Source: Bryobacteraceae bacterium (GTDB taxonomy: Bacteria; Acidobacteriota; Terriglobia; Bryobacterales; Bryobacteraceae). From it: a stretch of DNA of 64,000 nucleotides. The position numbers and the translations under genes are program-made. The notes under the pieces were generated by a model. The model was given only the letters and a program-made list of their open reading frames with translations, did no database searches and was not told the DNA's origin. The stretch lies in contig JAIEMJ010000005.1 in the NCBI GenBank assembly GCA_019752335.1, forward strand, positions 1 through 64,000, given 5' to 3'. Below, in pieces: positions 1 to 64,000 of this stretch (positions within the stretch are counted from its first letter, which is position 1; each line of letters starts with the position of its first letter).

Positions 1-62
1 CTCCGCATGCGCTCCGACTTTTAACTTCTCGCGGACAGCTTCGGGGCTAAACTGGAGGTAGC

Positions 63-752
63 GTGACTCTCATATTTTTACTTGCCCTGGCCATGCCCCC
101 CGCGGCGCCCCCCACGACAACCGACCCTTTGGAGGCCGCGCGCGATGCGCAGGACCGGGCGCAACTCGAGCGCTTGGTAAACCAGGCGAACGCCGCCGCG
201 AATCGTCAACCCAACGTCGCGACGAACCAATACCGCTTGGCCTTGGCCCAGTCCTACCTGGCGGAAGTCGCATTGGAACTGAAGGACAAACCTGCCGCCC
301 GCCAAGCCGCCGAAAGCGGGATTCAGGCGGCGCAAAAGACGGTAGCGCTGGAGGCGAAGTCAGCACAGAACCATAGCTTGCTCGGGACGCTTTGCGCCCA
401 GGTGATCCCCGCCAACGTGCTCGCCGGCTTGAAGTACGGCCGTTGCGCGCTGGACGAAATCAATAAGGCGCTGGAGATCGATCCCAAATTCGCCGACGCT
501 TGGCTGCGGCACGGCGTGGGCAATTACTACCTACCCGCGCAATTCGGCGGCGGTACGGACCTGGCCATCAAGGACTTCGAAAAGGCCATCCAACTGAATC
601 CTAAACATAGCGAAGCATACCTTTGGATGGGCGTCGCGCTGCGTAAGGTGAATCGCAACGGTGAGGCCCGCAAGGCTTTTGCAAAAGCCGTAGAACTCAA
701 TCCGCGTCGCGTTTGGGCGAAGCAGCAACTCGAGAAGACTCCGGCCCAGTGA
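63..752 (+). CDS. Secreted TPR-repeat protein
   Basis: A 229-residue protein with an N-terminal hydrophobic stretch followed by an Ala/Pro-rich segment, consistent with a short export signal. The C-terminal half (about residues 140-225) carries tetratricopeptide repeats: paired helices with the typical 'A...LNP' ends (KALEIDPKFADAW, KAIQLNPKHSEAY, KAVELNP). TPRs mediate protein-protein contacts; no catalytic motif is seen. The start is a GTG with GGAGGT only three bases before it, which is unusually close, so the start is less certain than the reading frame. Its stop codon overlaps the GTG start of the next gene (GTGA), so the two are probably translated together. Confidence 0.8.
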   Translation: MTLIFLLALAMPPAAPPTTTDPLEAARDAQDRAQLERLVNQANAAANRQPNVATNQYRLALAQSYLAEVALELKDKPAARQAAESGIQAAQKTVALEAKSAQNHSLLGTLCAQVIPANVLAGLKYGRCALDEINKALEIDPKFADAWLRHGVGNYYLPAQFGGGTDLAIKDFEKAIQLNPKHSEAYLWMGVALRKVNRNGEARKAFAKAVELNPRRVWAKQQLEKTPAQ

Positions 753-2359
753 TCGCGCGTTCCTTGGCTCTTGCCGCCTTGGCCCTGGCCACGACGCTCG
801 GCTTTCTCTACTTTCCCGGCCATCACTACCTCCAGCAAGATACGCAAATCTGGCTGCCCGTGTTGGCGCACGCGCAGGACCCGGCTCTCTTCCGCAATGA
901 GCTGATCGTTACCGGCGCGCATGTCCGCCTCACCATCTACGACGACGCCACGCTTGCGCTGGCCCGTTGGGGCGGGATGAGCATTGAGTCCGCCCTGCTC
1001 GCGCAGCAGTTACTCTTCCGCTTTCTGGCCATGCTCGGCATCTGGCTGCTGGCTCGGGCAACGGGGCTGACACAGATGACCAGTGTCCTGGCGGCCACGC
1101 TGGCCAGCATGGGCGCGACGATCATCGGGCCCGCCGTGCTCAGCGTGGAGTACGAGCCGGTGCCGCGCGGCTTCGCCTTCGGGCTGATGCTGCTTTCCCT
1201 GGGCTGCGCCGCTCATCAACGCTTTCTGCCCGCCGGCCTCGCCCTGGGGCTCGCTTTCGCCTACCACGCGCCCGCCGTCTGGCCGATTTTGCTCGTCGCG
1301 GCCTACACGTTCTGGCGGAACCGGAAGGGTGTGGCGCCCGCGCTGGTGGGTTTCCTTGCCGGAGTCGCGCTGTTGGGAGTGACGGTGCTGGCCTCGGACG
1401 CCGGCCCCATGAACCCGCTTTTTGCGCGCCTCTCCGAAAGTCATGCTGACCTGCAGCGCATGCGCGCCACGTACAACTGGATTTCGCTATGGGCGAATGC
1501 CAGGACGTGGGTCACTCAGTATGCGGCGTTGGCGGCTCTGGCCGGCCTCGCCTACTGGCGGCTGGGCAAGGCGCTCCCCGCCACGGTCCGCCCGCACTTC
1601 GCGGCGCTCCCCGCCATCGGCTTGTTGTCGATACCGCTCTCTTACCTGCTGCTGGAGCAACTGCGCCTCGCCATCATTCCGCAGGTGCAGATCATGCGCA
1701 GTCTGCTGTTCACGCTGATGTTCGCCGTGATTCTGCTGGCGCTAGCTGGCCTGCGCGCGGCGCGTTGGTATGAGTCACCGCTGTGGCTCTGGCCCGTCTG
1801 CTTCGTGCCGCTAGCCCCGGTCTGGACCGGCAAGCCGCTGCGGATTTACCTGGTCGCGGCCGGACTCGCGGTCGCCGCCGCATTGGCCGCCTCACTCGAG
1901 AAGCGCTATCCGCGCGCGGCGTTGGCCATAGCCACCGTTGTCTTCGCGGGCTGTTTCTTCGCTCCGGAGAGCCTCGCCAAGGTCCGCAACTATACCGAAC
2001 TCGGCGACGCCAACTTGACGCGCTTGGTGCAGTGGGCGCGCGACAACACGGACAAGGACGACGTCTTCCTCTTTCGCGACAGCGGCACCCGCAATGAGCC
2101 CGGACTCTTCCGGGCCCGCGCCCTACGCGCCGTCTACGTAGACTGGAAGGGCGGCGGCCAAGTGAACTACTACGAGTTCTACGCGAACGAGTGGTGGCGC
2201 CGCTGGCAGCGCTTCATGAAGTACAAATTTACCCCCACCGAGTTGCCCGCCTTACGAGAAGCTGGGGTCGGCTACCTGGTCTTTCGCCAGCCTCCACCAG
2301 GCTTTGAGCAGGAGCCTGTCTATGCCAATGACGGCTACCGCGTCTACCGGCTGAAATAA
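749..2359 (+). CDS. Polytopic membrane protein with C-terminal soluble domain
   Basis: The frame is open from 713, but the GTG at 749 forms a 4-base GTGA overlap with the preceding stop and is followed at once by a hydrophobic helix, so I place the start there (536 residues). About eleven hydrophobic segments span residues 1-420, and a soluble tail of about 110 residues follows, with aromatic-rich sequence near YYEFYANEWWRRW. This architecture resembles GT-C-type membrane glycosyltransferases or related inner-membrane proteins, but no diagnostic DD/DE loop motif stands out and I do not assign a reaction. The overlap with the TPR gene suggests one transcript and perhaps one complex. Confidence 0.75.
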   Translation: MIARSLALAALALATTLGFLYFPGHHYLQQDTQIWLPVLAHAQDPALFRNELIVTGAHVRLTIYDDATLALARWGGMSIESALLAQQLLFRFLAMLGIWLLARATGLTQMTSVLAATLASMGATIIGPAVLSVEYEPVPRGFAFGLMLLSLGCAAHQRFLPAGLALGLAFAYHAPAVWPILLVAAYTFWRNRKGVAPALVGFLAGVALLGVTVLASDAGPMNPLFARLSESHADLQRMRATYNWISLWANARTWVTQYAALAALAGLAYWRLGKALPATVRPHFAALPAIGLLSIPLSYLLLEQLRLAIIPQVQIMRSLLFTLMFAVILLALAGLRAARWYESPLWLWPVCFVPLAPVWTGKPLRIYLVAAGLAVAAALAASLEKRYPRAALAIATVVFAGCFFAPESLAKVRNYTELGDANLTRLVQWARDNTDKDDVFLFRDSGTRNEPGLFRARALRAVYVDWKGGGQVNYYEFYANEWWRRWQRFMKYKFTPTELPALREAGVGYLVFRQPPPGFEQEPVYANDGYRVYRLK

Positions 2360-2458
2360 GCCACGTGGCTGCGATCCACCACCGCAAAGCATTCATTCGA
2401 TTGAGGAAACCTGCATTGGCTTTGTTTCGTCCATGGAGGCGAAAGGGGTCAATCGACC

Positions 2459-2845
2459 ATGAAAAAGTGGATCTTGGCAATGGCATTCGCCGGATGCGCC
2501 CTGGCGCAATCCGGCCGGTATGATGACCGCGGCTACGGACGCGGCTACTATGAGCGCGAGCGCTACCGGCGAGACCCGGTCCGCGACACCATCGAGAGCC
2601 TCTACCTCATTGAGGCCCGCGCCCGCGTGGATCGCCACGAAGCCAACCACCTGCGCCGCGCCGTCATCGACTTGACCGAATTCAACAATCGCCTGCAACG
2701 CGGCCGGTTTGACCGGGGCCGCCTAAACGAAGCCATCGAGCATTTGCGCAACCTCGCCCAAGCCGACCAGCTTCACCCGCGAGACCGCCGCCGGATCGCT
2801 GGCCATCTGAACGACCTCTACCGCCTGCGCGACAGCCGCTGGTAG
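2459..2845 (+). CDS. Small secreted Arg/Tyr-rich protein
   Basis: A 128-residue protein with a clear Sec signal peptide (MKKWILAMAFAGCALAQ) and a mature part that begins with a Gly/Tyr/Arg/Asp-rich stretch (RYDDRGYGRGYYERERYRR) and continues as charged, probably helical sequence. I do not recognise a family. It is followed 12 bases later by the SMP-30-like gene on the same strand. Confidence 0.65.
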   Translation: MKKWILAMAFAGCALAQSGRYDDRGYGRGYYERERYRRDPVRDTIESLYLIEARARVDRHEANHLRRAVIDLTEFNNRLQRGRFDRGRLNEAIEHLRNLAQADQLHPRDRRRIAGHLNDLYRLRDSRW

Positions 2846-2857
2846 TACCATCAAGGT

Positions 2858-3814
2858 TTGACGACGCCTCATTTTGTTGCCCAACCCTTCTTCACGCCCG
2901 CCGCGGAGGAGCTTCGTTTTCTGCCCGAGGGTCCGCGGGTGCTTCGGAACCAGCCGGACATGCTGGGCTGGGTAGCGATTCAGCATGCCGCGGACAGTCC
3001 CGTGGGCAGCATGAATCTGCTCAACCTGGAGACGGGCGTCAATCGCTCGTTGCCTTTGCCGGGCCGCCCCGGATTTTTTGCCGAAACGAAGCAACCGGGC
3101 ATCGTGCTGATCGGGCTCGAACGGCGCTTGGTGCTCTGCGACCTGCGCGACGGCTCCCTGACGGAGACCGGCATCAGGGTCACGGACGACGAGCGCGTCA
3201 TCATCAACGACGGCTTGGCCGTGGACGGGGGAGTCCTCTTCGGGACGAAGCATCTCGCCTTCGAACTGCCGATCGCTGGTCTCTACTACTTCGACAGCGC
3301 CTCGCGCTCGGTACATCAGGTGCTGGGCGGACAGATTTGCTCGAACGGCAAGACGCTGATGCGCGACGCCGGCGGCGCAACCCTGGTCGACATCGATTCG
3401 CGGCCAAAGTCCCTGGCGCGTTTCCGGCTCGATGTGGCACTGCGCCAGGTGAGCGAGACGCGCGTCCTGGTCGCACCGGAGCGGCTCCCGGGCTTTCCCG
3501 ACGGTCTACGTTTGGCTCCGGACGGGAAGAGCGTCGTGGTCGCGTTCTACAACCCTGACGCTGTATCCGACGGTAAGGCGCAGCAAATATGTCTCGATAG
3601 CGGCGCGGTGCTGGCCGAGTGGATCATTCCCGGTTCTCCCCGCGTCACCTGCCCGGAGTTCCTCATGCGGGACGGTAAAGTAAAGGTCGTTTTCACCACC
3701 GCGATAGAAGGCATGCCGCCCGAAATCCGCGCCATCGCCCCGGAAGCCGGTACGATGTTCATCGCGGACACGCCTTTCACCCAGTGCCCGCCGCCGCCGC
3801 CGCTGGTGGACTAG
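2858..3814 (+). CDS. SMP-30/gluconolactonase-like beta-propeller protein
   Basis: A 318-residue protein without a signal peptide, so probably cytoplasmic. The SMP-30/gluconolactonase/LRE signature positions are visible in order: an N-terminal LPEGPR (metal-ligand Glu position), INDGLAVDGG around residue 115, SNGKTL around 165, FPDGLRLAPDGKSVVVAFYNP around 213, and CPEF near 265. Family members are metal-dependent lactonases acting on sugar lactones; the exact substrate cannot be read. The start is TTG, 12 bases after the previous stop; the N-terminal LPEGPR is family-typical, which supports starting upstream of it rather than at a later GTG. It ends in a Pro-rich tail (CPPPPPLVD). Confidence 0.65.
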   Translation: MTTPHFVAQPFFTPAAEELRFLPEGPRVLRNQPDMLGWVAIQHAADSPVGSMNLLNLETGVNRSLPLPGRPGFFAETKQPGIVLIGLERRLVLCDLRDGSLTETGIRVTDDERVIINDGLAVDGGVLFGTKHLAFELPIAGLYYFDSASRSVHQVLGGQICSNGKTLMRDAGGATLVDIDSRPKSLARFRLDVALRQVSETRVLVAPERLPGFPDGLRLAPDGKSVVVAFYNPDAVSDGKAQQICLDSGAVLAEWIIPGSPRVTCPEFLMRDGKVKVVFTTAIEGMPPEIRAIAPEAGTMFIADTPFTQCPPPPPLVD

Positions 3815-3817
3815 CTA

Positions 3818-4459
3818 CTAGCTACGACGGCGCAAACGGCTAGCCAGGAGAAACCCGGTAGCGGCGAGGACGAAAGTAGAGGGCTCCGGCACGGGCTCAA
3901 TATTGAAGTCCGGCACAGCGTTAATGCGGAGCTGATTGTTTACGGTGGAGGCGGACCACGATGTCCCGCTGTTCGTACTATTGCGGAATCCCACGGTCGC
4001 GGCGTAAATCGAGCCGACGGGCGCGTTGTTCCCACTCGTCTCCCAATTGAGCGAAGTCTCACTGCCTCCGGGACCCGTCAACACGAACCAGTAGCGCGTA
4101 TTTGCCTGCAGAGAAATCGACGCCGTGGACTGGATGGGAGCGTGCAGCGACTGGGCCGGGATGTTGACAAAATTGAAGGAAACCAGCAGGGTTCCCGGGT
4201 TCCCCGCCAAGTCGGCGTAGATGCCGCCGCTGACCGACTTCGTCGTGGTCTGAGAGTTGTTGCTGAAGATCGTGTCGAGGGAAACAAACTGCAGGGCCGC
4301 CGCACCAACGTCAATGCCGAGGGCTTGCATGGTGAGCGCGCTCTGCGAGGTCCCACCTACCGCCGTGCCATTCTGATAGGGCCCGCCGGTAAGGTTGTCC
4401 ACAATCGTGGCCGCGTGGGCTGAAGCCAGCGCAACGGCGAGGCAAGCGAAGAGTCTCAT
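3818..4459 (-). CDS. PEP-CTERM sorting-domain secreted protein
   Basis: A 213-residue protein with a signal peptide (MRLFACLAVALASAHA), a Ser/Thr/Asn-rich beta-type body like the 'choice-of-anchor R' class, and a C-terminal PEP-CTERM tripartite signal: VPEPST, a hydrophobic helix, then RLRRRS. By analogy to the family, it is exported and its tail cut by an exosortase, giving a surface- or matrix-associated protein. No exosortase lies in this window. A strong ribosome site (GGAGGA, seven bases before ATG) supports the start. It converges with the SMP-30-like gene, with only three bases between the stops. Confidence 0.82.
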   Translation of the reverse strand: MRLFACLAVALASAHAATIVDNLTGGPYQNGTAVGGTSQSALTMQALGIDVGAAALQFVSLDTIFSNNSQTTTKSVSGGIYADLAGNPGTLLVSFNFVNIPAQSLHAPIQSTASISLQANTRYWFVLTGPGGSETSLNWETSGNNAPVGSIYAATVGFRNSTNSGTSWSASTVNNQLRINAVPDFNIEPVPEPSTFVLAATGFLLASRLRRRS

Positions 4460-4604
4460 CCATATCCTCCGTACTGCAAGACTAAGGTAAACACCTTAAT
4501 CCTCTTATTTGCTCCATCATGCCACAGTTCCAGTACCGTCGCCAGTGAAATCCGCAAAAGGCGAAAAAAAGGCATAAGTCCCCTGGCCGATGTAAGCTGG
4601 AGCC

Positions 4605-7600
4605 GTGATGGTCCGCTCATTCTTCCTCCTCGTTCTTCTGGCCGGGATAGCCCCGGCCCAGCAACTCCTCTTCGAAAAGACTCTCCCGCTACCCGCCAGC
4701 CGCATTCCCTTGCCAGGTTGGAAGCCCGGTGCCATCTATTCGGTCACGGCGCGTACCGTAGGCAAACTCGACAGCCAGTTGGCGCTCGAAGTGGGCAGCG
4801 GCAACGCGCGGTTAGCCGCGAAAACGCTTCACGCCGGTGACCAGGACTTCACGGTGATGGTGCGGGCGCAGGGAGCCGGTTGGCTGACGGCCAAGAAGGG
4901 GCCCGCGGTGTCGCTGAAGGTGCGCGTGGTGATGTGGCCGGCCGGGGCTCCCGTGGAGGTGGAGCCCAACGACACCTGGCTCGAAGCTCAGCCGATCCGC
5001 TTGGAGCAGACGATCTTCGGCTCCGCCGATGACGCACCCTACTTTCCGCTTCCAGGCTCGCCGCTGAAGAAGGCCGTTTACGAACAGGCGCCGGACTGGT
5101 TCCGCTTCGAATTCGCGGGCCCGCCCAAGCTGGTCTTCTTCCAGCTTGACCTCGCCGAACGCGACAACGTACCCGCCGATGTCGCCGTCTTCCGCGTGGT
5201 GAATGGCCTACCGGTGGCCTACAACGATGGGGAGGATCCCGTTACCCTGCCCCACGAAGTGCAGGCGATGCAGGGCAACAAGTTCACCACGCGCGTGCTG
5301 CGCGAAGCCGGCACCTACTACGTGCGCGTGGTGGCCAATCATCCCGAATACAAGCTGCGCACTCGCGTGTACGGCGTCCCCCCTTACACGGACCCGCGGC
5401 AAGCGGTGCAAACCGCGCTCGACTACGCCATGGGCGCCGGCGACTCCTGGCATGCCAACACGCCGCGCCGCGGCGGCGTCTATGACCGCGTCGCGAGCGT
5501 GCATCAGGAGACGTCGCTCTGCGTCGCCTGCCATGTCACCCATTTCTCGCAACGCGCGCAGCTTTACGCCATGCGCCAAGGCTACCCCGTCCATCAGCGG
5601 CAGCAGCTACAATTCATGACCGAGCGGTTCTACAACAATCCGCGCCCGTTGTACGGCTTTGAAGAGCAAGGCGCCGTCTGGGCGCGCGTAATTTCGGCGC
5701 CCGCCAATGTTTTGGGCCGGATGTCGCACTTACTCGACTTATTCGAGCAGGAGACCGGCGCTGACCGGCGTGAGAATTTCCACCGGGGCGTGCGGGAGTA
5801 TCTCAAGCTCTACTATCAGGACCGGACGAAGCTACCACCCGACGAAACGAACGGCAATCAGCCGCTGGTTTCCACTTACGAAGTCGCCTGGTACGCCTGG
5901 GAACTCACCAAGGATCCGCAACTCGAGAACTTACTCGTTCAGACGGAACACAAGAATCTGATTGACCTCTGTTACCAGACGCAAGCCTTGGTCTCGATCA
6001 ACCCCACCAAGCACGCCACGCGGATTCAGCAGAATGTTGACCGGATCCTGTCGCTGCAGCGGCCCTCGGGCCAATGGTCAATGAAGTTCGCCGAGAACGA
6101 GAAGGAAGTGGAATTTCAAACCGGCCATGCCCTCTGGACCCTCGCGATGGCCGGCGTCCCTAAAGAGCATCCGCGCGTCGCGAAGGGGCTGACTTTCTTA
6201 CTCGGACGGCAACAGGAGTTCGGCGGATGGCTAGACCCCTTGCAGAGCTTCGAGAACTTCCGTACGCCCTTCCGCGAGACCCAGATGGCCGCGCTGGCGC
6301 TGGCCACTTACTATCCTCGCGAAAAACGCATTCGCGGCTGGGGCACCGGCGACTTTGCCCCGCAAACTGACTTACTCACCGCGCTCGACTCAGTATGGGA
6401 TCAGCAAACGCCCGCCGCTGTCGCGCGAATCACGGCCCTCACACAGCACGCTGACCCCTTCATTCGCCAACAAGCCGTGGAAGCTTTGGGACGGCTGGCT
6501 CTGCCGGTGACATTGACGCCGTTACTCGGCCGGCTCGGCGACGACAGTAAGTTGGTGCAGCGTACGGCAGCTTGGGCGATCCGCCAGGTCGAGAGCCGTC
6601 ACCCGCTGACACCAGCGCCGCTGATTCAGGCCTTGGATTCGCCAGAGCCCCGCGTCCGCTGGGGCGCGACGCGCATCTTCGCCACTCACTTCGCTGCCTT
6701 GGCCACTTCGCCCGACTTGGCCATCGCCCTGGCCCGCCGCGTCAACGACCCCGAGCCGGCCGTCGCCACCCAAGCCATCAAGGGACTCTGGCAGTTCTGG
6801 TTTTGGTCACCGTCGGAGAGCGTTAAGTCCGGCATTGAGGACGCGCTGCTGGCGGGTTTGGCCAAACCACAAGGCGCGTGGGCGGAGCAGGCGCTGCGGG
6901 AGGGAGTCTACAATCTGACGGACGAGAACATCCGCTATCTCTACAACAACTGGGTGCCCGCGATCGCGCGCGAGGCCGACCAGAAGCGCGTGATCGCGGG
7001 GCGTCTGAAAATCGAGGCGAGGCTCGCCGGTAAGTTCGCCCGCTTCCTCGAAACCCAGCCGGACACTGCCCGCAAGCGCCTGTTGGCGGGCTTGGTCGAG
7101 TTGCCCCTGCGGCGCGCCGACATCTACGACCCCACGGCGGACTCCGGTACGCCTTTCGTCCCGGTCTACAACCGCATCGGCAATGATGTCGAGCAGAGCG
7201 TCTTCTTCGGCGAGAGCAACACCCGCTTCGCCACAGCGCTGCTGCCGCTGGTGTCATCGGCTGACCCGGAACTTCGGCGCCTTGCCCTGGGGGCGGCGCA
7301 ACTAACCCGCGACGCCCGTTTCGGCGCCGTCACGGCGATTTCCGGCCCGCCCGGCGCGGCGCGCGACCAACTGGTGGCCGCCGCGAAGAAGGATCTTCGT
7401 GCGCCGGAAAATGCCGAATTGCTGAAGGCCTTCAACCAATTCCCCCGGCCACCGGCGCCCGCCAAAGGCACCGGCCGCCGGCCGAACGCGGCTCGTCCGG
7501 ACGAAGCGTTCTACCGGGGTTATGTGGAGCCGATCTTTCTGAAGCGCGGCAAGGACGGCTACGCCTGCGTTCAATGCCACGCCTCCCACGCCGCCTTCAA

Positions 7601-7796
7601 CGCGACGCTCTCCACCGTCTTCAGCGTCGTAAATCTGGAAGACCCGGAAGAAAGCCTGTTGCTGAAGAAGCCGACGTGGACCGCCGAAGCCGAGGGTACC
7701 ATCGGCGCGCAGAGCCACGGTGGCGGCGTCCGGTTTGAGAAGGACTCGCCGGAGTACACGACGATCCTCAACTGGCTGCGCGGTGTAAAAGAGTAG
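4605..7796 (+). CDS. Large secreted di-heme protein with PPC, toroid-like and HEAT repeats
   Basis: A 1063-residue protein with signal peptide (MMVRSFFLLVLLAGIAPAQQ). Parts seen: EVEPNDTWLEAQPI near residue 118, typical of a bacterial pre-peptidase C-terminal (PPC) beta domain; a first heme-c motif CVACH at 306-310; helical repeats (about 440-560) with GQWSMKF and FGGWLDP, resembling prenyltransferase/squalene-cyclase-type toroids; HEAT-like repeats (about 590-740); and a second heme-c motif CVQCH at 988-992 in a tail (VRFEKDSPEYTTILNWLRG) like that of planctomycete-type cytochrome c domains. It is therefore likely a periplasmic or outer-surface heme protein. The electron partner and substrate are unknown. 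The domain combination is unusual (see findings). Confidence 0.75.
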   Translation: MMVRSFFLLVLLAGIAPAQQLLFEKTLPLPASRIPLPGWKPGAIYSVTARTVGKLDSQLALEVGSGNARLAAKTLHAGDQDFTVMVRAQGAGWLTAKKGPAVSLKVRVVMWPAGAPVEVEPNDTWLEAQPIRLEQTIFGSADDAPYFPLPGSPLKKAVYEQAPDWFRFEFAGPPKLVFFQLDLAERDNVPADVAVFRVVNGLPVAYNDGEDPVTLPHEVQAMQGNKFTTRVLREAGTYYVRVVANHPEYKLRTRVYGVPPYTDPRQAVQTALDYAMGAGDSWHANTPRRGGVYDRVASVHQETSLCVACHVTHFSQRAQLYAMRQGYPVHQRQQLQFMTERFYNNPRPLYGFEEQGAVWARVISAPANVLGRMSHLLDLFEQETGADRRENFHRGVREYLKLYYQDRTKLPPDETNGNQPLVSTYEVAWYAWELTKDPQLENLLVQTEHKNLIDLCYQTQALVSINPTKHATRIQQNVDRILSLQRPSGQWSMKFAENEKEVEFQTGHALWTLAMAGVPKEHPRVAKGLTFLLGRQQEFGGWLDPLQSFENFRTPFRETQMAALALATYYPREKRIRGWGTGDFAPQTDLLTALDSVWDQQTPAAVARITALTQHADPFIRQQAVEALGRLALPVTLTPLLGRLGDDSKLVQRTAAWAIRQVESRHPLTPAPLIQALDSPEPRVRWGATRIFATHFAALATSPDLAIALARRVNDPEPAVATQAIKGLWQFWFWSPSESVKSGIEDALLAGLAKPQGAWAEQALREGVYNLTDENIRYLYNNWVPAIAREADQKRVIAGRLKIEARLAGKFARFLETQPDTARKRLLAGLVELPLRRADIYDPTADSGTPFVPVYNRIGNDVEQSVFFGESNTRFATALLPLVSSADPELRRLALGAAQLTRDARFGAVTAISGPPGAARDQLVAAAKKDLRAPENAELLKAFNQFPRPPAPAKGTGRRPNAARPDEAFYRGYVEPIFLKRGKDGYACVQCHASHAAFNATLSTVFSVVNLEDPEESLLLKKPTWTAEAEGTIGAQSHGGGVRFEKDSPEYTTILNWLRGVKE

Positions 7797-7818
7797 GGGT
7801 GAAGGAGTAGGAAGGAAA

Positions 7819-7893
7819 TGGAGCGGGGGACGAGGCTCGAACTCGCAACCAACAGCGTGGAAGGCTGTGACTCTACCATTGAGTTACCCCCGC
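7819..7893 (-). tRNA. tRNA-Gly (anticodon UCC)
   Basis: On the minus strand a full cloverleaf is readable: acceptor GCGGGGG paired with CCCCCGC, D-arm ACTC..GAGT, anticodon arm ACAGC-CTTCCAC-GCTGT with anticodon TCC, and T-arm GCGAG-TTCGAGC-CTCGT. The discriminator is T, and CCA is encoded (7819-7821). It lies between the di-heme protein gene and the TolB-type regulator and reads toward the former. Confidence 0.95.
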
Positions 7894-7933
7894 TCTGAAG
7901 GAGTAACTCTTTCATCATACCAATTGCGAGGCG

Positions 7934-10108
7934 CTATCGGCGTATGTCGTCGACCACCATCAGGTCGGCTTCGTCTCGATCGTTTTTGACGAAAAGCAAT
8001 TGCCGGCCATTGGGAGACCGCACCAAGGTGTTGTAGCGGCTCAGGGTGGCCAGCGGCAAGAGGTTCTCCGCCGTGCCGGCCGCCACGGAAAACCGGCACA
8101 AGAAGGGCCGGCGGTCCACGACGCGGTAGGCGTAGCCCAAGGTGGACGACACCAGGATGGGCGAACCGATCAAACCGAGATCGCTGGGCAACTCCACCTG
8201 GGTGCGATCCTTCAGATTCATCACGCTGTACTTGCGGTCCGGCCCACGGTAGACCAGGGCATCGCCGGCCGGCGATAGGCGCGGCAGTCTGCCTCCGGTG
8301 GTGGTGACTGGTTCCACTTGGCCACCAAAGGCGCGTTGGGTGGAAGCCCGGTAGATCTCGAAACGGCCCGTCCGATTCGATGTGAAGTACAGCCAGTGGC
8401 CATCCCCGGACCAGACAGGGTCCTCACCGGCGAGGCCATCCGGCGTGAAGGCCGTTGCCGTCCCGGACGAAGGACTGCCCGTGGCCGGTACGGTGAAGAT
8501 TTGCGCCTGGCCCTTGGGACGCGAGTCGAACGCCAGGGTCAAGCCACTGGGGGACCAGGAGGGCGCCTGAGAAAAAGATGGGCCCATACGGGTAAGTTGA
8601 CGGCAATCGAGACCCGTCACCGCGCACGTCCAAATCTCCCAGGGCCCGCCACGGTTGGAGGCGACGGCGATGCGGCTGCCGTCCGGCGAGTAGGCCGGAT
8701 TCTGTTCGATGCGAGTCGAGTTAATGAGCGGGGCCGAGGCAATCACCTTGCCATCCACCCCATCCAGTTCAACCCGCCAAATGTTCAAGTCGACCATGTT
8801 GCGGACATACGCCAGGCGCCAGCGGCCATCGGGCAATCTGGCCACGCTAGGCTGCACGGCGTCCTCCTCGCTGGGCGAAATCTGCTCTGAGTGGTGCCCG
8901 CCCCAGAAGTCAAATGTGGTACGCCAAAGGGTCTGGCTATCGCTGGGGCCCAACGAGCACAGCACCGAATTATCAGGCAAAAACAGGGGGCGAAAAACGT
9001 CGGAAGGTATGTCCGTCACCCTCGCCGGCCTTCCTTCCACCCGAAGACCATCCACGCGGGCGGTGTAGAGATCACAGGCGGACCCGGTGAGACAGCGAGA
9101 GAAAATCAGGCGGTCCCCGCCGGGAGAAATTGCCGGATTGAAGTCGCCCGAAGAGCCAGGCAAGGGCTCCAGGAGGCGGCGCGTTTCCCCAGTCCGCACC
9201 GAAATTGCGACTAGATACGCCGGCGGCGTACCAGACAGCAGCCCGGTGCCGAGGCTGGTAAGAATCCATTGGCCGTCGGAGGTGTACTGGACCCCTGGGC
9301 CGGGCAGGCCACCCACGTAGTTGAGTGCCCGTACCACGCGATCACCGCCGCCGAATGCCGACCGAACCACCAGGTTCGCCATGTCCTCGTCCGTTTTTGG
9401 ATTCGTCACAAAGCGGACGAAGGCGATCTCGCGCCCGTCTGGGGACCACGCCGGGTTAAAGTCGAGGTCGGCAGTGAGCCGTTCGTCGGTCCCGGATGCG
9501 AGGTTCTTGAGCCAGAGCCCCATCTGCGACCGGTCAAGCTTGCCATCGGCGGTACGGGCCCGCACGGAGTAGAGCACCTGCGAGCCATCGGGCGAAAGCG
9601 CCGGACCGACTTCGCGGCCGGGCGAGGCCGTCAGCGGGGTGGCCTTCCAAAACGAATCCCGCCGCTCGGTGCGGTTGGTGAACCACCAGCCAGCGCCCGT
9701 GATGAAGGCCAGAAAGAGCGCGGAAAAAGAAACCAGCCGAAAGCGGCTGTTCGCAGCGGGCGGACTCACCGCGACCTCGCTCACCGCGACCTCGCTGACG
9801 GCGGCCCGGAAGCGATAGCCACTTCGGGGTACGGTCTCGATGTACACCGGTTCGGCGGCGCTGTCGCCCAACGCTCGCCGTAGAGAGGAAATGTGCACCG
9901 AGAGGTTGCTCTCTTCCACCACGGTCTCTGGCCAAACGGCAGCCAGAATTTCCTCTTTGGTGACGAGCTTTCCGGGCTTGGCCACCAGCACCTGCAAGAG
10001 GTCGAACTCCTTGGGCTTAAGCGATAGCGGTTCGCCGGCTCGGGAAAGCGTGCGTTCGCGTAGATCCAATCGGAATGGGCCAAACTCCAGTAAGTTCAAG
10101 GAAGACAA
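7934..10108 (-). CDS. Winged-helix membrane regulator with periplasmic TolB-like propeller
   Basis: The frame stays open far upstream, but that extension lies antisense to the sigma-factor gene, so I start at the TTG at 10108 (about 724 residues); no better ATG/GTG is in frame nearby and the start is uncertain. Order: an OmpR/PhoB-type winged helix (FGPFRLDLRERTLSR ... LKPKEFDLLQVL ... VEESNLSVHISSLRRALGD ... IETVPRSGYRF), one transmembrane helix (SFSALFLAFITGAGWWF), then repeated WD40/TolB blades (SPDGSQVLYS, SPDGREIAFVR, SPDGSRIAVAS, SPSGLTLAFDS). This is the CadC-like one-component layout common in Acidobacteriota: an extracytoplasmic sensor joined to a DNA-binding domain. It is divergent from the ECF sigma gene across 126 bases, which probably contain both promoters. 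Confidence 0.85.
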   Translation of the reverse strand: MSSLNLLEFGPFRLDLRERTLSRAGEPLSLKPKEFDLLQVLVAKPGKLVTKEEILAAVWPETVVEESNLSVHISSLRRALGDSAAEPVYIETVPRSGYRFRAAVSEVAVSEVAVSPPAANSRFRLVSFSALFLAFITGAGWWFTNRTERRDSFWKATPLTASPGREVGPALSPDGSQVLYSVRARTADGKLDRSQMGLWLKNLASGTDERLTADLDFNPAWSPDGREIAFVRFVTNPKTDEDMANLVVRSAFGGGDRVVRALNYVGGLPGPGVQYTSDGQWILTSLGTGLLSGTPPAYLVAISVRTGETRRLLEPLPGSSGDFNPAISPGGDRLIFSRCLTGSACDLYTARVDGLRVEGRPARVTDIPSDVFRPLFLPDNSVLCSLGPSDSQTLWRTTFDFWGGHHSEQISPSEEDAVQPSVARLPDGRWRLAYVRNMVDLNIWRVELDGVDGKVIASAPLINSTRIEQNPAYSPDGSRIAVASNRGGPWEIWTCAVTGLDCRQLTRMGPSFSQAPSWSPSGLTLAFDSRPKGQAQIFTVPATGSPSSGTATAFTPDGLAGEDPVWSGDGHWLYFTSNRTGRFEIYRASTQRAFGGQVEPVTTTGGRLPRLSPAGDALVYRGPDRKYSVMNLKDRTQVELPSDLGLIGSPILVSSTLGYAYRVVDRRPFLCRFSVAAGTAENLLPLATLSRYNTLVRSPNGRQLLFVKNDRDEADLMVVDDIRR

Positions 10109-10234
10109 GGGTTTTGGAAGTCTTTCGGAGAAAATTCGGGCACGCTTCAGCGAACCTTCGAGACTATCATAACGGCTTATCGCTACTCTTCCAACACAGT
10201 CGGGCGGGAGTCGGAGAAAAACGGAAGAGAGACG

Positions 10235-10741
10235 ATGAATTTTTTGAAAGAAATGGGAGATCGCGGCAGAAGTTTCGAACGCGAAGCTTGGCCCCACCAA
10301 CGGGCCATTCACCGGACGGCGTCGCGAGTCCTGCGGAGTATCAGCGCCGCCGACGAGGTCACGCAGGAGGTATTCCTGACGGCTTGGAAGTCCTTTGACC
10401 GGTTTGCGCCCGGCACGAATTGCCGGGCCTGGCTTTTCCAGATCCTCACCTTCACGATGCAGCACTACCAGCGCCACGAGCGGAGATTTCCGGCGATTCC
10501 GGAGGGCCACGCCGATACGATGGAGGCACCCACGCCAGTCGGCCGGCATCTCACGGACCGGCGGCTCCGTTCCGCGGTCCAGCGGCTGCCGCCGCACTAC
10601 CGGCACGTCCTCGTGCTGGTGGACTTGGAGGAATTCTCTTACCGCGAAACCGCCACGGTCCTGCGCGTTCCGGTGGGCACCGTCATGTCGCGCCTGAGCC
10701 GCGCGCGCCGCCAGATGCGTCAAGCCCAGAATTTGGCGTAA
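10235..10741 (+). CDS. ECF-type RNA polymerase sigma factor
   Basis: A 168-residue sigma-70-family protein. Region 2 is visible as DEVTQEVFLTAWKSFDRF...CRAWLFQI (about residues 40-72), and region 4 as LPPHYRHVLVLVDLEEFSYRETATVLRVPVGTVMSRLSRAR (about 119-160), with the helix-turn-helix at the end. It directs RNA polymerase to alternative promoters. No anti-sigma factor (ZAS/cupin) gene follows: the next gene is on the opposite strand and overlaps the 3' end by 22 bases. Its divergent neighbour is a membrane-bound TolB-type regulator, which may take part in the signalling; that link is inference. Confidence 0.9.
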   Translation: MNFLKEMGDRGRSFEREAWPHQRAIHRTASRVLRSISAADEVTQEVFLTAWKSFDRFAPGTNCRAWLFQILTFTMQHYQRHERRFPAIPEGHADTMEAPTPVGRHLTDRRLRSAVQRLPPHYRHVLVLVDLEEFSYRETATVLRVPVGTVMSRLSRARRQMRQAQNLA

Positions 10742-12117
10742 GGCGGCGCGCCGGGCTGCACGGCGGCGATCCGGTCTGCTTCTTCGCTGTTGGCGGTATC
10801 CGGCCCGTCTGGATACCGGTAACGCGCAACGAACTCGGCCTTCATCTCCAGGCCCCAGCCGGGAGCCTTCCCCAGGACGTAGTGGCCATCGTCGACGGCC
10901 AAGGGATGCTCGAAGACGCCGGCTTGCAAAAACTCCAGGTATTCGAGCCAGCGGCCTTCGCTGCCAAACCAGGCTTGATCGAACACCGACATCGGCCCGA
11001 CGAGTTGGCCCAGGCCGATGCCGCCGCTATGCGGACAGACGGGCACCTGATACTTGGCCGCCAGCGCGACAATGGCCAGCAACTCATTCACGCCGCCGAC
11101 GCGCGCGCCGTCGATCTGGCAGTGCGTGAGTCCGCCGCCGGCCAGCAGTTGCTTGAAGGTGATCGCGTCCGGCGCCTGTTCACCGCCCGCGACACCGATG
11201 CCCACCGGCGCCAGCGCCTTGCGCAGTTCGATGTGGCCCAGGACGTCGTTGTAGGCGATGGCCTCTTCGATGAAGAGAATCTGGAACTCGGCGAGTTCGC
11301 GCATGTAGCTGGCGGCATTGCGCCAGTCGCCCAGGTTCTGGTTCGAGTCGGTCAGCAAGAGGGCGTCGCGCCCGGTGGCTTCGCGGATGGTCCGCAACAT
11401 GCGGCGATCCTCGTCGAGCGCGCGTTGGCGATCATACTGCTGTCCGCGCCCGACCTTGGCCTTGAAGGCGCGCGTGCCCTTCTGGTAGAGGTCCCGGCAC
11501 AGCGCGCTCACTTCGTCGAGCGGGCGTCCGGACCAACCGGCGGTGCTGTAGACGCGGGGGCCGCGGTGGCTCAAACGCTCGAGATTGCCGGCCTTGCCAT
11601 CGGCATGGCGTGCAAGGAGGTCGAGGAGTTCGTCTTCGGTGAGGGCGTCGCGGAGGTGGTGGAAGTCGATGCAGGCGACGATTTGCGCGGGTGTCAGGCT
11701 GGTAAGCAGTTGCCACATCGGCACGCCGAGGCTCTTCGCCCAAAGGTCCCACAGCGCGTTGACGATGCCGCCGACGGCCATGCGGTAGGTCCCCAGGGCG
11801 AGCCAGCGCAACTGGTGATGTTCGGCCAGGGACTGGGCAAAGAGGCCAGGTTCGGCAATGAACTCATTGAGCGAGCGTCCGACGACGAAGCGTCGCAAGG
11901 CTTCCACCGCTGCCTGCTGGATCTGCGTGCCGTCGCCGATGGTGAAGATGAGCGAGCGGCCTTCGAGCCCCGAGTCCGTGCGGAGAATGGGGATGGCGCA
12001 GGAGTAGTTGGGCGCGAGGTGGCGGGGGTCACTGCCGGCCATGCCGAGTTTGACCGTGGGATAGCGGAGGTCGAGGACTTCGAGGGAGACGATCTTATGC
12101 TGCATTTGCTTCTTCAT
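10720..12117 (-). CDS. L-fuconate dehydratase-like enolase-superfamily enzyme
   Basis: A 465-residue protein of the mandelate racemase/enolase superfamily. The N-terminus VLDLRYPTVKLGMAGSD followed by a LAPNYSCA segment and LIFTIGDGTQ matches the fuconate dehydratase type (FucD/ENOSF1), which dehydrates L-fuconate to 2-keto-3-deoxy-L-fuconate. Catalytic and metal elements are present: the KxK lysines in FKAKVGRG, Asp in LTDSNQN, Glu in FIEEAI and GGEQ, and the general-base His in CPHSGG. I start at ATG 12117; a second ATG at 12105 is possible. No other fucose-pathway genes are in the window. The gene is divergent from the S9 peptidase, with 63 bases between. Confidence 0.8.
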   Translation of the reverse strand: MKKQMQHKIVSLEVLDLRYPTVKLGMAGSDPRHLAPNYSCAIPILRTDSGLEGRSLIFTIGDGTQIQQAAVEALRRFVVGRSLNEFIAEPGLFAQSLAEHHQLRWLALGTYRMAVGGIVNALWDLWAKSLGVPMWQLLTSLTPAQIVACIDFHHLRDALTEDELLDLLARHADGKAGNLERLSHRGPRVYSTAGWSGRPLDEVSALCRDLYQKGTRAFKAKVGRGQQYDRQRALDEDRRMLRTIREATGRDALLLTDSNQNLGDWRNAASYMRELAEFQILFIEEAIAYNDVLGHIELRKALAPVGIGVAGGEQAPDAITFKQLLAGGGLTHCQIDGARVGGVNELLAIVALAAKYQVPVCPHSGGIGLGQLVGPMSVFDQAWFGSEGRWLEYLEFLQAGVFEHPLAVDDGHYVLGKAPGWGLEMKAEFVARYRYPDGPDTANSEEADRIAAVQPGAPPYAKFWA

Positions 12118-12180
12118 GATAGACCGGGTTAATTCCCCGAAATGGCGGATCTTCCCCTGGCGGGCGTATGATGAGAGACG

Positions 12181-14202
12181 ATGCGCATTCTGCTTGCTTT
12201 TGCGATGCTCGCGCTCCCCTTGTGGAGCCAGAAGCCGCCTTTCACCTTCGAGGCGATGCTGAAGATTGACCGGGTTGGCGAACCGGCCCTTTCTCCCGAT
12301 GGTAAGCTCGTCGCTTACACGTTGCGCAAAATGGACCTCGCCGGCAACACCAGTTCGCGCCAGATCTATACGGTACCGGTCGCCGGCGGCACGCCCAAAG
12401 CGATCACCTCGCAAGGCAACAACGACCGTCCGCGCTGGATCCCCAACTCCTCCCGTCTGGCCTTTATCTCCACCCGCTCCGGCACATCGCAGGTGTGGAC
12501 CATGGAAGCCGACGGCGGCGACGTCAAACAAGTCACCACCTTGGCCACCGAAGCCAGTGGCGTCACCGTCTCGGGCGACGGCAAACTGCTCGTCTTTGTC
12601 AGCGAAGTCTATCCCGATTGCGCCGATGAGGCTTGCAACCAGGCCAAAGTAGACGCCGAGAAGAATAACAAAGTGCAGGCCCGCGTGATTACCGGCCTGC
12701 TCTATCGTCATTGGAATGCTTGGCAAGGCCCGCGGCGCAAGCATCTGATGGTGGTGCCGGTGGCGGGCGGCAAGGTACGGGATCTTACGCCCGGCAACCG
12801 CGACGTCCCCAGCTTTTCGCTCGGCGGCCCCGATGACTACGTCATCTCGCCCGACGGCAAGGAGGTCTGCTACGTCACCAACCTGGACCCCGACCTCGCC
12901 AATAGCACCAACAATGACCTTTTCGCCGTGTCGACCGAAGGCGGAGAAAGCCGCAAAATCAGCCTGAGCTCGGGCGCCGACGTGAGCCCGCTCTATTCCC
13001 CAGACGGCAAGTACCTCGCCTGGCGTATGCAGGAGAAGGCCGGCTACGAGAGTGACCGCTGGCGCCTGATGGTGATGGAGCGCGAAAGTGGCCGTAGCCA
13101 AACGCTCACCCAATCGCTCGACCGCAACGTGCAGAGCTTCACCTGGCTTCCGGATTCGAGCCGCATCTTCTACGTCGTCGAGGACCGCGGCCGCACGAAT
13201 CTGCAGATGGTGCCCGTGGGGGGCGGGGCCGCCAAGATCATCCTGGGTGGCAAAACGCACATCGACGACGTGCAGTTCACGCCCGATGGCAAGACGATGG
13301 TGTTCACGCAGAACTCGGGCTCCGCGCCGGTGGAGATCTTCAAGGTGCCGAACACGGGCGGCGAACCCGTGAATCTCTCCAATGCCTCCACGGCCTTGCT
13401 CGACAAGTACCAGCTCACGCCGATGGAGGATTTCACCGTGGAGGGCGCCGATAAAGCGCGCGTACAAAGCTTCCTGGTAAAGCCGCCCGCCTACGACGCC
13501 GCGAAGAAATACCCGGTGCTGTTTCTCATCCATGGCGGTCCGCAAGGCGCCTGGGGGCAGGCGTGGAGCTTCCGCTGGAATCCGCAAGTGCTCGCCGCAG
13601 CGGGCTTCGTGGTGGTGATGCCGAATCCGCGCGGCTCCACCGGCTACGGGCAGAAGTTCACCGACGACATCAATGACGACTGGGGCGGCAAAGTTTACGA
13701 CGACGTCATGGCGGTAGTCGACCACGTGGCCAAGCAGCCTTGGGCGGATCCGGATCGCTTCGCCGCCGCCGGCGGCAGCTACGGCGGCTACTTGGTCAAC
13801 TGGATGCTCGGCCATACGGATCGCTTTAAGGCCTTCGTCTCGCACGCCGGTGTCTATGACTTGAAGAGCATGGCCGGCGAAACCGAGGAGATCTACTTCG
13901 CCAAGTGGGAGTTCAAGGGCATGCCCTGGGAGAACCCGGATAGCTACGCCAAATGGTCGCCCAGTAACTTCGTCACGAACTTCAAGACGCCCACGCTGGT
14001 CATCCACGGCGAGCAGGACTATCGCGTTCCCTACGGCCAGGGCCTACAGCTTTTTACGGGTTTGCAGCAGATGAAGGTCCCCTCAAAGTTACTCGTCTAC
14101 CCGGACGAAGGCCACTGGATTCTGAAGCCGAAGAACTCCGAACTCTGGTATCAGCAAGTGATCGACTGGGTAACCGAGTGGACGCGCAAAGCGCCGAAGT
14201 AG
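12181..14202 (+). CDS. Secreted S9-family prolyl oligopeptidase-like serine peptidase
   Basis: A 673-residue protein: signal peptide (MRILLAFAMLALPLWSQ), an N-terminal beta-propeller with TolB-type SPDGK blades (about 30-410), and a C-terminal alpha/beta-hydrolase. Catalytic triad by position: Ser533 in GGSYGGY, Asp613 in GEQDYRVP and His645 in DEGHW. Layout and length match the S9C acylaminoacyl-peptidase/dipeptidyl-peptidase class, which removes N-terminal dipeptides or blocked residues from short peptides, here in the periplasm or outside. The oxyanion-region HGGPQ is also seen (about 450). The gene is complete and convergent with the SirB1-like gene (3 bases between). Confidence 0.9.
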   Translation: MRILLAFAMLALPLWSQKPPFTFEAMLKIDRVGEPALSPDGKLVAYTLRKMDLAGNTSSRQIYTVPVAGGTPKAITSQGNNDRPRWIPNSSRLAFISTRSGTSQVWTMEADGGDVKQVTTLATEASGVTVSGDGKLLVFVSEVYPDCADEACNQAKVDAEKNNKVQARVITGLLYRHWNAWQGPRRKHLMVVPVAGGKVRDLTPGNRDVPSFSLGGPDDYVISPDGKEVCYVTNLDPDLANSTNNDLFAVSTEGGESRKISLSSGADVSPLYSPDGKYLAWRMQEKAGYESDRWRLMVMERESGRSQTLTQSLDRNVQSFTWLPDSSRIFYVVEDRGRTNLQMVPVGGGAAKIILGGKTHIDDVQFTPDGKTMVFTQNSGSAPVEIFKVPNTGGEPVNLSNASTALLDKYQLTPMEDFTVEGADKARVQSFLVKPPAYDAAKKYPVLFLIHGGPQGAWGQAWSFRWNPQVLAAAGFVVVMPNPRGSTGYGQKFTDDINDDWGGKVYDDVMAVVDHVAKQPWADPDRFAAAGGSYGGYLVNWMLGHTDRFKAFVSHAGVYDLKSMAGETEEIYFAKWEFKGMPWENPDSYAKWSPSNFVTNFKTPTLVIHGEQDYRVPYGQGLQLFTGLQQMKVPSKLLVYPDEGHWILKPKNSELWYQQVIDWVTEWTRKAPK

Positions 14203-14205
14203 AGC

Positions 14206-15024
14206 TTAATTCAGCCGCAGCGGACCAATCGACATCGACGCGATGCGCCGCTCCACCTCGGCCCGGTCCTCGGCGTTGGGCGCGAGGTGCAGATATTGTT
14301 CCAGGTCCCGCCGCGCTTGCGCCCAGTCGCCGCGTTCGAGGTCGAGTTGCCCGCGATGCTTCCACAACTCCGCCGCTTGGGGCCGCGCCACGAGCATCCA
14401 ATCGACCACCGCGGTCGCTTTCGTGTAGGACTGCGTGCGCCAGTAAATGCCGCGCAGGTTGTTCAGCATGCGCAGCAGAATCTGTTGCCGCGTCGCTGGC
14501 TCGAAGTCGCTGTCCGCGGCATGGCCGCCTGACTCGCGGATCATCTCCTGGCACTCCTGGCGATTGAGGAAGCGCCCACCGCGAAAGACGTCGAGGTAAA
14601 CCGAGAAGTTCCCTTGGCGGAATTCCGTCACGAAGTGGCCCGGAAGCGGTACGCCGTACACCTCGGCGCCCAGCCGGCGGCCGATTTCCAAATAGACGAT
14701 GGCCAGGGTGATCGGAATGCCGGTGTGCTGGCGGAGTACTTCGTTCAAGCAACTATTGTGCGGATCGTAATAGCTGGACTCGTTGCCGCGGAAGCCCTGC
14801 TCCTCAAAGAGGTAGTGATGCGTCTCGCGCAGAAAGGCGCTCGGGTCACCGTCCATGCGCCGTTGCACTGACTCGGCATGAAAATCCAGCAGGTCAATCC
14901 AGGTTTGCGGATTGAGGTCCCGGAATTCGATGCGCGCCATCTCCAGCGCCGCGCGGTCCAGCGTGACAGACTCGTCGCCCGCGAGTAATTTTTCGAGATT
15001 GCCTTCCCACTGCATCCACTTCAC
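14206..15024 (-). CDS. SirB1-like transglutaminase-fold protein with TPR tail
   Basis: A 272-residue cytoplasmic protein with the SirB1/transglutaminase-like core: YDPHNSCLNEVLRQHTGIPITLAIVYLEIGRRLG, then GVPLPGHFVTEF and an Asp in YLDVF. These supply the Cys-His-Asp positions of the fold. A C-terminal helical TPR (ERGDWAQARRDLEQYLHLAPNAEDRAEV) follows. The biochemical role of this widespread family is not settled, so none is assigned. It starts 32 bases from the divergent trpEG start. Confidence 0.8.
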   Translation of the reverse strand: MKWMQWEGNLEKLLAGDESVTLDRAALEMARIEFRDLNPQTWIDLLDFHAESVQRRMDGDPSAFLRETHHYLFEEQGFRGNESSYYDPHNSCLNEVLRQHTGIPITLAIVYLEIGRRLGAEVYGVPLPGHFVTEFRQGNFSVYLDVFRGGRFLNRQECQEMIRESGGHAADSDFEPATRQQILLRMLNNLRGIYWRTQSYTKATAVVDWMLVARPQAAELWKHRGQLDLERGDWAQARRDLEQYLHLAPNAEDRAEVERRIASMSIGPLRLN

Positions 15025-15056
15025 GCTAGCACGTGGCTGTTATCGTAAAGAAGAGC

Positions 15057-17204
15057 ATGTCCCATCTCCGCTACCAAACGCCCAGCGGAATTTTCGTCAC
15101 GCGGCAGACTTCGAAGGTCCCCTATCGGCAAGGCCTTCGCGGACTTCTGCGGGAACTCGACCAATTCCGCGGCTGCTACTTCTCCTCTGGCTATGAATAT
15201 CCGGGGCGCTATTCGCGTTGGGACTTCGGCACCGTAAAGCCGCCTCTCGAAGTGGTCGCCGCAGGCCGCGAGATTCTCTTCCGCGCCCTCAACGAGCGCG
15301 GCATCCGCATTCTGCGCATGCTGACGCCCGTCCTCACGCAGCATCCGCATTGGGAGCAGTTCAGCGCAACGCCGGGCAAACTCAGCGGCACGCTGAAGCC
15401 CCTGCCCGAGCTCTTCGCGGAAGAGGAGCGCAGCCGCCAGCCCTCGGCGTTCTCCATCCTGCGCGCTTTCACCAACGAATTCCGTCACGCGAAGGACCCG
15501 CACTTGGCGCTGGTGGGCGCCTTCGGCTTCGACCTGCTCTTTCAGTTCGACCCCATCCAACTGCGACTGCCCCGCGCCGGAGCCAAGGACCTCCATCTCT
15601 TCCTCTGCGACCAGATCTGGTTCATGGACCGCAAGAAGGAGCAGATCGTGCGCTACGACTACGACTTCGCCCTCGGCGAGGACTCCACCATCGGCGTCGA
15701 GCGCACCGCCGAAGCCGTCGCGCCGCCGGTTGCCCTGCCCCCGGAGCCGATCACCAGCGACCACACCCCCGAAGAGTACATGGCCAACGTCGAAACCGTG
15801 CGCCAGCGCATGAAGGTGGGCGACTACTACGAGGTGGTGCTGCGCCAGACCTTCCGCACGCCCTACGGCGGCCGTCCGTCCGAGTTGTTTGAGCGCATTC
15901 AGACCGCGAGCCCCAGCCCGTATGAGTTCCTCATTCAACTGGGCGACGAGTCACTGGTGGGCGCCTCGCCCGAAATGTTCGTGCGCGTGGAAGGCACGCG
16001 CGTTGAAACGTGCCCCATCTCTGGCACGGCCCGCCGCACGGGCGATCCGCTCAAGGATGCCGACGCCATTCGAGAGTTGCTCAATTCGCCCAAGGAAGAG
16101 AGCGAATTGACCATGTGTACCGACGTGGACCGCAACGACAAGTCGCGCGTCTGTTTGCCCGGCTCCGTGCAGGTCATCGGACGGCGCCTGATTGAGTCCT
16201 ACGCCGGGCTCTTTCATACCGTGGACCACGTAGAGGGCACACTGGAGCCTGGCTTCGATTCGTTGGACGCCTTCCTCACCCATATGTGGGCCGTCACCGT
16301 GATCGGCGCGCCAAAGAAGTGGGCCGCGCAGGCGGTAGAGGATTTAGAGAAGTCCGCGCGCGGCTGGTACGGCGGCGCGATCGGCATGATCGCCATGAAC
16401 GGCGACATCAATACCGGCATCACCATTCGCACGGCTCATCTGAAAGACGGCTGGGCGAATTACTCCGCCGGCGCGACGTTACTTTATGACTCCGTGCCCG
16501 AGATGGAAGAGGCCGAAACGCGCCTGAAAGCGACCGGATTCTTCCGCGCGCTCGGCCCGCCCGCGCCGAAGCCCGGCAAGCAAAAAGCAATTGCCGCGGC
16601 GAGTGGCTTGAAGTTACTCCTCGTTGATAACGAAGACTGCTTTATTCACACCCTGGCGAACTACGCGCGTCAGGCCGGCGCTACGATTGCCACGTATCGC
16701 TCCGGCTTTCCCCGCCACTTACTCGACGAAATCAAGCCCGACTTACTTCTGATCTCGCCCGGCCCCGGACGTCCCGCGGACTTCGGGCTGCCGGATCTCA
16801 TCCGCGAAGCGGCTCGCCGCTCCTTACCGGTCTTCGGCGTCTGCCTAGGGCTGCAAGGGATCGTCGAAGCCTTCGGCGGCGACCTGGACGTGCTCGACTA
16901 TCCCATGCACGGCAAGCCCTCTTACATCCGTCACCACAACCGAGGAGTCTTCGAGGGGTTACCGGAGCGCTTCCGGGTGGGGCGCTATCATTCGCTACAC
17001 GCGCGCCGCGCCACATTGCCGCGCGAACTCGAAGTTACCGCTGAAAGCGAAGATGGCGTCATTATGGGCCTGCGCCATCGCGAGTTGCCGATTGAAGGCG
17101 TGCAGTTTCATCCGGAGAGCCTCCTGTCTCTGGAAGGACAAGTGGGCCTCGAACTGATTCGCAACGCCATGCAGTTGGCTTCGCGCGCCGTCCTGACAAA
17201 ATGA
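15057..17204 (+). CDS. trpEG: Fused anthranilate synthase (components I and II)
   Basis: A single 715-residue chain joins a chorismate-utilising TrpE-type domain (about 1-500) and a class I glutamine amidotransferase domain (about 525-710), as in rhizobial TrpE(G). It converts chorismate plus glutamine-derived ammonia to anthranilate, the first step of tryptophan synthesis. Visible motifs: LVGASPEMFVR, CPISGTARRTG, TMCTDVDRNDKSRV, and the amidotransferase nucleophile in FGVCLGLQG with His/Glu in VQFHPESL. The frame opens at GTG 15033, but ATG 15057 with AAGAAGAG just upstream fits better. No trp leader peptide or attenuator can be accommodated in the 32-base gap. A small membrane protein gene overlaps the stop by four bases. 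Confidence 0.92.
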   Translation: MSHLRYQTPSGIFVTRQTSKVPYRQGLRGLLRELDQFRGCYFSSGYEYPGRYSRWDFGTVKPPLEVVAAGREILFRALNERGIRILRMLTPVLTQHPHWEQFSATPGKLSGTLKPLPELFAEEERSRQPSAFSILRAFTNEFRHAKDPHLALVGAFGFDLLFQFDPIQLRLPRAGAKDLHLFLCDQIWFMDRKKEQIVRYDYDFALGEDSTIGVERTAEAVAPPVALPPEPITSDHTPEEYMANVETVRQRMKVGDYYEVVLRQTFRTPYGGRPSELFERIQTASPSPYEFLIQLGDESLVGASPEMFVRVEGTRVETCPISGTARRTGDPLKDADAIRELLNSPKEESELTMCTDVDRNDKSRVCLPGSVQVIGRRLIESYAGLFHTVDHVEGTLEPGFDSLDAFLTHMWAVTVIGAPKKWAAQAVEDLEKSARGWYGGAIGMIAMNGDINTGITIRTAHLKDGWANYSAGATLLYDSVPEMEEAETRLKATGFFRALGPPAPKPGKQKAIAAASGLKLLLVDNEDCFIHTLANYARQAGATIATYRSGFPRHLLDEIKPDLLLISPGPGRPADFGLPDLIREAARRSLPVFGVCLGLQGIVEAFGGDLDVLDYPMHGKPSYIRHHNRGVFEGLPERFRVGRYHSLHARRATLPRELEVTAESEDGVIMGLRHRELPIEGVQFHPESLLSLEGQVGLELIRNAMQLASRAVLTK

Positions 17205-17521
17205 AGCGCTGGCTCGCCTTCGGCGGCACCGCCGGACTCAGCGCCTTCTTCCTGCTCGATCTTTGTAACTGGCTCTATGCCTGCGGATGCCGTCATTGGC
17301 TGGCCGGCGCAGTCACCGCTTGCAATATCCACCACGCCCAAGGGCCACATTGCGCCTGGTGCGCGATGGGCGCCACTGGCTTCTGGTCCCTCTTCGCCGG
17401 CATCATCGCGGTGCAGGCCCTGATTGTGTGGCTGCCCAGACGTCCCGCCCTCGTCTGGCGTGCCGCTCTTGCCCTGCTCAGCTTTCCAGCGCTGGCTTGG
17501 CTCTCGACGTTTCTCCTGTAA
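17201..17521 (+). CDS. Small Cys-rich membrane protein
   Basis: A 106-residue protein with about three hydrophobic segments and a cluster of cysteines and histidines between the first and second: YACGCRHW ... TACNIHHAQGPHCAWC. The spacing could bind metal or form disulfides on one membrane face. No known family is recognised. Its ATG overlaps the trpEG stop (ATGA), so it is probably co-translated with anthranilate synthase, though no functional link is evident. Confidence 0.7.
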   Translation: MKRWLAFGGTAGLSAFFLLDLCNWLYACGCRHWLAGAVTACNIHHAQGPHCAWCAMGATGFWSLFAGIIAVQALIVWLPRRPALVWRAALALLSFPALAWLSTFLL

Positions 17522-17540
17522 CGAACGCCTGGTGGTTGGT

Positions 17541-18014
17541 CTAACGGCGAGCGCGGGTGGCGCCTGCAGAGGCGCCCGCGGCGGCCGCTGCGGCGATCGG
17601 TTTCCGGGCAGGTTTGCGATTCAGCAGACGCTTCACCGCGCGCACCAGATGCGTAATTTCGTTGGCGCTTTTCTGGATGACGATGTCGGCGCCGGTGTTG
17701 GCCTCGTGCAAGCCCAGGGCATCGGCGAAGCCAGAGATCAGCACCACCGGCAGGGTGGTGTAGCGGGCGCGCAGTTCGCGGATAAAATCCACCCCGCTCA
17801 TCGCAGGGAGTTGGTAATCGGTGATGACCACCTGGAACTGAAAGCGAGCTAACAGTTCGAGGGCGGTCTCCGCGGAGTCACTCGTTTTGACGGCGTATCC
17901 CGCCTCCTGAAGCACTGACTTGCGCGCGGCCAGACCCGACTTGTTGCCGTCCACCAGCATAACCAGAGCAGCGGAGGACGACGGGGAAGATTGCAAACGA
18001 CTCATGTAAACCAT
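17541..18014 (-). CDS. Single-domain response regulator (CheY-like)
   Basis: About 157 residues from the ATG at 18014 (ATG 18005 and upstream starts are also possible). Receiver-domain marks: LVDGNKSG with a single acidic residue where the family usually has two, the phospho-acceptor Asp66 in VITDYQLP, the switch Ser in LISGFAD, and the conserved Lys in VIQKSA. There is no output domain; the tail is an Ala/Arg-rich low-complexity stretch. It would receive phosphate from an unlinked histidine kinase, since none is in the window. Confidence 0.85.
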   Translation of the reverse strand: MVYMSRLQSSPSSSAALVMLVDGNKSGLAARKSVLQEAGYAVKTSDSAETALELLARFQFQVVITDYQLPAMSGVDFIRELRARYTTLPVVLISGFADALGLHEANTGADIVIQKSANEITHLVRAVKRLLNRKPARKPIAAAAAAGASAGATRARR

Positions 18015-18118
18015 CGCACGGTAACATCGCTGAAACATGCCTGTCAATCGTTTTCGTATCGGCCTCAAAAGAGACCAGATGTTTCGCTTGACTTAGCCCT
18101 TCGCGATAGCGGGCGAAC

Positions 18119-19246
18119 TTACTCCACTTCCCTCGGCGCCGTGTAACCCAGCTTGGCCACGACAGAGTACTTCACCGCCTTGCCCTTTTCGTCGGTCACC
18201 TTCAGCGGCTCATTGGTCGCCGGGTTCACTAGTTCCACTTTGATCTTGCGGAATTTTCCATCACGTGCCTGATTCGTAGGCGTGTACGAGATGGAATACT
18301 GGTTGCGCAGAGCGTTGTGGACCGAGCCGAAGATGCCGCCGTACTCGGCGATGAAGCGCGGGAAGAAGGCCATGCCGCCGGTCTCCTTGGCAAAGGTACG
18401 CACCTGGTTATCCGCCTGCAGAAAATCCAGGCGCGCCAGCGGACCCATATAGCCACGGGCGTCCATAATTTCGCGGAAGGCTTGCAGAATGCTCATGCCA
18501 TAGATCGGCACGCCAGCCGTTTGCAGGCGCTTGCGGCATTGATCGAACGTCATCTTCGAAAACGTATCCACGCCGGAGCCGATGTAGAGAATTGCCTTGC
18601 GGCCTTCAATCTCCTGCATGCGCTCGGCGGTGTCTACCAACGCATCGTACATGTTCGACTCCGAGAAGGCAGCGATGCGCAAGCGCTGCAAGGCTTCCTG
18701 CGTCTTGCGCCGATCCGTCGAAAAGTCCGACAGTATCTCGGGACGCAGATCGAAAGCCACCACCGCGACGAAGTCTTCCGGCTTCAGCGTCGACACAAAG
18801 CCATAAACGGCGGTGAGGGTTTCGTACCAGCCTTGCCCCCAGTATTGCTGATAGAGATTCGAAAATTCGATCACCAGGGCGATCGTCATCGGCGCTTCGC
18901 CCATGGCGAATTGCGACACTTGCTGCGGCGCGCCGTCCTCCAGGATGCGGAAGTTGCCCTTGGGAATGCCGGGAATGAAGCGGCCGCGATTGTCGAGCAC
19001 GGCGACGTCCACAGAGACCGTTGTGGAGTCGCTCTTAAAGGTCGGAACGCCTTCGGGCAACGTTTCACCGGAGGGTTTCTTCTTGAGCTTGCTCTCAATG
19101 GGGGCGCGCTCGGGCTCTGGCGCGTCGCCCTTCTTGCGCGGACGCGCAACCGTATCCGAACCTTCCTTCTTAGGCCCCGGCTGGGACCAGGCGGGCAACA
19201 ACAGCGTCAAACTGGCGGCAATCAACAGAAAATGGCGGCAGCGCAT
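18119..19246 (-). CDS. VWFA-related secreted protein of acidobacterial type
   Basis: A 375-residue protein with signal peptide (MRCRHFLLIAASLTLLLPAWS), a charged linker (about 23-65), and a von Willebrand A-like domain recognisable from VSVDVAVLDNRGRFIPGIPKGNFRILEDG, a start characteristic of the VWFA-related family expanded in Acidobacteriota. The classical DxSxS metal site is not intact: the corresponding position reads VIEFSNLYQQY. It probably acts in extracytoplasmic protein contacts. It stands alone between the response regulator and larE. Confidence 0.85.
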   Translation of the reverse strand: MRCRHFLLIAASLTLLLPAWSQPGPKKEGSDTVARPRKKGDAPEPERAPIESKLKKKPSGETLPEGVPTFKSDSTTVSVDVAVLDNRGRFIPGIPKGNFRILEDGAPQQVSQFAMGEAPMTIALVIEFSNLYQQYWGQGWYETLTAVYGFVSTLKPEDFVAVVAFDLRPEILSDFSTDRRKTQEALQRLRIAAFSESNMYDALVDTAERMQEIEGRKAILYIGSGVDTFSKMTFDQCRKRLQTAGVPIYGMSILQAFREIMDARGYMGPLARLDFLQADNQVRTFAKETGGMAFFPRFIAEYGGIFGSVHNALRNQYSISYTPTNQARDGKFRKIKVELVNPATNEPLKVTDEKGKAVKYSVVAKLGYTAPREVE

Positions 19247-19312
19247 CTTCGCATTTCTCCTTGGCTTTACAACTAATACTACTGTAGACGGCGGCCAGAC
19301 GCCTTTGGGTTT

Positions 19313-20176
19313 CTAATGCAGCACTTCGTTGCCGGAGCCCTGGCGATAGCCTTCGAGATCGAGCGTGACGTAGTGGAAGCCCAGCGGCTTGAAGATCTTC
19401 ACCAACTGCTGAGCCATGCCAAGGCTGAGAGCTTTGGGTAGCTCCGCCGGGTCGATCTCGACGCGCACCAGCTTCTCGTGAAAGCGCACGCGAAACTGCG
19501 AGAAGCCCAGCGCGCGAATCGCCTCCTCACCAACCTCGACGGTGCGCACGTTCTCCCGCGTCACGGCCGTGCCGTAGGGGATGCGCGAACTCAGGCAGGC
19601 GGAGGCGGGACGGTCCCAGGTTTCGAGGCCGGCCAGGCGCGAGAGCTCGCGGAGTTCAGCCTTGGTGAGGCCGGCTTCGACCAGCGGGGCTTTGACGGAG
19701 TAGATCTTGGCGGCATTCTGGCCGGGCCGATGATCGCCGAGGTCATCCTGGTTCACGCCGTAGATCAGCGCGTCAAAGCCGCGTTCAGCGGCGACGTTCT
19801 CCATCACGCGGAAGAGCTCTTCCTTGCAGTAGAAGCAACGGTCAGCGTTGTTGGCGGCGTAGAGCGGATTCTCGAATTCGAGCGTCGGGACGTATTCGTG
19901 GCGGATGCCGTGCTGCTGGGCGAAGCGTTCGGCGTCGCGTTTGTGGGCGTCCGGCATCGACGCCGAGTCGGCGGTGAGGGCGAGGCAATTATCGCCCAGC
20001 ACTTGCTGCGCGGCCCAGGCGAGGTAGGCGGAGTCCGCGCCGCCGGAGTAGGCGATGAGGACGCGCCGCAGACTACGCAGAATGGCGAACAGCCGCTCCT
20101 GCTTGGCCGCCAGCAAAGCTGGCTCCAGCGGCGCCGGAGGAGTTCCGGGAAGAGATAAGGAGACGAGCGTGGCCAT
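19313..20176 (-). CDS. larE: LarE-type ATP-dependent sulfur transferase
   Basis: A 287-residue PP-loop ATPase. LarE adenylates and sulfurates the nicotinic-acid-derived precursor of the nickel-pincer (NPN) cofactor used by lactate racemase-type enzymes. Visible: P-loop YSGGADSAYL (about 43-52), ADRCFYCKEEL with Cys114 and Cys117, the GVNQDDLGDHRPG loop, and RPASACLSSRIPYG with Cys194. A single Cys at the last position marks sacrificial-sulfur LarE; the three-Cys set suggests the iron-sulfur type (see findings). No larA, larB or larC is in the window. It is divergent from the AlaX-like gene by 34 bases. Confidence 0.9.
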   Translation of the reverse strand: MATLVSLSLPGTPPAPLEPALLAAKQERLFAILRSLRRVLIAYSGGADSAYLAWAAQQVLGDNCLALTADSASMPDAHKRDAERFAQQHGIRHEYVPTLEFENPLYAANNADRCFYCKEELFRVMENVAAERGFDALIYGVNQDDLGDHRPGQNAAKIYSVKAPLVEAGLTKAELRELSRLAGLETWDRPASACLSSRIPYGTAVTRENVRTVEVGEEAIRALGFSQFRVRFHEKLVRVEIDPAELPKALSLGMAQQLVKIFKPLGFHYVTLDLEGYRQGSGNEVLH

Positions 20177-20210
20177 ACGTCCTTGAGTATATCCCGGCTA
20201 AACTGAACCT

Positions 20211-20867
20211 ATGGGTGTCGCGACGCGAAAGCTCTTCTGGGAGGATCCTTACCGGACCTCGCTCGACACGCGCATTCGCGCCGTCGCCGGCGACGAAGTG
20301 TCGCTTGACGAGACGATTCTTTACGCGCTCTCCGGCGGACAGGAGAGCGACGCCGGCACCATCAACGGACTCCCGGTACTGGCCGCACGCAAGGAAGGGC
20401 TCGACATCTGGTATCGCTTGCCTGCCGCTTTCACGGCCGGAGAGGCTGTACAGGTGAAACTCGACTGGCCGCGCCGCTACGCGCTCATGCGCCTCCATTT
20501 CGCGGCCGAGTTGGTGCTCGAACTCACCTACCGCGCCCGGCCCGGTATTGAGAAGATCGGCGCGCACATCGACGCCCGCAAGTCGCGCATCGACTTCCTG
20601 CTGGACGAGCCCATCACGCCCCTGCTGCCGTCGCTCACGCGCGACGCGCAGGCCTTGATCGACGCCCGCCATCCCATCACGAGCGCCTTCAGCCATGAAG
20701 CCACGCAGCGCCGCTACTGGGAGATCGAGGGCTTCGCGCGAGTCTCCTGCGGCGGCACGCATCCGCGCCACACGGGCGAAGTAGGGCAATTGAAGCTCAA
20801 GCGCAACAACATCGGCAAGGGGAAGGAGCGTATCGAGATCTATGCGGATCCGCCTGGCCCGGCTTGA
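20211..20867 (+). CDS. AlaX-like alanyl-tRNA editing protein
   Basis: A 218-residue stand-alone homologue of the AlaRS editing domain, expected to hydrolyse Ser- or Gly-tRNA(Ala) in trans. LSGGQESDAG (about 40-49) matches the family's N-terminal motif, and SCGGTHPRHTGEVG supplies Cys180 and His184 of the zinc site. The other half of the zinc site is normally HxxxH but here reads H96-FAA-E100, a His-to-Glu change. Whether zinc is kept is open. The GNAT gene starts inside its last 26 bases. Confidence 0.82.
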   Translation: MGVATRKLFWEDPYRTSLDTRIRAVAGDEVSLDETILYALSGGQESDAGTINGLPVLAARKEGLDIWYRLPAAFTAGEAVQVKLDWPRRYALMRLHFAAELVLELTYRARPGIEKIGAHIDARKSRIDFLLDEPITPLLPSLTRDAQALIDARHPITSAFSHEATQRRYWEIEGFARVSCGGTHPRHTGEVGQLKLKRNNIGKGKERIEIYADPPGPA

Positions 20868-21369
20868 CGAAGCACCCGCCTTGCGGAGCCTGATCGATGC
20901 GAGCGTCCGCGCGCTGCAGGCGAACGACTACACGCCCGCCCAGATGGAAGGCGCGCTGGGCACCGTCCTGGGGCTCGACACGCAGTTGATCGCCGACGGG
21001 ACGTATTTCGTCGTGGAGGTGGAGGGGCAGATAGCAGCCTGCGGCGGCTGGAGCCGTCGCCGGACCCTCTTCGGCAGTGACCACGGCCCCGGCCGCGAGG
21101 ACGCCTTTCTCGATCCCACGCAAGACGCCGCCAAGATCCGCGCCTTCTTCGTCCACCCGGACTACGCCCGGCGCGGCATCGGCACCCAGTTATTGGCCGC
21201 GAGTGAGCAAGCCGCCCGCAACGCCGGCTTCACCCGCTTCGAAATGGGCGCCACACTCACCGGCGTGCCGCTCTCCACGCTACGCGGCTATCGCGCCGTG
21301 GAGCGCGTGGAGGTGCCGCTGAAGAACGGTGAGTTCCTAGGGGTCGTGAAGATGGTGAAGGGCGCCTAG
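20842..21369 (+). CDS. GNAT-family N-acetyltransferase
   Basis: A 175-residue GCN5-related acetyltransferase. The acetyl-CoA-binding segment is clear: IRAFFVHPDYARRGIGTQLLAASEQAARNAGF (about 104-135), including the Q/RxxGxG/A type loop. The acceptor substrate cannot be inferred. It overlaps the 3' end of the AlaX-like gene by 26 bases in another frame, so it is probably co-transcribed. Confidence 0.88.
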   Translation: MRIRLARLDEAPALRSLIDASVRALQANDYTPAQMEGALGTVLGLDTQLIADGTYFVVEVEGQIAACGGWSRRRTLFGSDHGPGREDAFLDPTQDAAKIRAFFVHPDYARRGIGTQLLAASEQAARNAGFTRFEMGATLTGVPLSTLRGYRAVERVEVPLKNGEFLGVVKMVKGA

Positions 21370-21494
21370 CCTTGTCGCAACGCCAGCGCTGGATCGCCGC
21401 TGGCCGCCAACCAACAATAACCGCGACGACGGCAGCGGCTGCGGTAACCTATCCCCTGACCCACAGTTGCTGTACCATCCAAGTAGGTAACGCT

Positions 21495-22211
21495 ATGGAT
21501 GGCGACGTACGGGAATTGCTTGAGCAGATTGAGGCCGCATTTGAAATCAAGTTTCGCCCGGGCGAGTTGGGCGACGCTTCTTGTTTGTCTGACCTCCATG
21601 CGGCAGTCCAGTCCCGCCTGGCGAACAAGCCAGCCGAAAGTTGCTTCAGTAGCGTCGTTTTCTGGAAGCTGCGGCGCGCTTGCGTAGATTGCGTCAGTTC
21701 CTTCAAGGGGTCCATCCGTCCAGCAACGTCAGTGGATTCGGTGTTGCCAAAACTCCTCCGTCGGCGAGCGTGGCAGGAACTGAGTGCGGCGTCTGGACTC
21801 AAGTTGCCTGGTTTGGAATACTCGAGTTTCTGCTCGTCAGTGATCTTCGTCGCAGCGGGAGCGCTGCCTGCGATCCTGGTGGCCACTGCCGGATTCGGTT
21901 GGGACACTCCTTTCGCGACCCTAGTCCTATGGCCCGTTTCCGCGGCAATTTTGTTATTCGCACTACGCCCAATGGCCGACCAACTGTCCGCGCAGAGCCG
22001 CACATTTGGCGAATTGACCAAGACAGTCGTGGGACTGAATCACGGACTGCTTGTTCGAGAGTTCGGTGCCTGCCGGGAGTCGGAGACGTACCAAGCATTG
22101 CGATACGTGATCGGCGATCTGATCGATATCGATCCCAACGTCTTGGTGGGCGAAGACCCGCGCCTCATAGACCTGGTCCTCGCCAACGACGGTTTTCGCG
22201 CATCGGTCTGA
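21495..22211 (+). CDS. Unrecognised protein with two TM helices between ACP-like helical segments
   Basis: The frame opens at 21372, but the ATG at 21495 begins a well-formed N-terminus (MDGDVRELLEQIEAAFEIKF), giving 238 residues. Residues 1-40 look like the helical start of an acyl-carrier-protein-type fold; then come a conserved-looking segment with FWKLRRAC and IRPATSVDSVLP, two hydrophobic helices (about 118-160), and a second ACP-like helical segment near the C-terminus (YQALRYVIGDLIDIDPNVLVGEDPRLIDL). No DSL phosphopantetheine serine is seen in either. I recall similar hypothetical proteins in related phyla but assign no function. Codon use and GC are somewhat lower than the neighbours. 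Confidence 0.6.
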   Translation: MDGDVRELLEQIEAAFEIKFRPGELGDASCLSDLHAAVQSRLANKPAESCFSSVVFWKLRRACVDCVSSFKGSIRPATSVDSVLPKLLRRRAWQELSAASGLKLPGLEYSSFCSSVIFVAAGALPAILVATAGFGWDTPFATLVLWPVSAAILLFALRPMADQLSAQSRTFGELTKTVVGLNHGLLVREFGACRESETYQALRYVIGDLIDIDPNVLVGEDPRLIDLVLANDGFRASV

Positions 22212-22222
22212 GCACGCCAAGC

Positions 22223-22451
22223 TCAATTCGCAATATCGACAGAGCGCGGAAAGTCGCATGTCCGCTCCAAATCGAGACCCGCACCCGCGAATGGGGATTT
22301 TCATGAGAAGCTCCGCCAGGTTGGTGAACTTGCCGGCGGCGAATTCGCGCAGAGCCTGAAAAATCACGTCCTCGGGATTCGAAAGACCGCTCGCGCGAAG
22401 GCTGCTCTGAAGCAAGGCTTGCACCTCGGGTCTGGTGATTTCGATTTTCAT
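22223..22451 (-). pseudogene. Frameshifted ParD/Phd-like antitoxin
   Basis: From ATG 22451 with an ideal AAGGAGG ribosome site (22460-22466) the protein reads MKIEITRPEVQALLQSSL and then SNPEDVIFQALREFA, NLAELLMKIPIRG, typical of small antitoxins paired with PIN-type or RelE-type toxins. After IRG the frame runs into unrelated sequence, but the next frame over gives GAGLDLERTCDFPRSVDIAN then a stop at 22223, the ending expected for this family. One extra base in the C/G run at 22284-22286 explains it. No toxin gene follows. The gene converges on the preceding plus-strand gene. It may be a real mutation or a sequencing error. Confidence 0.7.
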
Positions 22452-22477
22452 GGCCTGCACCTCCTTATGCTTCTCAC

Positions 22478-22505
22478 ATTATCGGATGGTAGTGGGTCTT
22501 GTCCA
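22478..22505 (-). promoter_or_regulatory. Promoter of the frameshifted antitoxin
   Basis: On the minus strand a TGGACA -35 box (22500-22505), 16-base spacer and GATAAT -10 box (22478-22483) lie ahead of the AAGGAGG ribosome site and ATG at 22451. Each box matches the sigma-70 consensus at five of six positions. The promoter looks intact although the gene is not. Confidence 0.55.
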
Positions 22506-22533
22506 CAAATCCAGCTCCACCAACCAGAAGCAC

Positions 22534-25128
22534 CTACTGGCCGGTGAGTTCCAAGTCGAAGCTGATGTCGGAACTAGTGGCGCTGGCTTGGTGGATCTCG
22601 ACGGCGACGACGTTGGCGCCCGCGGTCAGCAGCGCCGGATTGAGGGCGACAGTCAGAAACGTGGTTTCGTCCGCGCCCGCGATGGCCGTGGTGGCGAGAG
22701 TGGCGGCGGTGAGGGCGCCGGCCGGGAGATTGCTCCGGTAGACTTCGACGCCGTTCACGTAGACGGCGGCGCCGTCGTCGCGCAGGAGCCGAAGGGTGAG
22801 TTGCCCGAGTTGAGCGGGGTTCGCCACGGTGAAGCCGCGGCGAAAGTAGGTGGTGATGTACTTGGCATTGGCGTTGGGGCCATAGCCAACGACGGAGCGC
22901 TCATCGCCGTCGCCATAGCCGAGTTGGGCGGCCCCGGAAGGCCAGGCGGCATCGCTAAAGCCGGGGGCACGCCACGCGGTGCCAAGATCCGTGCCGCGGT
23001 CGTTATACTTCCACACCGCCCCCGATGGAATCAGCGAGATCACCGGAGCGCCGGGCGTGGTGGCGGTAGCGGCGTTCGAGTAGGGTGAACTGGCGGCGGC
23101 GTTGAACGCGACGAGGCGGTAGGCGTACCTGGTGGCGGGCGTGAGGGCGAGGTCTCGGTAGGCGACCGTATTGGCGGAGAGCGTCGCGAGCAGGGAGAAC
23201 GCGCCCGAGTTGGCGGAGCGTTCGAGACGAAACCCGGTCTCGTTGCCCGCGTTGTCGATCCAGTTCAGGCTGATTTCGGTGCTGGAAACCGCGTTCGCGG
23301 TGAGGTTCGTAGGAGCCGCGGGACCGGCCGGCACCGAACCCTTCTGCATCGAGAAGTAGTCCGCGACAGCGCCGGTTTCGCGCAAGAACTTCACGTCGAG
23401 CGTGTTGCCGTTCACGTCAAGCACCACCGAGCCCAGTTGGTTGAACATCGTAAACGTCGTGGGGTGGACGCCGTAGATTTGGGGCGAGATCTGGGAGCCG
23501 GACCCAGCGACGACATACACGGTCCCTTCGTGCCCCCCCAGCCCGGCCTTGCGATAGGCGCCCGTGCCATCGAGACGGCCGTTGCCGCCGTCCTTCTTCA
23601 TGGCAGCGGTGAAAGTGGCCGCCGTGCCGTAGTGGCCGTCAATCAGGTAGGAGCGCTCGTAGTTGTGGCTGTGGCCCGTGAAGACGAGGTCCACGTTCGC
23701 GGCTTCGAGGATCGGCACGATGTTCTGGCGCATCTCGACCGACTCGGTGGCCCAGTCGGAATCGAAGGTGCCTTTGGTAGAGGGAGGATGATGCCAGTAG
23801 GCGACGATCCAGGTTTGGCGAGTCGCAGCAAGGTCGTTTCGGAGCCAGGCGGCCATGGGTCCGGCCGCATCTCGCCGGGAGGTCATCGAGTCGAGGACGA
23901 CGAAGTGAATGTTGCCGAAGTCGAACGAATAATACCTCTTCGTGCCGGAAGCGACGCCTCCCGCTTCACCATTCGTGGGGAAGGAGAACAGGTTGAAATA
24001 GGGGATGGTGAGGGGCGGATTGGGATTGTCGTCGGTATCGTGGTTGCCCACCGCGGGCCAGGCGACCGAGTTCCTCAGCAGGGCGCCGTAGACGTCGAAG
24101 ATGCCGGACTGGTACTCGGAATCGAGCCCCGCCCAATAGGCGTTGTCGCCGAGGAGGATCCACAGGTCCGTACGGGAAGGCCCGGAGAAGTTGAGGTACG
24201 CGTCGCGGACGGCTTTGGCTTGCGAACTGCCGGTACCGGGATCACCCAGGACCCAAACGCGATACGGGCGAATAGCACCGGTACTCGGGGAGGTGGTAAA
24301 GAAATACGTCGTATCGCCGCCCGCCAGGGGACTGGCGATCGTGCCGATCGAGTAGTAGTAGCGCGTCTCGGGGAGTAGCCCGGTGAGCTTGATTTCGTGC
24401 TCCGTGGTGAGAGAGGTATGGTCAGCGCTGAAGGAGAAGACACCGGGCGCGGCGCCGTAGCGGACACGGCCATCGGTAGGAATGTCCGTGCGCCAGCGAA
24501 CCACCATGGTCGAAGGCGTGCTCACTTGAAGGTAGGGATCGCGGGTGACGATGGCGGAGGAGACGGAAGCAGCGCCGGTCAACTCCAGGTCAAAGCTGAT
24601 ATCGGAGCTTTGGACATTCACCTGGTGGATTTCGACGGCCAGGATGTTCGTGCCGGAGAGGAGGCTGGCGCCGCTAAACGTCGTACTGAGAAAGAGGGAC
24701 TCATCAGCCCCCGTCACCGCGCTGGCCGCCGGGGTCTGGGCAGTAACGGCCCCTGTGGGCATGTTGCTGCGGTGGAGCTCAATTCCGTTCAAATAGACGA
24801 CGGCGCCGTCGTCGCGCAGTAGGCGAAGGAGGAGCTTGCCGAAGGCGGCGGGATTGGACACGAAAAAAGCGCGCCGGAAGTAGGTGGTGAGGGGGCGATT
24901 GTTCGGGTCAGCACCGCCAGAAACGACGGTGGATTCGTCGCCATCGCCATAGCCGAGTTGGGCGGGGCCCGAACGCCACGTGCCATCGTCGAACGACGGG
25001 CTTCGCCACGCCGTACCCGGGTCCGTTCCGTTGTCCAGGTACTTCCAAACGGAACCGACCGGTACGAAGGTCGTATCAGCCCAGGCCGTTAGAGCGAGTA
25101 CGAAAACGCAGGCAAAGCGGGTGAGCAT
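22534..25128 (-). CDS. Secreted purple acid phosphatase-like metallophosphoesterase with duplicated flanking domains
   Basis: The start is the ATG at 25128, giving signal peptide MLTRFACVFVLALTAWA and about 864 residues. Order: a beta-sandwich module (WKYLDNGTDPGTAWRSP ... LGYGDGDES), a purple-acid-phosphatase N-terminal FnIII domain (DPYLQVSTPSTMVVRWRTD), and a metallophosphoesterase core with GDPGTG, LLGDNAYWAG, VGNHDTDD, HHPPS and TGHSHNYERS. A fibronectin III domain (PTNLTANAVSSTEISLNWID) follows, then a second copy of the first module (WKYNDRGTDLGTAWRAP ... LGYGDGDER). The core should bind two metals and cleave phosphomonoesters outside the cytoplasm. The flanking modules resemble galactose-binding-like carbohydrate-contact domains. 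Confidence 0.88.
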   Translation of the reverse strand: MLTRFACVFVLALTAWADTTFVPVGSVWKYLDNGTDPGTAWRSPSFDDGTWRSGPAQLGYGDGDESTVVSGGADPNNRPLTTYFRRAFFVSNPAAFGKLLLRLLRDDGAVVYLNGIELHRSNMPTGAVTAQTPAASAVTGADESLFLSTTFSGASLLSGTNILAVEIHQVNVQSSDISFDLELTGAASVSSAIVTRDPYLQVSTPSTMVVRWRTDIPTDGRVRYGAAPGVFSFSADHTSLTTEHEIKLTGLLPETRYYYSIGTIASPLAGGDTTYFFTTSPSTGAIRPYRVWVLGDPGTGSSQAKAVRDAYLNFSGPSRTDLWILLGDNAYWAGLDSEYQSGIFDVYGALLRNSVAWPAVGNHDTDDNPNPPLTIPYFNLFSFPTNGEAGGVASGTKRYYSFDFGNIHFVVLDSMTSRRDAAGPMAAWLRNDLAATRQTWIVAYWHHPPSTKGTFDSDWATESVEMRQNIVPILEAANVDLVFTGHSHNYERSYLIDGHYGTAATFTAAMKKDGGNGRLDGTGAYRKAGLGGHEGTVYVVAGSGSQISPQIYGVHPTTFTMFNQLGSVVLDVNGNTLDVKFLRETGAVADYFSMQKGSVPAGPAAPTNLTANAVSSTEISLNWIDNAGNETGFRLERSANSGAFSLLATLSANTVAYRDLALTPATRYAYRLVAFNAAASSPYSNAATATTPGAPVISLIPSGAVWKYNDRGTDLGTAWRAPGFSDAAWPSGAAQLGYGDGDERSVVGYGPNANAKYITTYFRRGFTVANPAQLGQLTLRLLRDDGAAVYVNGVEVYRSNLPAGALTAATLATTAIAGADETTFLTVALNPALLTAGANVVAVEIHQASATSSDISFDLELTGQ

Positions 25129-25169
25129 GGCTGGCCCGCATTCTCTCGCACGGCCATACGGCACGCCAA

Positions 25170-25189
25170 TAGTACTTTTTCTAGTACTA
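25170..25189. repeat. Short inverted repeat (hairpin)
   Basis: TAGTACT and AGTACTA flank a six-base pyrimidine loop (TTTTCT). It lies between the CocE-like stop and the phosphatase start on the minus strand, so it could be a weak terminator, an operator or both. No U-tract follows on the minus strand. Confidence 0.4.
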
Positions 25190-25204
25190 CCGCGGGGAGA
25201 GCCT

Positions 25205-27049
25205 TCACTTCACCGCTGGCGCCACCGGCAAAACGACATGCGACGGATAGCGCACGCTGTGATGCACGGTGTTATCCTGCGTCACCATACGCCGATTCTT
25301 CCCCAACGGTTCGCCGGTGCCCGGGTTCACGTCGAATCGTGGGAAGTTGGAGCTCGAGATGTCCACCCGGATGCGGTGCCCCTTCTTGAAAACATTCGCC
25401 GTAGGAAAGGGAGTAATGGTGAACTCGTACACCTGCGCGGGCGTCAGCAGCACCTGGTGGTCACGGGTGGCACGATACCGCCCTCGGACGATTGCGTCAG
25501 TGAGGTTCAGGTCGTAGCCGCCCGGCCACGTGGGGCTGGGCGGGTACACATCCACCAGTTTGGCCGTGAAGTCAGTGTCCGTTCGGTTGGTCGACCCATG
25601 CAGCGTCACCGTGATCGGGCCGATCACCGTCACGTCTTCGGTTAGCGGTTCGGTCTGAAACACCACGACGTCGCTCCGGGAGCGCAGTGGCATGAACGGC
25701 GCCGCCGACGGCGGAAAGCGCGGGTCCTCACGCTGGTCGTAGGCGCCGTCCTTGAGCCGCGCCGACGAGCCTCCGCCGATCGTCGGCACCGGGTGGGCGG
25801 GATCAAAAGTGTAGGTGGTGGACGACTGCGCGGCCACCGGCTTCACGGTCGACAGCGTGCCGTCGCCGTGGAAGTAGTAGTTGACGAACTTCGTGCCCGG
25901 CACCGGCCAACTCGGGTAGTCCCGCCACGTCCCGCCGTGGAAGAGCCGTCCGTCGCCGTCTTTATGGCCGTCGCCGAGCCCCATCACGAACAGCCGCACC
26001 GGTGCTTCGTTTTCCACTCCGGTGGGGAGCCCTTTCATGAAGTGGTCGAACCAACGCACATGGAACGCCGTCTGGAAATCGGGGATGGCGGCTTCGGCTC
26101 CAAACGCCACGTCCCCGGCGAACGGCCGCAGATTGCCGCTATGCGTCCACGGCCCCACCAGGAGCCGCTGCGGCGTCTTGTGGCGACGCCTCAGTTCGGT
26201 GAAGTTCTGGAACGTCCCGGCGAGGAAAATGTCGTACCAGCCGCCCACATGTAGCATGGGGACGTCGGCTGTTTCGCCGTAGTGCTCTGACCAGTTCACC
26301 ATCCGGTCCTTCCAGAAGCCGTCGTAGTCGGCGTGCTCGAAGAAGTCCAGATACCAAGCCTCGTACGTCGGCTCGACGCTGAGCGGGTTCAGGCCGCGCC
26401 TCATGGGCTGCAGAGCATACCAAGTCTCCACCTTCTCGCGTTCCAGCAGCGCCTTCACCTCCGGACGCTTGGCGTCGGCCAGCAGTTGGGTCCAGGCCCA
26501 AGTGAGTTGGCGCCCCATCTCGTAAGTCCCGCGGTAACGCACGCCGTGGTCCCACCCATTGGCGAGGCCACCCATGTTCAGCAACAGCGCGGCCAGCGAC
26601 GGAGGCTTCAGTTGCGCCGCTCCCGCCTGCGAGTGCGCCGCGAAGGGCTGTCCCCACATCCCCACCTGGCCATTCGCAAACGGCTGCCGCGCCAGCCACT
26701 CGATCACATCGTAGCCATCGGTGGCGTCCGCCGGCTGCACCTTCAGGAACACCCCTTGCGAGTTGTACCGCCCACGCAGACTCTGCACCGCCACCACGTA
26801 GCCCCGCTCAGCAAAGTACCTCGCCGAGGCCGCTAGCGTCTCTCGCGCGTACGGCGTGCGGTTCAGCAGCACCGGCAGCTTTCCCGTGAACACGGCGCCA
26901 TTTGAAGAAGGACGATACAAATCAGTCGCCATCAATTTGCCGTCGCGCACCGGAATCATGACGTCCCGCGTGACGACTACACCATCCTGCGCCCCGGCGG
27001 CCGTGGCCATCACTCCGAGCGCCACCAGCCTGGCGAATTTAATTCCCAC
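25205..27049 (-). CDS. CocE/NonD-family hydrolase lacking the nucleophile serine
   Basis: A 614-residue protein with a probable signal peptide (MGIKFARLVALGVMATAAGAQ), an alpha/beta-hydrolase of the CocE/X-Pro dipeptidyl-peptidase (S15) type and the C-terminal jelly-roll (VTLHGSTNRTDTDFTAKLVDVYPP). Tyr67 (NRTPYARE), Asp273 (GGWYDIFLAG) and His303 (GPWTHSG) sit where the family's oxyanion Tyr and catalytic Asp/His are expected. The nucleophile elbow, normally GxSYxG, reads GMWGQPFAAHSQ: Pro135 replaces the Ser. Otherwise length and domains are normal. It may be inactive, a binding protein, or use another residue (Ser140 is nearby). Confidence 0.85.
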   Translation of the reverse strand: MGIKFARLVALGVMATAAGAQDGVVVTRDVMIPVRDGKLMATDLYRPSSNGAVFTGKLPVLLNRTPYARETLAASARYFAERGYVVAVQSLRGRYNSQGVFLKVQPADATDGYDVIEWLARQPFANGQVGMWGQPFAAHSQAGAAQLKPPSLAALLLNMGGLANGWDHGVRYRGTYEMGRQLTWAWTQLLADAKRPEVKALLEREKVETWYALQPMRRGLNPLSVEPTYEAWYLDFFEHADYDGFWKDRMVNWSEHYGETADVPMLHVGGWYDIFLAGTFQNFTELRRRHKTPQRLLVGPWTHSGNLRPFAGDVAFGAEAAIPDFQTAFHVRWFDHFMKGLPTGVENEAPVRLFVMGLGDGHKDGDGRLFHGGTWRDYPSWPVPGTKFVNYYFHGDGTLSTVKPVAAQSSTTYTFDPAHPVPTIGGGSSARLKDGAYDQREDPRFPPSAAPFMPLRSRSDVVVFQTEPLTEDVTVIGPITVTLHGSTNRTDTDFTAKLVDVYPPSPTWPGGYDLNLTDAIVRGRYRATRDHQVLLTPAQVYEFTITPFPTANVFKKGHRIRVDISSSNFPRFDVNPGTGEPLGKNRRMVTQDNTVHHSVRYPSHVVLPVAPAVK

Positions 27050-27242
27050 GTTGGATCTCCTTAGGAAGCGATCCGTTCACCACACAACCCACGCTACGCG
27101 AAGTGTGCTGGCCAGGGCTATTCCCGCTTTCGCGGTAGCCGCTCTCGCGGAACTTCCGCGTGCCAATCTGTTCGCTCTCCTTAGTGCATGCACTTCGCAC
27201 ACGATAGCATGTTCCACCAGACTTGGCCCTGGACGGCGCCAC

Positions 27243-27271
27243 GTGAAAACGTATATACGTTGCGATACAAT
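27243..27271 (+). promoter_or_regulatory. brnTA promoter with palindromic operator in the spacer
   Basis: A GTGAAA -35-like box (27243-27248) and TACAAT -10 box (27266-27271) are 17 bases apart. A perfect 14-bp palindrome AACGTATATACGTT (27248-27261) fills most of the spacer. BrnT/BrnA systems are autoregulated by the antitoxin-containing complex, and this is the obvious candidate operator. The GTG start of brnT lies only eight bases after the -10 box, so the message could be nearly leaderless. Confidence 0.55.
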
Positions 27272-27278
27272 TGCTTCA

Positions 27279-27542
27279 GTGGCCAACGAGATCGAATTCG
27301 ATTGGGACGCCGAGAACACGAAACACCTCGATGCACACAGGGTGTTGCCCGACGAGTTCGAACAGGTTGACTTGGCTTTCGACGTGGTTGGCGACGAAGA
27401 GCGGTACCGCTCCGCCGGCCTTACGAATAGCGGCCGTTTGTTGTCTGTGGCGTGGACGATTCGCGACGGCAAGGTGCGTGCCATCACCGCCTTTCCGGCA
27501 AGCGTGTCCGATAGGAAGATGTTTCTGGAGAAACGCAAATGA
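27279..27542 (+). CDS. brnT: BrnT-family toxin (type II ribonuclease toxin)
   Basis: An 87-residue protein with the BrnT (DUF497) pattern: the start EIEFDWDAENTKHLDAHRV followed by DEFEQVDLAFD, the central GLTNSGRLLSVAWTIRDGKVRAITAF, and the basic tail SDRKMFLEKRK. BrnT toxins are RelE-fold ribonucleases that arrest translation and are bound by BrnA. The frame is open far upstream (to 26856), antisense to the CocE-like gene; the GTG at 27279 gives the usual family length and follows a promoter, so I chose it. The antitoxin gene overlaps its stop (ATGA), the normal BrnT-then-BrnA order. Confidence 0.8.
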   Translation: MANEIEFDWDAENTKHLDAHRVLPDEFEQVDLAFDVVGDEERYRSAGLTNSGRLLSVAWTIRDGKVRAITAFPASVSDRKMFLEKRK

Positions 27543-27883
27543 CGAAGCAGTTTGAGAAGAAAGCGCAGCGAGCCGTACCGGCCTTCGCCCCTGAGGCGGA
27601 AGAAGCTGCGTGGTGGTACAAAAACCGCAACGTGCATGGGAAAGAACTCCTCGCCGCTCTGAGCAGCGGTGAAGCCGTGGTGCTGACCAAAGCGAAGTTG
27701 CAAGAGCGGATAGCGGCATCCAAGAAGGTGGCGGCTCCTGTAGTGTCGCTTCGGATCCCCGCCGCGGACTTGGCTTTGGCCCGCAAGCAGGCCGAACACA
27801 AGGGCCTGCCCTACCAGACGTACATCAAATCACTGCTGCACGAAACACTCACTGAGCGAGAAAAGCGCAAGGGGGGGTGGTAG
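27539..27883 (+). CDS. brnA: BrnA/CopG-type antitoxin
   Basis: A 114-residue protein: an N-terminal toxin-contact segment (PAFAPEAEEAAWWYKNR) and a C-terminal ribbon-helix-helix DNA-binding part (VSLRIPAADLALARKQAEHKGLPYQTYIKSLLHETL), as in CopG-type antitoxins. It should neutralise BrnT and repress the operon by binding the palindrome upstream. Its start overlaps the brnT stop by four bases. A clearly related but frameshifted antitoxin lies at 47895-48229. It converges on mnmA with six bases between. Confidence 0.82.
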   Translation: MTKQFEKKAQRAVPAFAPEAEEAAWWYKNRNVHGKELLAALSSGEAVVLTKAKLQERIAASKKVAAPVVSLRIPAADLALARKQAEHKGLPYQTYIKSLLHETLTEREKRKGGW

Positions 27884-27889
27884 GTTATT

Positions 27890-28999
27890 CTACGAAGCGA
27901 TCCACCCGCCCCCGAGCACGACCTCGCCCGAGTAAAAGACCGCGGCCTGACCCGGCGTCACCGCCCGCTGCGGCGCGTCGAAGCGCACCTGCACGCCCGA
28001 TGCCGTCGGCGTCAGCGTCGCCGGCGCTGGCGTGTGGCGATTCCGGATCCTCACCTCCGCCCGGATCGGCGCCACCGGCGGCGCGATCGAAATCCAGTTA
28101 ATCTGCTCCACCGCCAAGTCAGTCCGCAACAAGTCGGAATTCGCGCCCACCACCACCTGCCGCGTCACCGGATTCGTCTCAATCACATACAGCGGCTCCG
28201 GTTTCTGCCGCTTCACCTCGATGCCCTTCCGTTGGCCCACCGTGAAGTGATGCACGCCCGCATGTTCGCCGAGCACTTCGCCGTCCGGCGTCACCACCTG
28301 GCCCGACACCTGCTCCGGCGCGATGCCTTGCTCGCGAAAATAGGCGTCGATGAACGCGGCGTAGTCGCCGTTGGGGACAAAGCAGATCTCCTGGCTATCC
28401 GGCTTCTCGGCCACCGGCAGACCCAAGCCGATCGCTAACTCGCGCACCTGCGGCTTCAACATGCCGCCCAGCGGAAACATCGTACGCGCCAGTTGCGACT
28501 GCGTCAGGCCGAAGAGGAAATACGTCTGGTCCTTGGTCGTGTCGGCGCTGCGCAGCATCTGCCAACGGCCGCTCGCTTCGTCGAACTGGATCCGCGCATA
28601 GTGCCCCGTTGCGATCTTCTCGGCGCCCACGCCATCGGCCATCTCCAGAAACTGATCGAACTTGATGAAGTTGTTGCACAGCGTGCAAGGAATTGGCGTG
28701 CGTCCGGCGAGATACTCATCGACGAACGGCTTCACCACGTGTTGCTCGAAACGGTCCTCAAAGTTGACGACGTAATAGGGAATGCCCACAAAATTCGCGA
28801 CGGCGCGGGCGTCGTAGACGTCATCGAGCGAACAGCAGCGTCCCGTCGCTTTGTCCGTCGCCAACTCCGGCAAGCGGCGCTGATTCCAGAGTTGCATCGT
28901 CAGGCCGACGCAAGGGTAGCCCTCGCGATGCAGCAGTCCGGCGACAACCGATGAATCTACCCCTCCCGACATCGCGACGGCAATCGTAGGTTTAGACAT
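27890..28999 (-). CDS. mnmA: tRNA-specific 2-thiouridylase MnmA
   Basis: A 369-residue enzyme that adenylates and thiolates U34 of Lys, Glu and Gln tRNAs. PP-loop AMSGGVDSS at 9-17, the GRCCSLDDVYDA region, catalytic Cys108 in CTLCNNFIKF, TGHYAR, and the second catalytic Cys206 in SQEICFVPNGDY are all present, and the length is normal. Its start overlaps the end of the cysteine desulfurase gene by eight bases, which fits a sulfur-relay operon: desulfurase persulfide to MnmA. A tRNA-Lys(UUU), a substrate type, is encoded in the same window. Confidence 0.95.
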   Translation of the reverse strand: MSKPTIAVAMSGGVDSSVVAGLLHREGYPCVGLTMQLWNQRRLPELATDKATGRCCSLDDVYDARAVANFVGIPYYVVNFEDRFEQHVVKPFVDEYLAGRTPIPCTLCNNFIKFDQFLEMADGVGAEKIATGHYARIQFDEASGRWQMLRSADTTKDQTYFLFGLTQSQLARTMFPLGGMLKPQVRELAIGLGLPVAEKPDSQEICFVPNGDYAAFIDAYFREQGIAPEQVSGQVVTPDGEVLGEHAGVHHFTVGQRKGIEVKRQKPEPLYVIETNPVTRQVVVGANSDLLRTDLAVEQINWISIAPPVAPIRAEVRIRNRHTPAPATLTPTASGVQVRFDAPQRAVTPGQAAVFYSGEVVLGGGWIAS

Positions 29000-30086
29000 A
29001 AGCAGGCGACAACTTCCTTAAACGGGCGACCACGGGTTCGAGAGCATCCACCAACGCCAGCACCTCGGCCTCGGTGTTGGCGCGGCCCAGCGAAAAACGC
29101 AAACAGGAGCGCGCATCCTCGCGCGAAAGGCCGATCGCCGTCAGCACGTGCGACGGCTCCACCGCGCCGCTTGAACACGCTGACCCGCTCGATACCGCGA
29201 AACCGCGCAGGTCCAAACCGATCACCAGCGGCTCGCCTTCAATGCCTTCGAAGAGAACATTCGCCGTGTTGGCGACCCGAGGCGCGCCCGCGCCATTCAC
29301 GCGCGTGCGCGGAATCCGCCGCAGGATCTCGCGCTCCAGTTGATCCCGCAACTCCGGGCCCACGGCCGATAGATCCATGCACGCCGCGCCGAACGCCACC
29401 GCGCCAGCGACATTCTCCGTGCCGGGCCGCCGATCCCGCTCGTGATGGCCGCCAAACGTCACCTTGCGCACCGGCACCCGCGCAATCAACGCGCCGATGC
29501 CTTGGGGTCCGTAAACCTTGTGGGCACTGAGCGTCACCAGTTCGGCCGGATAGATCGCCGTCTTGCCCAAGGCCTGCACCGCGTCGGTGTGCAGCGGCAC
29601 GCCGTATTCGCGCGCGACGGCGTGGACGAGAGCCAAAGGCTGAATCGTCCCCAGCTCATTGTTGACGCTCATCACCGAAATCAGCGCCGTCTCGGGCCGG
29701 ATCGCGCGGCGGATCTCGTCCGGGTCCACCAGACCCTGGCCATCCACCCCTACCACCGTCACGTCCAACTCGCGCGCCGGGCTCAGCACCGCCGGATGCT
29801 CCACGGCCGTCGTCACCACGTGCCGCTTCCCTGCCCGCAGACTGCCGAAGATCGCCAGGTTATTCGCTTCCGTGCCGCCGCCCGTGAAAATCACCTGATC
29901 CGGCTTCGCCTGCGCCGCCGCGGCCACCTGGCGCCGCGCCTGCTCCAGCCGCTGCTTCGCCTCCTGCCCAAAGCGATGGATGGACGAGGCGTTGCCCGGG
30001 GCGTCGCGCAGACACGCTGTCAAAGCCGCCAAAGCGGCCTCCGAGATGGGCGTCGTCGCGTTATGGTCAAAATAGGAACGGAGCAC
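28992..30086 (-). CDS. Cysteine desulfurase (NifS/IscS family)
   Basis: A PLP enzyme that takes sulfur from cysteine as an enzyme persulfide. From GTG 30086 the protein (364 residues) begins MLRSYFDHNATTP, the family-typical N-terminus, so I prefer it to the longer open frame reaching 30371. PLP lysine Lys190 is in LSAHKVYGPQG, the Asp in LHTDAVQALG contacts PLP, and the sulfur-accepting Cys304 is in SSGSACSSG. It directly precedes and overlaps mnmA and is probably its sulfur donor. Its start is only 18 bases from the divergent SAM hydrolase start. Confidence 0.92.
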   Translation of the reverse strand: MLRSYFDHNATTPISEAALAALTACLRDAPGNASSIHRFGQEAKQRLEQARRQVAAAAQAKPDQVIFTGGGTEANNLAIFGSLRAGKRHVVTTAVEHPAVLSPARELDVTVVGVDGQGLVDPDEIRRAIRPETALISVMSVNNELGTIQPLALVHAVAREYGVPLHTDAVQALGKTAIYPAELVTLSAHKVYGPQGIGALIARVPVRKVTFGGHHERDRRPGTENVAGAVAFGAACMDLSAVGPELRDQLEREILRRIPRTRVNGAGAPRVANTANVLFEGIEGEPLVIGLDLRGFAVSSGSACSSGAVEPSHVLTAIGLSREDARSCLRFSLGRANTEAEVLALVDALEPVVARLRKLSPAYV

Positions 30087-30104
30087 GGCTCCTTCTAGTT
30101 TCCC

Positions 30105-30908
30105 ATGCGCCAGCCAATTCTCACACTCACCACTGACTTTGGTCTCCACGACCACTTCGTCGCCACCATGAAAGGCGTCATCCTCGGCCTCTGTCCCACC
30201 GCCCGCCTCGTCGACATCACGCACGACATCGCGCCCTTCGAAATCTCCGAAGGTGCCTTCACGCTGATGGAGGCCTGGCAGGCATTTCCGAAGAAGACCA
30301 TCCACGTGGGCGTCGTCGACCCCGGCGTCGGTAGTGCGCGCCGCCCCATCCTCGTCGAGGCTGGCGGCCACTACTTCGTCGGACCCGACAACGGCCTCTT
30401 CGCCATGATCTACGGCCCGTTGTTAGACCGCGGCGAGCCCGTCCGCGTCCGCCACCTCACCAACGAAGCCTACTTCCGGCAGCCCCTCAGCCGCACCTTC
30501 CACGGCCGCGACATCTTCGCGCCCGTCGCCGCGCACCTGGCCAGCGGCGTCACCCCCGCCAAGTTCGGTCCCCGCATCGACGACTTCCTCAAGATCCACA
30601 ACTTCTGGCCAACCCGCACCTCAAAGCGCCTCTGGACCGGACAAGTCCTCAAGATTGACCGGTTCGGCAACCTCATCTCGAACTTCTCCGAAGCCGAGTT
30701 CGGCGAAATCAAAACCCGCCCCTTCGCCCTCAACATCGGCACCGAAAAGATACAACGCCTGGCCTTGAACTACGCCGAGGTCCCCTTCGGCGAGCCCGTG
30801 GCGATCATTGGCAGCTCCGGCTTTGTGGAGGTCTGCGTGAATCAGGGGCACGCCGCGAAGCAACTGGGCTGCGGCGTCGGCGCGCCGATCGAATTGCAGA
30901 TCTGGTAA
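30105..30908 (+). CDS. SAM hydroxide adenosyltransferase (DUF62) family protein
   Basis: A 267-residue protein of the fluorinase/SAM-hydrolase (DUF62) family: TLTTDFGLHDHFVATMKGV at the N-terminus, VDITHDIAPFEI, HVGVVDPGVGSARRPI, FVGPDNGLFA, and a C-terminal domain with KIDRFGNLISNF. Members split S-adenosylmethionine to adenosine and methionine using activated water. Residues typical of the chlorinase/fluorinase branch are not evident, so the hydrolase type is preferred. It is followed by the M14 peptidase gene after 90 bases on the same strand. Confidence 0.85.
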   Translation: MRQPILTLTTDFGLHDHFVATMKGVILGLCPTARLVDITHDIAPFEISEGAFTLMEAWQAFPKKTIHVGVVDPGVGSARRPILVEAGGHYFVGPDNGLFAMIYGPLLDRGEPVRVRHLTNEAYFRQPLSRTFHGRDIFAPVAAHLASGVTPAKFGPRIDDFLKIHNFWPTRTSKRLWTGQVLKIDRFGNLISNFSEAEFGEIKTRPFALNIGTEKIQRLALNYAEVPFGEPVAIIGSSGFVEVCVNQGHAAKQLGCGVGAPIELQIW

Positions 30909-30998
30909 GCCGCCCCCGTCCCGCGTTACACTCATCGAATACTTGCTTCCAGGCGACCGCGCCCCGTCTCGCCGCGCCGGACCTCGAAAGGTGACCTC

Positions 30999-33809
30999 AT
31001 GAAACTGCTTGCCAGCCTGCTCCTGCTTGCCGGGCTCCCCCTCCTCGCCCAGCCCGTACCCAAGATCACCACGCCCAAGGAGGCCCTCGGCTTCAACCTC
31101 GGCGACGACTACCAGATCGCCAACTACACCCAACTCGAAGCCTATTGGAAGAAGCTCGCCGCCGAATCGAACCGCATGAAGCTGGTCGAGATCGGCAAAA
31201 CCGGTGAGGGCCGTCCGCACTACATGGCCATCATCTCCTCGCCCGAAAACCTCAAGAATCTCGACAAATACAAGTCGATCGTCTCGCGCCTGGCCCTGGC
31301 CCAAGGCGTCGACGAAACCCAAGCCCGCCAGTTGGCCCGCGACGGCAAAGCCATCGTCTGGATCGACGGCGGACTCCACGCCAATGAGACCGTCGGCGCC
31401 CAGCAGTTGATGGAGACCGTCTACCAGTTGGTGAGCCGCACGGACCCCGAAACCCTGCGCATCCTCAACGACGACATCGTCCTCTGCGTCCAGGCCAACC
31501 CCGACGGACAGGAACTCGTCGCCGACTGGTACATGCGCGAGAAGGATCCCCTCAAGCGCAGCCTCAACAACCTGCCCCGCCTCTACAACAAGTACATCGG
31601 CCACGACAATAACCGCGACTTCTTCATGTCGGCCATGGTCGAAACCACCAACATGAACCGGCAGATGTTCGTCGAATGGTTCCCGCAGATCGTCTACAAC
31701 CACCACCAGACCGGGCCCGCCGGCGCCGTCATCTTCATGCCGCCCTTCCGCGACCCCTTCAACTACAACTTCGATCCGCTCGTCCCCCTCGGTATCGAAC
31801 TGGTCGGCACCGCGATGCACAGCCGGCTCGTCGCCGAAGGCAAGGGCGGCTCCGCCATGCGCAGCGGCGCGAATTACTCCACCTGGTGGAATGGCGGACT
31901 CCGCACCGTCACCTACTTCCACAACATGATCGGCCTGCTCACCGAGATCATCGGCGGCCCCACGCCCATGGACATCGCCCTCGTGCCCGACAAGCAACTC
32001 CCCTCCGGCGATTGGCCGCTGCCCATTCCGCCCGGCAAATGGCACTACCGTCAATCCATCGACTACGAGATCAGCAACAACTACGCCATTCTGGATCTCG
32101 CCTCGCGCTACCGCGAGACGTTCCTCTTTAACCAATGGCGCATGGGCGCCAACTCCATTGCCCGCGGCTCCACCGATACCTGGACCGTTACCCCCAAGCG
32201 CATCGAAGCCCTCAAGGCCGCCGCGCCCAAGCCCTCCCCCACCCGCGCCACGCCGACCGCCGAGGCGCCCGCCTCGGACTCCGGACCCACGCCGGGCCGC
32301 GGCGCCGGCATCCCCGCCGACCTCTACGCCAAGATCCTCCGCGACCCCAAATTCCGTGACCCCCGCGGCTACATCATCCCCGCCAACCAACCCGACTTCG
32401 GCACCGCCACCAAGTTCATCGCCGCCCTCCTCAAAACCGGCATCACCGTCCACCGCGCCACCGCCGCCTTCACCGTGGAAGGCAAGAGCTACCCCGCCAA
32501 CTCCTGGGTCATCAAAACCGCCCAAGCCTTTCGTCCCCACGTCCTCGACATGTTTGAGCCCCAGGACCACCCCAACGACTTCGCCTATCCCGGCGGCCCG
32601 CCCAACCGCCCCTACGACGTCGCCGGTTGGACCCTCGCCTACCAGATGGGCGTCAAGTTTGACCGTCTGCTGGACGACTTCACCGGCCCCTTCACCGTCG
32701 TGAAGAACGTCGCCGAAACGCCTGCCGCGCCGGTCACCGGCCCCACCAGCCCCGCCGGCTGGCTGCTCAGCCACAACCAAAACGACTCCTTCATCCTCAC
32801 CAACCGCCTGCTCAAGGCCGGCTGCGACGTCTACTGGCTGAAGCAGCCCATCAACGCCAACGGCCAGGACCTCGGCCCCGGAGCGGTCTGGGTGCCCAGG
32901 TGCGCCGCCGCCCCCTCCATCCTCTCCACCGGCGCCAAGCAACTCGGCGTCGCCGCCCATGGCGTCGCCCAGGCGCCCAAGGGCGACGCCCTGCAACTCA
33001 AGCCCATCCGCATCGGCCTCTACGACCAATACGGCGGTCTAATGCCCTCCGGTTGGACCCGCTGGGTCTTCGAGCAGTTCGAGTTCCCCTTCGAGCGTGT
33101 TTACCCTCAGACGCTCGATGCCGGCGACCTCAAGAGCCGCTTCGACGTCCTCGTCTTCGTCGACGGCGCGGCCCGCTTAGGCAACAACGCCACCGGCCGC
33201 GGCGCGCGCGGTGGGCCCCCCGGCCCCTCCGCCGATAGCGTCCCCGACGAATTCAAGGCCACCACAGGCCGCATCACCGCCGACAAGACCATGCCGCAAA
33301 TCAAGAAGTTCCTCGAAGCCGGCGGCCACGTCGTCACCATCGGCAGTTCGACGAGCATGGCGGAGTTGTTAGGCGTCTCCGTTAAAAGCGCGTTAACCGA
33401 AATGGGCCCCGACGGAAAGGAGCGCAACCTGCCCTCCGACAAGTTCTACATTCCCGGCTCCCTGGTGAAGGTGAAGGTAGACAACACCAATCCGCTCGCC
33501 TACGGCCTGGCGGAACAAGTGGACGTCTTCTTCGACAACAGCCCCGTCTTCCAACTCCCGCCCGACGCCCAACAGAAGAAGACCTCCGCCGTAGCCTGGT
33601 ACCAGGGCACGGACCTCCTCACCAGCGGCTGGGCCTGGGGCCAGCAATATCTCAACGGCGGCACCGCCATCGCCGAAGCCACGGTAGGAGAGGGCAAAGT
33701 GATCTTACTGGGCCCCGAAGTCGCATTCCGGGCCCAGCCCCACGGCACCTTCAAATTCCTCTTCAACGGCCTCTACTACGGCAGCGTGCGGCCGGCGGCG
33801 CTGAAGTAG
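30999..33809 (+). CDS. Secreted M14-family zinc carboxypeptidase-like protein
   Basis: A 936-residue protein with signal peptide (MKLLASLLLLAGLPLLAQ). The M14 zinc motif HxxE is His127-Glu130 in IDGGLHANETVGAQQ; the downstream NHHQTGPAG supplies the third zinc His region, and GLLTEIIGG is a candidate for the catalytic Glu segment. The rest (about 400-930) is not peptidase: a Pro/Ala-rich linker, then a glutamine-amidotransferase-like or Rossmann-type region (IRIGLYDQYGGLMPSGWTRWV ... VTIGSSTSMAELLG) ending in a beta-rich part. This long acidobacterial form probably trims peptides in the periplasm or outside. Codon use is very C-rich. Confidence 0.82.
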   Translation: MKLLASLLLLAGLPLLAQPVPKITTPKEALGFNLGDDYQIANYTQLEAYWKKLAAESNRMKLVEIGKTGEGRPHYMAIISSPENLKNLDKYKSIVSRLALAQGVDETQARQLARDGKAIVWIDGGLHANETVGAQQLMETVYQLVSRTDPETLRILNDDIVLCVQANPDGQELVADWYMREKDPLKRSLNNLPRLYNKYIGHDNNRDFFMSAMVETTNMNRQMFVEWFPQIVYNHHQTGPAGAVIFMPPFRDPFNYNFDPLVPLGIELVGTAMHSRLVAEGKGGSAMRSGANYSTWWNGGLRTVTYFHNMIGLLTEIIGGPTPMDIALVPDKQLPSGDWPLPIPPGKWHYRQSIDYEISNNYAILDLASRYRETFLFNQWRMGANSIARGSTDTWTVTPKRIEALKAAAPKPSPTRATPTAEAPASDSGPTPGRGAGIPADLYAKILRDPKFRDPRGYIIPANQPDFGTATKFIAALLKTGITVHRATAAFTVEGKSYPANSWVIKTAQAFRPHVLDMFEPQDHPNDFAYPGGPPNRPYDVAGWTLAYQMGVKFDRLLDDFTGPFTVVKNVAETPAAPVTGPTSPAGWLLSHNQNDSFILTNRLLKAGCDVYWLKQPINANGQDLGPGAVWVPRCAAAPSILSTGAKQLGVAAHGVAQAPKGDALQLKPIRIGLYDQYGGLMPSGWTRWVFEQFEFPFERVYPQTLDAGDLKSRFDVLVFVDGAARLGNNATGRGARGGPPGPSADSVPDEFKATTGRITADKTMPQIKKFLEAGGHVVTIGSSTSMAELLGVSVKSALTEMGPDGKERNLPSDKFYIPGSLVKVKVDNTNPLAYGLAEQVDVFFDNSPVFQLPPDAQQKKTSAVAWYQGTDLLTSGWAWGQQYLNGGTAIAEATVGEGKVILLGPEVAFRAQPHGTFKFLFNGLYYGSVRPAALK

Positions 33810-33827
33810 GTTTCCGTGAAACGGTCA

Positions 33828-33847
33828 TTTTCAGCAAATGCTGAAAA
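33828..33847. repeat. Inverted repeat after the M14 gene
   Basis: TTTTCAGCA and TGCTGAAAA pair with a two-base loop, 18 bases after the M14 peptidase stop. As RNA it forms a hairpin with an A/U-flanked stem that could act as a terminator on either strand. Confidence 0.45.
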
Positions 33848-33864
33848 CGGCACTCGGCCCAAAG

Positions 33865-33910
33865 CGGTTACGGGCTTCAGCCCGTAACCGGACAGACCGG
33901 AGGTCTGTCC
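33865..33910. repeat. Tandem pair of palindromic repeats
   Basis: The first palindrome (33865-33890) has arms CGGTTACGGGC and GCCCGTAACCG around TTCA. The second (33890-33910) has arms GGACAGACC and GGTCTGTCC around GGA and is followed by TAC. They share one base. The second belongs with the similar hairpins at 33971-33992 and 62020-62041. They occupy the 261-base gap between the M14 and DUF3857 genes, where no gene is seen. Confidence 0.75.
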
Positions 33911-33970
33911 TACACCGTTTGCGTTCGGCGACAATAGCGCCGCTTCCTGCTAACTCACAGCAACATAGTA

Positions 33971-33992
33971 GGACAGGCCTCCTGGCCTGTCC
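33971..33992. repeat. GGACAGGCC palindromic repeat
   Basis: Arms GGACAGGCC and GGCCTGTCC enclose TCCT. On the minus strand it is followed by TAC(T), as in the related copies at 33890 and 62020. It lies 79 bases before the DUF3857 gene start. Confidence 0.75.
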
Positions 33993-34070
33993 ACGGGAGG
34001 CACGTAAAATCCGCCGAATAGTACCAAAGTAAGTCAAGAATCCACAATAATTCGCTACTCTGAAGGTGCC

Positions 34071-37000
34071 ATGCGCACCCTCCTCCTATGGCTCTGCTGC
34101 GGACTCCCGCTCTGCGCGCAATTCGACGAACCCTTCGCCGCCTCGCCCGCTGCTCTCCTCCAAGCCGCCAAAGCGATCCCTGGCGATGAGCCCGCCGTCA
34201 TCCTGATGGACGACCATCGCTACACCTTCGACGTCCAAGGCCGCCTCACGAGAACCGTCCGCCAGATCGTCTTCCTGCGCAAGGCAGCCGCCGTCGAGGA
34301 CTGGACCCAAGTCTCTGCCCCCTGGAATCCCTGGCAAGAGGAGAAACCCCGCCTCGCAGCCCGCGTCATCTCCGCGACCGCCGAACTCCACCGCCTCGAC
34401 CCCGCCACCACCGCCGAGGCCCCGGTGCAGGAGTTCGACAGCAGCATCTTCTCTGACCAACGCATTCTCCGCGCCCCGCTGCCCGCCGTGAAGGAAGGCG
34501 CAGTGATTGAATGGCAATCCACCACCCGCGAGACCGCGCCGCTCTTTAGCGCCGGCGTCTCGTTCAACATTCCCATCGGCGGGGCGCTCCCCATCCAGCG
34601 CACCCGCGTCGCCGTCGATTCCGATATCCCACTGCGCCACATCGCCAACCTCGTCGAGCCCCAAGTCAGCCAGGAAGGTAAGCGGACCCGCCTCCGGCTC
34701 GACCTCGGCCCGCGTCCCCAGCTCGATGGCGGCGAAGCCTTCGCCCCACGTGAGAAACCTACGCAGCCCTACCTCGCTTTCAGCACCGGAACCTCTTGGC
34801 AGGCCATCGCCGCGCGCTACGGAGAAATGGTGGATGAGCAGCTCCGCGGGGCGAATCTCTCGGCCTTCCTCCAAGGGATTCAGGCCCCGTCGCGCGAGGG
34901 CAAGATCGCCGCCATTCTGCAGCGCATTCGCGATCAGGTTCGCTACACCGGCGTCGAATTCGGCGAGGCCGCCATCATCCCCCGCGCGCCCGCCGAAGTG
35001 CTCAGCCGCAAATACGGCGACTGCAAGGACAAAGCCGCGCTGTTAGTAGCCGCGCTCCGCGCCGCCGAAATTCCGGCGCATTTAGCCCTGCTCAATGTCA
35101 ATACGTCGCCAGACACCAACACGGGCCTGCCCGGTTTCCTGTTTAATCACGCGATCGTCTATGTCCCCGGTCCGAAGGCCCTCTGGATCGATGTCACCGA
35201 CGACGCCTCCCGCCTGGGTGACGTCCCCCTGGCCGACCAAGGCCGCCTCGCCCTCATCGCAAGCCCGGAAACCACCGCCTTGGTCGAGATCCCCCAAGCC
35301 GGCGCTGATCACAACCAGCTCCGCATCACCCGCAAAATTCTCATGCGCGGCTCAAGCGCCGACGTGACGGAAACCCTGGAGGGCCAGGGCCACTTTGAGA
35401 CTGCCCTGCGTCAGCGCTTTCGGGGCAAGCAAGGCGATGATCTCAATCAGGCCTTCAGTGCCGAGGCCAAGTCCGCCACGAAGGTCGCGGACGACGACTA
35501 TAGCCGGCCCTTTCAGGCTCAAGCGCAAGTGGCAAGCCAGACACGGGCGCTCGTCAGCGTGAACGAGGCCGCCGTTGTCCTGGCCGTTGACGATCTCTTC
35601 TCCGAACTCCCCTTCATGCTCCTCTCCCCGAACGAACCGAAGGAGCCACGCAAAAGCAGCCTCGTCCTGCCGCTCAGCTACACCGCCGAGATTCGCACCG
35701 AGATTACGCCGCCCGCTGGCTTCCGAGTCCGTCCCTTGCCGAAAAGCGAACAACGCCAATTGGGTGCGCTGCGGTGGACGGTGGAGTACCAAACCCTGCC
35801 CGACGGCCGCATTTCCACCCTCCAACGCCTAGCCGTTCCGCAGCGGCGCTTGACGCCCGAGGAAGTGGCCGCCACGCGCGCTGCGATCGCCAAGTTCGAC
35901 AAGGAACCGGTTCCCATTCTGCAAATGCTGCACACCGCACAGGAGCAGATGGCCGCCGGACAATGGAAAGAAGCTCTGGCCGGTTTGCGGCAAGCCGCCC
36001 TCGCTGAGCCTGAGGCCTTCGTACATCAAGCACGACTTGCCCAGGCCTACCTCACCATCGGTGCCGGCGGCCCCGCCCGTACCGCCGCCCGGAAGGCGGC
36101 TCAGCTTGACCCGAAGTCCGCCGACACCCAGGTCCTACTCGGCAATGTTCTGGAGCACGATCTTATCGGCCGCCGTCGCCTTCCAGGCTGGGAACCCAAG
36201 GAAGCGGAAGCCGCCTATCGTCTCGCGCTCAAGCTCGACGCCAAACACGACGCCGCCCATCTCGCGCTCGCCACCCTCCTCGAACACAACGCCCAGGGGG
36301 ATCGCTTCGGATCCGGTGCCCGCCTCGACGAAGCTCTCGCCGAATACGACCTCGTTACTGGCCCGTCCCGCTCCCAGGCAATGCTGGACCGCGCCCTCGC
36401 GCTCTACTACGGCAACAAACTGGCTGACTTCGCCACCGCCGCACAAATGCCCGGTATGCCGGCCGCCTTAGCCATCCTGGCCACCGCTGCTCAGGAGTCC
36501 GCTGCGGCCGCCATCGTCGAAGCACAGCAGAAGTTCTCAGGCTCACGCGAACGCGCCCAGATTCTTTGGACGGCTAGCTACTATCTATTGGCGGCGCGCC
36601 GCTACGCACCCGCCGTAGATCTCGCCAGGGCCGGCGCGCGTTTGTTTCCCGAAACCACCCGCCAAGCGGATGTCTTCGCCGAATTCTTCGCCCGGGCCGG
36701 CACTTCACCCGAGGGCTCCGAAGGTGTAGCCGGTCAATGGCGGGCCGCCATTATTGAAGAGACCAGCGACGCCGTCCTCAGCCCGCTCCTCTCCCGTCAT
36801 TTCCGGCTGGCTGAGGCGCGCCAAGCTATCGAGCGCTTGCGCGCCACCCTGAACCGGGTGGAAGGTGGGGCCTCTTCCATGCTGGCCCAGATCGGCGCCA
36901 CCCGGGCTTTCGTCGCTGACTTTGCCCTCGGCGCTCCCGCGACGGGTAAGGAAGGAGACGACGCTACCGGGTACCGCATCGGCGGGCAGCGCGCCCAAGC

Positions 37001-38036
37001 CATCTTCGTTGTCCGGGAGGATGGCCGATACAAACTGCTTGGCACTGCTGGGGACCTCTCCGGCGTCGGCCGCGCCGTTCTCAGAGAAATTCAGGCTGGG
37101 CATTTAGAGCAAGCTCGCCGCTGGCTTGATTGGACGGTCGATCTGCCCGCTCGCGCCATCGAAGACACAGGCATCGCCCCGGTCCGCGTCGTCTGGAGCG
37201 GCACCACGGAGCTCGCCCGCAACGCGGAAGCAGCCCGTCTCGCCGCCGCGGTGCTCATCCTGCGGGATTCGCCCGAAGACAACGAGGCCATCGCGCTGCT
37301 CGAAGCCGGTCGCGCCGCCGAGAAGGTTCCCGCGCTGCGGTCACCCTACGAACAGGCTCTGGCCGAAGCCCGCCTCGCCCGAGGCGAATATCAGGCCGTG
37401 CTGCCTCTGGCCACCGCCCTCGAAGCTCGTTTCCCCACGCAAAGCACCGGCTACCGCCTCAAGCTGCAGGCGCTCATCGCCCTCAAGAACTGGCCGCAGT
37501 TGGCCCTGGCGGTCGCGGCGCAAAAGGCCCGCGCCACTCCGCCCACCGTCGGCCGGGTCCGCGTGCTCGAACCCTCGCCGGACAAGCTATCGATTCTGGC
37601 CATGGCCCAAGCCGCCGCCGTGCAACAGCAGTGGGCCAAAGCCGCCGAACTCGTGCAGCCCCTCTGCGCCGCGGAGTTTCCAGACCATGAAGAGCTAATC
37701 GCCTGCGCCTGGTCGAACTTCGCCGCCGGCAAGCTCGAACCCAAGCTCCGCGAACCCCTCACCAAATTCGAGTACCAGGGCCGGCTCGCCCTAGCCGCCG
37801 CCACCCAAGCCACCCTGGCCGGCGACTACTCCGAAGCCGCTACCCAACTACAGCGCTCTATCGCCGCCCGCAGCCTCCCCGCCCCCGACGCCGTCACCTG
37901 GTTCGTTCATGCCCGGATTCTGCAAGGTCTGGGACTAACCGCCGAAGCCAAGGAAGCCCTCCAGCGAGTCACGATCCCCAAGCGCCCACTGTTCGACTGG
38001 GCGGAGACGGTCGCCGCGAGTCTGGCCGCCCGGTAA
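34071..38036 (+). CDS. Secreted DUF3857/transglutaminase-like protein with TPR region
   Basis: A 1321-residue protein with signal peptide (MRTLLLWLCCGLPLCAQ). The N-terminal DUF3857 domain (about 50-230) is followed by a transglutaminase-like core with Cys318 (KYGDCKDKA), His360 (FNHAIVYV) and Asp374 (WIDVTDD), the expected triad. The second half is mostly TPR helices (about 630-870, 1090-1310), with typical segments such as ALAEPEAFVHQARLAQAYL and AAQLDPKSADTQVLLGNVL. Family members are envelope proteins of unsettled substrate. The gene is complete and the longest in the window; it is followed after 13 bases by a membrane protein gene. Confidence 0.87.
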   Translation: MRTLLLWLCCGLPLCAQFDEPFAASPAALLQAAKAIPGDEPAVILMDDHRYTFDVQGRLTRTVRQIVFLRKAAAVEDWTQVSAPWNPWQEEKPRLAARVISATAELHRLDPATTAEAPVQEFDSSIFSDQRILRAPLPAVKEGAVIEWQSTTRETAPLFSAGVSFNIPIGGALPIQRTRVAVDSDIPLRHIANLVEPQVSQEGKRTRLRLDLGPRPQLDGGEAFAPREKPTQPYLAFSTGTSWQAIAARYGEMVDEQLRGANLSAFLQGIQAPSREGKIAAILQRIRDQVRYTGVEFGEAAIIPRAPAEVLSRKYGDCKDKAALLVAALRAAEIPAHLALLNVNTSPDTNTGLPGFLFNHAIVYVPGPKALWIDVTDDASRLGDVPLADQGRLALIASPETTALVEIPQAGADHNQLRITRKILMRGSSADVTETLEGQGHFETALRQRFRGKQGDDLNQAFSAEAKSATKVADDDYSRPFQAQAQVASQTRALVSVNEAAVVLAVDDLFSELPFMLLSPNEPKEPRKSSLVLPLSYTAEIRTEITPPAGFRVRPLPKSEQRQLGALRWTVEYQTLPDGRISTLQRLAVPQRRLTPEEVAATRAAIAKFDKEPVPILQMLHTAQEQMAAGQWKEALAGLRQAALAEPEAFVHQARLAQAYLTIGAGGPARTAARKAAQLDPKSADTQVLLGNVLEHDLIGRRRLPGWEPKEAEAAYRLALKLDAKHDAAHLALATLLEHNAQGDRFGSGARLDEALAEYDLVTGPSRSQAMLDRALALYYGNKLADFATAAQMPGMPAALAILATAAQESAAAAIVEAQQKFSGSRERAQILWTASYYLLAARRYAPAVDLARAGARLFPETTRQADVFAEFFARAGTSPEGSEGVAGQWRAAIIEETSDAVLSPLLSRHFRLAEARQAIERLRATLNRVEGGASSMLAQIGATRAFVADFALGAPATGKEGDDATGYRIGGQRAQAIFVVREDGRYKLLGTAGDLSGVGRAVLREIQAGHLEQARRWLDWTVDLPARAIEDTGIAPVRVVWSGTTELARNAEAARLAAAVLILRDSPEDNEAIALLEAGRAAEKVPALRSPYEQALAEARLARGEYQAVLPLATALEARFPTQSTGYRLKLQALIALKNWPQLALAVAAQKARATPPTVGRVRVLEPSPDKLSILAMAQAAAVQQQWAKAAELVQPLCAAEFPDHEELIACAWSNFAAGKLEPKLREPLTKFEYQGRLALAAATQATLAGDYSEAATQLQRSIAARSLPAPDAVTWFVHARILQGLGLTAEAKEALQRVTIPKRPLFDWAETVAASLAAR

Positions 38037-38049
38037 CGCCGAGCCCTCC

Positions 38050-38880
38050 ATGCCTGCGCAGCGCTTCAATTGCACTTGGCTGAATGCCTTTGGCATCCTC
38101 GCTCTGGGTTTGCTGTTGTTTCCCGTCTGGCCATCGAAACGAACCGGGAAATTCCCCTCCCCGGTCGCGAGACAAAGAGCTTGGTTGGCTGCCAGTCTAT
38201 TGCTCCTGCCTGCTTGGTGGAGATCGGGATACTTCGCGATAGATTCCCGAGGAATCGAACGCGGACGGCTCGGTCTGCGTCAGCGAATCGCTTGGCCAAA
38301 TGTCCGGAGCGTCCGCTATGGCTTGGGAGGTCGAGTGATCCTTGCTGACGCCAACCGAAGCCTGAGCTTTGGAGACAGCCTGGACCGCTACGACGACATG
38401 CTGCGAGCCCTGCATCGGTACGTGCCACCCTCCGCTTGGCCCCAGCCCCGAGAATTGCCCTTCACCATCCGGCGATCCTGGTTCGCGTGGCTGCCCGCCG
38501 CCGGCATCGCGCTCGGCGCCTCCGGTTTTCTGCTGCCCGCTGGAACGCTGCCAGATGTGGCTTGGCTGAGCGGCTTCGCGCTGATGCTAACTTCCATCTT
38601 GTTTCGGCGGGGCCAGTGGTTCGCTTACAGCATCCGTTTCGAAGCGGATCAAATCGTGGTTCACAAACTATGGGGCCAATCCCGTCGATTCGCCTGGCGG
38701 GAATTCCGCTACGGCCGTCTGCATTCAAGCGAGGTGCGGCGAATTCAGTACCGCTGGCTTGAACTGAACTTCGCCGGGCAGCGCAGAATCCGCATCAACG
38801 GCTGGCAATTCTCGCCACCGCGCGCGCTGGTACTGGAATCTTTGGCGCCTCGCTACCCCGCCCTAAGAACCCGCGCCTAA
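38050..38880 (+). CDS. Membrane protein with two PH-like segments
   Basis: A 276-residue protein with two pairs of hydrophobic helices (about 10-27 and 44-58; 148-170 and 175-190). Each pair is followed by a short beta-rich segment: FAIDSRGIERGRLGLRQRIAWPNVRSVRYG, and SIRFEADQIVVHKLWGQSRRFAWREF. The internal repeat resembles bacterial PH-domain membrane proteins, but the match is only by pattern. Function is unknown. It is probably co-transcribed with the upstream DUF3857 gene. Confidence 0.65.
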   Translation: MPAQRFNCTWLNAFGILALGLLLFPVWPSKRTGKFPSPVARQRAWLAASLLLLPAWWRSGYFAIDSRGIERGRLGLRQRIAWPNVRSVRYGLGGRVILADANRSLSFGDSLDRYDDMLRALHRYVPPSAWPQPRELPFTIRRSWFAWLPAAGIALGASGFLLPAGTLPDVAWLSGFALMLTSILFRRGQWFAYSIRFEADQIVVHKLWGQSRRFAWREFRYGRLHSSEVRRIQYRWLELNFAGQRRIRINGWQFSPPRALVLESLAPRYPALRTRA

Positions 38881-38908
38881 ACGACAGTCAGAATCGCGTT
38901 ATCTCTCC

Positions 38909-38936
38909 TTGTAATATTACATGCTAAGCTTAAACT
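38909..38936 (+). promoter_or_regulatory. Promoter with palindromic operator ahead of the XRE gene
   Basis: A TTGTAA -35 box (38909-38914) and a TAAACT -10-like box (38931-38936) are 16 bases apart. A perfect 12-bp palindrome TGTAATATTACA (38910-38921) overlaps the -35 box and the first in-frame ATG at 38921. The natural reading is an autoregulatory site for the XRE protein encoded downstream. This also argues for the later ATG (38945) as the true start. Confidence 0.5.
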
Positions 38937-38944
38937 GGCGTTAT

Positions 38945-39550
38945 ATGGCAGACCTGGTGCGGTGGCGAAAGAAAAATGGACTCACGCAGGTGGCTGCGGC
39001 GTCGTTGCTTGGCGTCTCGCAGCCTTACCTGTCGCTTCTCGAAAAGGGAGCACGGCCATTGACGCCTGCGCTTCGAAATCAGATCAAGAACAACGAGAAA
39101 TGGACTACAGACGATCGTTTCCGCGCTCAACTGAGCCGCCTTGGCTATCCGGGCTTTGCTCACGTTGAGAAGGCAAAACGCCAACCGCGTCCGGGCTCCC
39201 TACTCATGGCCGTACTCGCCCAACCGGATGCCGATGCTCGTGTGGTGGAGGCCCTGCCCTGGCTCGTGGCGGCCTTCCAGGATCAACTCGACTTCGGAGC
39301 GATGGTGCGTCAGGCGAAACTTCAGAATCTGCAGAACCGTTTGGGCTTCTTGTTGCAGATGGCCGGCCTCCATGGAATCCGGGCCCTCCGCGAACTCGAC
39401 CGCGCGCGTTTGCTTCGTGAAGATACTCTCTGCTGGGACTCCATGCCAGCCGCGACGCGCCAATGGATACGCGCGAATCGGAGTCCGCTAGCTGAGCATT
39501 GGAACGTCTTGACCAGGCTTCAAGCGGAAGCGGCTCACGATGCCGCTTGA
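38945..39550 (+). CDS. XRE-family helix-turn-helix protein, putative antitoxin
   Basis: A 201-residue protein from ATG 38945 (a longer form starts at 38921 inside the palindrome). Residues 1-50 form an XRE helix-turn-helix: MADLVRWRKKNGLTQVAAASLLGVSQPYLSLLEKGARPLTP. The rest is helical and unassigned. The next gene, a nucleotidyltransferase-like protein, overlaps it by 11 bases. An HTH regulator tightly followed by a small nucleotidyltransferase is the layout of AbiE/MenAT-like toxin-antitoxin systems, so I infer an antitoxin/autorepressor role. Confidence 0.75.
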   Translation: MADLVRWRKKNGLTQVAAASLLGVSQPYLSLLEKGARPLTPALRNQIKNNEKWTTDDRFRAQLSRLGYPGFAHVEKAKRQPRPGSLLMAVLAQPDADARVVEALPWLVAAFQDQLDFGAMVRQAKLQNLQNRLGFLLQMAGLHGIRALRELDRARLLREDTLCWDSMPAATRQWIRANRSPLAEHWNVLTRLQAEAAHDAA

Positions 39551-40097
39551 CCTTCCGGCCGGCCGACATCCCTCCGAACCATGGCTTTCGTTCTTAACGG
39601 ACCTGGATGCGGCGCTCGACGACCCCGCCGACTTCCACTGCATCGGAGGCTTCGTCGTCAGCCAGCACTATGGGTTCGCCCGAGAAACGGCAGACCTGGA
39701 CGTGCTCACCGTGATTCCGCCCGAAGCTGCCGAGCGCGTCGCGGCCTTGTCGGGCAAGGGTTCGCCACTACAAAAGAAGTACCGTGTCTACATCGACCAC
39801 GTCGGCGTCGCCAACTACCCTGACGAATACGAGACCCGCTTGGTCCGCGTCTTTCCCATTTGGCCGAAAGTCCGCCTCTGGTCGCTCGAACCGCACGATC
39901 TCGCGCTCACGAAGCTGGAACGGAGCAACGATCGCGACATCCGAGACGTGATGTACCTTGCGCATGCTGGCTTGATTGTCCGAGAGGCGCTTATCTCGCG
40001 CTTCGAGAGGGAACTCGAACCGTACCTCACGGGACGGACACCGACTTGGCATCGCACAACGCTCCAGATGTGGGTGGAGGCTTGCTGGCCAGAATAG
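39540..40097 (+). CDS. DUF6036-like nucleotidyltransferase, putative toxin
   Basis: A 185-residue protein with a minimal nucleotidyltransferase core: CIGGFVVSQHYGFARETADLDVLTVIP (about 33-59), containing a gapped G-G...ADLDV acidic pair, then a basic DIRDVMYLAHAGLI segment and a helical tail. It resembles the DUF6036 class of nucleotidyltransferases found with XRE partners and is related in pattern to AbiEii-type toxins that modify tRNA 3' ends; that target is not shown here. It overlaps the XRE gene and is six bases from the convergent TrmB-family gene. Confidence 0.75.
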   Translation: MPLDLPAGRHPSEPWLSFLTDLDAALDDPADFHCIGGFVVSQHYGFARETADLDVLTVIPPEAAERVAALSGKGSPLQKKYRVYIDHVGVANYPDEYETRLVRVFPIWPKVRLWSLEPHDLALTKLERSNDRDIRDVMYLAHAGLIVREALISRFERELEPYLTGRTPTWHRTTLQMWVEACWPE

Positions 40098-40102
40098 ATA
40101 CC

Positions 40103-40978
40103 TCAGCCCCGCCCATCCGCCCCCGCCAACGCCGGGATCCCCTCGCTAAACGGCGCCAGGACCCGGGCCTCCGGCGCCTGCTGCCAGTACTGCCGGAACA
40201 GATTCCCCATCGCCCCCGCCATCGCCGCGTGCTCGAAAACGACCGCCGTCCACGTCGGGCGCGTCACCACCGGATCCAGCATCGCGAACAGCCCCGCCCG
40301 GCCGTCGAAGATCGCCAGCTTCATCGGCAGCACCGGCAGCGCGCGGACCTCGGCGCCTTGCCGGCGGTAACCCTCCAACCGGCGCGTCAGATGCTCATCG
40401 GCCCCGTTGGCCGCCACCAGAATCTGGCAGTTGACGCCCCGAGCCCGCGCCTCGCCGAGCAGATCGTCTTCGAGCGGATCCACCGCGTACGGCGGCCCGG
40501 CGAACTCGACGTATTCGCGCGTTACCTCCGAGAGCATCCGCCGGTAGTGCGCGGCGATCTGCCCCGCGTCGGAAACCAGGCGCAACGGATCGAGCGTCCC
40601 CCGTCCCTCCTGCCCTTCCGAGTACGCCGCGTGCAGGTCATCCACCAAACCCAGCGCCAGCTTCGACTGCTCGGCTAGCTCGCGCTCCAGCATGCGCGTA
40701 CGCCGCGCCAAGTAGTGCGAGATCGCCACCTCCGGCTCAATCGCGGAAAAGAGCTTCGTCTTCTCCTGAATCACCTGGGCGAAGCCTTTTTCCACCAGTG
40801 AGTCCAGCACCTCGTAGATCTTCTGCCGCGGCACATGCGCCCGCGCCGCGAGTTCCAGCGCCTTAAAACGCGGATGCCCCACCAGCACCAGATACGACCG
40901 CGCCTCGTAGGCGTTTAGGCCGATCTGCTGCACCCTCCGCCAGAAGCGCTGATATTCCTGTTCCGATAGTTCTTTCAT
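40103..40978 (-). CDS. TrmB-family transcriptional regulator
   Basis: About 291 residues from ATG 40978; the frame also opens at TTG 41053, which overlaps the previous stop (TTGA), so either start is possible. An N-terminal winged helix (IGLNAYEARSYLVLVGHPRFKALELAARAHVPRQKIYEVLDSLVEKGFAQVI) and a coiled-coil-like linker ([13 protein letters not shown]) lead to a TrmB-type effector domain with phospholipase-D-like folds (ARGVNCQILVAANG, LPVLPMKLAIFDGRAGLFAM). TrmB proteins usually sense sugars. It is the last gene of a three-gene minus-strand set. Confidence 0.85.
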   Translation of the reverse strand: MKELSEQEYQRFWRRVQQIGLNAYEARSYLVLVGHPRFKALELAARAHVPRQKIYEVLDSLVEKGFAQVIQEKTKLFSAIEPEVAISHYLARRTRMLERELAEQSKLALGLVDDLHAAYSEGQEGRGTLDPLRLVSDAGQIAAHYRRMLSEVTREYVEFAGPPYAVDPLEDDLLGEARARGVNCQILVAANGADEHLTRRLEGYRRQGAEVRALPVLPMKLAIFDGRAGLFAMLDPVVTRPTWTAVVFEHAAMAGAMGNLFRQYWQQAPEARVLAPFSEGIPALAGADGRG

Positions 40979-41049
40979 CAACTCACCCAATTGCCTGACC
41001 GGCCCCCGCCCACTAAGGCTTCCGACAATATCAGACCCAGCGGTTGATT

Positions 41050-41550
41050 TCAATTCGATTTCATTAAGGGATTTTCGGCAATTTGGCTTTCGAGTCCGTC
41101 GAGTTCCCGCACCGTAACGATCAGCCGCTTGCGTGCCGCCACCGCCGCGCCGCGCAGCGGAAACTGCACGGAGAACTGGCGATCGACCGTCGACTTCGCC
41201 GGTAGCTTGTCGCGCACCTTCAGGTTCGGGTTGAAGCGCTGCCCCAGCGCCGGATAGCTGGCAAAGACGCGGTCGGCGTCCATTTCGGCCACCGCGATGC
41301 CCTCGGTCTTCCCGCCCTTGGCGTCTTCGACTTCCACCTTGATGTCCCCCACAATATACGTGGAGCCTGCGGTATTGTTGAGGCGCGCGTCCAGCACGAC
41401 GATGGTCGCCTCGTCCACCGCGTTCAGCGTGCGGACCTTCATCACCCGGCCCTCAAGCGCCATGTGCGCGTCCCATTGAATGTAGAACGCGATGCCGAGC
41501 AGCAGCGCGAGCACAGCGAGTCCGGCGACGATGATCCAGGGGCGGGCCAC
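41050..41550 (-). CDS. Single-pass membrane-anchored hypothetical protein
   Basis: A 166-residue protein with one N-terminal TM helix (MARPWIIVAGLAVLALLLGIAFYIQW) and a beta-rich extracytoplasmic domain (VVLDARLNNTAGSTYIVGDIKVEVEDAKGG ... FPLRGAAVAARKRLIVTVRELDG) that resembles LEA14/DUF-type immunoglobulin-like folds. No catalytic residues are obvious. It starts one base after the TIM-barrel gene ends, and the TrmB gene may start within its stop codon, so all three are probably one transcript. Confidence 0.65.
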   Translation of the reverse strand: MARPWIIVAGLAVLALLLGIAFYIQWDAHMALEGRVMKVRTLNAVDEATIVVLDARLNNTAGSTYIVGDIKVEVEDAKGGKTEGIAVAEMDADRVFASYPALGQRFNPNLKVRDKLPAKSTVDRQFSVQFPLRGAAVAARKRLIVTVRELDGLESQIAENPLMKSN

Positions 41551-41551
41551 G

Positions 41552-42472
41552 TTAGCTCGCGGCGAAGAGACGCTTCAAGGTCTCGACGCAGGTATGCGAA
41601 TGGTCAAAAAGTTGCGGCCCAAAGATGTGCGTCTCCAAGCCCACTTGGCCCGTATAGCCGTCTTTTTCGAGACCCGCGAAGATCTGCTTCCAGTCGAGCT
41701 TCTCCGGATAGTCCAGCAGCGTCTTGCCCTTAATCTGCACGTTGCCCAACCGCTTCTTGGGCAGCTTCTGGTAGCCCGCCGGGAACGGCTGCTCCTTCAT
41801 GCCCATACCGTTCATCGCGTCCCAGTTGATCCCCACCCACTTCGAGGGCACCAGTTTCAACTGCTCGGCCGTCTCCTCGCAGGAGACGCTGTTGCAGGAG
41901 TTTTCGTTTTCGAGCAGCAAGTGAATGTGCTCCGCCTCGGCCATCTTCGCCATCTCGTTCAGCACTTCGGCGATGCGCGGATAGATCGCCTGCGGCTCGG
42001 CGACGCGCAGGAAGTTAAAGACGCGGACCTTGTCGGTGCCCAAAATCTGCGCCGCCCGCAGCGTCTTGCGTAGATCCTCCAGCCGGCGGTCAAACAACAT
42101 CTGGTCCCGCGCCTCCCGTTTCTGGCGATTCTCGGGCGACTCGTTCTTACGGTCGATCACCGTCCCCGGCAACGTGTGCTTCAGCAGCGGCGTATTCAGG
42201 AACGAAACGCGAATCCCCGCGTCGGCATGCAGCTTCGCGGTTGCTTTCAGGTTGGCCTCGTCCCACAGGTGATAGCTCGCGCCCTTCACGCCAGGAACGG
42301 CCCGCAACTCCACCCACTTCATCCCGTGGTTAGTGGCAAACTGGACGGCGCCCACTTCGGTGGCGGCGCACTCGTCGGTCACCGCGCTCAGGCGCGAAAA
42401 ATCGATGCGCTTGCGCCCGGCAAGGGCAGGAACGGCAAGGCTAGTAGCGAGAAGCTGACGGCGCGTAAACAT
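41552..42472 (-). CDS. Exported xylose isomerase-like TIM-barrel protein
   Basis: A 306-residue protein with a twin-arginine-type N-terminus (MFTRRQLLATSLAVPALAG) and a sugar phosphate isomerase/epimerase (AP-endonuclease 2) TIM barrel: KWVELRAV, DAGIRVSFLNTPLL, HLLLENENSCN (metal-ligand Glu), VGINWDAMNG, GNVQIKG and GQVGLETH. Metal ligands appear preserved (Glu, Asp, His, Glu positions). It probably isomerises or epimerises a sugar derivative in the periplasm; the substrate is unknown. It heads the set with the membrane-anchored protein and the TrmB regulator. Confidence 0.8.
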   Translation of the reverse strand: MFTRRQLLATSLAVPALAGRKRIDFSRLSAVTDECAATEVGAVQFATNHGMKWVELRAVPGVKGASYHLWDEANLKATAKLHADAGIRVSFLNTPLLKHTLPGTVIDRKNESPENRQKREARDQMLFDRRLEDLRKTLRAAQILGTDKVRVFNFLRVAEPQAIYPRIAEVLNEMAKMAEAEHIHLLLENENSCNSVSCEETAEQLKLVPSKWVGINWDAMNGMGMKEQPFPAGYQKLPKKRLGNVQIKGKTLLDYPEKLDWKQIFAGLEKDGYTGQVGLETHIFGPQLFDHSHTCVETLKRLFAAS

Positions 42473-42531
42473 GAAGCCCTCAGTTTATCAGTTCATACTC
42501 TCCCCGATGCGCCCGATATGCACAAAAGGCC

Positions 42532-43521
42532 ATGGCTGTCTCCCAACAAAACGACGCCCCGATCGAGCGCGCCCGGCCGGTCGCCAGTCCGCCCCCGAAA
42601 CCAGTGGAGCGCGACGGTCTGCCGGCCGGCCGCATGTTGGACCTGCTCGCCAACGAGGCCATCACGGTTGACCCGGCCGACACCACGGCCCACCGGGATC
42701 GCCTACGCCAACTGTCGAAACGCGCCACCCATGAACTCGAAGCGGCCCTACAAGCCGAACTCCGCGCCCATCGGGACAGCGCCGAGAAAAAGGTGGAACA
42801 ACTGCGCCGTGAACTCGCCAGCACCGCCGACGCCATGCAGGAGTATGTCACCCGCTTTGCCGGGCAGGACCAGACTCAGGAGAAAGCGCTGGTCTCCGAT
42901 CTCGAGCGCCTCGCCACCTTGCGCAAGATGACGAACCTCAACCAGATTCAAGCTGGCCTCGATATTGTGCGCCAGAGTATCGCCGGCACCGTCGAACAGA
43001 TTCGCGCGCAGAACCAGGCCATCATCGCCCAACTGCGCGACGAGATCCGCACCCTGCACAAACGCCTCGACAGCCCCGAACGGCGCGAAACGAATGCCGG
43101 CAGTCTCGTCAACCGCGCCCCCTTCGAGCGCCGCATCCGCGCCAAGGTGAATGGCCACGAAGTCTTCTCGCTCTACCTCGTCCGCATCACCAACTGGAAG
43201 GACCTGATCTGCTCGCTCGACCAGGAGGAGGCACACACCCTGGTCAACAACGTCTCCGACAAGCTCGGCAAAATTCTGGGGCCGGACACCTTCGCTGGCC
43301 GCTGGTACGACGGTTACTTTGTGGCCATCATCGGCATCGACAAGCGCGCCGCCATGGAGGGCGCTTCGGACCTCGCGCAGCAGATCGCCGGAGTCTACCC
43401 CACCGGCCACGTCCCCGTCGCCATCCGCGTCCGCGTCGCCGTCGTCGACTACCTCGCCGGCCAGGACGCCGACCAGACGCTCAAGCGTCTCGATCAACTC
43501 ATCCGTGCTTTTGAAGGCTAA
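42532..43521 (+). CDS. Coiled-coil protein with degenerate GGDEF domain
   Basis: A 329-residue cytoplasmic protein. Residues 40-185 are long charged helices predicted to form coiled coil (DRLRQLSKRATHELEAALQAEL, EQIRAQNQAIIAQLRDEI). Residues 195-325 follow the GGDEF fold: LVNRAPFERRI takes the place of LTGLPNRRAFE, and YLVRITNWKDLICSLDQEEAHTLVNNVSDKLG the substrate helix. The signature strand reads GRWYDGYF (Arg257-Trp258-Tyr259-Asp260-Gly261) instead of GGDEF. It should not make cyclic di-GMP, and a binding or scaffold role is likelier. It converges with the DUF6599-like gene, overlapping by four bases. Confidence 0.7.
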   Translation: MAVSQQNDAPIERARPVASPPPKPVERDGLPAGRMLDLLANEAITVDPADTTAHRDRLRQLSKRATHELEAALQAELRAHRDSAEKKVEQLRRELASTADAMQEYVTRFAGQDQTQEKALVSDLERLATLRKMTNLNQIQAGLDIVRQSIAGTVEQIRAQNQAIIAQLRDEIRTLHKRLDSPERRETNAGSLVNRAPFERRIRAKVNGHEVFSLYLVRITNWKDLICSLDQEEAHTLVNNVSDKLGKILGPDTFAGRWYDGYFVAIIGIDKRAAMEGASDLAQQIAGVYPTGHVPVAIRVRVAVVDYLAGQDADQTLKRLDQLIRAFEG

Positions 43522-44471
43522 TCCAGATTCAAGCGCGTCATCGCGTCCAGCGATACCCCGCTCTCGCGCCGCCGTTGCCGCAAAAACAGGAACAGCGCAA
43601 CGGATCCGCCGCTCCCCAACCCCACCAGAATCAGCGCGCCCACCAGCCGGAAACTACCCAACACCAGGCCCGCGATATTCGGCATCTTCGTCGGCACCGT
43701 ATCGCTGTATTCGACCACGCTGTCGTACTTGAGCTTATCGAGCACCACCGCCGCATCGGCCGGCACGGGCGGTAGCGCCACGATCACCAGCGCCCCGGAG
43801 CGTTTGGCATGCTCGCCCGCGAATTGTTGAAAGGCCGGCAACTGCTGCCGTGCCATCGCATGATTGGCAAACCCCGCCACCGCCACCCGCAGTTCACCCG
43901 ACGGCGTCGGATAGCGGGCCACCAGGATTTCGGTGCCAAACTCGAACGCCGCGGTCTTCACCGGCAGATCCGGCAGAAAGGCGGCGATGCCTTGGGGCCC
44001 GGTGATGTAGCGCCGGGAGGTCGCGCCTTCGGGCAAGTAAATCGGTAACGCCGGCAACGCGCGATTCGTGTAGCCCGGAAAACGCTCCACCCAGAAGCCG
44101 ATCTCGCTCGCCGAGGGCCGGTAACTGCCTTCGAACTTCACCAGGTAGTTCCCCACCGCGGCCAGCGTAACGCCCTTAGCGGCGAGTCCGTTCTTCATCA
44201 AGGGAATCGGTGTGCCGCCCGCGGGCGCCTGCCAGTAAAACGCCGCCATCGGCCCTGTGGACTCCGCAAAGCGCCACGCCGTCGCCGTCAGTTGCTTCGC
44301 CCCGTTGGCGTAAGTCGCCGTCTCGCCTTCCGCGAAGCCGTATTCCTTCCACAACTCCGGCAGCACCGAGGTATCCGCCGGCCCGGCAGTCTTCTGCCGG
44401 TAAGCGTCAATCTCCCCCGGCCAAATCGCCGCCGGCGCCGCTGACGCCAGCGCCAACAGCAGTCCAACCAA
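43518..44471 (-). CDS. DUF6599-like exported protein with C-terminal TM helix
   Basis: The frame is open to 44660, but that extension runs through a palindromic repeat; the TTG at 44471 starts a good signal peptide (VGLLLALASAAPAAIW), giving 317 residues. The body has features of the DUF6599 class (ATAWRFAESTGPMAAFYWQAP ... LVKFEGSYRPSASEIGFWVE), and a TM helix near the end (LVGALILVGLGSGGSVALFLFL) is followed by RQRRRE. Function is unknown. On the minus strand it follows secA but is separated by the repeat at 44507-44594. Confidence 0.65.
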   Translation of the reverse strand: MVGLLLALASAAPAAIWPGEIDAYRQKTAGPADTSVLPELWKEYGFAEGETATYANGAKQLTATAWRFAESTGPMAAFYWQAPAGGTPIPLMKNGLAAKGVTLAAVGNYLVKFEGSYRPSASEIGFWVERFPGYTNRALPALPIYLPEGATSRRYITGPQGIAAFLPDLPVKTAAFEFGTEILVARYPTPSGELRVAVAGFANHAMARQQLPAFQQFAGEHAKRSGALVIVALPPVPADAAVVLDKLKYDSVVEYSDTVPTKMPNIAGLVLGSFRLVGALILVGLGSGGSVALFLFLRQRRRESGVSLDAMTRLNLD

Positions 44472-44506
44472 TGCCGAGCCGGTCCTATGCGGTCTCCGGC
44501 TCCTTA

Positions 44507-44594
44507 ACGAACCCCGACCGTGAGGGAGGGGATAGCTTCGCAAGCGCCATCGGTCAAACGGCCAAGCATCCCCTCCCTCACGGTCGGGGTTCGT
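44507..44594. repeat. Short palindromic element with perfect 27-bp inverted arms
   Basis: The left arm (44507-44533, starting ACGAACCCCGACC) is the perfect reverse complement of the right arm (44568-44594); the loop is 34 bases. A second copy with near-identical arms but a different, longer loop lies at 60531-60659. The element sits 36 bases upstream of the DUF6599-like start and 50 bases after the secA stop. It has no coding capacity. It could fold as a strong hairpin and act as a terminator, or be a MITE/REP-type mobile repeat. Confidence 0.85.
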
Positions 44595-44644
44595 CAGCGG
44601 GTGCAAGACTTTTGAGCAACCCAACGAATCATTCGAACTTGGCG

Positions 44645-47512
<2,868 letters not shown>

Positions 47513-47598
47513 GTTGAGCGCACTTCGCCTAATCATAGGCTAACACCGGCGGGCAACCTTGTCGTCCCCGCCGTTAGGACTACTGGTACCCCCACCCT

Positions 47599-47898
47599 TT
47601 AGGCTAGGGCCTTGCCCATCAAGATCTGCGTGGCTGCAATGGCCTCTGCCCGCAGGCTCGCCAGGGCCAGCAACTCCGGATCCGCACGATACGCCGCAAA
47701 GGCAGCTTCGCTAGGAAACGAAAGAATATGCACCTCATCGGGCAAGCCATCAGCCGGCACGACGAGGATAGGTTGGAGCGCGTGCAGCAGTTCACCACCA
47801 TGCCGCGCGACAATCGCCAGGGCCTGACGCTCGAACTCGTCAAACTGACGCCGCTTCCCTGCCCTCACGTGCAATTGAGCAATCACGATCAACTTCAC
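47599..47898 (-). CDS. DUF1330/dimeric alpha-beta barrel-like small protein
   Basis: A 99-residue protein (MKLIVIAQLHVRAGKRRQFDEFERQAL ... EVHILSFPSEAAFAAYRADPEL) whose strand-helix-strand pattern resembles DUF1330-type small dimeric alpha-beta barrels. No catalytic residue is obvious. Its ATG overlaps the end of the frameshifted antitoxin gene by four bases (ATGA), so it was probably the downstream partner in that transcript although it does not look like a toxin. Confidence 0.65.
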   Translation of the reverse strand: MKLIVIAQLHVRAGKRRQFDEFERQALAIVARHGGELLHALQPILVVPADGLPDEVHILSFPSEAAFAAYRADPELLALASLRAEAIAATQILMGKALA

Positions 47899-48229
47899 TT
47901 CCGCGACGCTCGCGCCTGCCGGGCCACCTCGGAGCGCAGGGACTCGTGCAGCAAGATCTTGATGTAGGTCTGGTAGCCGATCCCCTTTTCCTCCGCAAGT
48001 CGCCGGGCCGTGGCGATATCTCCCCCATCTCCCCCGGGCAAGCGCAACGTCACCGGCTTCAAAGTCGCCTTGAGCTTAGCTCGTTCGAGTACGTCGGCCA
48101 GCGAAATTGTCTTGCCCTCGCGCATGCCTTGAATCATTTGGGATTCCACAAGTCGCCGGTTCCGATACCACCGATCGGCTTTTCTGATTCGCTTTGGAAA
48201 GACGGGATAACAGGTTTCTTACGTGCCAT
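47895..48229 (-). pseudogene. Frameshifted BrnA/CopG-type antitoxin
   Basis: From ATG 48229 the frame reads MARKKPVIPSFQSESEK and then stops at 48134-48136. One base over, the sequence continues ADRWYRNRRLVESQMIQGM and into a full CopG part, VTLRLP...IATARRLAEEKGIGYQTYIKILLHESL. Together these match the intact antitoxin at 27539-27883 along its whole length, including PSFQSESE versus PAFAPEAE and GYQTYIKILLHESL versus PYQTYIKSLLHETL. A missing A in the run of four at 48180-48183 would cause the break; a -1 translational shift there cannot be excluded. No brnT precedes it. A short product of 84 residues starts at 48149. Confidence 0.7.
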
Positions 48230-48503
48230 TAACCAGTCCGTCCACTTCACGGGAGCGGTCACAGAGCCCAGAATACACCATAACTACCATGCCCTCTATA
48301 ATTTGCAGTGCGCGCCGACTACGAAGCCTTGCACCCGCTGCGGTAAACTGGACTTGAGGTGAACTCAAGGTCTCCCAACAGCCAATTCGACACTTTTCGA
48401 CACTTTTTCGCTTCCACGGGCTCGAGCAGCGGCCGAATCGCTAAGCCCCATCGAATCAATCACTCTCCGGTTCGTTCCGTCATCCGGAAACCGCCGGTTC
48501 AGC
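48230..48503. other. Intergenic region without recognised gene
   Basis: The 274 bases between the cyclophilin stop and the broken antitoxin start contain a short direct repeat (TTCGACACTTTTTC-like units near 48390-48412) and lower GC than the surroundings. An open frame of 138 codons crosses it on the plus strand but resembles no protein and overlaps the antitoxin antisense. No toxin remnant was found. Confidence 0.5.
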
Positions 48504-49043
48504 TCATTTGACGCGAATCCGCCGGATCTCTATCGGCGGCGTGAGCTTCTGAAGCGTCACCGGCAACTGCTGAATCCGCTTCACGACGTCCATGCCGCGT
48601 ACGACATAACCGAAAGCCGCAAAGCCCTGGCCGTCGGGGTTCCGCAAGCCACCGAAGTCGAGCGAAGGCTGGTCTCCGATGCAAATGAAAAAGTCCGCCG
48701 TGGCCGTGTCCGGACCGCTACGGGCCATCGAGATCACCCCGTCTTTGTGCTTCAGGCCCGTCAATGAAGTGCGCTCCAGCGTGATCGCCGGAAACGACGC
48801 GGTACCTGGCGCCGGGCCGGCTTGGATTACTTCAATCTTGATCTTGCTCTGCGGCTGATTGTCCATCCGCACGCTGCGGTGAAAACGGCCCTGGTCATAC
48901 CGCTGCTCCTTGACGTAGCGGAGAAAATTGGCGGCCGTGATAGGCGCCTTACTGGCTTGGATCACCACCTCGATCTCCCCCGCGCTCGTCTCCATCACGA
49001 CACGCGGATCGGCCGCGAGGGCCAACAGAAATAAAGCGATCAT
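48504..49043 (-). CDS. Cyclophilin-type peptidyl-prolyl isomerase
   Basis: A 179-residue protein from ATG 49043, which overlaps the preceding stop (ATGA) and begins a short signal peptide (MIALFLLALAADP). Cyclophilin features: VMETSAGEIEVVIQASKAPITAANFLRYV, YDQGRFHRSVR (catalytic Arg region), GVISMARSGPDTATADFFI and GYVVRGMDVVKRI. Isomerises prolines during folding, probably in the periplasm. It is last in a four-gene run with U32-like, thrB and oxidoreductase genes. Confidence 0.88.
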   Translation of the reverse strand: MIALFLLALAADPRVVMETSAGEIEVVIQASKAPITAANFLRYVKEQRYDQGRFHRSVRMDNQPQSKIKIEVIQAGPAPGTASFPAITLERTSLTGLKHKDGVISMARSGPDTATADFFICIGDQPSLDFGGLRNPDGQGFAAFGYVVRGMDVVKRIQQLPVTLQKLTPPIEIRRIRVK

Positions 49044-49927
49044 GCGTTCCCCTGTCTTACCGGCACCGGCGACATCACCGCATCCGGCGCCGCGCGGCGG
49101 ATCATCTCCATGCCGATCTGCGCGCGCCGCACGCGTTCGCGAGACAAAGCCACTGCGGTATTTTCGAGATGCGTCCCGCACGGATAAATGTCCGGCGAAT
49201 TGCGCAGCCCGTACTTCAAGTAAATCGGCGCCGCCACGCGGATTAGCTCCGGAATCTCGTAGTAACGAATAAAGCCGCCGATGTTGTCCGGCGCTTCCAC
49301 GTAGAAGTCAATCGGCGCATCGACCGCCGCGCGAATGCTGGCGATTTGCGGAATGGTTAAGTCGGACGGGATATTCAAGGTGGTGGCGCCGAGGTCTTCT
49401 TGTAAGCGGGCGCTGGCCGGATTGGCCGGCGCGATCATGACGGAGGTCTTGATAATCAGCTCCGGCGGCAAATCGCCGGACCGCTTCATCTCGCCCATCA
49501 CTTTGAGTAAGCCAAGGTCCGACACCAGGATGCTCTTCACGCCCAACTGCACCGCCCGCTGGACATCTTCAATGGCGAAACGCAATTGGTCACCGCCGCG
49601 CAGACTGAGACCCAGGGTCTTACCGGCGGGCGAGTAAGCCTGTGCGCCGATATCGAAGGTCGCCCGGGGGCCGACAAAAAGATTCAGTTCCACCCCGCCC
49701 GCCGCGACGCATTGCTGCACCATCTGCGTGATCTCTTCATCGGTAAGCAGCATAATGCCACTACCCTGGCTCACCCGATGCACGGGGACCTGGCGCGTCC
49801 AAGCCTCCTTCAGCACGGCGCCGAGGCAGCCGGGGCCCTCCGTAGACGGAATCTCAATGCGGTACTGCCCGCCATCAGCGAAGCGCTTCGCGGACGTCGG
49901 GGCGGGAATCGGGTCCAGGTAAGTCAA
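49040..49927 (-). CDS. Peptidase U32-related TIM-barrel protein
   Basis: A 295-residue protein with a U32-type barrel pattern: AVQLGVKSILVSDLGLLKVM, PPELIIKTSVMIAP, LGATTLNIPSDLTIPQI, APIDFYVEAPDNIGGFIRYYEIPELI, and a Cys in DIYPCGTHLE. U32 members act in tRNA, ubiquinone or peptide metabolism, and the true reaction here is unknown. The start is two bases after thrB's stop, and its own stop overlaps the cyclophilin start, so it is in an operon. Confidence 0.65.
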   Translation of the reverse strand: MTYLDPIPAPTSAKRFADGGQYRIEIPSTEGPGCLGAVLKEAWTRQVPVHRVSQGSGIMLLTDEEITQMVQQCVAAGGVELNLFVGPRATFDIGAQAYSPAGKTLGLSLRGGDQLRFAIEDVQRAVQLGVKSILVSDLGLLKVMGEMKRSGDLPPELIIKTSVMIAPANPASARLQEDLGATTLNIPSDLTIPQIASIRAAVDAPIDFYVEAPDNIGGFIRYYEIPELIRVAAPIYLKYGLRNSPDIYPCGTHLENTAVALSRERVRRAQIGMEMIRRAAPDAVMSPVPVRQGNA

Positions 49928-49929
49928 GG

Positions 49930-50823
49930 TTACTCCTCGTAGATCTCATAGCCGTCAGCGGCAATCGTCGCCGACAGCACTTCGGCCGCGTGGCCGTGCA
50001 ACTGAAAGATCTGGCGCGCCAAGTCGGCCACTTCGCCCGCGCCTTTCTCGTAGAACACCAGCACGCTGGGCCCTGCGCCGCTGAGGCAGCAACCCAGCAA
50101 GCCAGGCGCGCGCAAGCGCAGAATCTCTTCGAGGCCCGGCACCAACGGCGCGCGATAAGGCTGGTGGTAACGATCCTCCAGGGCCGTGGGAAAGGCTGAA
50201 GTAGTTCCGGTGATCAAGGCCGCAATCAGCAGGGCCGCGCGCTGCGTATTGAAGATCGCATCGGCCTTCGAGTAAGTCGCCGGCAGGACGGACCGCGCCT
50301 TCGACGTGGCCAGCGCAAAGTCCGGCACCACGACCGCGCAATCAAAGCGCGGCGATAACTCTAGCCTGACAGCATGGGCGACGCCCCCCGAGTCAATCGC
50401 GCTAGCGACAATGCTCCCCAGCACGCACGCGGCTACGTTGTCGGGATGGCCCTCAATGCGCGCCGCTTCGTCCAGCACGCGCGGCGGCTTCCAATTGAGC
50501 CCGAGTAACTGCTCGGCGATAATCACGCCCGCCGTCAGCGCGGCGGCACTCGACCCGAGCCCCTTGCCGAGCGGAATGTCGTTATCGATCAGTAAATGAA
50601 CCGGCGGCAAGGTCTCGCCCAAGTCCGCCGCGACGCGCAACGCCGTCGCCCAAATCAGGTTATCCGGATCGAGCGAAATCAGCTCCGCATCGCGGCCGCG
50701 AGCCTCGATCTTCAGTTGCGCGGCCGGCCGCCAAGTACACTCCAGATACACGGAGAGAGCCAGGCCCAGGGCGTCAAAGCCGGGGCCGAGATTGGCGCTG
50801 GAAGCGGGCACCCGCACCCGCAT
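49930..50823 (-). CDS. thrB: Homoserine kinase
   Basis: A 297-residue GHMP kinase that phosphorylates homoserine in threonine synthesis. Motifs: VPASSANLGPGFDALGLAL at the N-terminus, the ATP-binding PLGKGLGSSAAALTAGVI (about 88-105) and the C-terminal GLLGCCLSGAGPSVLVF. Length and order are as in ThrB. It starts directly at the last base of the oxidoreductase gene. No thrC or hom is adjacent, which is uncommon since thrB is usually near them. Confidence 0.92.
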   Translation of the reverse strand: MRVRVPASSANLGPGFDALGLALSVYLECTWRPAAQLKIEARGRDAELISLDPDNLIWATALRVAADLGETLPPVHLLIDNDIPLGKGLGSSAAALTAGVIIAEQLLGLNWKPPRVLDEAARIEGHPDNVAACVLGSIVASAIDSGGVAHAVRLELSPRFDCAVVVPDFALATSKARSVLPATYSKADAIFNTQRAALLIAALITGTTSAFPTALEDRYHQPYRAPLVPGLEEILRLRAPGLLGCCLSGAGPSVLVFYEKGAGEVADLARQIFQLHGHAAEVLSATIAADGYEIYEE

Positions 50824-51873
50824 CTAGTGGGCAGCTCCCAACGTGACCGGCTTCCCTTCCCGGCAGCTTTGGTAAGTGGCGAGCACGAGTTCCAGCGCGC
50901 GGTAGCCATCCTCGCCCGTGATGCTGGGCGCCGTACCGGTGGCAATGGCGCGGCCAAGATCAGCGAATTGGCGTTCAAAGGGCGTCAGCGATATCGCCAT
51001 CGGATCCGACGCACCCGAAGCCACAGTTGAGGCCAACGGCGCGGGTTCGCCGCTATCGCCCGGCTGCACGTCCCAGGTGGTGAGCTTATCGCCGCTAATC
51101 ACCGCCGTGCCCTTGGTGCCGTGAATTTCCAGGCGCTCGGTGTAGCCGGGCCAGAAAGCGGTGGAAGCTTGAATCACGCCTTGCGCGCCGTTGGCGTAGC
51201 GCAGCATGGTCTGCACCACGTCCTCGCTCGCGATCTTGTGCCGCGCGCCGAGTTGCCACATGCCGTAGAGTTCTTTCACCGGGCCGAGCAAATGGAGGAG
51301 CATATCCACCTGATGGATGCCCTGGTTGATGAGCGCACCGCCGCCTTCCACATCCCAACTGCCCTTGATGGGCCGCGAGTAATACTCTTCGCTGCGCCAC
51401 CACTTCACATAGGCATCGGCCTGCAGAATCTTGCCGAGGCGCCCGTCGGCGATGGCCTGCTTGAGGAAGATGATGGAGTCGTCGAAGCGGTGCTGGCTCA
51501 CCACCGCCAGCAGGACCCGCTTAGCGTGGGCATACTCGATCATGTCGCGCGCCGTCTTGAGATTGGTGGCAATCGGCTTCTGCACCTGGACGTGCTTGCC
51601 GGCGTTAGCGGCCAGGCGCAACGGCTCCAGCCGGACGTCGGGGAAGGTGCAAAGGTCGATCACGTCGACCTCGGGGTCGGCGCAGATCGCTTCCAGCGAC
51701 TCCGCGTTACGGGCGCCGTATTGCTGCGCAAAGGCCTCGCCTTTGTCGAAGTTCTGGTTGTAGCAGGCGACGACGCGATAGCCAATGTTGGCATAGGCCT
51801 GCGCGTGTTTGTGGGCGATGGCCCCCGTGCCGACCAAGCCGATGCGGAGGGGTTTGTCTGGGGTGTGCGACAT
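50824..51873 (-). CDS. Gfo/Idh/MocA-family oxidoreductase
   Basis: A 349-residue NAD(P)-dependent sugar-type oxidoreductase from ATG 51873. Rossmann motif GLVGTGAIAHKHAQAY near the N-terminus, DVIDLCTFPDVR, then the conserved VQKPIA lysine element and the WWRSEEYYSRPIKGSWDVEGGGALINQGIHQVDMLL segment with the catalytic His region. The exact sugar is unknown. First gene of the run oxidoreductase-thrB-U32-cyclophilin. A second family member, with export signal, lies at 55450-56775. Confidence 0.9.
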   Translation of the reverse strand: MSHTPDKPLRIGLVGTGAIAHKHAQAYANIGYRVVACYNQNFDKGEAFAQQYGARNAESLEAICADPEVDVIDLCTFPDVRLEPLRLAANAGKHVQVQKPIATNLKTARDMIEYAHAKRVLLAVVSQHRFDDSIIFLKQAIADGRLGKILQADAYVKWWRSEEYYSRPIKGSWDVEGGGALINQGIHQVDMLLHLLGPVKELYGMWQLGARHKIASEDVVQTMLRYANGAQGVIQASTAFWPGYTERLEIHGTKGTAVISGDKLTTWDVQPGDSGEPAPLASTVASGASDPMAISLTPFERQFADLGRAIATGTAPSITGEDGYRALELVLATYQSCREGKPVTLGAAH

Positions 51874-51967
51874 GAGCACTTTTCAGTCTCTCAAAAGAGG
51901 GGACCACGTGGGGGCTGTGGTAATCTGAAAGGGTCCTGCCTTTGCACCGATTCCCCCTTCGGATATT

Positions 51968-52043
51968 GACCCGGTAGCTCAGTTGGTAGAGCATCTGACT
52001 TTTAATCAGAGGGTCGTGGGTTCGAGCCCCGCCCGGGTCACCA
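51968..52043 (+). tRNA. tRNA-Lys (anticodon UUU)
   Basis: A full cloverleaf: acceptor GACCCGG paired with CCGGGTC, D-arm GCTC..GAGC, anticodon arm CTGA-CTTTTAA-TCAG with anticodon TTT, and T-arm with GTTCGAG. Discriminator A and encoded CCA (52041-52043). It is a substrate of MnmA, which is encoded at 27890-28999. It precedes the GntR regulator by 52 bases. Confidence 0.97.
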
Positions 52044-52095
52044 ACAAAACAAAAGATGGAAAGAATGTTCCGGTTCTGCCCGTTATACTGAAGCC

Positions 52096-52974
52096 GTGAT
52101 TCGCCTCTGGATCTCCCGTGATTCTGCGGTTTCGCTCCGCGAGCAGTTGAGCGCGCAGATCCTGCTGGGCATCCTGAGTGGCCAGCTCGCTCCCGGCGCA
52201 CGGCTCCCCAGCGTCCGGGACTTGGCCCGGCGTCTATCGATCCATAGCAACACGGTGCTGTCCGTCTACCGCGATCTGGCCAAACGCGGTTGGGTGGAAA
52301 CGCAAACGGGAAGCGGAGTCTTTGTGCGGAGCCTGCAACTGCCGAAGCCAGCCGGGGGACTCGATGAGCTCGCGCGCGGTTGGCTCCAGGAGGCGCAGGC
52401 CTTGGGTTACTCCGCCCAGGACCTGCAGGCGGCCATTGAGCGCATCGCCACGCCGGAACCGGTGCGGCGCTTCGTGGCCGTTGACCCCGATTACGAAGTG
52501 GCGCGCATCATCGCTCACGAAGCCGAAGCGGCCGCGGCGCAACCCGTGGGAGCCGCGCTGCCGGGCGCCGATTTTCCGCCGGGCACCTGCGTGCTGGTCC
52601 ACTCCGGGCAGGCGATGCATGTGACGCCGTTTCTTGGGACCACGCCCTTTCACATCGTGCATTTGAAGAGCATGCAGGCGGCGCTGGAGGGGCAGCAGCG
52701 GCCTCCCTTCCCCGTGCTGATCGGCTTCGTTTCGCGCTCGCCGTCGTTGCGGAGTTGGGCCGCGACCCTGCTTTCGTCGCTGGGCTTTGGCTCCGACTCG
52801 GTGCTGCTCCGCGATCCGGCGGAACCTGGCTGGCAGGACGGATTCGCCGCCTGCCACATCATCGCCGCCGACGTGGTGGCGGCGGCGGAACTCGCGCCGC
52901 GCTTCCGTCCCAAGGTCGTGAGAATTCTAACCGAGGCTTCGCTCGACGAGATCCGCGCGCTTGTGACGGCGTAA
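52096..52974 (+). CDS. GntR-family transcriptional regulator
   Basis: A 292-residue regulator starting at GTG 52096. The N-terminal GntR winged helix is clear: SLREQLSAQILLGILSGQLAPGARLPSVRDLARRLSIHSNTVLSVYRDLAKRGWVETQTGSGVFV (about 14-77). The C-terminal 200 residues are not an aminotransferase (MocR) domain and do not match FadR/HutC clearly; short N-terminal spacing suggests the YtrA-like branch, extended. The target is unknown. It stands alone just downstream of tRNA-Lys. Confidence 0.85.
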   Translation: MIRLWISRDSAVSLREQLSAQILLGILSGQLAPGARLPSVRDLARRLSIHSNTVLSVYRDLAKRGWVETQTGSGVFVRSLQLPKPAGGLDELARGWLQEAQALGYSAQDLQAAIERIATPEPVRRFVAVDPDYEVARIIAHEAEAAAAQPVGAALPGADFPPGTCVLVHSGQAMHVTPFLGTTPFHIVHLKSMQAALEGQQRPPFPVLIGFVSRSPSLRSWAATLLSSLGFGSDSVLLRDPAEPGWQDGFAACHIIAADVVAAAELAPRFRPKVVRILTEASLDEIRALVTA

Positions 52975-53028
52975 GAAGTGTCACAAACGGGCCGCAATTT
53001 GTGAGGGACTGGCCGTAGTCTCGTCTAC

Positions 53029-53487
53029 ATGAGAACTCTCTGCTTATCTCTCATCCTCACCGCAATGGCCTTCGCGCAGGATTTGCCGCGCGTGCGCTGG
53101 AGCGAAACCACGGACACCTTCGCGGGCGACAGCGTCCGGGTGAAGCTGACGAACGGCACGGTGATTCGCGGACTCTGGGCCTCGGTGAAGGCCGACAGCT
53201 TCAACTTCAAGGTGGAACACACGTCGAATCGCCGTGCCGTTGGGAAAGGGCTGCAAACGCTACCGCGCAACCAGATCGCCGAGGTCTCCTACGGCAAGCG
53301 CCGCACTCGCGGAAGAGGTTGGGGAACGTCGCTGGGGATTTATGCGTTTGCACTGCTCGCCGCACGGCATCCCAACTATGGAACGTTGGCCGGCATCGTT
53401 GCCGGGGGCGTCGGCGGATACTACTTGGGTAAGGCGATCGACTACCAAACGCGCCAAGTGACCCTCATCCCGGACGACCAGCCGTAG
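53029..53487 (+). CDS. Secreted protein with SH3-like part and glycine zipper
   Basis: A 152-residue protein with signal peptide (MRTLCLSLILTAMAFAQ). A small beta-barrel-type segment (GDSVRVKLTNGTVIRGLWASVKADSFNFKVEH) resembles Sm/SH3-like folds, and a C-terminal glycine-zipper stretch (GTLAGIVAGGVGGYYLGKAID) could insert in a membrane. No family is assigned. It is 54 bases after the GntR gene on the same strand. Confidence 0.65.
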   Translation: MRTLCLSLILTAMAFAQDLPRVRWSETTDTFAGDSVRVKLTNGTVIRGLWASVKADSFNFKVEHTSNRRAVGKGLQTLPRNQIAEVSYGKRRTRGRGWGTSLGIYAFALLAARHPNYGTLAGIVAGGVGGYYLGKAIDYQTRQVTLIPDDQP

Positions 53488-53596
53488 CGGATCGTTAAGA
53501 GGAGTCAGCACGATGAATCGTGGGGCATCTGGGGCTGGCCGGTCGCCAAGCGGCTCGTTCCGGTGAAGCGGAAAACGTTCTTAGTTCAACTTCTAG

Positions 53597-53697
53597 CCCG
53601 CCGCGTGAGCGGCGGGGCACCGTGGCCGGTTTCCCGCGAAGACTCAGCAGGCGCGGCATAATTCGTGAAGCGCCCCGCCGCTTACGCGGCGGGCTAC
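53597..53697. repeat. Repeat element with two hairpins abutting the amidohydrolase stop
   Basis: Two hairpins, CCCGCCGC-GTGA-GCGGCGGG (53597-53616) and CCCGCCGC-TTAC-GCGGCGGG (53674-53693), flank a unit that begins GGCGGGGCACCGTGGCC and contains ATAATTCGTGAA. The second hairpin ends one base before the amidohydrolase stop codon (TAG, 53694-53696 on the minus strand). A degenerate copy of the same unit lies at 60707-60788. The gap 53488-53596 before it holds no recognised gene. Confidence 0.75.
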
Positions 53698-55406
53698 TTT
53701 ACTCGTGGGGCACTAGGACTCCGGTACACGACGCGCCCGTCGAGCACGGTGAGGACGGGCTCGATCTTGGCGATGTCGTCTTCGGGACAGGTGAGGTAGT
53801 CGCGGTCGAGCACGATCAGGTCTGCGAGCTTACCGGCTTCAATCGACCCCTTCACCTTCTCGCCAAACTGCCGGTGGGCGCCCCAGATGGTGTACATTCT
53901 GAGAGCCTCCTCGCGGCTGACGCGCTCCTCGGGGCACAGCGCTTGGCCGGTGGTCATCTTGCGAGTGACGCTGGTCCAGAGGCCGAGGAAGGGGTTATAC
54001 GGGTTGATGGCGCTGTTCTTGTCGTGGCCGATCATGTGGTCCGACCCGCCGGCGACGAGCAGGCCCGCGTTGAGGTACGAGCGGAGCGGGAAGAAGTAGC
54101 GCATGCCGGGGAGTTGGAAGACTTTCGTGAGGGCGGGGGCGTCGAAGTAGAGCCAGGCGGCTTGCACGTCTTCGAGCATCCCCAAGCGTTTGGCCAACGC
54201 AATGGACTCGGGATTCTGGAAGCTGCCATGAATCACGTGGGCGCGCGTCGGGGCGATGGGGAATTCTTTGTTGATGCGTTCGAGCGCGGCGAGGAAGCCG
54301 TCGATGGCGCCGCCGCCCTGGGCGTGGGCGGCGAGTTGCCAGCCGCGGGAGCGGGCTTCGCGGAGGAGCGTGTAGAGCTTGTCCGGCGCCGAGAAGAGTT
54401 GGCCGCGGTCGTCGGGGTTCGTCATCCCATAGAGCTGCTTACCGTAGCCGCCGTAGGGGGCGCGCTGGAAGGCGGTGCCGATGGTCATGCCGCCGTCCAT
54501 GTTGACCTTGTAGGCGGCGAAGCGGAGCCAGTCGTCGCCGGTGTTGGTGGTGAACTTGGCGGCGCGCACTTCGGCCAGGAGCTCTTCGAGCGGACGGTTG
54601 ATGTCGTGCCACCAGGTCATCGCGACGCGCACGGGCAGACGCTTCTCGCGATGAAGCTGCTGGTAGAGGGCGACCTCGTCATCCTCCGCGCCGCCTTCAC
54701 CGACGGACGTCAAACCCGCGCGGGCATAACGCGCCAGCATCTTTTCGAGGGCGGCAAGTTTTTGCGCGTCCGTGAAGGGGAGGGCCGGCTTCAGATGGCC
54801 CTTGAGCAAAATTGCGGCGTTGCGCAGGACGCCGTTGGGCTCGCCATCCGCACCCTTGACGATCTCGCCGCGCGGCGGATTGGGCGTGTCCCGCGTGATG
54901 CCGCACTCGCGCAGCGCGCGCGAGTTCAGCACGCGCACATAGGCGCCGATATCGAAGTGGACCGGATGATCCTGCACCAGATCGAGCAAGGCCTTGGTCG
55001 GCATGGCCTGCTCGGCGAGCCGCGTGGGGAAGGTCCGCGGGATCTCGATCCATTGCCCCTTGGGCAACGCGCGCTCCTGTTGGCGCAGATACTGGCGGAC
55101 GTCCTCGAAGGAGCGAATGCGCGGCAGGGGCGCGCGCTCCTCGCTGAGTCCGGCTTCGAGCGGATGGACGTGGCTATCGATGAGGCCGGGCAGCACCATC
55201 TTGCCAGCGAGGTCGATCACGGTGGTGCGCGGACCGCGTTCGGCCGCCAACAAAGCCTTCGTCGCGCCGGTGGCGACAATGCGGTTGCCCTTGATCGCGA
55301 CGGCTTCGGCAATCGAAAACCTGGCGTCGACGGTGACCACGCGGCCGTTGTAGAGCAGCAGGTCAGCATCGGCGCTGAGCGCGAGCAGGGCCAACAAAAG
55401 TTCCAT
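53694..55406 (-). CDS. YtcJ-like amidohydrolase, exported
   Basis: About 570 residues from ATG 55406 (the frame opens at 55463). A short hydrophobic N-terminus (MELLLALLALSADA) precedes LLLYNGRVVTVDARFSIAEAVAIKGNRIVATG, the composite-domain start of the YtcJ group. Metal motif HxH is in LPGLIDSHVHPLE; then NMDG region VNMDGGMTIG, AHAQGGGAIDGF, HVIHGSF and the Asp in VAGGSDHMIG. Family members hydrolyse exocyclic amides or related bonds. It is divergent from the Gfo/Idh gene, with 43 bases between, so promoters are shared or overlapping. Confidence 0.85.
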   Translation of the reverse strand: MELLLALLALSADADLLLYNGRVVTVDARFSIAEAVAIKGNRIVATGATKALLAAERGPRTTVIDLAGKMVLPGLIDSHVHPLEAGLSEERAPLPRIRSFEDVRQYLRQQERALPKGQWIEIPRTFPTRLAEQAMPTKALLDLVQDHPVHFDIGAYVRVLNSRALRECGITRDTPNPPRGEIVKGADGEPNGVLRNAAILLKGHLKPALPFTDAQKLAALEKMLARYARAGLTSVGEGGAEDDEVALYQQLHREKRLPVRVAMTWWHDINRPLEELLAEVRAAKFTTNTGDDWLRFAAYKVNMDGGMTIGTAFQRAPYGGYGKQLYGMTNPDDRGQLFSAPDKLYTLLREARSRGWQLAAHAQGGGAIDGFLAALERINKEFPIAPTRAHVIHGSFQNPESIALAKRLGMLEDVQAAWLYFDAPALTKVFQLPGMRYFFPLRSYLNAGLLVAGGSDHMIGHDKNSAINPYNPFLGLWTSVTRKMTTGQALCPEERVSREEALRMYTIWGAHRQFGEKVKGSIEAGKLADLIVLDRDYLTCPEDDIAKIEPVLTVLDGRVVYRSPSAPRVK

Positions 55407-55449
55407 GACGGATGATCTTAGCAGGAGAGTGGCATACACTTGTCGGAGT

Positions 55450-56775
55450 ATGCTGCGTCGCACTTTTCTTCCCGCTACCTTGGCCGGTATGGCTTATGCC
55501 CAGGAGAAGCCCAAGCGCGTCGGCCTGATTGGCTGCGGCTGGTACGGCAAGGCCGACCTGCTGCGCCTGATCCAGGTTTCGCCCGTGGAGGTGACGTCGC
55601 TCTGCGACGTCGACACGAAGATGCTGGCCGGGGCGGCCGATATCGTGGCCGAACGGCAGCTCTCGAAGAAGAAGCCGGCCACGTTCTCCGACTACCGCAA
55701 GATGCTGGCGGCTGGGAACCTGGACCTGGTGCTGATCGGCACACCGGACCATTGGCACGCGCTGCCGATGATTGAGGCTTGTAAGGCCGGGCTCGATATT
55801 TACGTCCAGAAGCCCATCGGCGTCGATGTAGTGGAAGGCGAAGCGATGCTGGCCGCGGCGCGCAAGTACCAGCGCGTGGTGCAGGTGGGCACGCAGCGCC
55901 GCTCCACGCCGCACCTGATCGAAGCACGCGACCGCATTGTGCGCGAGGGGAAGCTGGGCAAGGTCGGCGTGGTGGAGATCTACTGCTACTACCATATGCG
56001 CGCGAAGGCGAATCCTCCGGATAGCGCGCCACCCGCGAACCTCGACTACGAATTCTGGACGGGCCCCGCGCCGATGCGCCCCTACAACTCGCTGGTGCAC
56101 CCGCGCAGTTGGCGGGCCTTCATGGAGTACGGCAACGGCATCGTGGGCGACATGTGCGTCCACATGCTGGACATGACGCGCTGGATGCTCGACCTGGGCT
56201 GGCCGAAGAGCGTCTCTTCCACCGGGGGCATCCTGGTAGACAAGGCGAGCAAGGCCAACATCACCGACACGCAGACGGCCACGTTCGACTACGGCGACCT
56301 GAAAGTGATCTGGCAGCATCGCAGCTACGGGTCGCCGGCGGACCCGAATTACCCCTGGGGCGCCACCTTCTACGGCGACAAGGCGACCCTGAAGGCAAGC
56401 GTGATGGGCTACGACTATCTGCCGCTCGACAAGGGTACGCCGCCCGTTCACAAAGACGTCACCTACGAGCTGGACCAGTACCCGGAGGACCGCACGGAGA
56501 AGGATTTGGAGCGCCACGTCGCCCCGGCGATTCGGGGCCACATGCGTGATTTGCTCAACAACATCGCGACGCGCGGGCGTCCCGTAGCCGACATCGAACA
56601 GGGGCACATCTCGACGACGAGCTGTATTCTGGCTAACATATCTCAGCAGTTGAACGGCCGGACCTTAGTGTGGGATCCTGCCTCACAGCAGATCGCCGGG
56701 GACCCCGCAGCCAACCGTTTGCTACGCCGTCCGTACCGGGCCCCCTGGGTACACCCGGATCCGAAGAAGGTGTAA
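55450..56775 (+). CDS. Exported Gfo/Idh/MocA-family oxidoreductase
   Basis: A 441-residue protein from ATG 55450 (GGAG just upstream) with an export-type N-terminus (MLRRTFLPATLAGMAYAQ) and a Rossmann domain (RVGLIGCGWYGKADLLRL). The catalytic-type Lys is in VQKPIGVDV. The remaining motifs are VQVGTQRRSTPHLIEA, GDMCVHMLDMTRWMLDLG and a C-terminal part rich in aromatic residues (ATFYGDKATLKASVMGYDYLP). Members of this subgroup in Acidobacteriota and Planctomycetes act on glycosides or sugar derivatives; the substrate here is unknown. Confidence 0.88.
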   Translation: MLRRTFLPATLAGMAYAQEKPKRVGLIGCGWYGKADLLRLIQVSPVEVTSLCDVDTKMLAGAADIVAERQLSKKKPATFSDYRKMLAAGNLDLVLIGTPDHWHALPMIEACKAGLDIYVQKPIGVDVVEGEAMLAAARKYQRVVQVGTQRRSTPHLIEARDRIVREGKLGKVGVVEIYCYYHMRAKANPPDSAPPANLDYEFWTGPAPMRPYNSLVHPRSWRAFMEYGNGIVGDMCVHMLDMTRWMLDLGWPKSVSSTGGILVDKASKANITDTQTATFDYGDLKVIWQHRSYGSPADPNYPWGATFYGDKATLKASVMGYDYLPLDKGTPPVHKDVTYELDQYPEDRTEKDLERHVAPAIRGHMRDLLNNIATRGRPVADIEQGHISTTSCILANISQQLNGRTLVWDPASQQIAGDPAANRLLRRPYRAPWVHPDPKKV

Positions 56776-56857
56776 GTCATTGATAAAACTAGCCTCCAGG
56801 AATTCACCCGTGGCTCCTGACCGTCAAAGATTGAGCTACCTTAATCACTTAGCTAGG

Positions 56858-56886
56858 TTCGATCCGTGCGGCATTTAGTGTAAAAT
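56858..56886 (+). promoter_or_regulatory. Possible hfq promoter
   Basis: A TAAAAT -10 box (56881-56886) sits 17 bases after a poor -35 match (TTCGAT, 56858-56863), 18 bases before the hfq start. The gap 56776-56904 is AT-richer than its surroundings, as expected for a promoter region. Confidence 0.35.
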
Positions 56887-56904
56887 AATGAGGACCTTGG
56901 ATTT

Positions 56905-57252
56905 ATGTCACCGCCACAAAACGGGATCTCCCCCATGGAAAAGCAAGTACAACTACAACAAAATATTCAAGAAGCTTTTCTCAACAACGCGCGGAAAGAG
57001 AAGATCTACCTCACCATCTATTTGATGAGCGGTGTGAAGCTCTCCGGGCGGATTAAGAGTTTCGACAAGTACTCCGTGATTCTGGAAGCCAACAATCAGG
57101 AGCAACTGATCTTCAAGCACGCCATCTCTACCGTGGTGGTCTCCCGGAACACGATGCACACTCCGATGCACGCGGCCGCCGCCCAGGGCAATCACGCCGG
57201 TGGACATCCGGCGCCCGGCTCACCGCCACCGGTGGAAGCCGGAGAACGCTAA
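56905..57252 (+). CDS. hfq: RNA chaperone Hfq
   Basis: A 115-residue protein. The Sm core is complete: [61 protein letters not shown], with the Sm2 motif FKHAIST (YKHAIST in enterobacteria). Hfq forms hexameric rings that pair small RNAs with mRNAs. A His/Gly/Pro-rich C-terminal tail follows (about 80-115). ATG 56905 is taken as start; the internal ATG at 56935 is possible. hflX follows at once. Confidence 0.95.
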
Positions 57253-57257
57253 CCCCC

Positions 57258-58583
57258 CTGCCGCCACGACCCGCCACTGAAACCGCGATCCTGATCGGGC
57301 TGCACGTCAAGCGACGTCCGGCTCCCGCGCACGACACGGACCTCGAAACCACGCCCGAAGAGTCCTTGGATGAGCTCGCCGTGCTGGCGGAGAGCGCGGG
57401 GGCGACCGTCGCTGATCGTCTTCTGCAGTCGCGTGGCTCCGCGGACTCCGCTACGCAGATCGGCTCCGGTAAGGTGACTGAAGCGCAGGCGCTCATCGCC
57501 ATGCATGAAGCCCAAACCGTCATCTTCGACGGCGACCTCTCCCCTTCCCAACAGCGCAACCTGGAGACGCTGCTCGCGTGCAAGGTCATCGACCGCACGC
57601 AACTCATCCTCGACATCTTCGCGAGCCGCGCCCGGACGCGCGAAGGCCAGTTACAGGTAGAGCTCGCGCAACTGAACTACATGCTGCCGCGGCTCTCGGG
57701 TCAAGGCATTGCGCTGTCGCGCCTGGGCGGTGGGATCGGCGCGCGCGGCCCCGGTGAAACGAAGCTCGAAACGGACCGGCGCCGCATCGGCCACCGGATC
57801 GCGAAGATCAAACGCGACATTGCGCAGGTCCGCGCGGGCCGCGCCATTCAGCGGCGGCAGCGGCAGAGCGTCCCGCTGGCCACGATCTCGCTGGTGGGCT
57901 ATACGAACGCGGGCAAGAGCACGCTCTTTAACCGCCTCACCACGGCGTCCGTCGAAGCCGACGCCCGCATGTTCGCGACGCTGGACCCGACGGTGCGGCA
58001 CCTGCTGCTGCCTTCGAAGCGCAAGGTGCTTCTTTCGGATACGGTGGGCTTCATTCGCGGCTTGCCTACGACGCTGGTGGATGCCTTCCGCGCGACGCTG
58101 GAAGAAGTGGTGGAGGCGCGCCTGCTGCTCCACGTGGTGGACGCTTCATCACCCCACGCACCGCTGCTGGCGTCGCACGTGCTGAAGGTGCTCGAAGAGA
58201 TCGACGCGGCCAAGACGCCCCAGTTGCTGGTGCTGAACAAGATTGACCGTCTCCCCGATGGCTTGGCCGATGTGGCCAGCATCGCGCGCCGGGTGCTGGG
58301 CGATGCCCGGGCCGAGGAGAGTCCCGCGGCGGTGGCGGTCTCTTCGCTCACTGGCGAAGGCTTCGACCAGTTGCGGCTGAGGATTGACCAGTTGCTGTCG
58401 CTCGACCCGGTGGAGCCCGCCACGTTCCGCATCGCCGCCGCCGAAGGCGCGGCGCTGCACTTGTTGCATGAGCGGGCTAAGGTGGTCTCCAGCCGCTACG
58501 ACGGCACCGACGTCGTCCTGGAGGTGGAAGCCCCGGAGAGCGTCCGGCGGCAGTTGGCCGAGTATCTGGAACATCAGTCCTGA
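57258..58583 (+). CDS. hflX: HflX ribosome-splitting GTPase, start codon unclear
   Basis: HflX binds ribosomes, splits stalled 70S particles and is a heat-stress factor. ATG/GTG/TTG codons appear only from TTG 57366, but the upstream in-frame sequence (ETAILIGLHVKR...EESLDELAVL) already matches the HflX N-terminal domain, so I extend to CTG 57258, the first candidate, six bases after the hfq stop, with GGAG at 57241-57244. Motifs: IGSGKVTEAQ, IDRTQLILDIF, GPGETKLETDRR, the G1 loop GYTNAGKSTLFN, DTVGFIRG, and NKID in LVLNKIDRL. The hfq-hflX order is conserved in many bacteria. Confidence 0.85.
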   Translation: MPPRPATETAILIGLHVKRRPAPAHDTDLETTPEESLDELAVLAESAGATVADRLLQSRGSADSATQIGSGKVTEAQALIAMHEAQTVIFDGDLSPSQQRNLETLLACKVIDRTQLILDIFASRARTREGQLQVELAQLNYMLPRLSGQGIALSRLGGGIGARGPGETKLETDRRRIGHRIAKIKRDIAQVRAGRAIQRRQRQSVPLATISLVGYTNAGKSTLFNRLTTASVEADARMFATLDPTVRHLLLPSKRKVLLSDTVGFIRGLPTTLVDAFRATLEEVVEARLLLHVVDASSPHAPLLASHVLKVLEEIDAAKTPQLLVLNKIDRLPDGLADVASIARRVLGDARAEESPAAVAVSSLTGEGFDQLRLRIDQLLSLDPVEPATFRIAAAEGAALHLLHERAKVVSSRYDGTDVVLEVEAPESVRRQLAEYLEHQS

Positions 58584-58659
58584 AGCCACCTTTCGGCGTG
58601 ATCCATGCCGGCACCGGCGAAAGACAAGTACAATTCAGCCTGAAGCTCTTGTTCTAACT

Positions 58660-60486
58660 ATGCAACGACGCGATCTTCTTCTACTGCCTTCTCTCGCCTT
58701 CGCGCAGGACCCGCGCGAGATTACTACCGGTTCGGTGATCCCGGACGAGTTCTACGCCGACCAGCCCTACGTCGTCAAGACCGACGATGGCGCGTGGCTT
58801 TGCGTGATCACCACCGGACCTGGCCACGAAGGCGACGGTGGCCAGCATGTGATCAGCCTGCGCAGCCTGGACCGCGGCAAGACTTGGGAAAAGCCCGTCG
58901 ACGTCGAGCCCGCCACCGGCCCCGAAGCCTCTTACGCCGTCCTCCTCAAGGTCCCGAGTGGCCGCGTGTACGTCTTCTACAACCACAATACGGACCGCGT
59001 GAAAGAGGTGATTGCCGACAATCCGCCCTACGCCACGGGCTTCAACCGCCGCGTCGACAGCCTGGGCCACTTCGTCTGCAAGTACAGCGACGATCACGGC
59101 CGCACCTGGTCCGTGCAACGGTATGAAATTCCGCAACGCGACTTCGCCATTGACCGGAAGAATCCCTACGGCGGTAAGCTCAAGTTCTTCTGGACGGTCG
59201 GCCGGGCGTTCTCTCACCAAGGCGCGGGCTACGTGCCGCTGCACAAGGTGGGCGGCTTCGGCGAAGGCTTCTTTACTTCAAGCGAAGGGGTGCTGCTACG
59301 GAGCGCCAACATCCTCACCGAGCGCGACCCCGCCAAGCTTACCTGGGAGACGCTGCCCGAAGGCGACGTCGGCATTCGCACGCCTGCGGGGGGAGGGCCA
59401 GTCGCCGAGGAGCAGTCCTTCTCGATCCTCAGCGACGACTCCCTCTTCTGCGTCTACCGCACGATCGACGGCCATTCGGCGTGTACCTACAGTCGCAACG
59501 GCGGACGCTCCTGGGAAGCGCCGCAGTACATGCGTTTCGCGAGCGGACGCCTGATGAAGCACCCCCGCGCGGCGACCTTCGCCTGGCGCTGCGAGAACGG
59601 CCGCTTCCTGTACTGGTTCCACAACCACGGTGGCCGCTTTATCCGGGAGCATCCACGGCGGCGCACCATCGCTTACGAGGACCGCAATCCCGTCTGGGTC
59701 TGTGGCGGCACGGAAGTCGACGGGCCCACCGGCAAACGGCTGACCTGGTCAGAGCCCGAAGTCCTGCTCTACGACGACGACTCCATGATTCGCATGAGCT
59801 ACCCGGACCTGATCGAAGAGGGCGGCGAATACTACATCACGGAAACGCAGAAGGACGTGGCGCGAGTTCACCGGCTCGACAAGACGCTACTCGCGGGCCT
59901 ATGGAATCAGGCAAGCGCGAAGGGCGTCCCGCAAGCCGGCCTGCTTCTGCGGGTTCCCCGCGGGACTCTATCGGCGACGGCGCCCGAGTTTCCCATCTTT
60001 ACCAAACGTTCCCGCCGTTCGGACTATGGCCTGGAGCACACGCGGGCCGGCGTAACGCTGGACCTCTTCCTCGCACTGCCCGACCTGGCGGCTGGCCAAA
60101 CGCTGCTCGACAATCGCGACGAGCAAGGCAAGGGAATCCACTTGGCCACAGGCCCCAGCGGCACGCTCGTGATCGAACTCAGTGACGGCCGCGCCCGCTC
60201 GCGCTGGTCCTCTGACCGCAATGCGCTCTCGGCGGGCAAACTGCACCACGCGGCGATCATCATCGACGGCGGTCCGCACATCATTTCCTTCGTGGTGGAT
60301 GGCCTATTCCAGGACGGCGGCGACGAGCGCCAATTCGGTTGGGGCCGTTACCATCCGCAAACCCAATCGCTGAACGGAGCGCCCAAGCTGCGGCTCTCCC
60401 CCCATCTCCGCCGCACTCTCCTCTACGGCCGCGCGCTACGGACGTCAGAAGCCATCGCGTCCTTCCGTGCCGGCCCGGAAGCTTAG
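58660..60486 (+). CDS. Secreted sialidase-like BNR-repeat protein
   Basis: A 608-residue protein from ATG 58660 (MQRRDLLLLPSLAFAQDP), with an export-type N-terminus. Asp-box (BNR) repeats are present: SLDRGKTWEKP, SDDHGRTWSV and SRNGGRSWEAP, each with the S/T-x-D/N-x-G-x-T/S-W pattern of sialidase-type six-bladed propellers. The C-terminal 130 residues (GVTLDLFLALPDLAAGQTLLDNRD ... LHHAAIIIDGGPHIISFVVDG) resemble a LamG-type jelly roll. It is likely an exo-glycosidase or glycan-binding protein; the catalytic Tyr/Arg triad was not confirmed. The frame opens at 58384 but overlaps hflX. Confidence 0.8.
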   Translation: MQRRDLLLLPSLAFAQDPREITTGSVIPDEFYADQPYVVKTDDGAWLCVITTGPGHEGDGGQHVISLRSLDRGKTWEKPVDVEPATGPEASYAVLLKVPSGRVYVFYNHNTDRVKEVIADNPPYATGFNRRVDSLGHFVCKYSDDHGRTWSVQRYEIPQRDFAIDRKNPYGGKLKFFWTVGRAFSHQGAGYVPLHKVGGFGEGFFTSSEGVLLRSANILTERDPAKLTWETLPEGDVGIRTPAGGGPVAEEQSFSILSDDSLFCVYRTIDGHSACTYSRNGGRSWEAPQYMRFASGRLMKHPRAATFAWRCENGRFLYWFHNHGGRFIREHPRRRTIAYEDRNPVWVCGGTEVDGPTGKRLTWSEPEVLLYDDDSMIRMSYPDLIEEGGEYYITETQKDVARVHRLDKTLLAGLWNQASAKGVPQAGLLLRVPRGTLSATAPEFPIFTKRSRRSDYGLEHTRAGVTLDLFLALPDLAAGQTLLDNRDEQGKGIHLATGPSGTLVIELSDGRARSRWSSDRNALSAGKLHHAAIIIDGGPHIISFVVDGLFQDGGDERQFGWGRYHPQTQSLNGAPKLRLSPHLRRTLLYGRALRTSEAIASFRAGPEA

Positions 60487-60500
60487 CCCACCTGGTCAGG

Positions 60501-60699
60501 AGCTCAGAAAAAATCGGCAGACGTGCCCACAACGAACCCTGACCGTAAGGGAGGGGATGTTTGACCTGCGGGCATATTCCTGCATGTATTCAATTTTATT
60601 GGACTTGTTGACCGATGAGGCTCGCGGGGCCATCCCCTCCCTTACGGTCGGGGTTCGTTAAAAGGTCCAGGGCCGCAGGCAGCACATTTTTTCTGAGCT
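60501..60699. repeat. Nested inverted repeats (outer 14 bp, inner 29 bp)
   Basis: The outer arms AGCTCAGAAAAAAT (60501-60514) and its perfect complement (60686-60699) enclose an inner inverted repeat of 29 bp (60531-60559 and 60631-60659, one mismatch) around a 71-base AT-rich loop. The inner arms are nearly the same as those of the 44507-44594 element. The 299-base gap between the sialidase-like gene and the SelA-like gene contains this and the following repeat copy and no gene. Confidence 0.8.
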
Positions 60700-60706
60700 T
60701 CTCATA

Positions 60707-60788
60707 GGTGGGGCACAGTGGCCGCCGGGAAACCTCAGCAAAAGCGGTACAATTCGTGAACGTTGCCCTGCCGCTGTCGCGCGGGCTA
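60707..60788. repeat. Degenerate second copy of the 53.6 kb repeat
   Basis: This shares GGYGGGGCACMGTGGCC, CTCAGCA, GCGGYAYAATTCGTGAA and a terminal GCGGGCTA with the unit at 53611-53697. In both, the closing CTA is the complement of a TAG stop codon of a minus-strand gene. The hairpin arms are less well kept here. Confidence 0.7.
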
Positions 60789-61994
60789 GGCTAACGCTGA
60801 CTTGAGGACTTCGCGTAAGCGCCGGGCGACCACGGTGGCTTCGCCGGGCTGGAGCATCCACACTCCGACGACGGCCTTGTCCTGGTCCGTCGACGGGTTC
60901 AGTTCGATGGCGGGTTCGCCGTCGGCCAGTTGCTGCTTAAGGGCCAGCGGCGAGAGCTTAATCTTGGCCTGGTCCCACTGAATGTGAAGATGGGGCACGT
61001 GGTTGGCGATGGGCGGCACGTCGATTTTGGTGGTGACGCTGGGCAGGGACGCGACGGCGTCGCCGATCAGCTTGGCCTGCCGCTCCCAGTCCTTGTACTG
61101 TGCGACATGGTCGCGCTTGAGGTAGGCCTCGAGCGCCACCATCATGCTGACGAGTTCCTCTTTGTTCACCTTCATGCCGCGGGCGATGGAGTCGCTGTTG
61201 GGCGAAGTGTTCAGGCGCGCGGCTTCGATCAGGTCGCGGCGGCCGAGCAGGACGCCGGCGCTTTGCGGACCGCAGATGCCCTTGCCGCCCGAGAAGGTGA
61301 CCAGGTCGTAGCCGGTCTTCGGGTAGTTGAAGAGATTCTCGACCGGGGGCACGTCGGCGGAGCAGTCGGCGAAGGTGGGAATGCGGTGCTTCTTGCCTAA
61401 GGCGACCCACTCCGGGCCCTGAATCTGACCATCGGGCGAGAGGTAGTTGGCGAAGAACATCATGGCCGTTTTGCTGCTGACGGCGCGGTCGACGTCGGCG
61501 GCGGTTTCCACCTCCACCATGCGAATGCCCGTGGTCCGAGCGGCATGGTCATAGCCGTTGCGGTGAGCCTTCTGGATGATGACTTCGCTCTTGAGCCCGG
61601 TGAGGTCAGGGATTTGGCGGATAGCTTTCTGGTCCTTGCCCGTAAGACAGGCGGCGGTACCGCAGGTGATGGCGCCGGCGGCGCCACTCGTCACCATGGC
61701 GGCCTCTACCTTGAGCATTTCGGCGATCCTGGCGCCGACGGCGTCGTGCAGTTTGCCCAGGTGGACAAACTTTTTCGAGCAGGCCTCGTAGGCGGCGACG
61801 CATTCGGGCGCCATCAGCGAGGAGGTGAGCGCCGTGTAGGTGCCGGCGGCGTTGATGAAGGGCTTCACGCCGAGTTCGGCGAAGAAGTCGCGCTTGGCGG
61901 CCTGCGCCGCCTTACCGGCGGCGTAGGTGCTAAAGACACCGCCCAGGAGCGGCATGGCGGAGAGGCTTTGGATAAAGCTGCGTCGATGTGACAT
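60786..61994 (-). CDS. Exported SelA-like PLP-dependent protein
   Basis: A 402-residue protein of the SelA/DgaE-like PLP fold with an export-type N-terminus (MSHRRSFIQSLSAMPLLGGVFS) containing an RR pair. Motifs: FINAAGTYTALTSS, VTSGAAGAITCGTAACLTG, FADCSADVPPVENLF (PLP-contacting Asp in SelA) and VTFSGGKGICGPQSAGVLLG, where the Lys of SGGKG is the PLP lysine candidate. Family members include selenocysteine synthase and D-glucosaminate-6-phosphate ammonia-lyase. A periplasmic location would be unusual. It is 57 bases downstream of the TonB-dependent receptor gene on the same strand, suggesting uptake and processing of one ligand. Confidence 0.8.
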   Translation of the reverse strand: MSHRRSFIQSLSAMPLLGGVFSTYAAGKAAQAAKRDFFAELGVKPFINAAGTYTALTSSLMAPECVAAYEACSKKFVHLGKLHDAVGARIAEMLKVEAAMVTSGAAGAITCGTAACLTGKDQKAIRQIPDLTGLKSEVIIQKAHRNGYDHAARTTGIRMVEVETAADVDRAVSSKTAMMFFANYLSPDGQIQGPEWVALGKKHRIPTFADCSADVPPVENLFNYPKTGYDLVTFSGGKGICGPQSAGVLLGRRDLIEAARLNTSPNSDSIARGMKVNKEELVSMMVALEAYLKRDHVAQYKDWERQAKLIGDAVASLPSVTTKIDVPPIANHVPHLHIQWDQAKIKLSPLALKQQLADGEPAIELNPSTDQDKAVVGVWMLQPGEATVVARRLREVLKSALA

Positions 61995-62019
61995 GTTTTG
62001 CTCCAGACGAGGAGGGCTT

Positions 62020-62041
62020 GGACCGGCCGGGAGGCCGGTCC
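62020..62041. repeat. GGACCGGCC palindromic repeat after the TonB receptor
   Basis: Arms GGACCGGCC and GGCCGGTCC enclose GGGA, followed by TAC, as in the hairpins at 33890-33910 and (minus strand) 33971-33992. It is 10 bases past the receptor stop on the minus strand and may act as a terminator or attenuate the downstream SelA-like gene. Confidence 0.7.
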
Positions 62042-62051
62042 TACGCGTTGT

Positions 62052-64000
62052 TTAGAACAGCACTTTCAGGCCAAACTGGATCTGGCGCATCGGCGAGACT
62101 AAGCCGGTGATCGCACCCGGGCCGCGCGAGATATTGGCCTGTGTGGGATAGTCCAGGCCGCCGCCCGCATTACGAGTGGGCAGGAAGCCGCCACCCGTGT
62201 TGAGCGTACCGTTCGGACGGGCGAACTGCGGCGTGTTGAAGAGGTTGAACATCTCCGTGCGGAACTGCACCTTGAAACGCTCCGTGATCTTGAAGTTCTT
62301 GAACATCGAGAAGTCTACGTTCTTGAAACCAGGACCTTCGAGAATGCCCAATGCCGAGTTGCCATACTTACAAATCTCCGTAATCGCGGTGTTTTGACAG
62401 GAGACGATGCGGAAGGCGTCGGGGTTGTACCACTGATTCACCGTCGCGTTCGAAAGGCTGCCGTTCGAGATGCGGTCCGGTCGAATGGTGACGTTGGCCG
62501 TGTTGGTGATGGCGCCCTGGGTCACGGTCATCGGGAAGCCGGTGCGGAAAGTGAGAATGCCGTTGCTCTGCCAGCCATCGAAGATCACCCCGGCGACGCC
62601 CTTCTTGAGCGAGGCGATCATGGGGATTTCATAGACGAAGTTGGCGACGGTGTTGTGCGTGACGTCGAAGCCGACGCGGGCTTTGTCCGCCGCACGGTTG
62701 CGGGGATTCTGGTAGGCATTCGGGTTGTAACCGTCACCTTCATTGCGTCCGTAGCCTTCCATCAAAGACTTCGAGAAAGTGTGCGCAATCGTATAACTGA
62801 ACCCGTTAGAGAAGCGCTTCTGAAGATTGAAGTGCAGTCCCTGGTACCAGGCGTTGCCGCCGGAATCGAGCCAGCGCAGGCGGGTGAGCGGCCGGGTGAC
62901 GCCGTTATCGATGACAAACGGCACTGGGCGGCGTGACTGGAGCGTGGACGTTGCCGTGTTGAAGGCCGGGTCCGGGGAGTTGAATTCCACCGTGTTATCG
63001 AGGTGCGAAGTCTTTGAGCCCACGTAACCGACCGACAGGACCATGCCCGCGAACAGACGGCGCTGCACGTCGAAGCTCCACTGATGTACCACCGGCTGGA
63101 AGTTGTCCGTGTTCAGCACGTTCGCGCTGATGGCGCTGGCGTTGTTGACGGTGCCAAACGGCTGGGCAAAGCTGAAGATCGAGTTCGGATTCACCAGGCC
63201 ATTGTTACGGGCATCGTTCGAGAAGTTCGAACTGCCCGAGAGCGGCGGGTTGAGATTGAGGATGGTGTAGTTGTTCAACTGGTGAACGTTGTAGAAGATG
63301 CCGTAGCCGACGCGCAACACCCAGGGCTCGGAGGGCCGATAGGCGATGCCGATGCGCGGCATGATCATGTCCTTCTGCGGCTTATAGAAGTTATAGGTGG
63401 ACCGAATGGTGGAGGGCACGAACACGGGCGGGTTGTTGCGGCCGTTTGACCATTCGAGCGAGCGCCATAAGCCACGGATGTCGGTGGCGGCGGTGTTGTA
63501 TTCGTAGCGCGCGCCAATGTTCATTGTGATGCGCTTCGTCACCTTCCAGTCGTCGTTGAAGTAAAAGCCGGTGCGCGTCTGGCGGACATCGGTCAGCGGT
63601 AGGCCTTCCGGGGTATTCGTACCGCTGGGGACACCGAGCATGAAGGCGGCGAAGGCGTTGTTCGCCAGATTGCCGACAAAGTCAAACGAGCCGCGGGGCA
63701 CGTTTGCCGCGCCACGGAAAAGCGAAATGCGCCGGATCTCGGCGCCAAACTTGAGGGTATGCGCGCCGAACGTCCAGTTCAGGTTGTTGCTGAACTGATG
63801 CAGACGGTTGTCATCGAAGCCATTGCCGCCGTCCTGTTCCGCCAAACCCTGGAAGCCGGTAATGTTCATCGCCGGGATGCCCACTTCGCGCGGCGTGAGT
63901 TTCCGGTTACCATCGGTGACGACGCGGAAGGCGTCGAGCCCGATGGCGCTCAGGTCAAAGGTCGTGTTCGCGCGAGGGTTAAAGCTATCATCGCGCGACG
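62052..64000 (-). CDS. TonB-dependent receptor, Oar-like (5' truncated by window edge)
   Basis: The frame is open from the window's right end to a stop at 62052. The visible C-terminal 649 or so residues are beta-barrel sequence of an Oar-type TonB-dependent receptor: paired aromatic strands (RVGYGIFYNVHQLNNYT, KVQFRTEMFNLFNTPQF), turns rich in Asn/Gly, and a terminal Phe (IQFGLKVLF) needed for outer-membrane insertion. The N-terminal carboxypeptidase-regulatory-like domain and plug lie outside the window. In Acidobacteriota these are large numbers of outer-membrane uptake proteins. The SelA-like gene follows 57 bases downstream. Confidence 0.9.
   Translation of the reverse strand, partial: SRDDSFNPRANTTFDLSAIGLDAFRVVTDGNRKLTPREVGIPAMNITGFQGLAEQDGGNGFDDNRLHQFSNNLNWTFGAHTLKFGAEIRRISLFRGAANVPRGSFDFVGNLANNAFAAFMLGVPSGTNTPEGLPLTDVRQTRTGFYFNDDWKVTKRITMNIGARYEYNTAATDIRGLWRSLEWSNGRNNPPVFVPSTIRSTYNFYKPQKDMIMPRIGIAYRPSEPWVLRVGYGIFYNVHQLNNYTILNLNPPLSGSSNFSNDARNNGLVNPNSIFSFAQPFGTVNNASAISANVLNTDNFQPVVHQWSFDVQRRLFAGMVLSVGYVGSKTSHLDNTVEFNSPDPAFNTATSTLQSRRPVPFVIDNGVTRPLTRLRWLDSGGNAWYQGLHFNLQKRFSNGFSYTIAHTFSKSLMEGYGRNEGDGYNPNAYQNPRNRAADKARVGFDVTHNTVANFVYEIPMIASLKKGVAGVIFDGWQSNGILTFRTGFPMTVTQGAITNTANVTIRPDRISNGSLSNATVNQWYNPDAFRIVSCQNTAITEICKYGNSALGILEGPGFKNVDFSMFKNFKITERFKVQFRTEMFNLFNTPQFARPNGTLNTGGGFLPTRNAGGGLDYPTQANISRGPGAITGLVSPMRQIQFGLKVLF

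Follow-up and report, generated by a model that had tools for sequence, protein, structure and literature searches.

The two palindromes described here lie in a window of 64,000 nucleotides, which is the whole stretch of DNA that was analysed, from a genome of the Bryobacteraceae. The minus-strand gene secA, which spans 44645-47536 and has Pfam SecA domains, is followed just past its 3′ end by copy 1 (44507-44594), and a DUF6599 gene comes after that. Copy 2 (60531-60659) is flanked by a BNR-repeat gene, whose stop codon ends at 60486, and by a gene on the minus strand (60786-61994; SelA-family match), which has its 3′ end toward the palindrome. An ORF at 43518-44660 (minus strand) runs through copy 1 (LTNPDREGG...LPHGRGS), thus automatic annotation may misplace the start of the DUF6599 gene inside the repeat. 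The hairpins reported by an earlier sequence-only reading of the window were recovered: copy 1 has perfect 27-nt arms and a loop of 34 nt, while the 29-nt arms of copy 2 are 97% complementary and enclose a loop of 71 nt (Table 1). Folded as single-stranded DNA, the whole palindromes reach z-scores of -11.1 (copy 1) and -10.0 (copy 2) against shuffled sequences. Between copies 1 and 2, two positions are different in the left arm and one in the right arm. The loops had been described as unrelated, which turned out to be incorrect, since loop 1, compared with loop 2 in reverse complement, gives an alignment score of 10.5 (the maximum of 1000 shuffles being 10.6), and an inverted match (I1; 54 nt, 87%) spans arm and loop. 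Copy 1 has the opposite orientation to copy 2 and a shortened loop; by eye, it resembles the elements L045 and L071, which have fuller spacers in the same orientation, with an internal deletion. In G061, a genome of the same genus, the syntenic site beside secA lacks the interval around copy 1. This fits an insertion here, a deletion in G061 being the alternative, and copy 1 has probably decayed and lost part of its loop. Matches to the flanks of copy 2 fall on separate contigs of G061.

Table 1. Positions of the repeat features within the window.
Feature	Position	Strand	Remark
Interval missing at the syntenic secA-side site of G061	44467..44643		177 bp in alignment; MITE ends unrecognisable
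Copy 1 left REP arm	44507..44533	+	apical loop GTGA at 44520-44523
Copy 1 spacer	44534..44567		shortened, reversed relative of copy 2 spacer
Copy 1 right REP arm	44568..44594	-	loop TCAC at 44578-44581
REP2 doublet (GCCCGCCGC-GTNA-GCGGCGGGGC)	53594..53696		
Left half of host REP2 hairpin (GCCCACCTGG)	60486..60495	+	
Target duplication TCA, left	60496..60498		
203-bp MITE carrying copy 2	60499..60701		
Left terminal inverted repeat GGAGCTCAGAAAAAAT	60499..60514	+	
Copy 2 left REP arm	60531..60559	+	one C to T, unmatched
Copy 2 spacer	60560..60630		
Copy 2 right REP arm	60631..60659	-	
Right terminal inverted repeat GAAGCTCAGAAAAAAT	60686..60701	-	
Target duplication TCA, right	60702..60704		
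Right half of host REP2 hairpin (TAGGTGGGGC)	60705..60714	+	

Each arm consists of a foot followed by CCCCGACC-GTNA-GGGAGGGG, hereafter REP1. Its core GACCGTNAGGGAGGGG has 70 exact matches in the genome, which disposes of the possibility that only two copies exist, and 98 matches at up to 2 mismatches vs. 18 for a reversed control pattern; a 23-mer at up to 1 mismatch detects 76 arms in the genome and none in the control. We found 31 distinct inverted doublets, that is, the two-REP-plus-spacer arrangement by which REPINs and BIMEs are recognized, with spacers of 70-74 nt in 16 of the 31 and within 9-112 nt in the remainder. Using crudely called ORFs, 21 of 32 doublets fall outside ORFs, compared to 101 of 1140 random positions, and 11 fall inside; convergent placement was seen for 10 of the 21 intergenic doublets. 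The multicopy, mainly intergenic character expected by the sequence-only reading for a REP/MITE-like mobile element is thus well borne out. In a sample of 61 genomes of the family, our own genome counted, six contain the 23-mer at one mismatch, and G061 holds seven arms, none of which reads as an inverted doublet. This indicates an expansion that was recent or confined to the lineage.

The lone arm is predicted to fold as ......((((..((....))..)))).., in which a short foot is followed by a CCCC/GGGG basal stem, an internal loop of tandem GA/GA mismatches, a CC/GG apical stem and a GTNA tetraloop. This fold is weak (z -0.8), with 45 of 200 shuffles folding equally well. The foot in our genome is ACGA, one base off the CnGA motif published for class-3 TnpA_Y1-associated REP structures (PMC6006769). 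CnGA feet precede the REP1 arms of five other genomes (G008, G049, G054, G061 and G030), and ACGA feet also adjoin class-3 genes at two loci (L198 and L213).

Paired covariation between the two arms had also been claimed from the sequence, and it holds at one position, the N of GTNA, where copy 1 has G/C and copy 2 has A/T; the C to T change at 60540 in the left arm of copy 2 is unmatched in the right arm and leaves a T-G wobble. Across the family, loop N is equal between the arms of 23 of 31 doublets, where shuffling gives a mean of 14.8 and reaches this value once in 5000 shuffles (copies being counted as independent of descent), while matching over the whole arm exceeds shuffles by a z of 2.2 only. 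By hand count, the arms differ by at least one mismatch in 21 of the 31 doublets. Selection on the long arm-to-arm hairpin, which the sequence-only reading had proposed, comes down to a single loop position and was set aside as unproven; the arms are alike because they are two inverted copies of one REP. For Pseudomonas REPINs, a high frequency of compensatory changes has been reported (PMC3116915). A functional RNA or a terminator hairpin, maintained by selection on the long stem, would account for the very stable folds, the convergent placement and the equal loop N, and still we regard it as highly improbable: at gathering thresholds the only Rfam matches in the window are two tRNAs, copy 1 is missing at the syntenic site of the same genus, and neither the mismatched arms nor a spacing that ranges from 9 to 112 nt is what such a hairpin would lead us to expect.

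Many copies share longer flanks outside the arms, which terminate in GAAGCTCAGAAAAAAT. At up to 3 mismatches, such ends are found on both sides of 12 of 32 REP1 doublets (copy 2 included), on one side of 11 and on neither side of 9. Eighteen candidates with both ends (16 bp each) and a length of 124-251 bp were extracted by script. Of the 13 that carry REP1, eight measure 201-204 bp. At least 12 doublets ride in a MITE of about 203 bp. The 3 bp on either side are identical in 10 of the 18 two-ended rows, and 14 of the 18 have a TNA to the left as well as to the right. The same ends also bracket doublets of a second hairpin family, REP2 (GCCC..GTNA..GGGGC), in elements of about 195 bp (L128, L129 and L130). 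REP2 is represented by 38 exact matches of GCCCGCCGCGTNAGCGGCGGG in the genome, and its stem variants retain pairing (e.g., CCCATCGC/GCGATGGG and CCCACCTC/GAGGTGGG).

Copy 2 displays the layout GCCCACCTGG-TCA-[203 bp]-TCA-TAGGTGGGGC, which is a MITE inserted in a REP2 hairpin. Of 73 TIR ends, 47 are preceded by TNA (4.6 expected), and of the 26 TIR-like ends that lack it, some appear by eye to be a REP2-spacer motif. Among the 47 TNA-preceded ends, 37 abut a REP half cut at its GTNA loop, vs. 479 of 16,888 control sites; the host loop is REP2 for 31 ends and REP1 for six. When the flanks of an element were joined at any rung, a GTNA-loop hairpin (score of at least 5) resulted in 9 of 16 elements and none in 7, after two overlapping pairs (L055, 250 bp, and L064, 251 bp) had been dropped and the L037 pair re-drawn by hand. 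Joining at the innermost TNA with a score of at least 6 gave one in 5 of 18, vs. 106 of 8303 TNA sites in a control made without choice of rung. For part of the elements, the joined flanks and ends show that the MITE inserts at TNA, with a preference for the GTNA loops of REP hairpins, and duplicates the TNA. The BNR-repeat gene stops with TAG (60484-60486), which leads straight into the REP2 half (TAGCCC), and the letters TAG likewise come just before the REP2 halves in L044 and L070; REP2 may thus supply stop codons.

One might instead take the element as a plain REPIN that is moved by a class-3 TnpA alone, with the GAAGCTCAG ends and REP2 halves being conserved flanks of older BIME mosaics that were copied along. 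The nine doublets with no MITE end and the 11 with only one speak for this, as do 20 REP1-arm stretches from six other genomes, in which we found no MITE end. We nevertheless consider it improbable, since it does not explain why the TNA is duplicated with a matching N, why the same ends surround REP2 doublets, why insertions also occurred in REP1 loops (the six ends above), or why extra rungs carry the same N. Duplication of TNA is moreover unlike an IS200/IS605-type HUH enzyme, which is not known to make target duplications.

The MITE would rather be moved by a DDE-type transposase. IS1031 shows a TNA target habit. An IS5/IS1031-like autonomous partner was considered; a search of the genome with one Pfam family, PF13586, gave no match. 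Inspection by eye of the 100 TIR matches listed, out of 122, likewise brought up no pair at IS distance that was convincing. In five contigs (C2, C6, C10, C29 and C30), a MITE-like end lies roughly 55-145 bp from the start, and the repeats thus seem to break the assembly.

Some ends carry more than one TNA. An extra rung was found at 20 of 47 ends vs. 7.9% of control sites, and the N of the first rung is equal in 19 of these 20 vs. 35.5% in the control; gaps between rungs read G..C in 20 of 33 cases (hand count). The pattern suggests that the ladders, TNA-(2-3 bp)-TNA, are footprints of repeated insertion and excision, the MITE appearing to leave 2-3 bp and a second TNA when it excises. Replication slippage between the duplication TCAG and the GCTCAG of the MITE end is a less likely, though quite conceivable, origin: GCTCAG sits within the MITE end and several rungs are TCAGC repeats, but TAA, TTA and TGA ladders retain their own N, as the first rungs show, which slippage from GCTCAG would not be expected to produce.

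The sequence-only reading had also called for a REP-type transposase. Class-3 TnpA_Y1 is known from Solibacter usitatus, where about 600 copies of associated REP-like structures are reported (PMC6006769). We gathered 44 class-3 loci from contigs of other genomes by scan; their records are labeled as Acidobacteria-type (32), Planctomycete-type (10) and others (2) by hand count. The REP1 core lies within 600 bp of the gene in 17, 25, 27 and 30 of the 44 loci at up to 1, 2, 3 and 4 mismatches, respectively, and at up to 4 mismatches it flanks both sides in 25 loci and is missing from 14. The density of REP1-like cores is 1.89 per kb near class-3 genes vs. 0.10 beyond 1 kb, a 19-fold difference. 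A relaxed scan, requiring only the foot CNGA, a purine and the loop GTNA, gave 60 matches in 34.6 kb near the genes, 53 of them with at least 5 of 6 stem pairs and coming from 20 of the 44 loci, vs. 27 matches in 133 kb far from them, of which 6 had such pairing. Both scans supersede an earlier hairpin scan at score 9, whose near matches were confined to 10 of 44 loci, since a hairpin with the tandem GA mismatch scores lower.

It is within each arm, across genomes, that the strong covariation is found. Among 44 distinct paired arms, the first of two stem pairs is GC in 28, CG in 9, GU in 4 and AU in 3, and the second is CG in 28, GC in 10, AU in 3, GU in 1 and other in 2. Both-side stem changes number 30 vs. 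7.0 ± 2.1 in shuffles, and 93.6% of cells are paired vs. 34-55% when slid, both figures coming from arms preselected for pairing with related rows counted separately. Genome G020 carries two class-3 genes with adjoining REP1-like arms and doublets (GAGCCGCGACC-GTNA-GGGAGCGG). In four aligned proteins encoded by REP1-flanked genes, H87, H89, Y147 and Q152 are invariant (HUH and Y----Q), and Pfam Y1_Tnp matches three of the four, the fourth (L126, from G020) being without a Pfam match. The core at 30 of 44 loci, on both sides in 25, and the compensatory stem changes together suggest that the doublets work like the class-3-type REPINs of Solibacter (PMC6006769). The expected transposase class is thus flanked by this REP in other genomes, while none so flanked was found in our own.

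The own genome (assembly 97% complete, 55 contigs) has 20 Y1_Tnp matches. A protein search identified three closest class-3-like homologues, namely L098 (C53, intact, YILDGQ), L103 (C4, frameshifted, YILDEQ) and L107 (C15, broken, Y replaced), and the more distant L112, L114 (YVVEGQ) and L115; they fit the class-3 signature given in PMC6006769 to varying degrees. The three closest adjoin hairpins of REP2, not REP1: the C4 gene is surrounded by four doublets, the C53 gene has a hairpin to its left and to its right, and the C15 gene has a single one next to it. The four doublets at the frameshifted gene (L103/L123, C4:36980-37449) are very similar and lie within longer repeated flanks. No REP1 arm was found near the class-3 homologues in L118-L123, and the core is absent from 5.5-6.5 kb at L119, which is internally shortened and shares 53-55% identity with the G020 proteins whose genes REP1 flanks, as well as at its relative L118 (41-42%). 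The other Y1_Tnp genes (L088-L107) were considered as REP1 cognates and rejected, as no REP1 doublet adjoins them and the 20 loci offer no more than a single arm, which is separated from the L088 gene by about 1.4 kb. Seven of them (L096, L097, L099, L100, L102, L104 and L106) are related RDFRPEQLYAITQRGN-like genes, several of them broken, and their loci hold no full REP1 or REP2 match. REP1 may thus be an orphan here, carried by the MITE.

Taken together, we consider it quite likely that both palindromes are REPINs whose REP type is the recognition structure of class-3 TnpA_Y1 (HUH, Y----Q), and that they spread partly inside a TNA-inserting MITE. The flanking in other genomes is directly observed, while recognition and cleavage by the enzyme are inferred. 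The doublets have reached about 30 places in the genome in addition to single arms; copy 2 is such a MITE in a REP2 hairpin. More tentatively, at somewhat below even chances, the whole could be a self-seeding nested system, in which a cut-and-paste MITE captured class-3 REP doublets, GTNA loops became its preferred sites and the ladders record its insertions and excisions; as the REP loops are the MITE's own landing sites, every insertion would add targets.

Several known systems are comparable. Class-3 REP structures share the occurrence in Acidobacteria, the position beside class-3 HUH Y----Q genes, the weak atypical hairpin, the short 5′ foot and the high copy number (PMC6006769); our elements differ in the foot and in having no flanked class-3 gene in their own genome, and the core sequence and GTNA loop spelled out here may already be listed there. 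Pseudomonas REPINs are likewise intergenic inverted REP doublets that form one long hairpin with a variable spacer, but their REP sequence and RAYT class differ, and some doublets here are MITE-borne (PMC3116915). The GTAG and CGTC super-families comprise tagged palindromes and dimers too (PMC3733652), but our foot, ACGA, equals neither tag. IS1397, ISKpn1 and IS621 are mobile DNA that lands in REP palindromes (PMC1525189), whereas the element here is a MITE of about 203 bp that duplicates TNA and carries REPs which are targets in turn. A limited literature search returned no report of MITEs in REP loops with footprints, or of REPINs in Acidobacteria.

For class-3 TnpA_Y1, which is little studied, REP1 provides a defined and testable candidate substrate. 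REPs are said to lack conservation from one species to another (PMC6006769), while the REP1 core is nearly unchanged across Acidobacteria- and Planctomycetes-labeled genomes and one Armatimonadetes-labeled MAG. Two mobility systems meet at one place, a TNA-duplicating MITE and REP hairpins whose loops serve as landing pads, and the scars might allow past excisions to be read in a bacterium.
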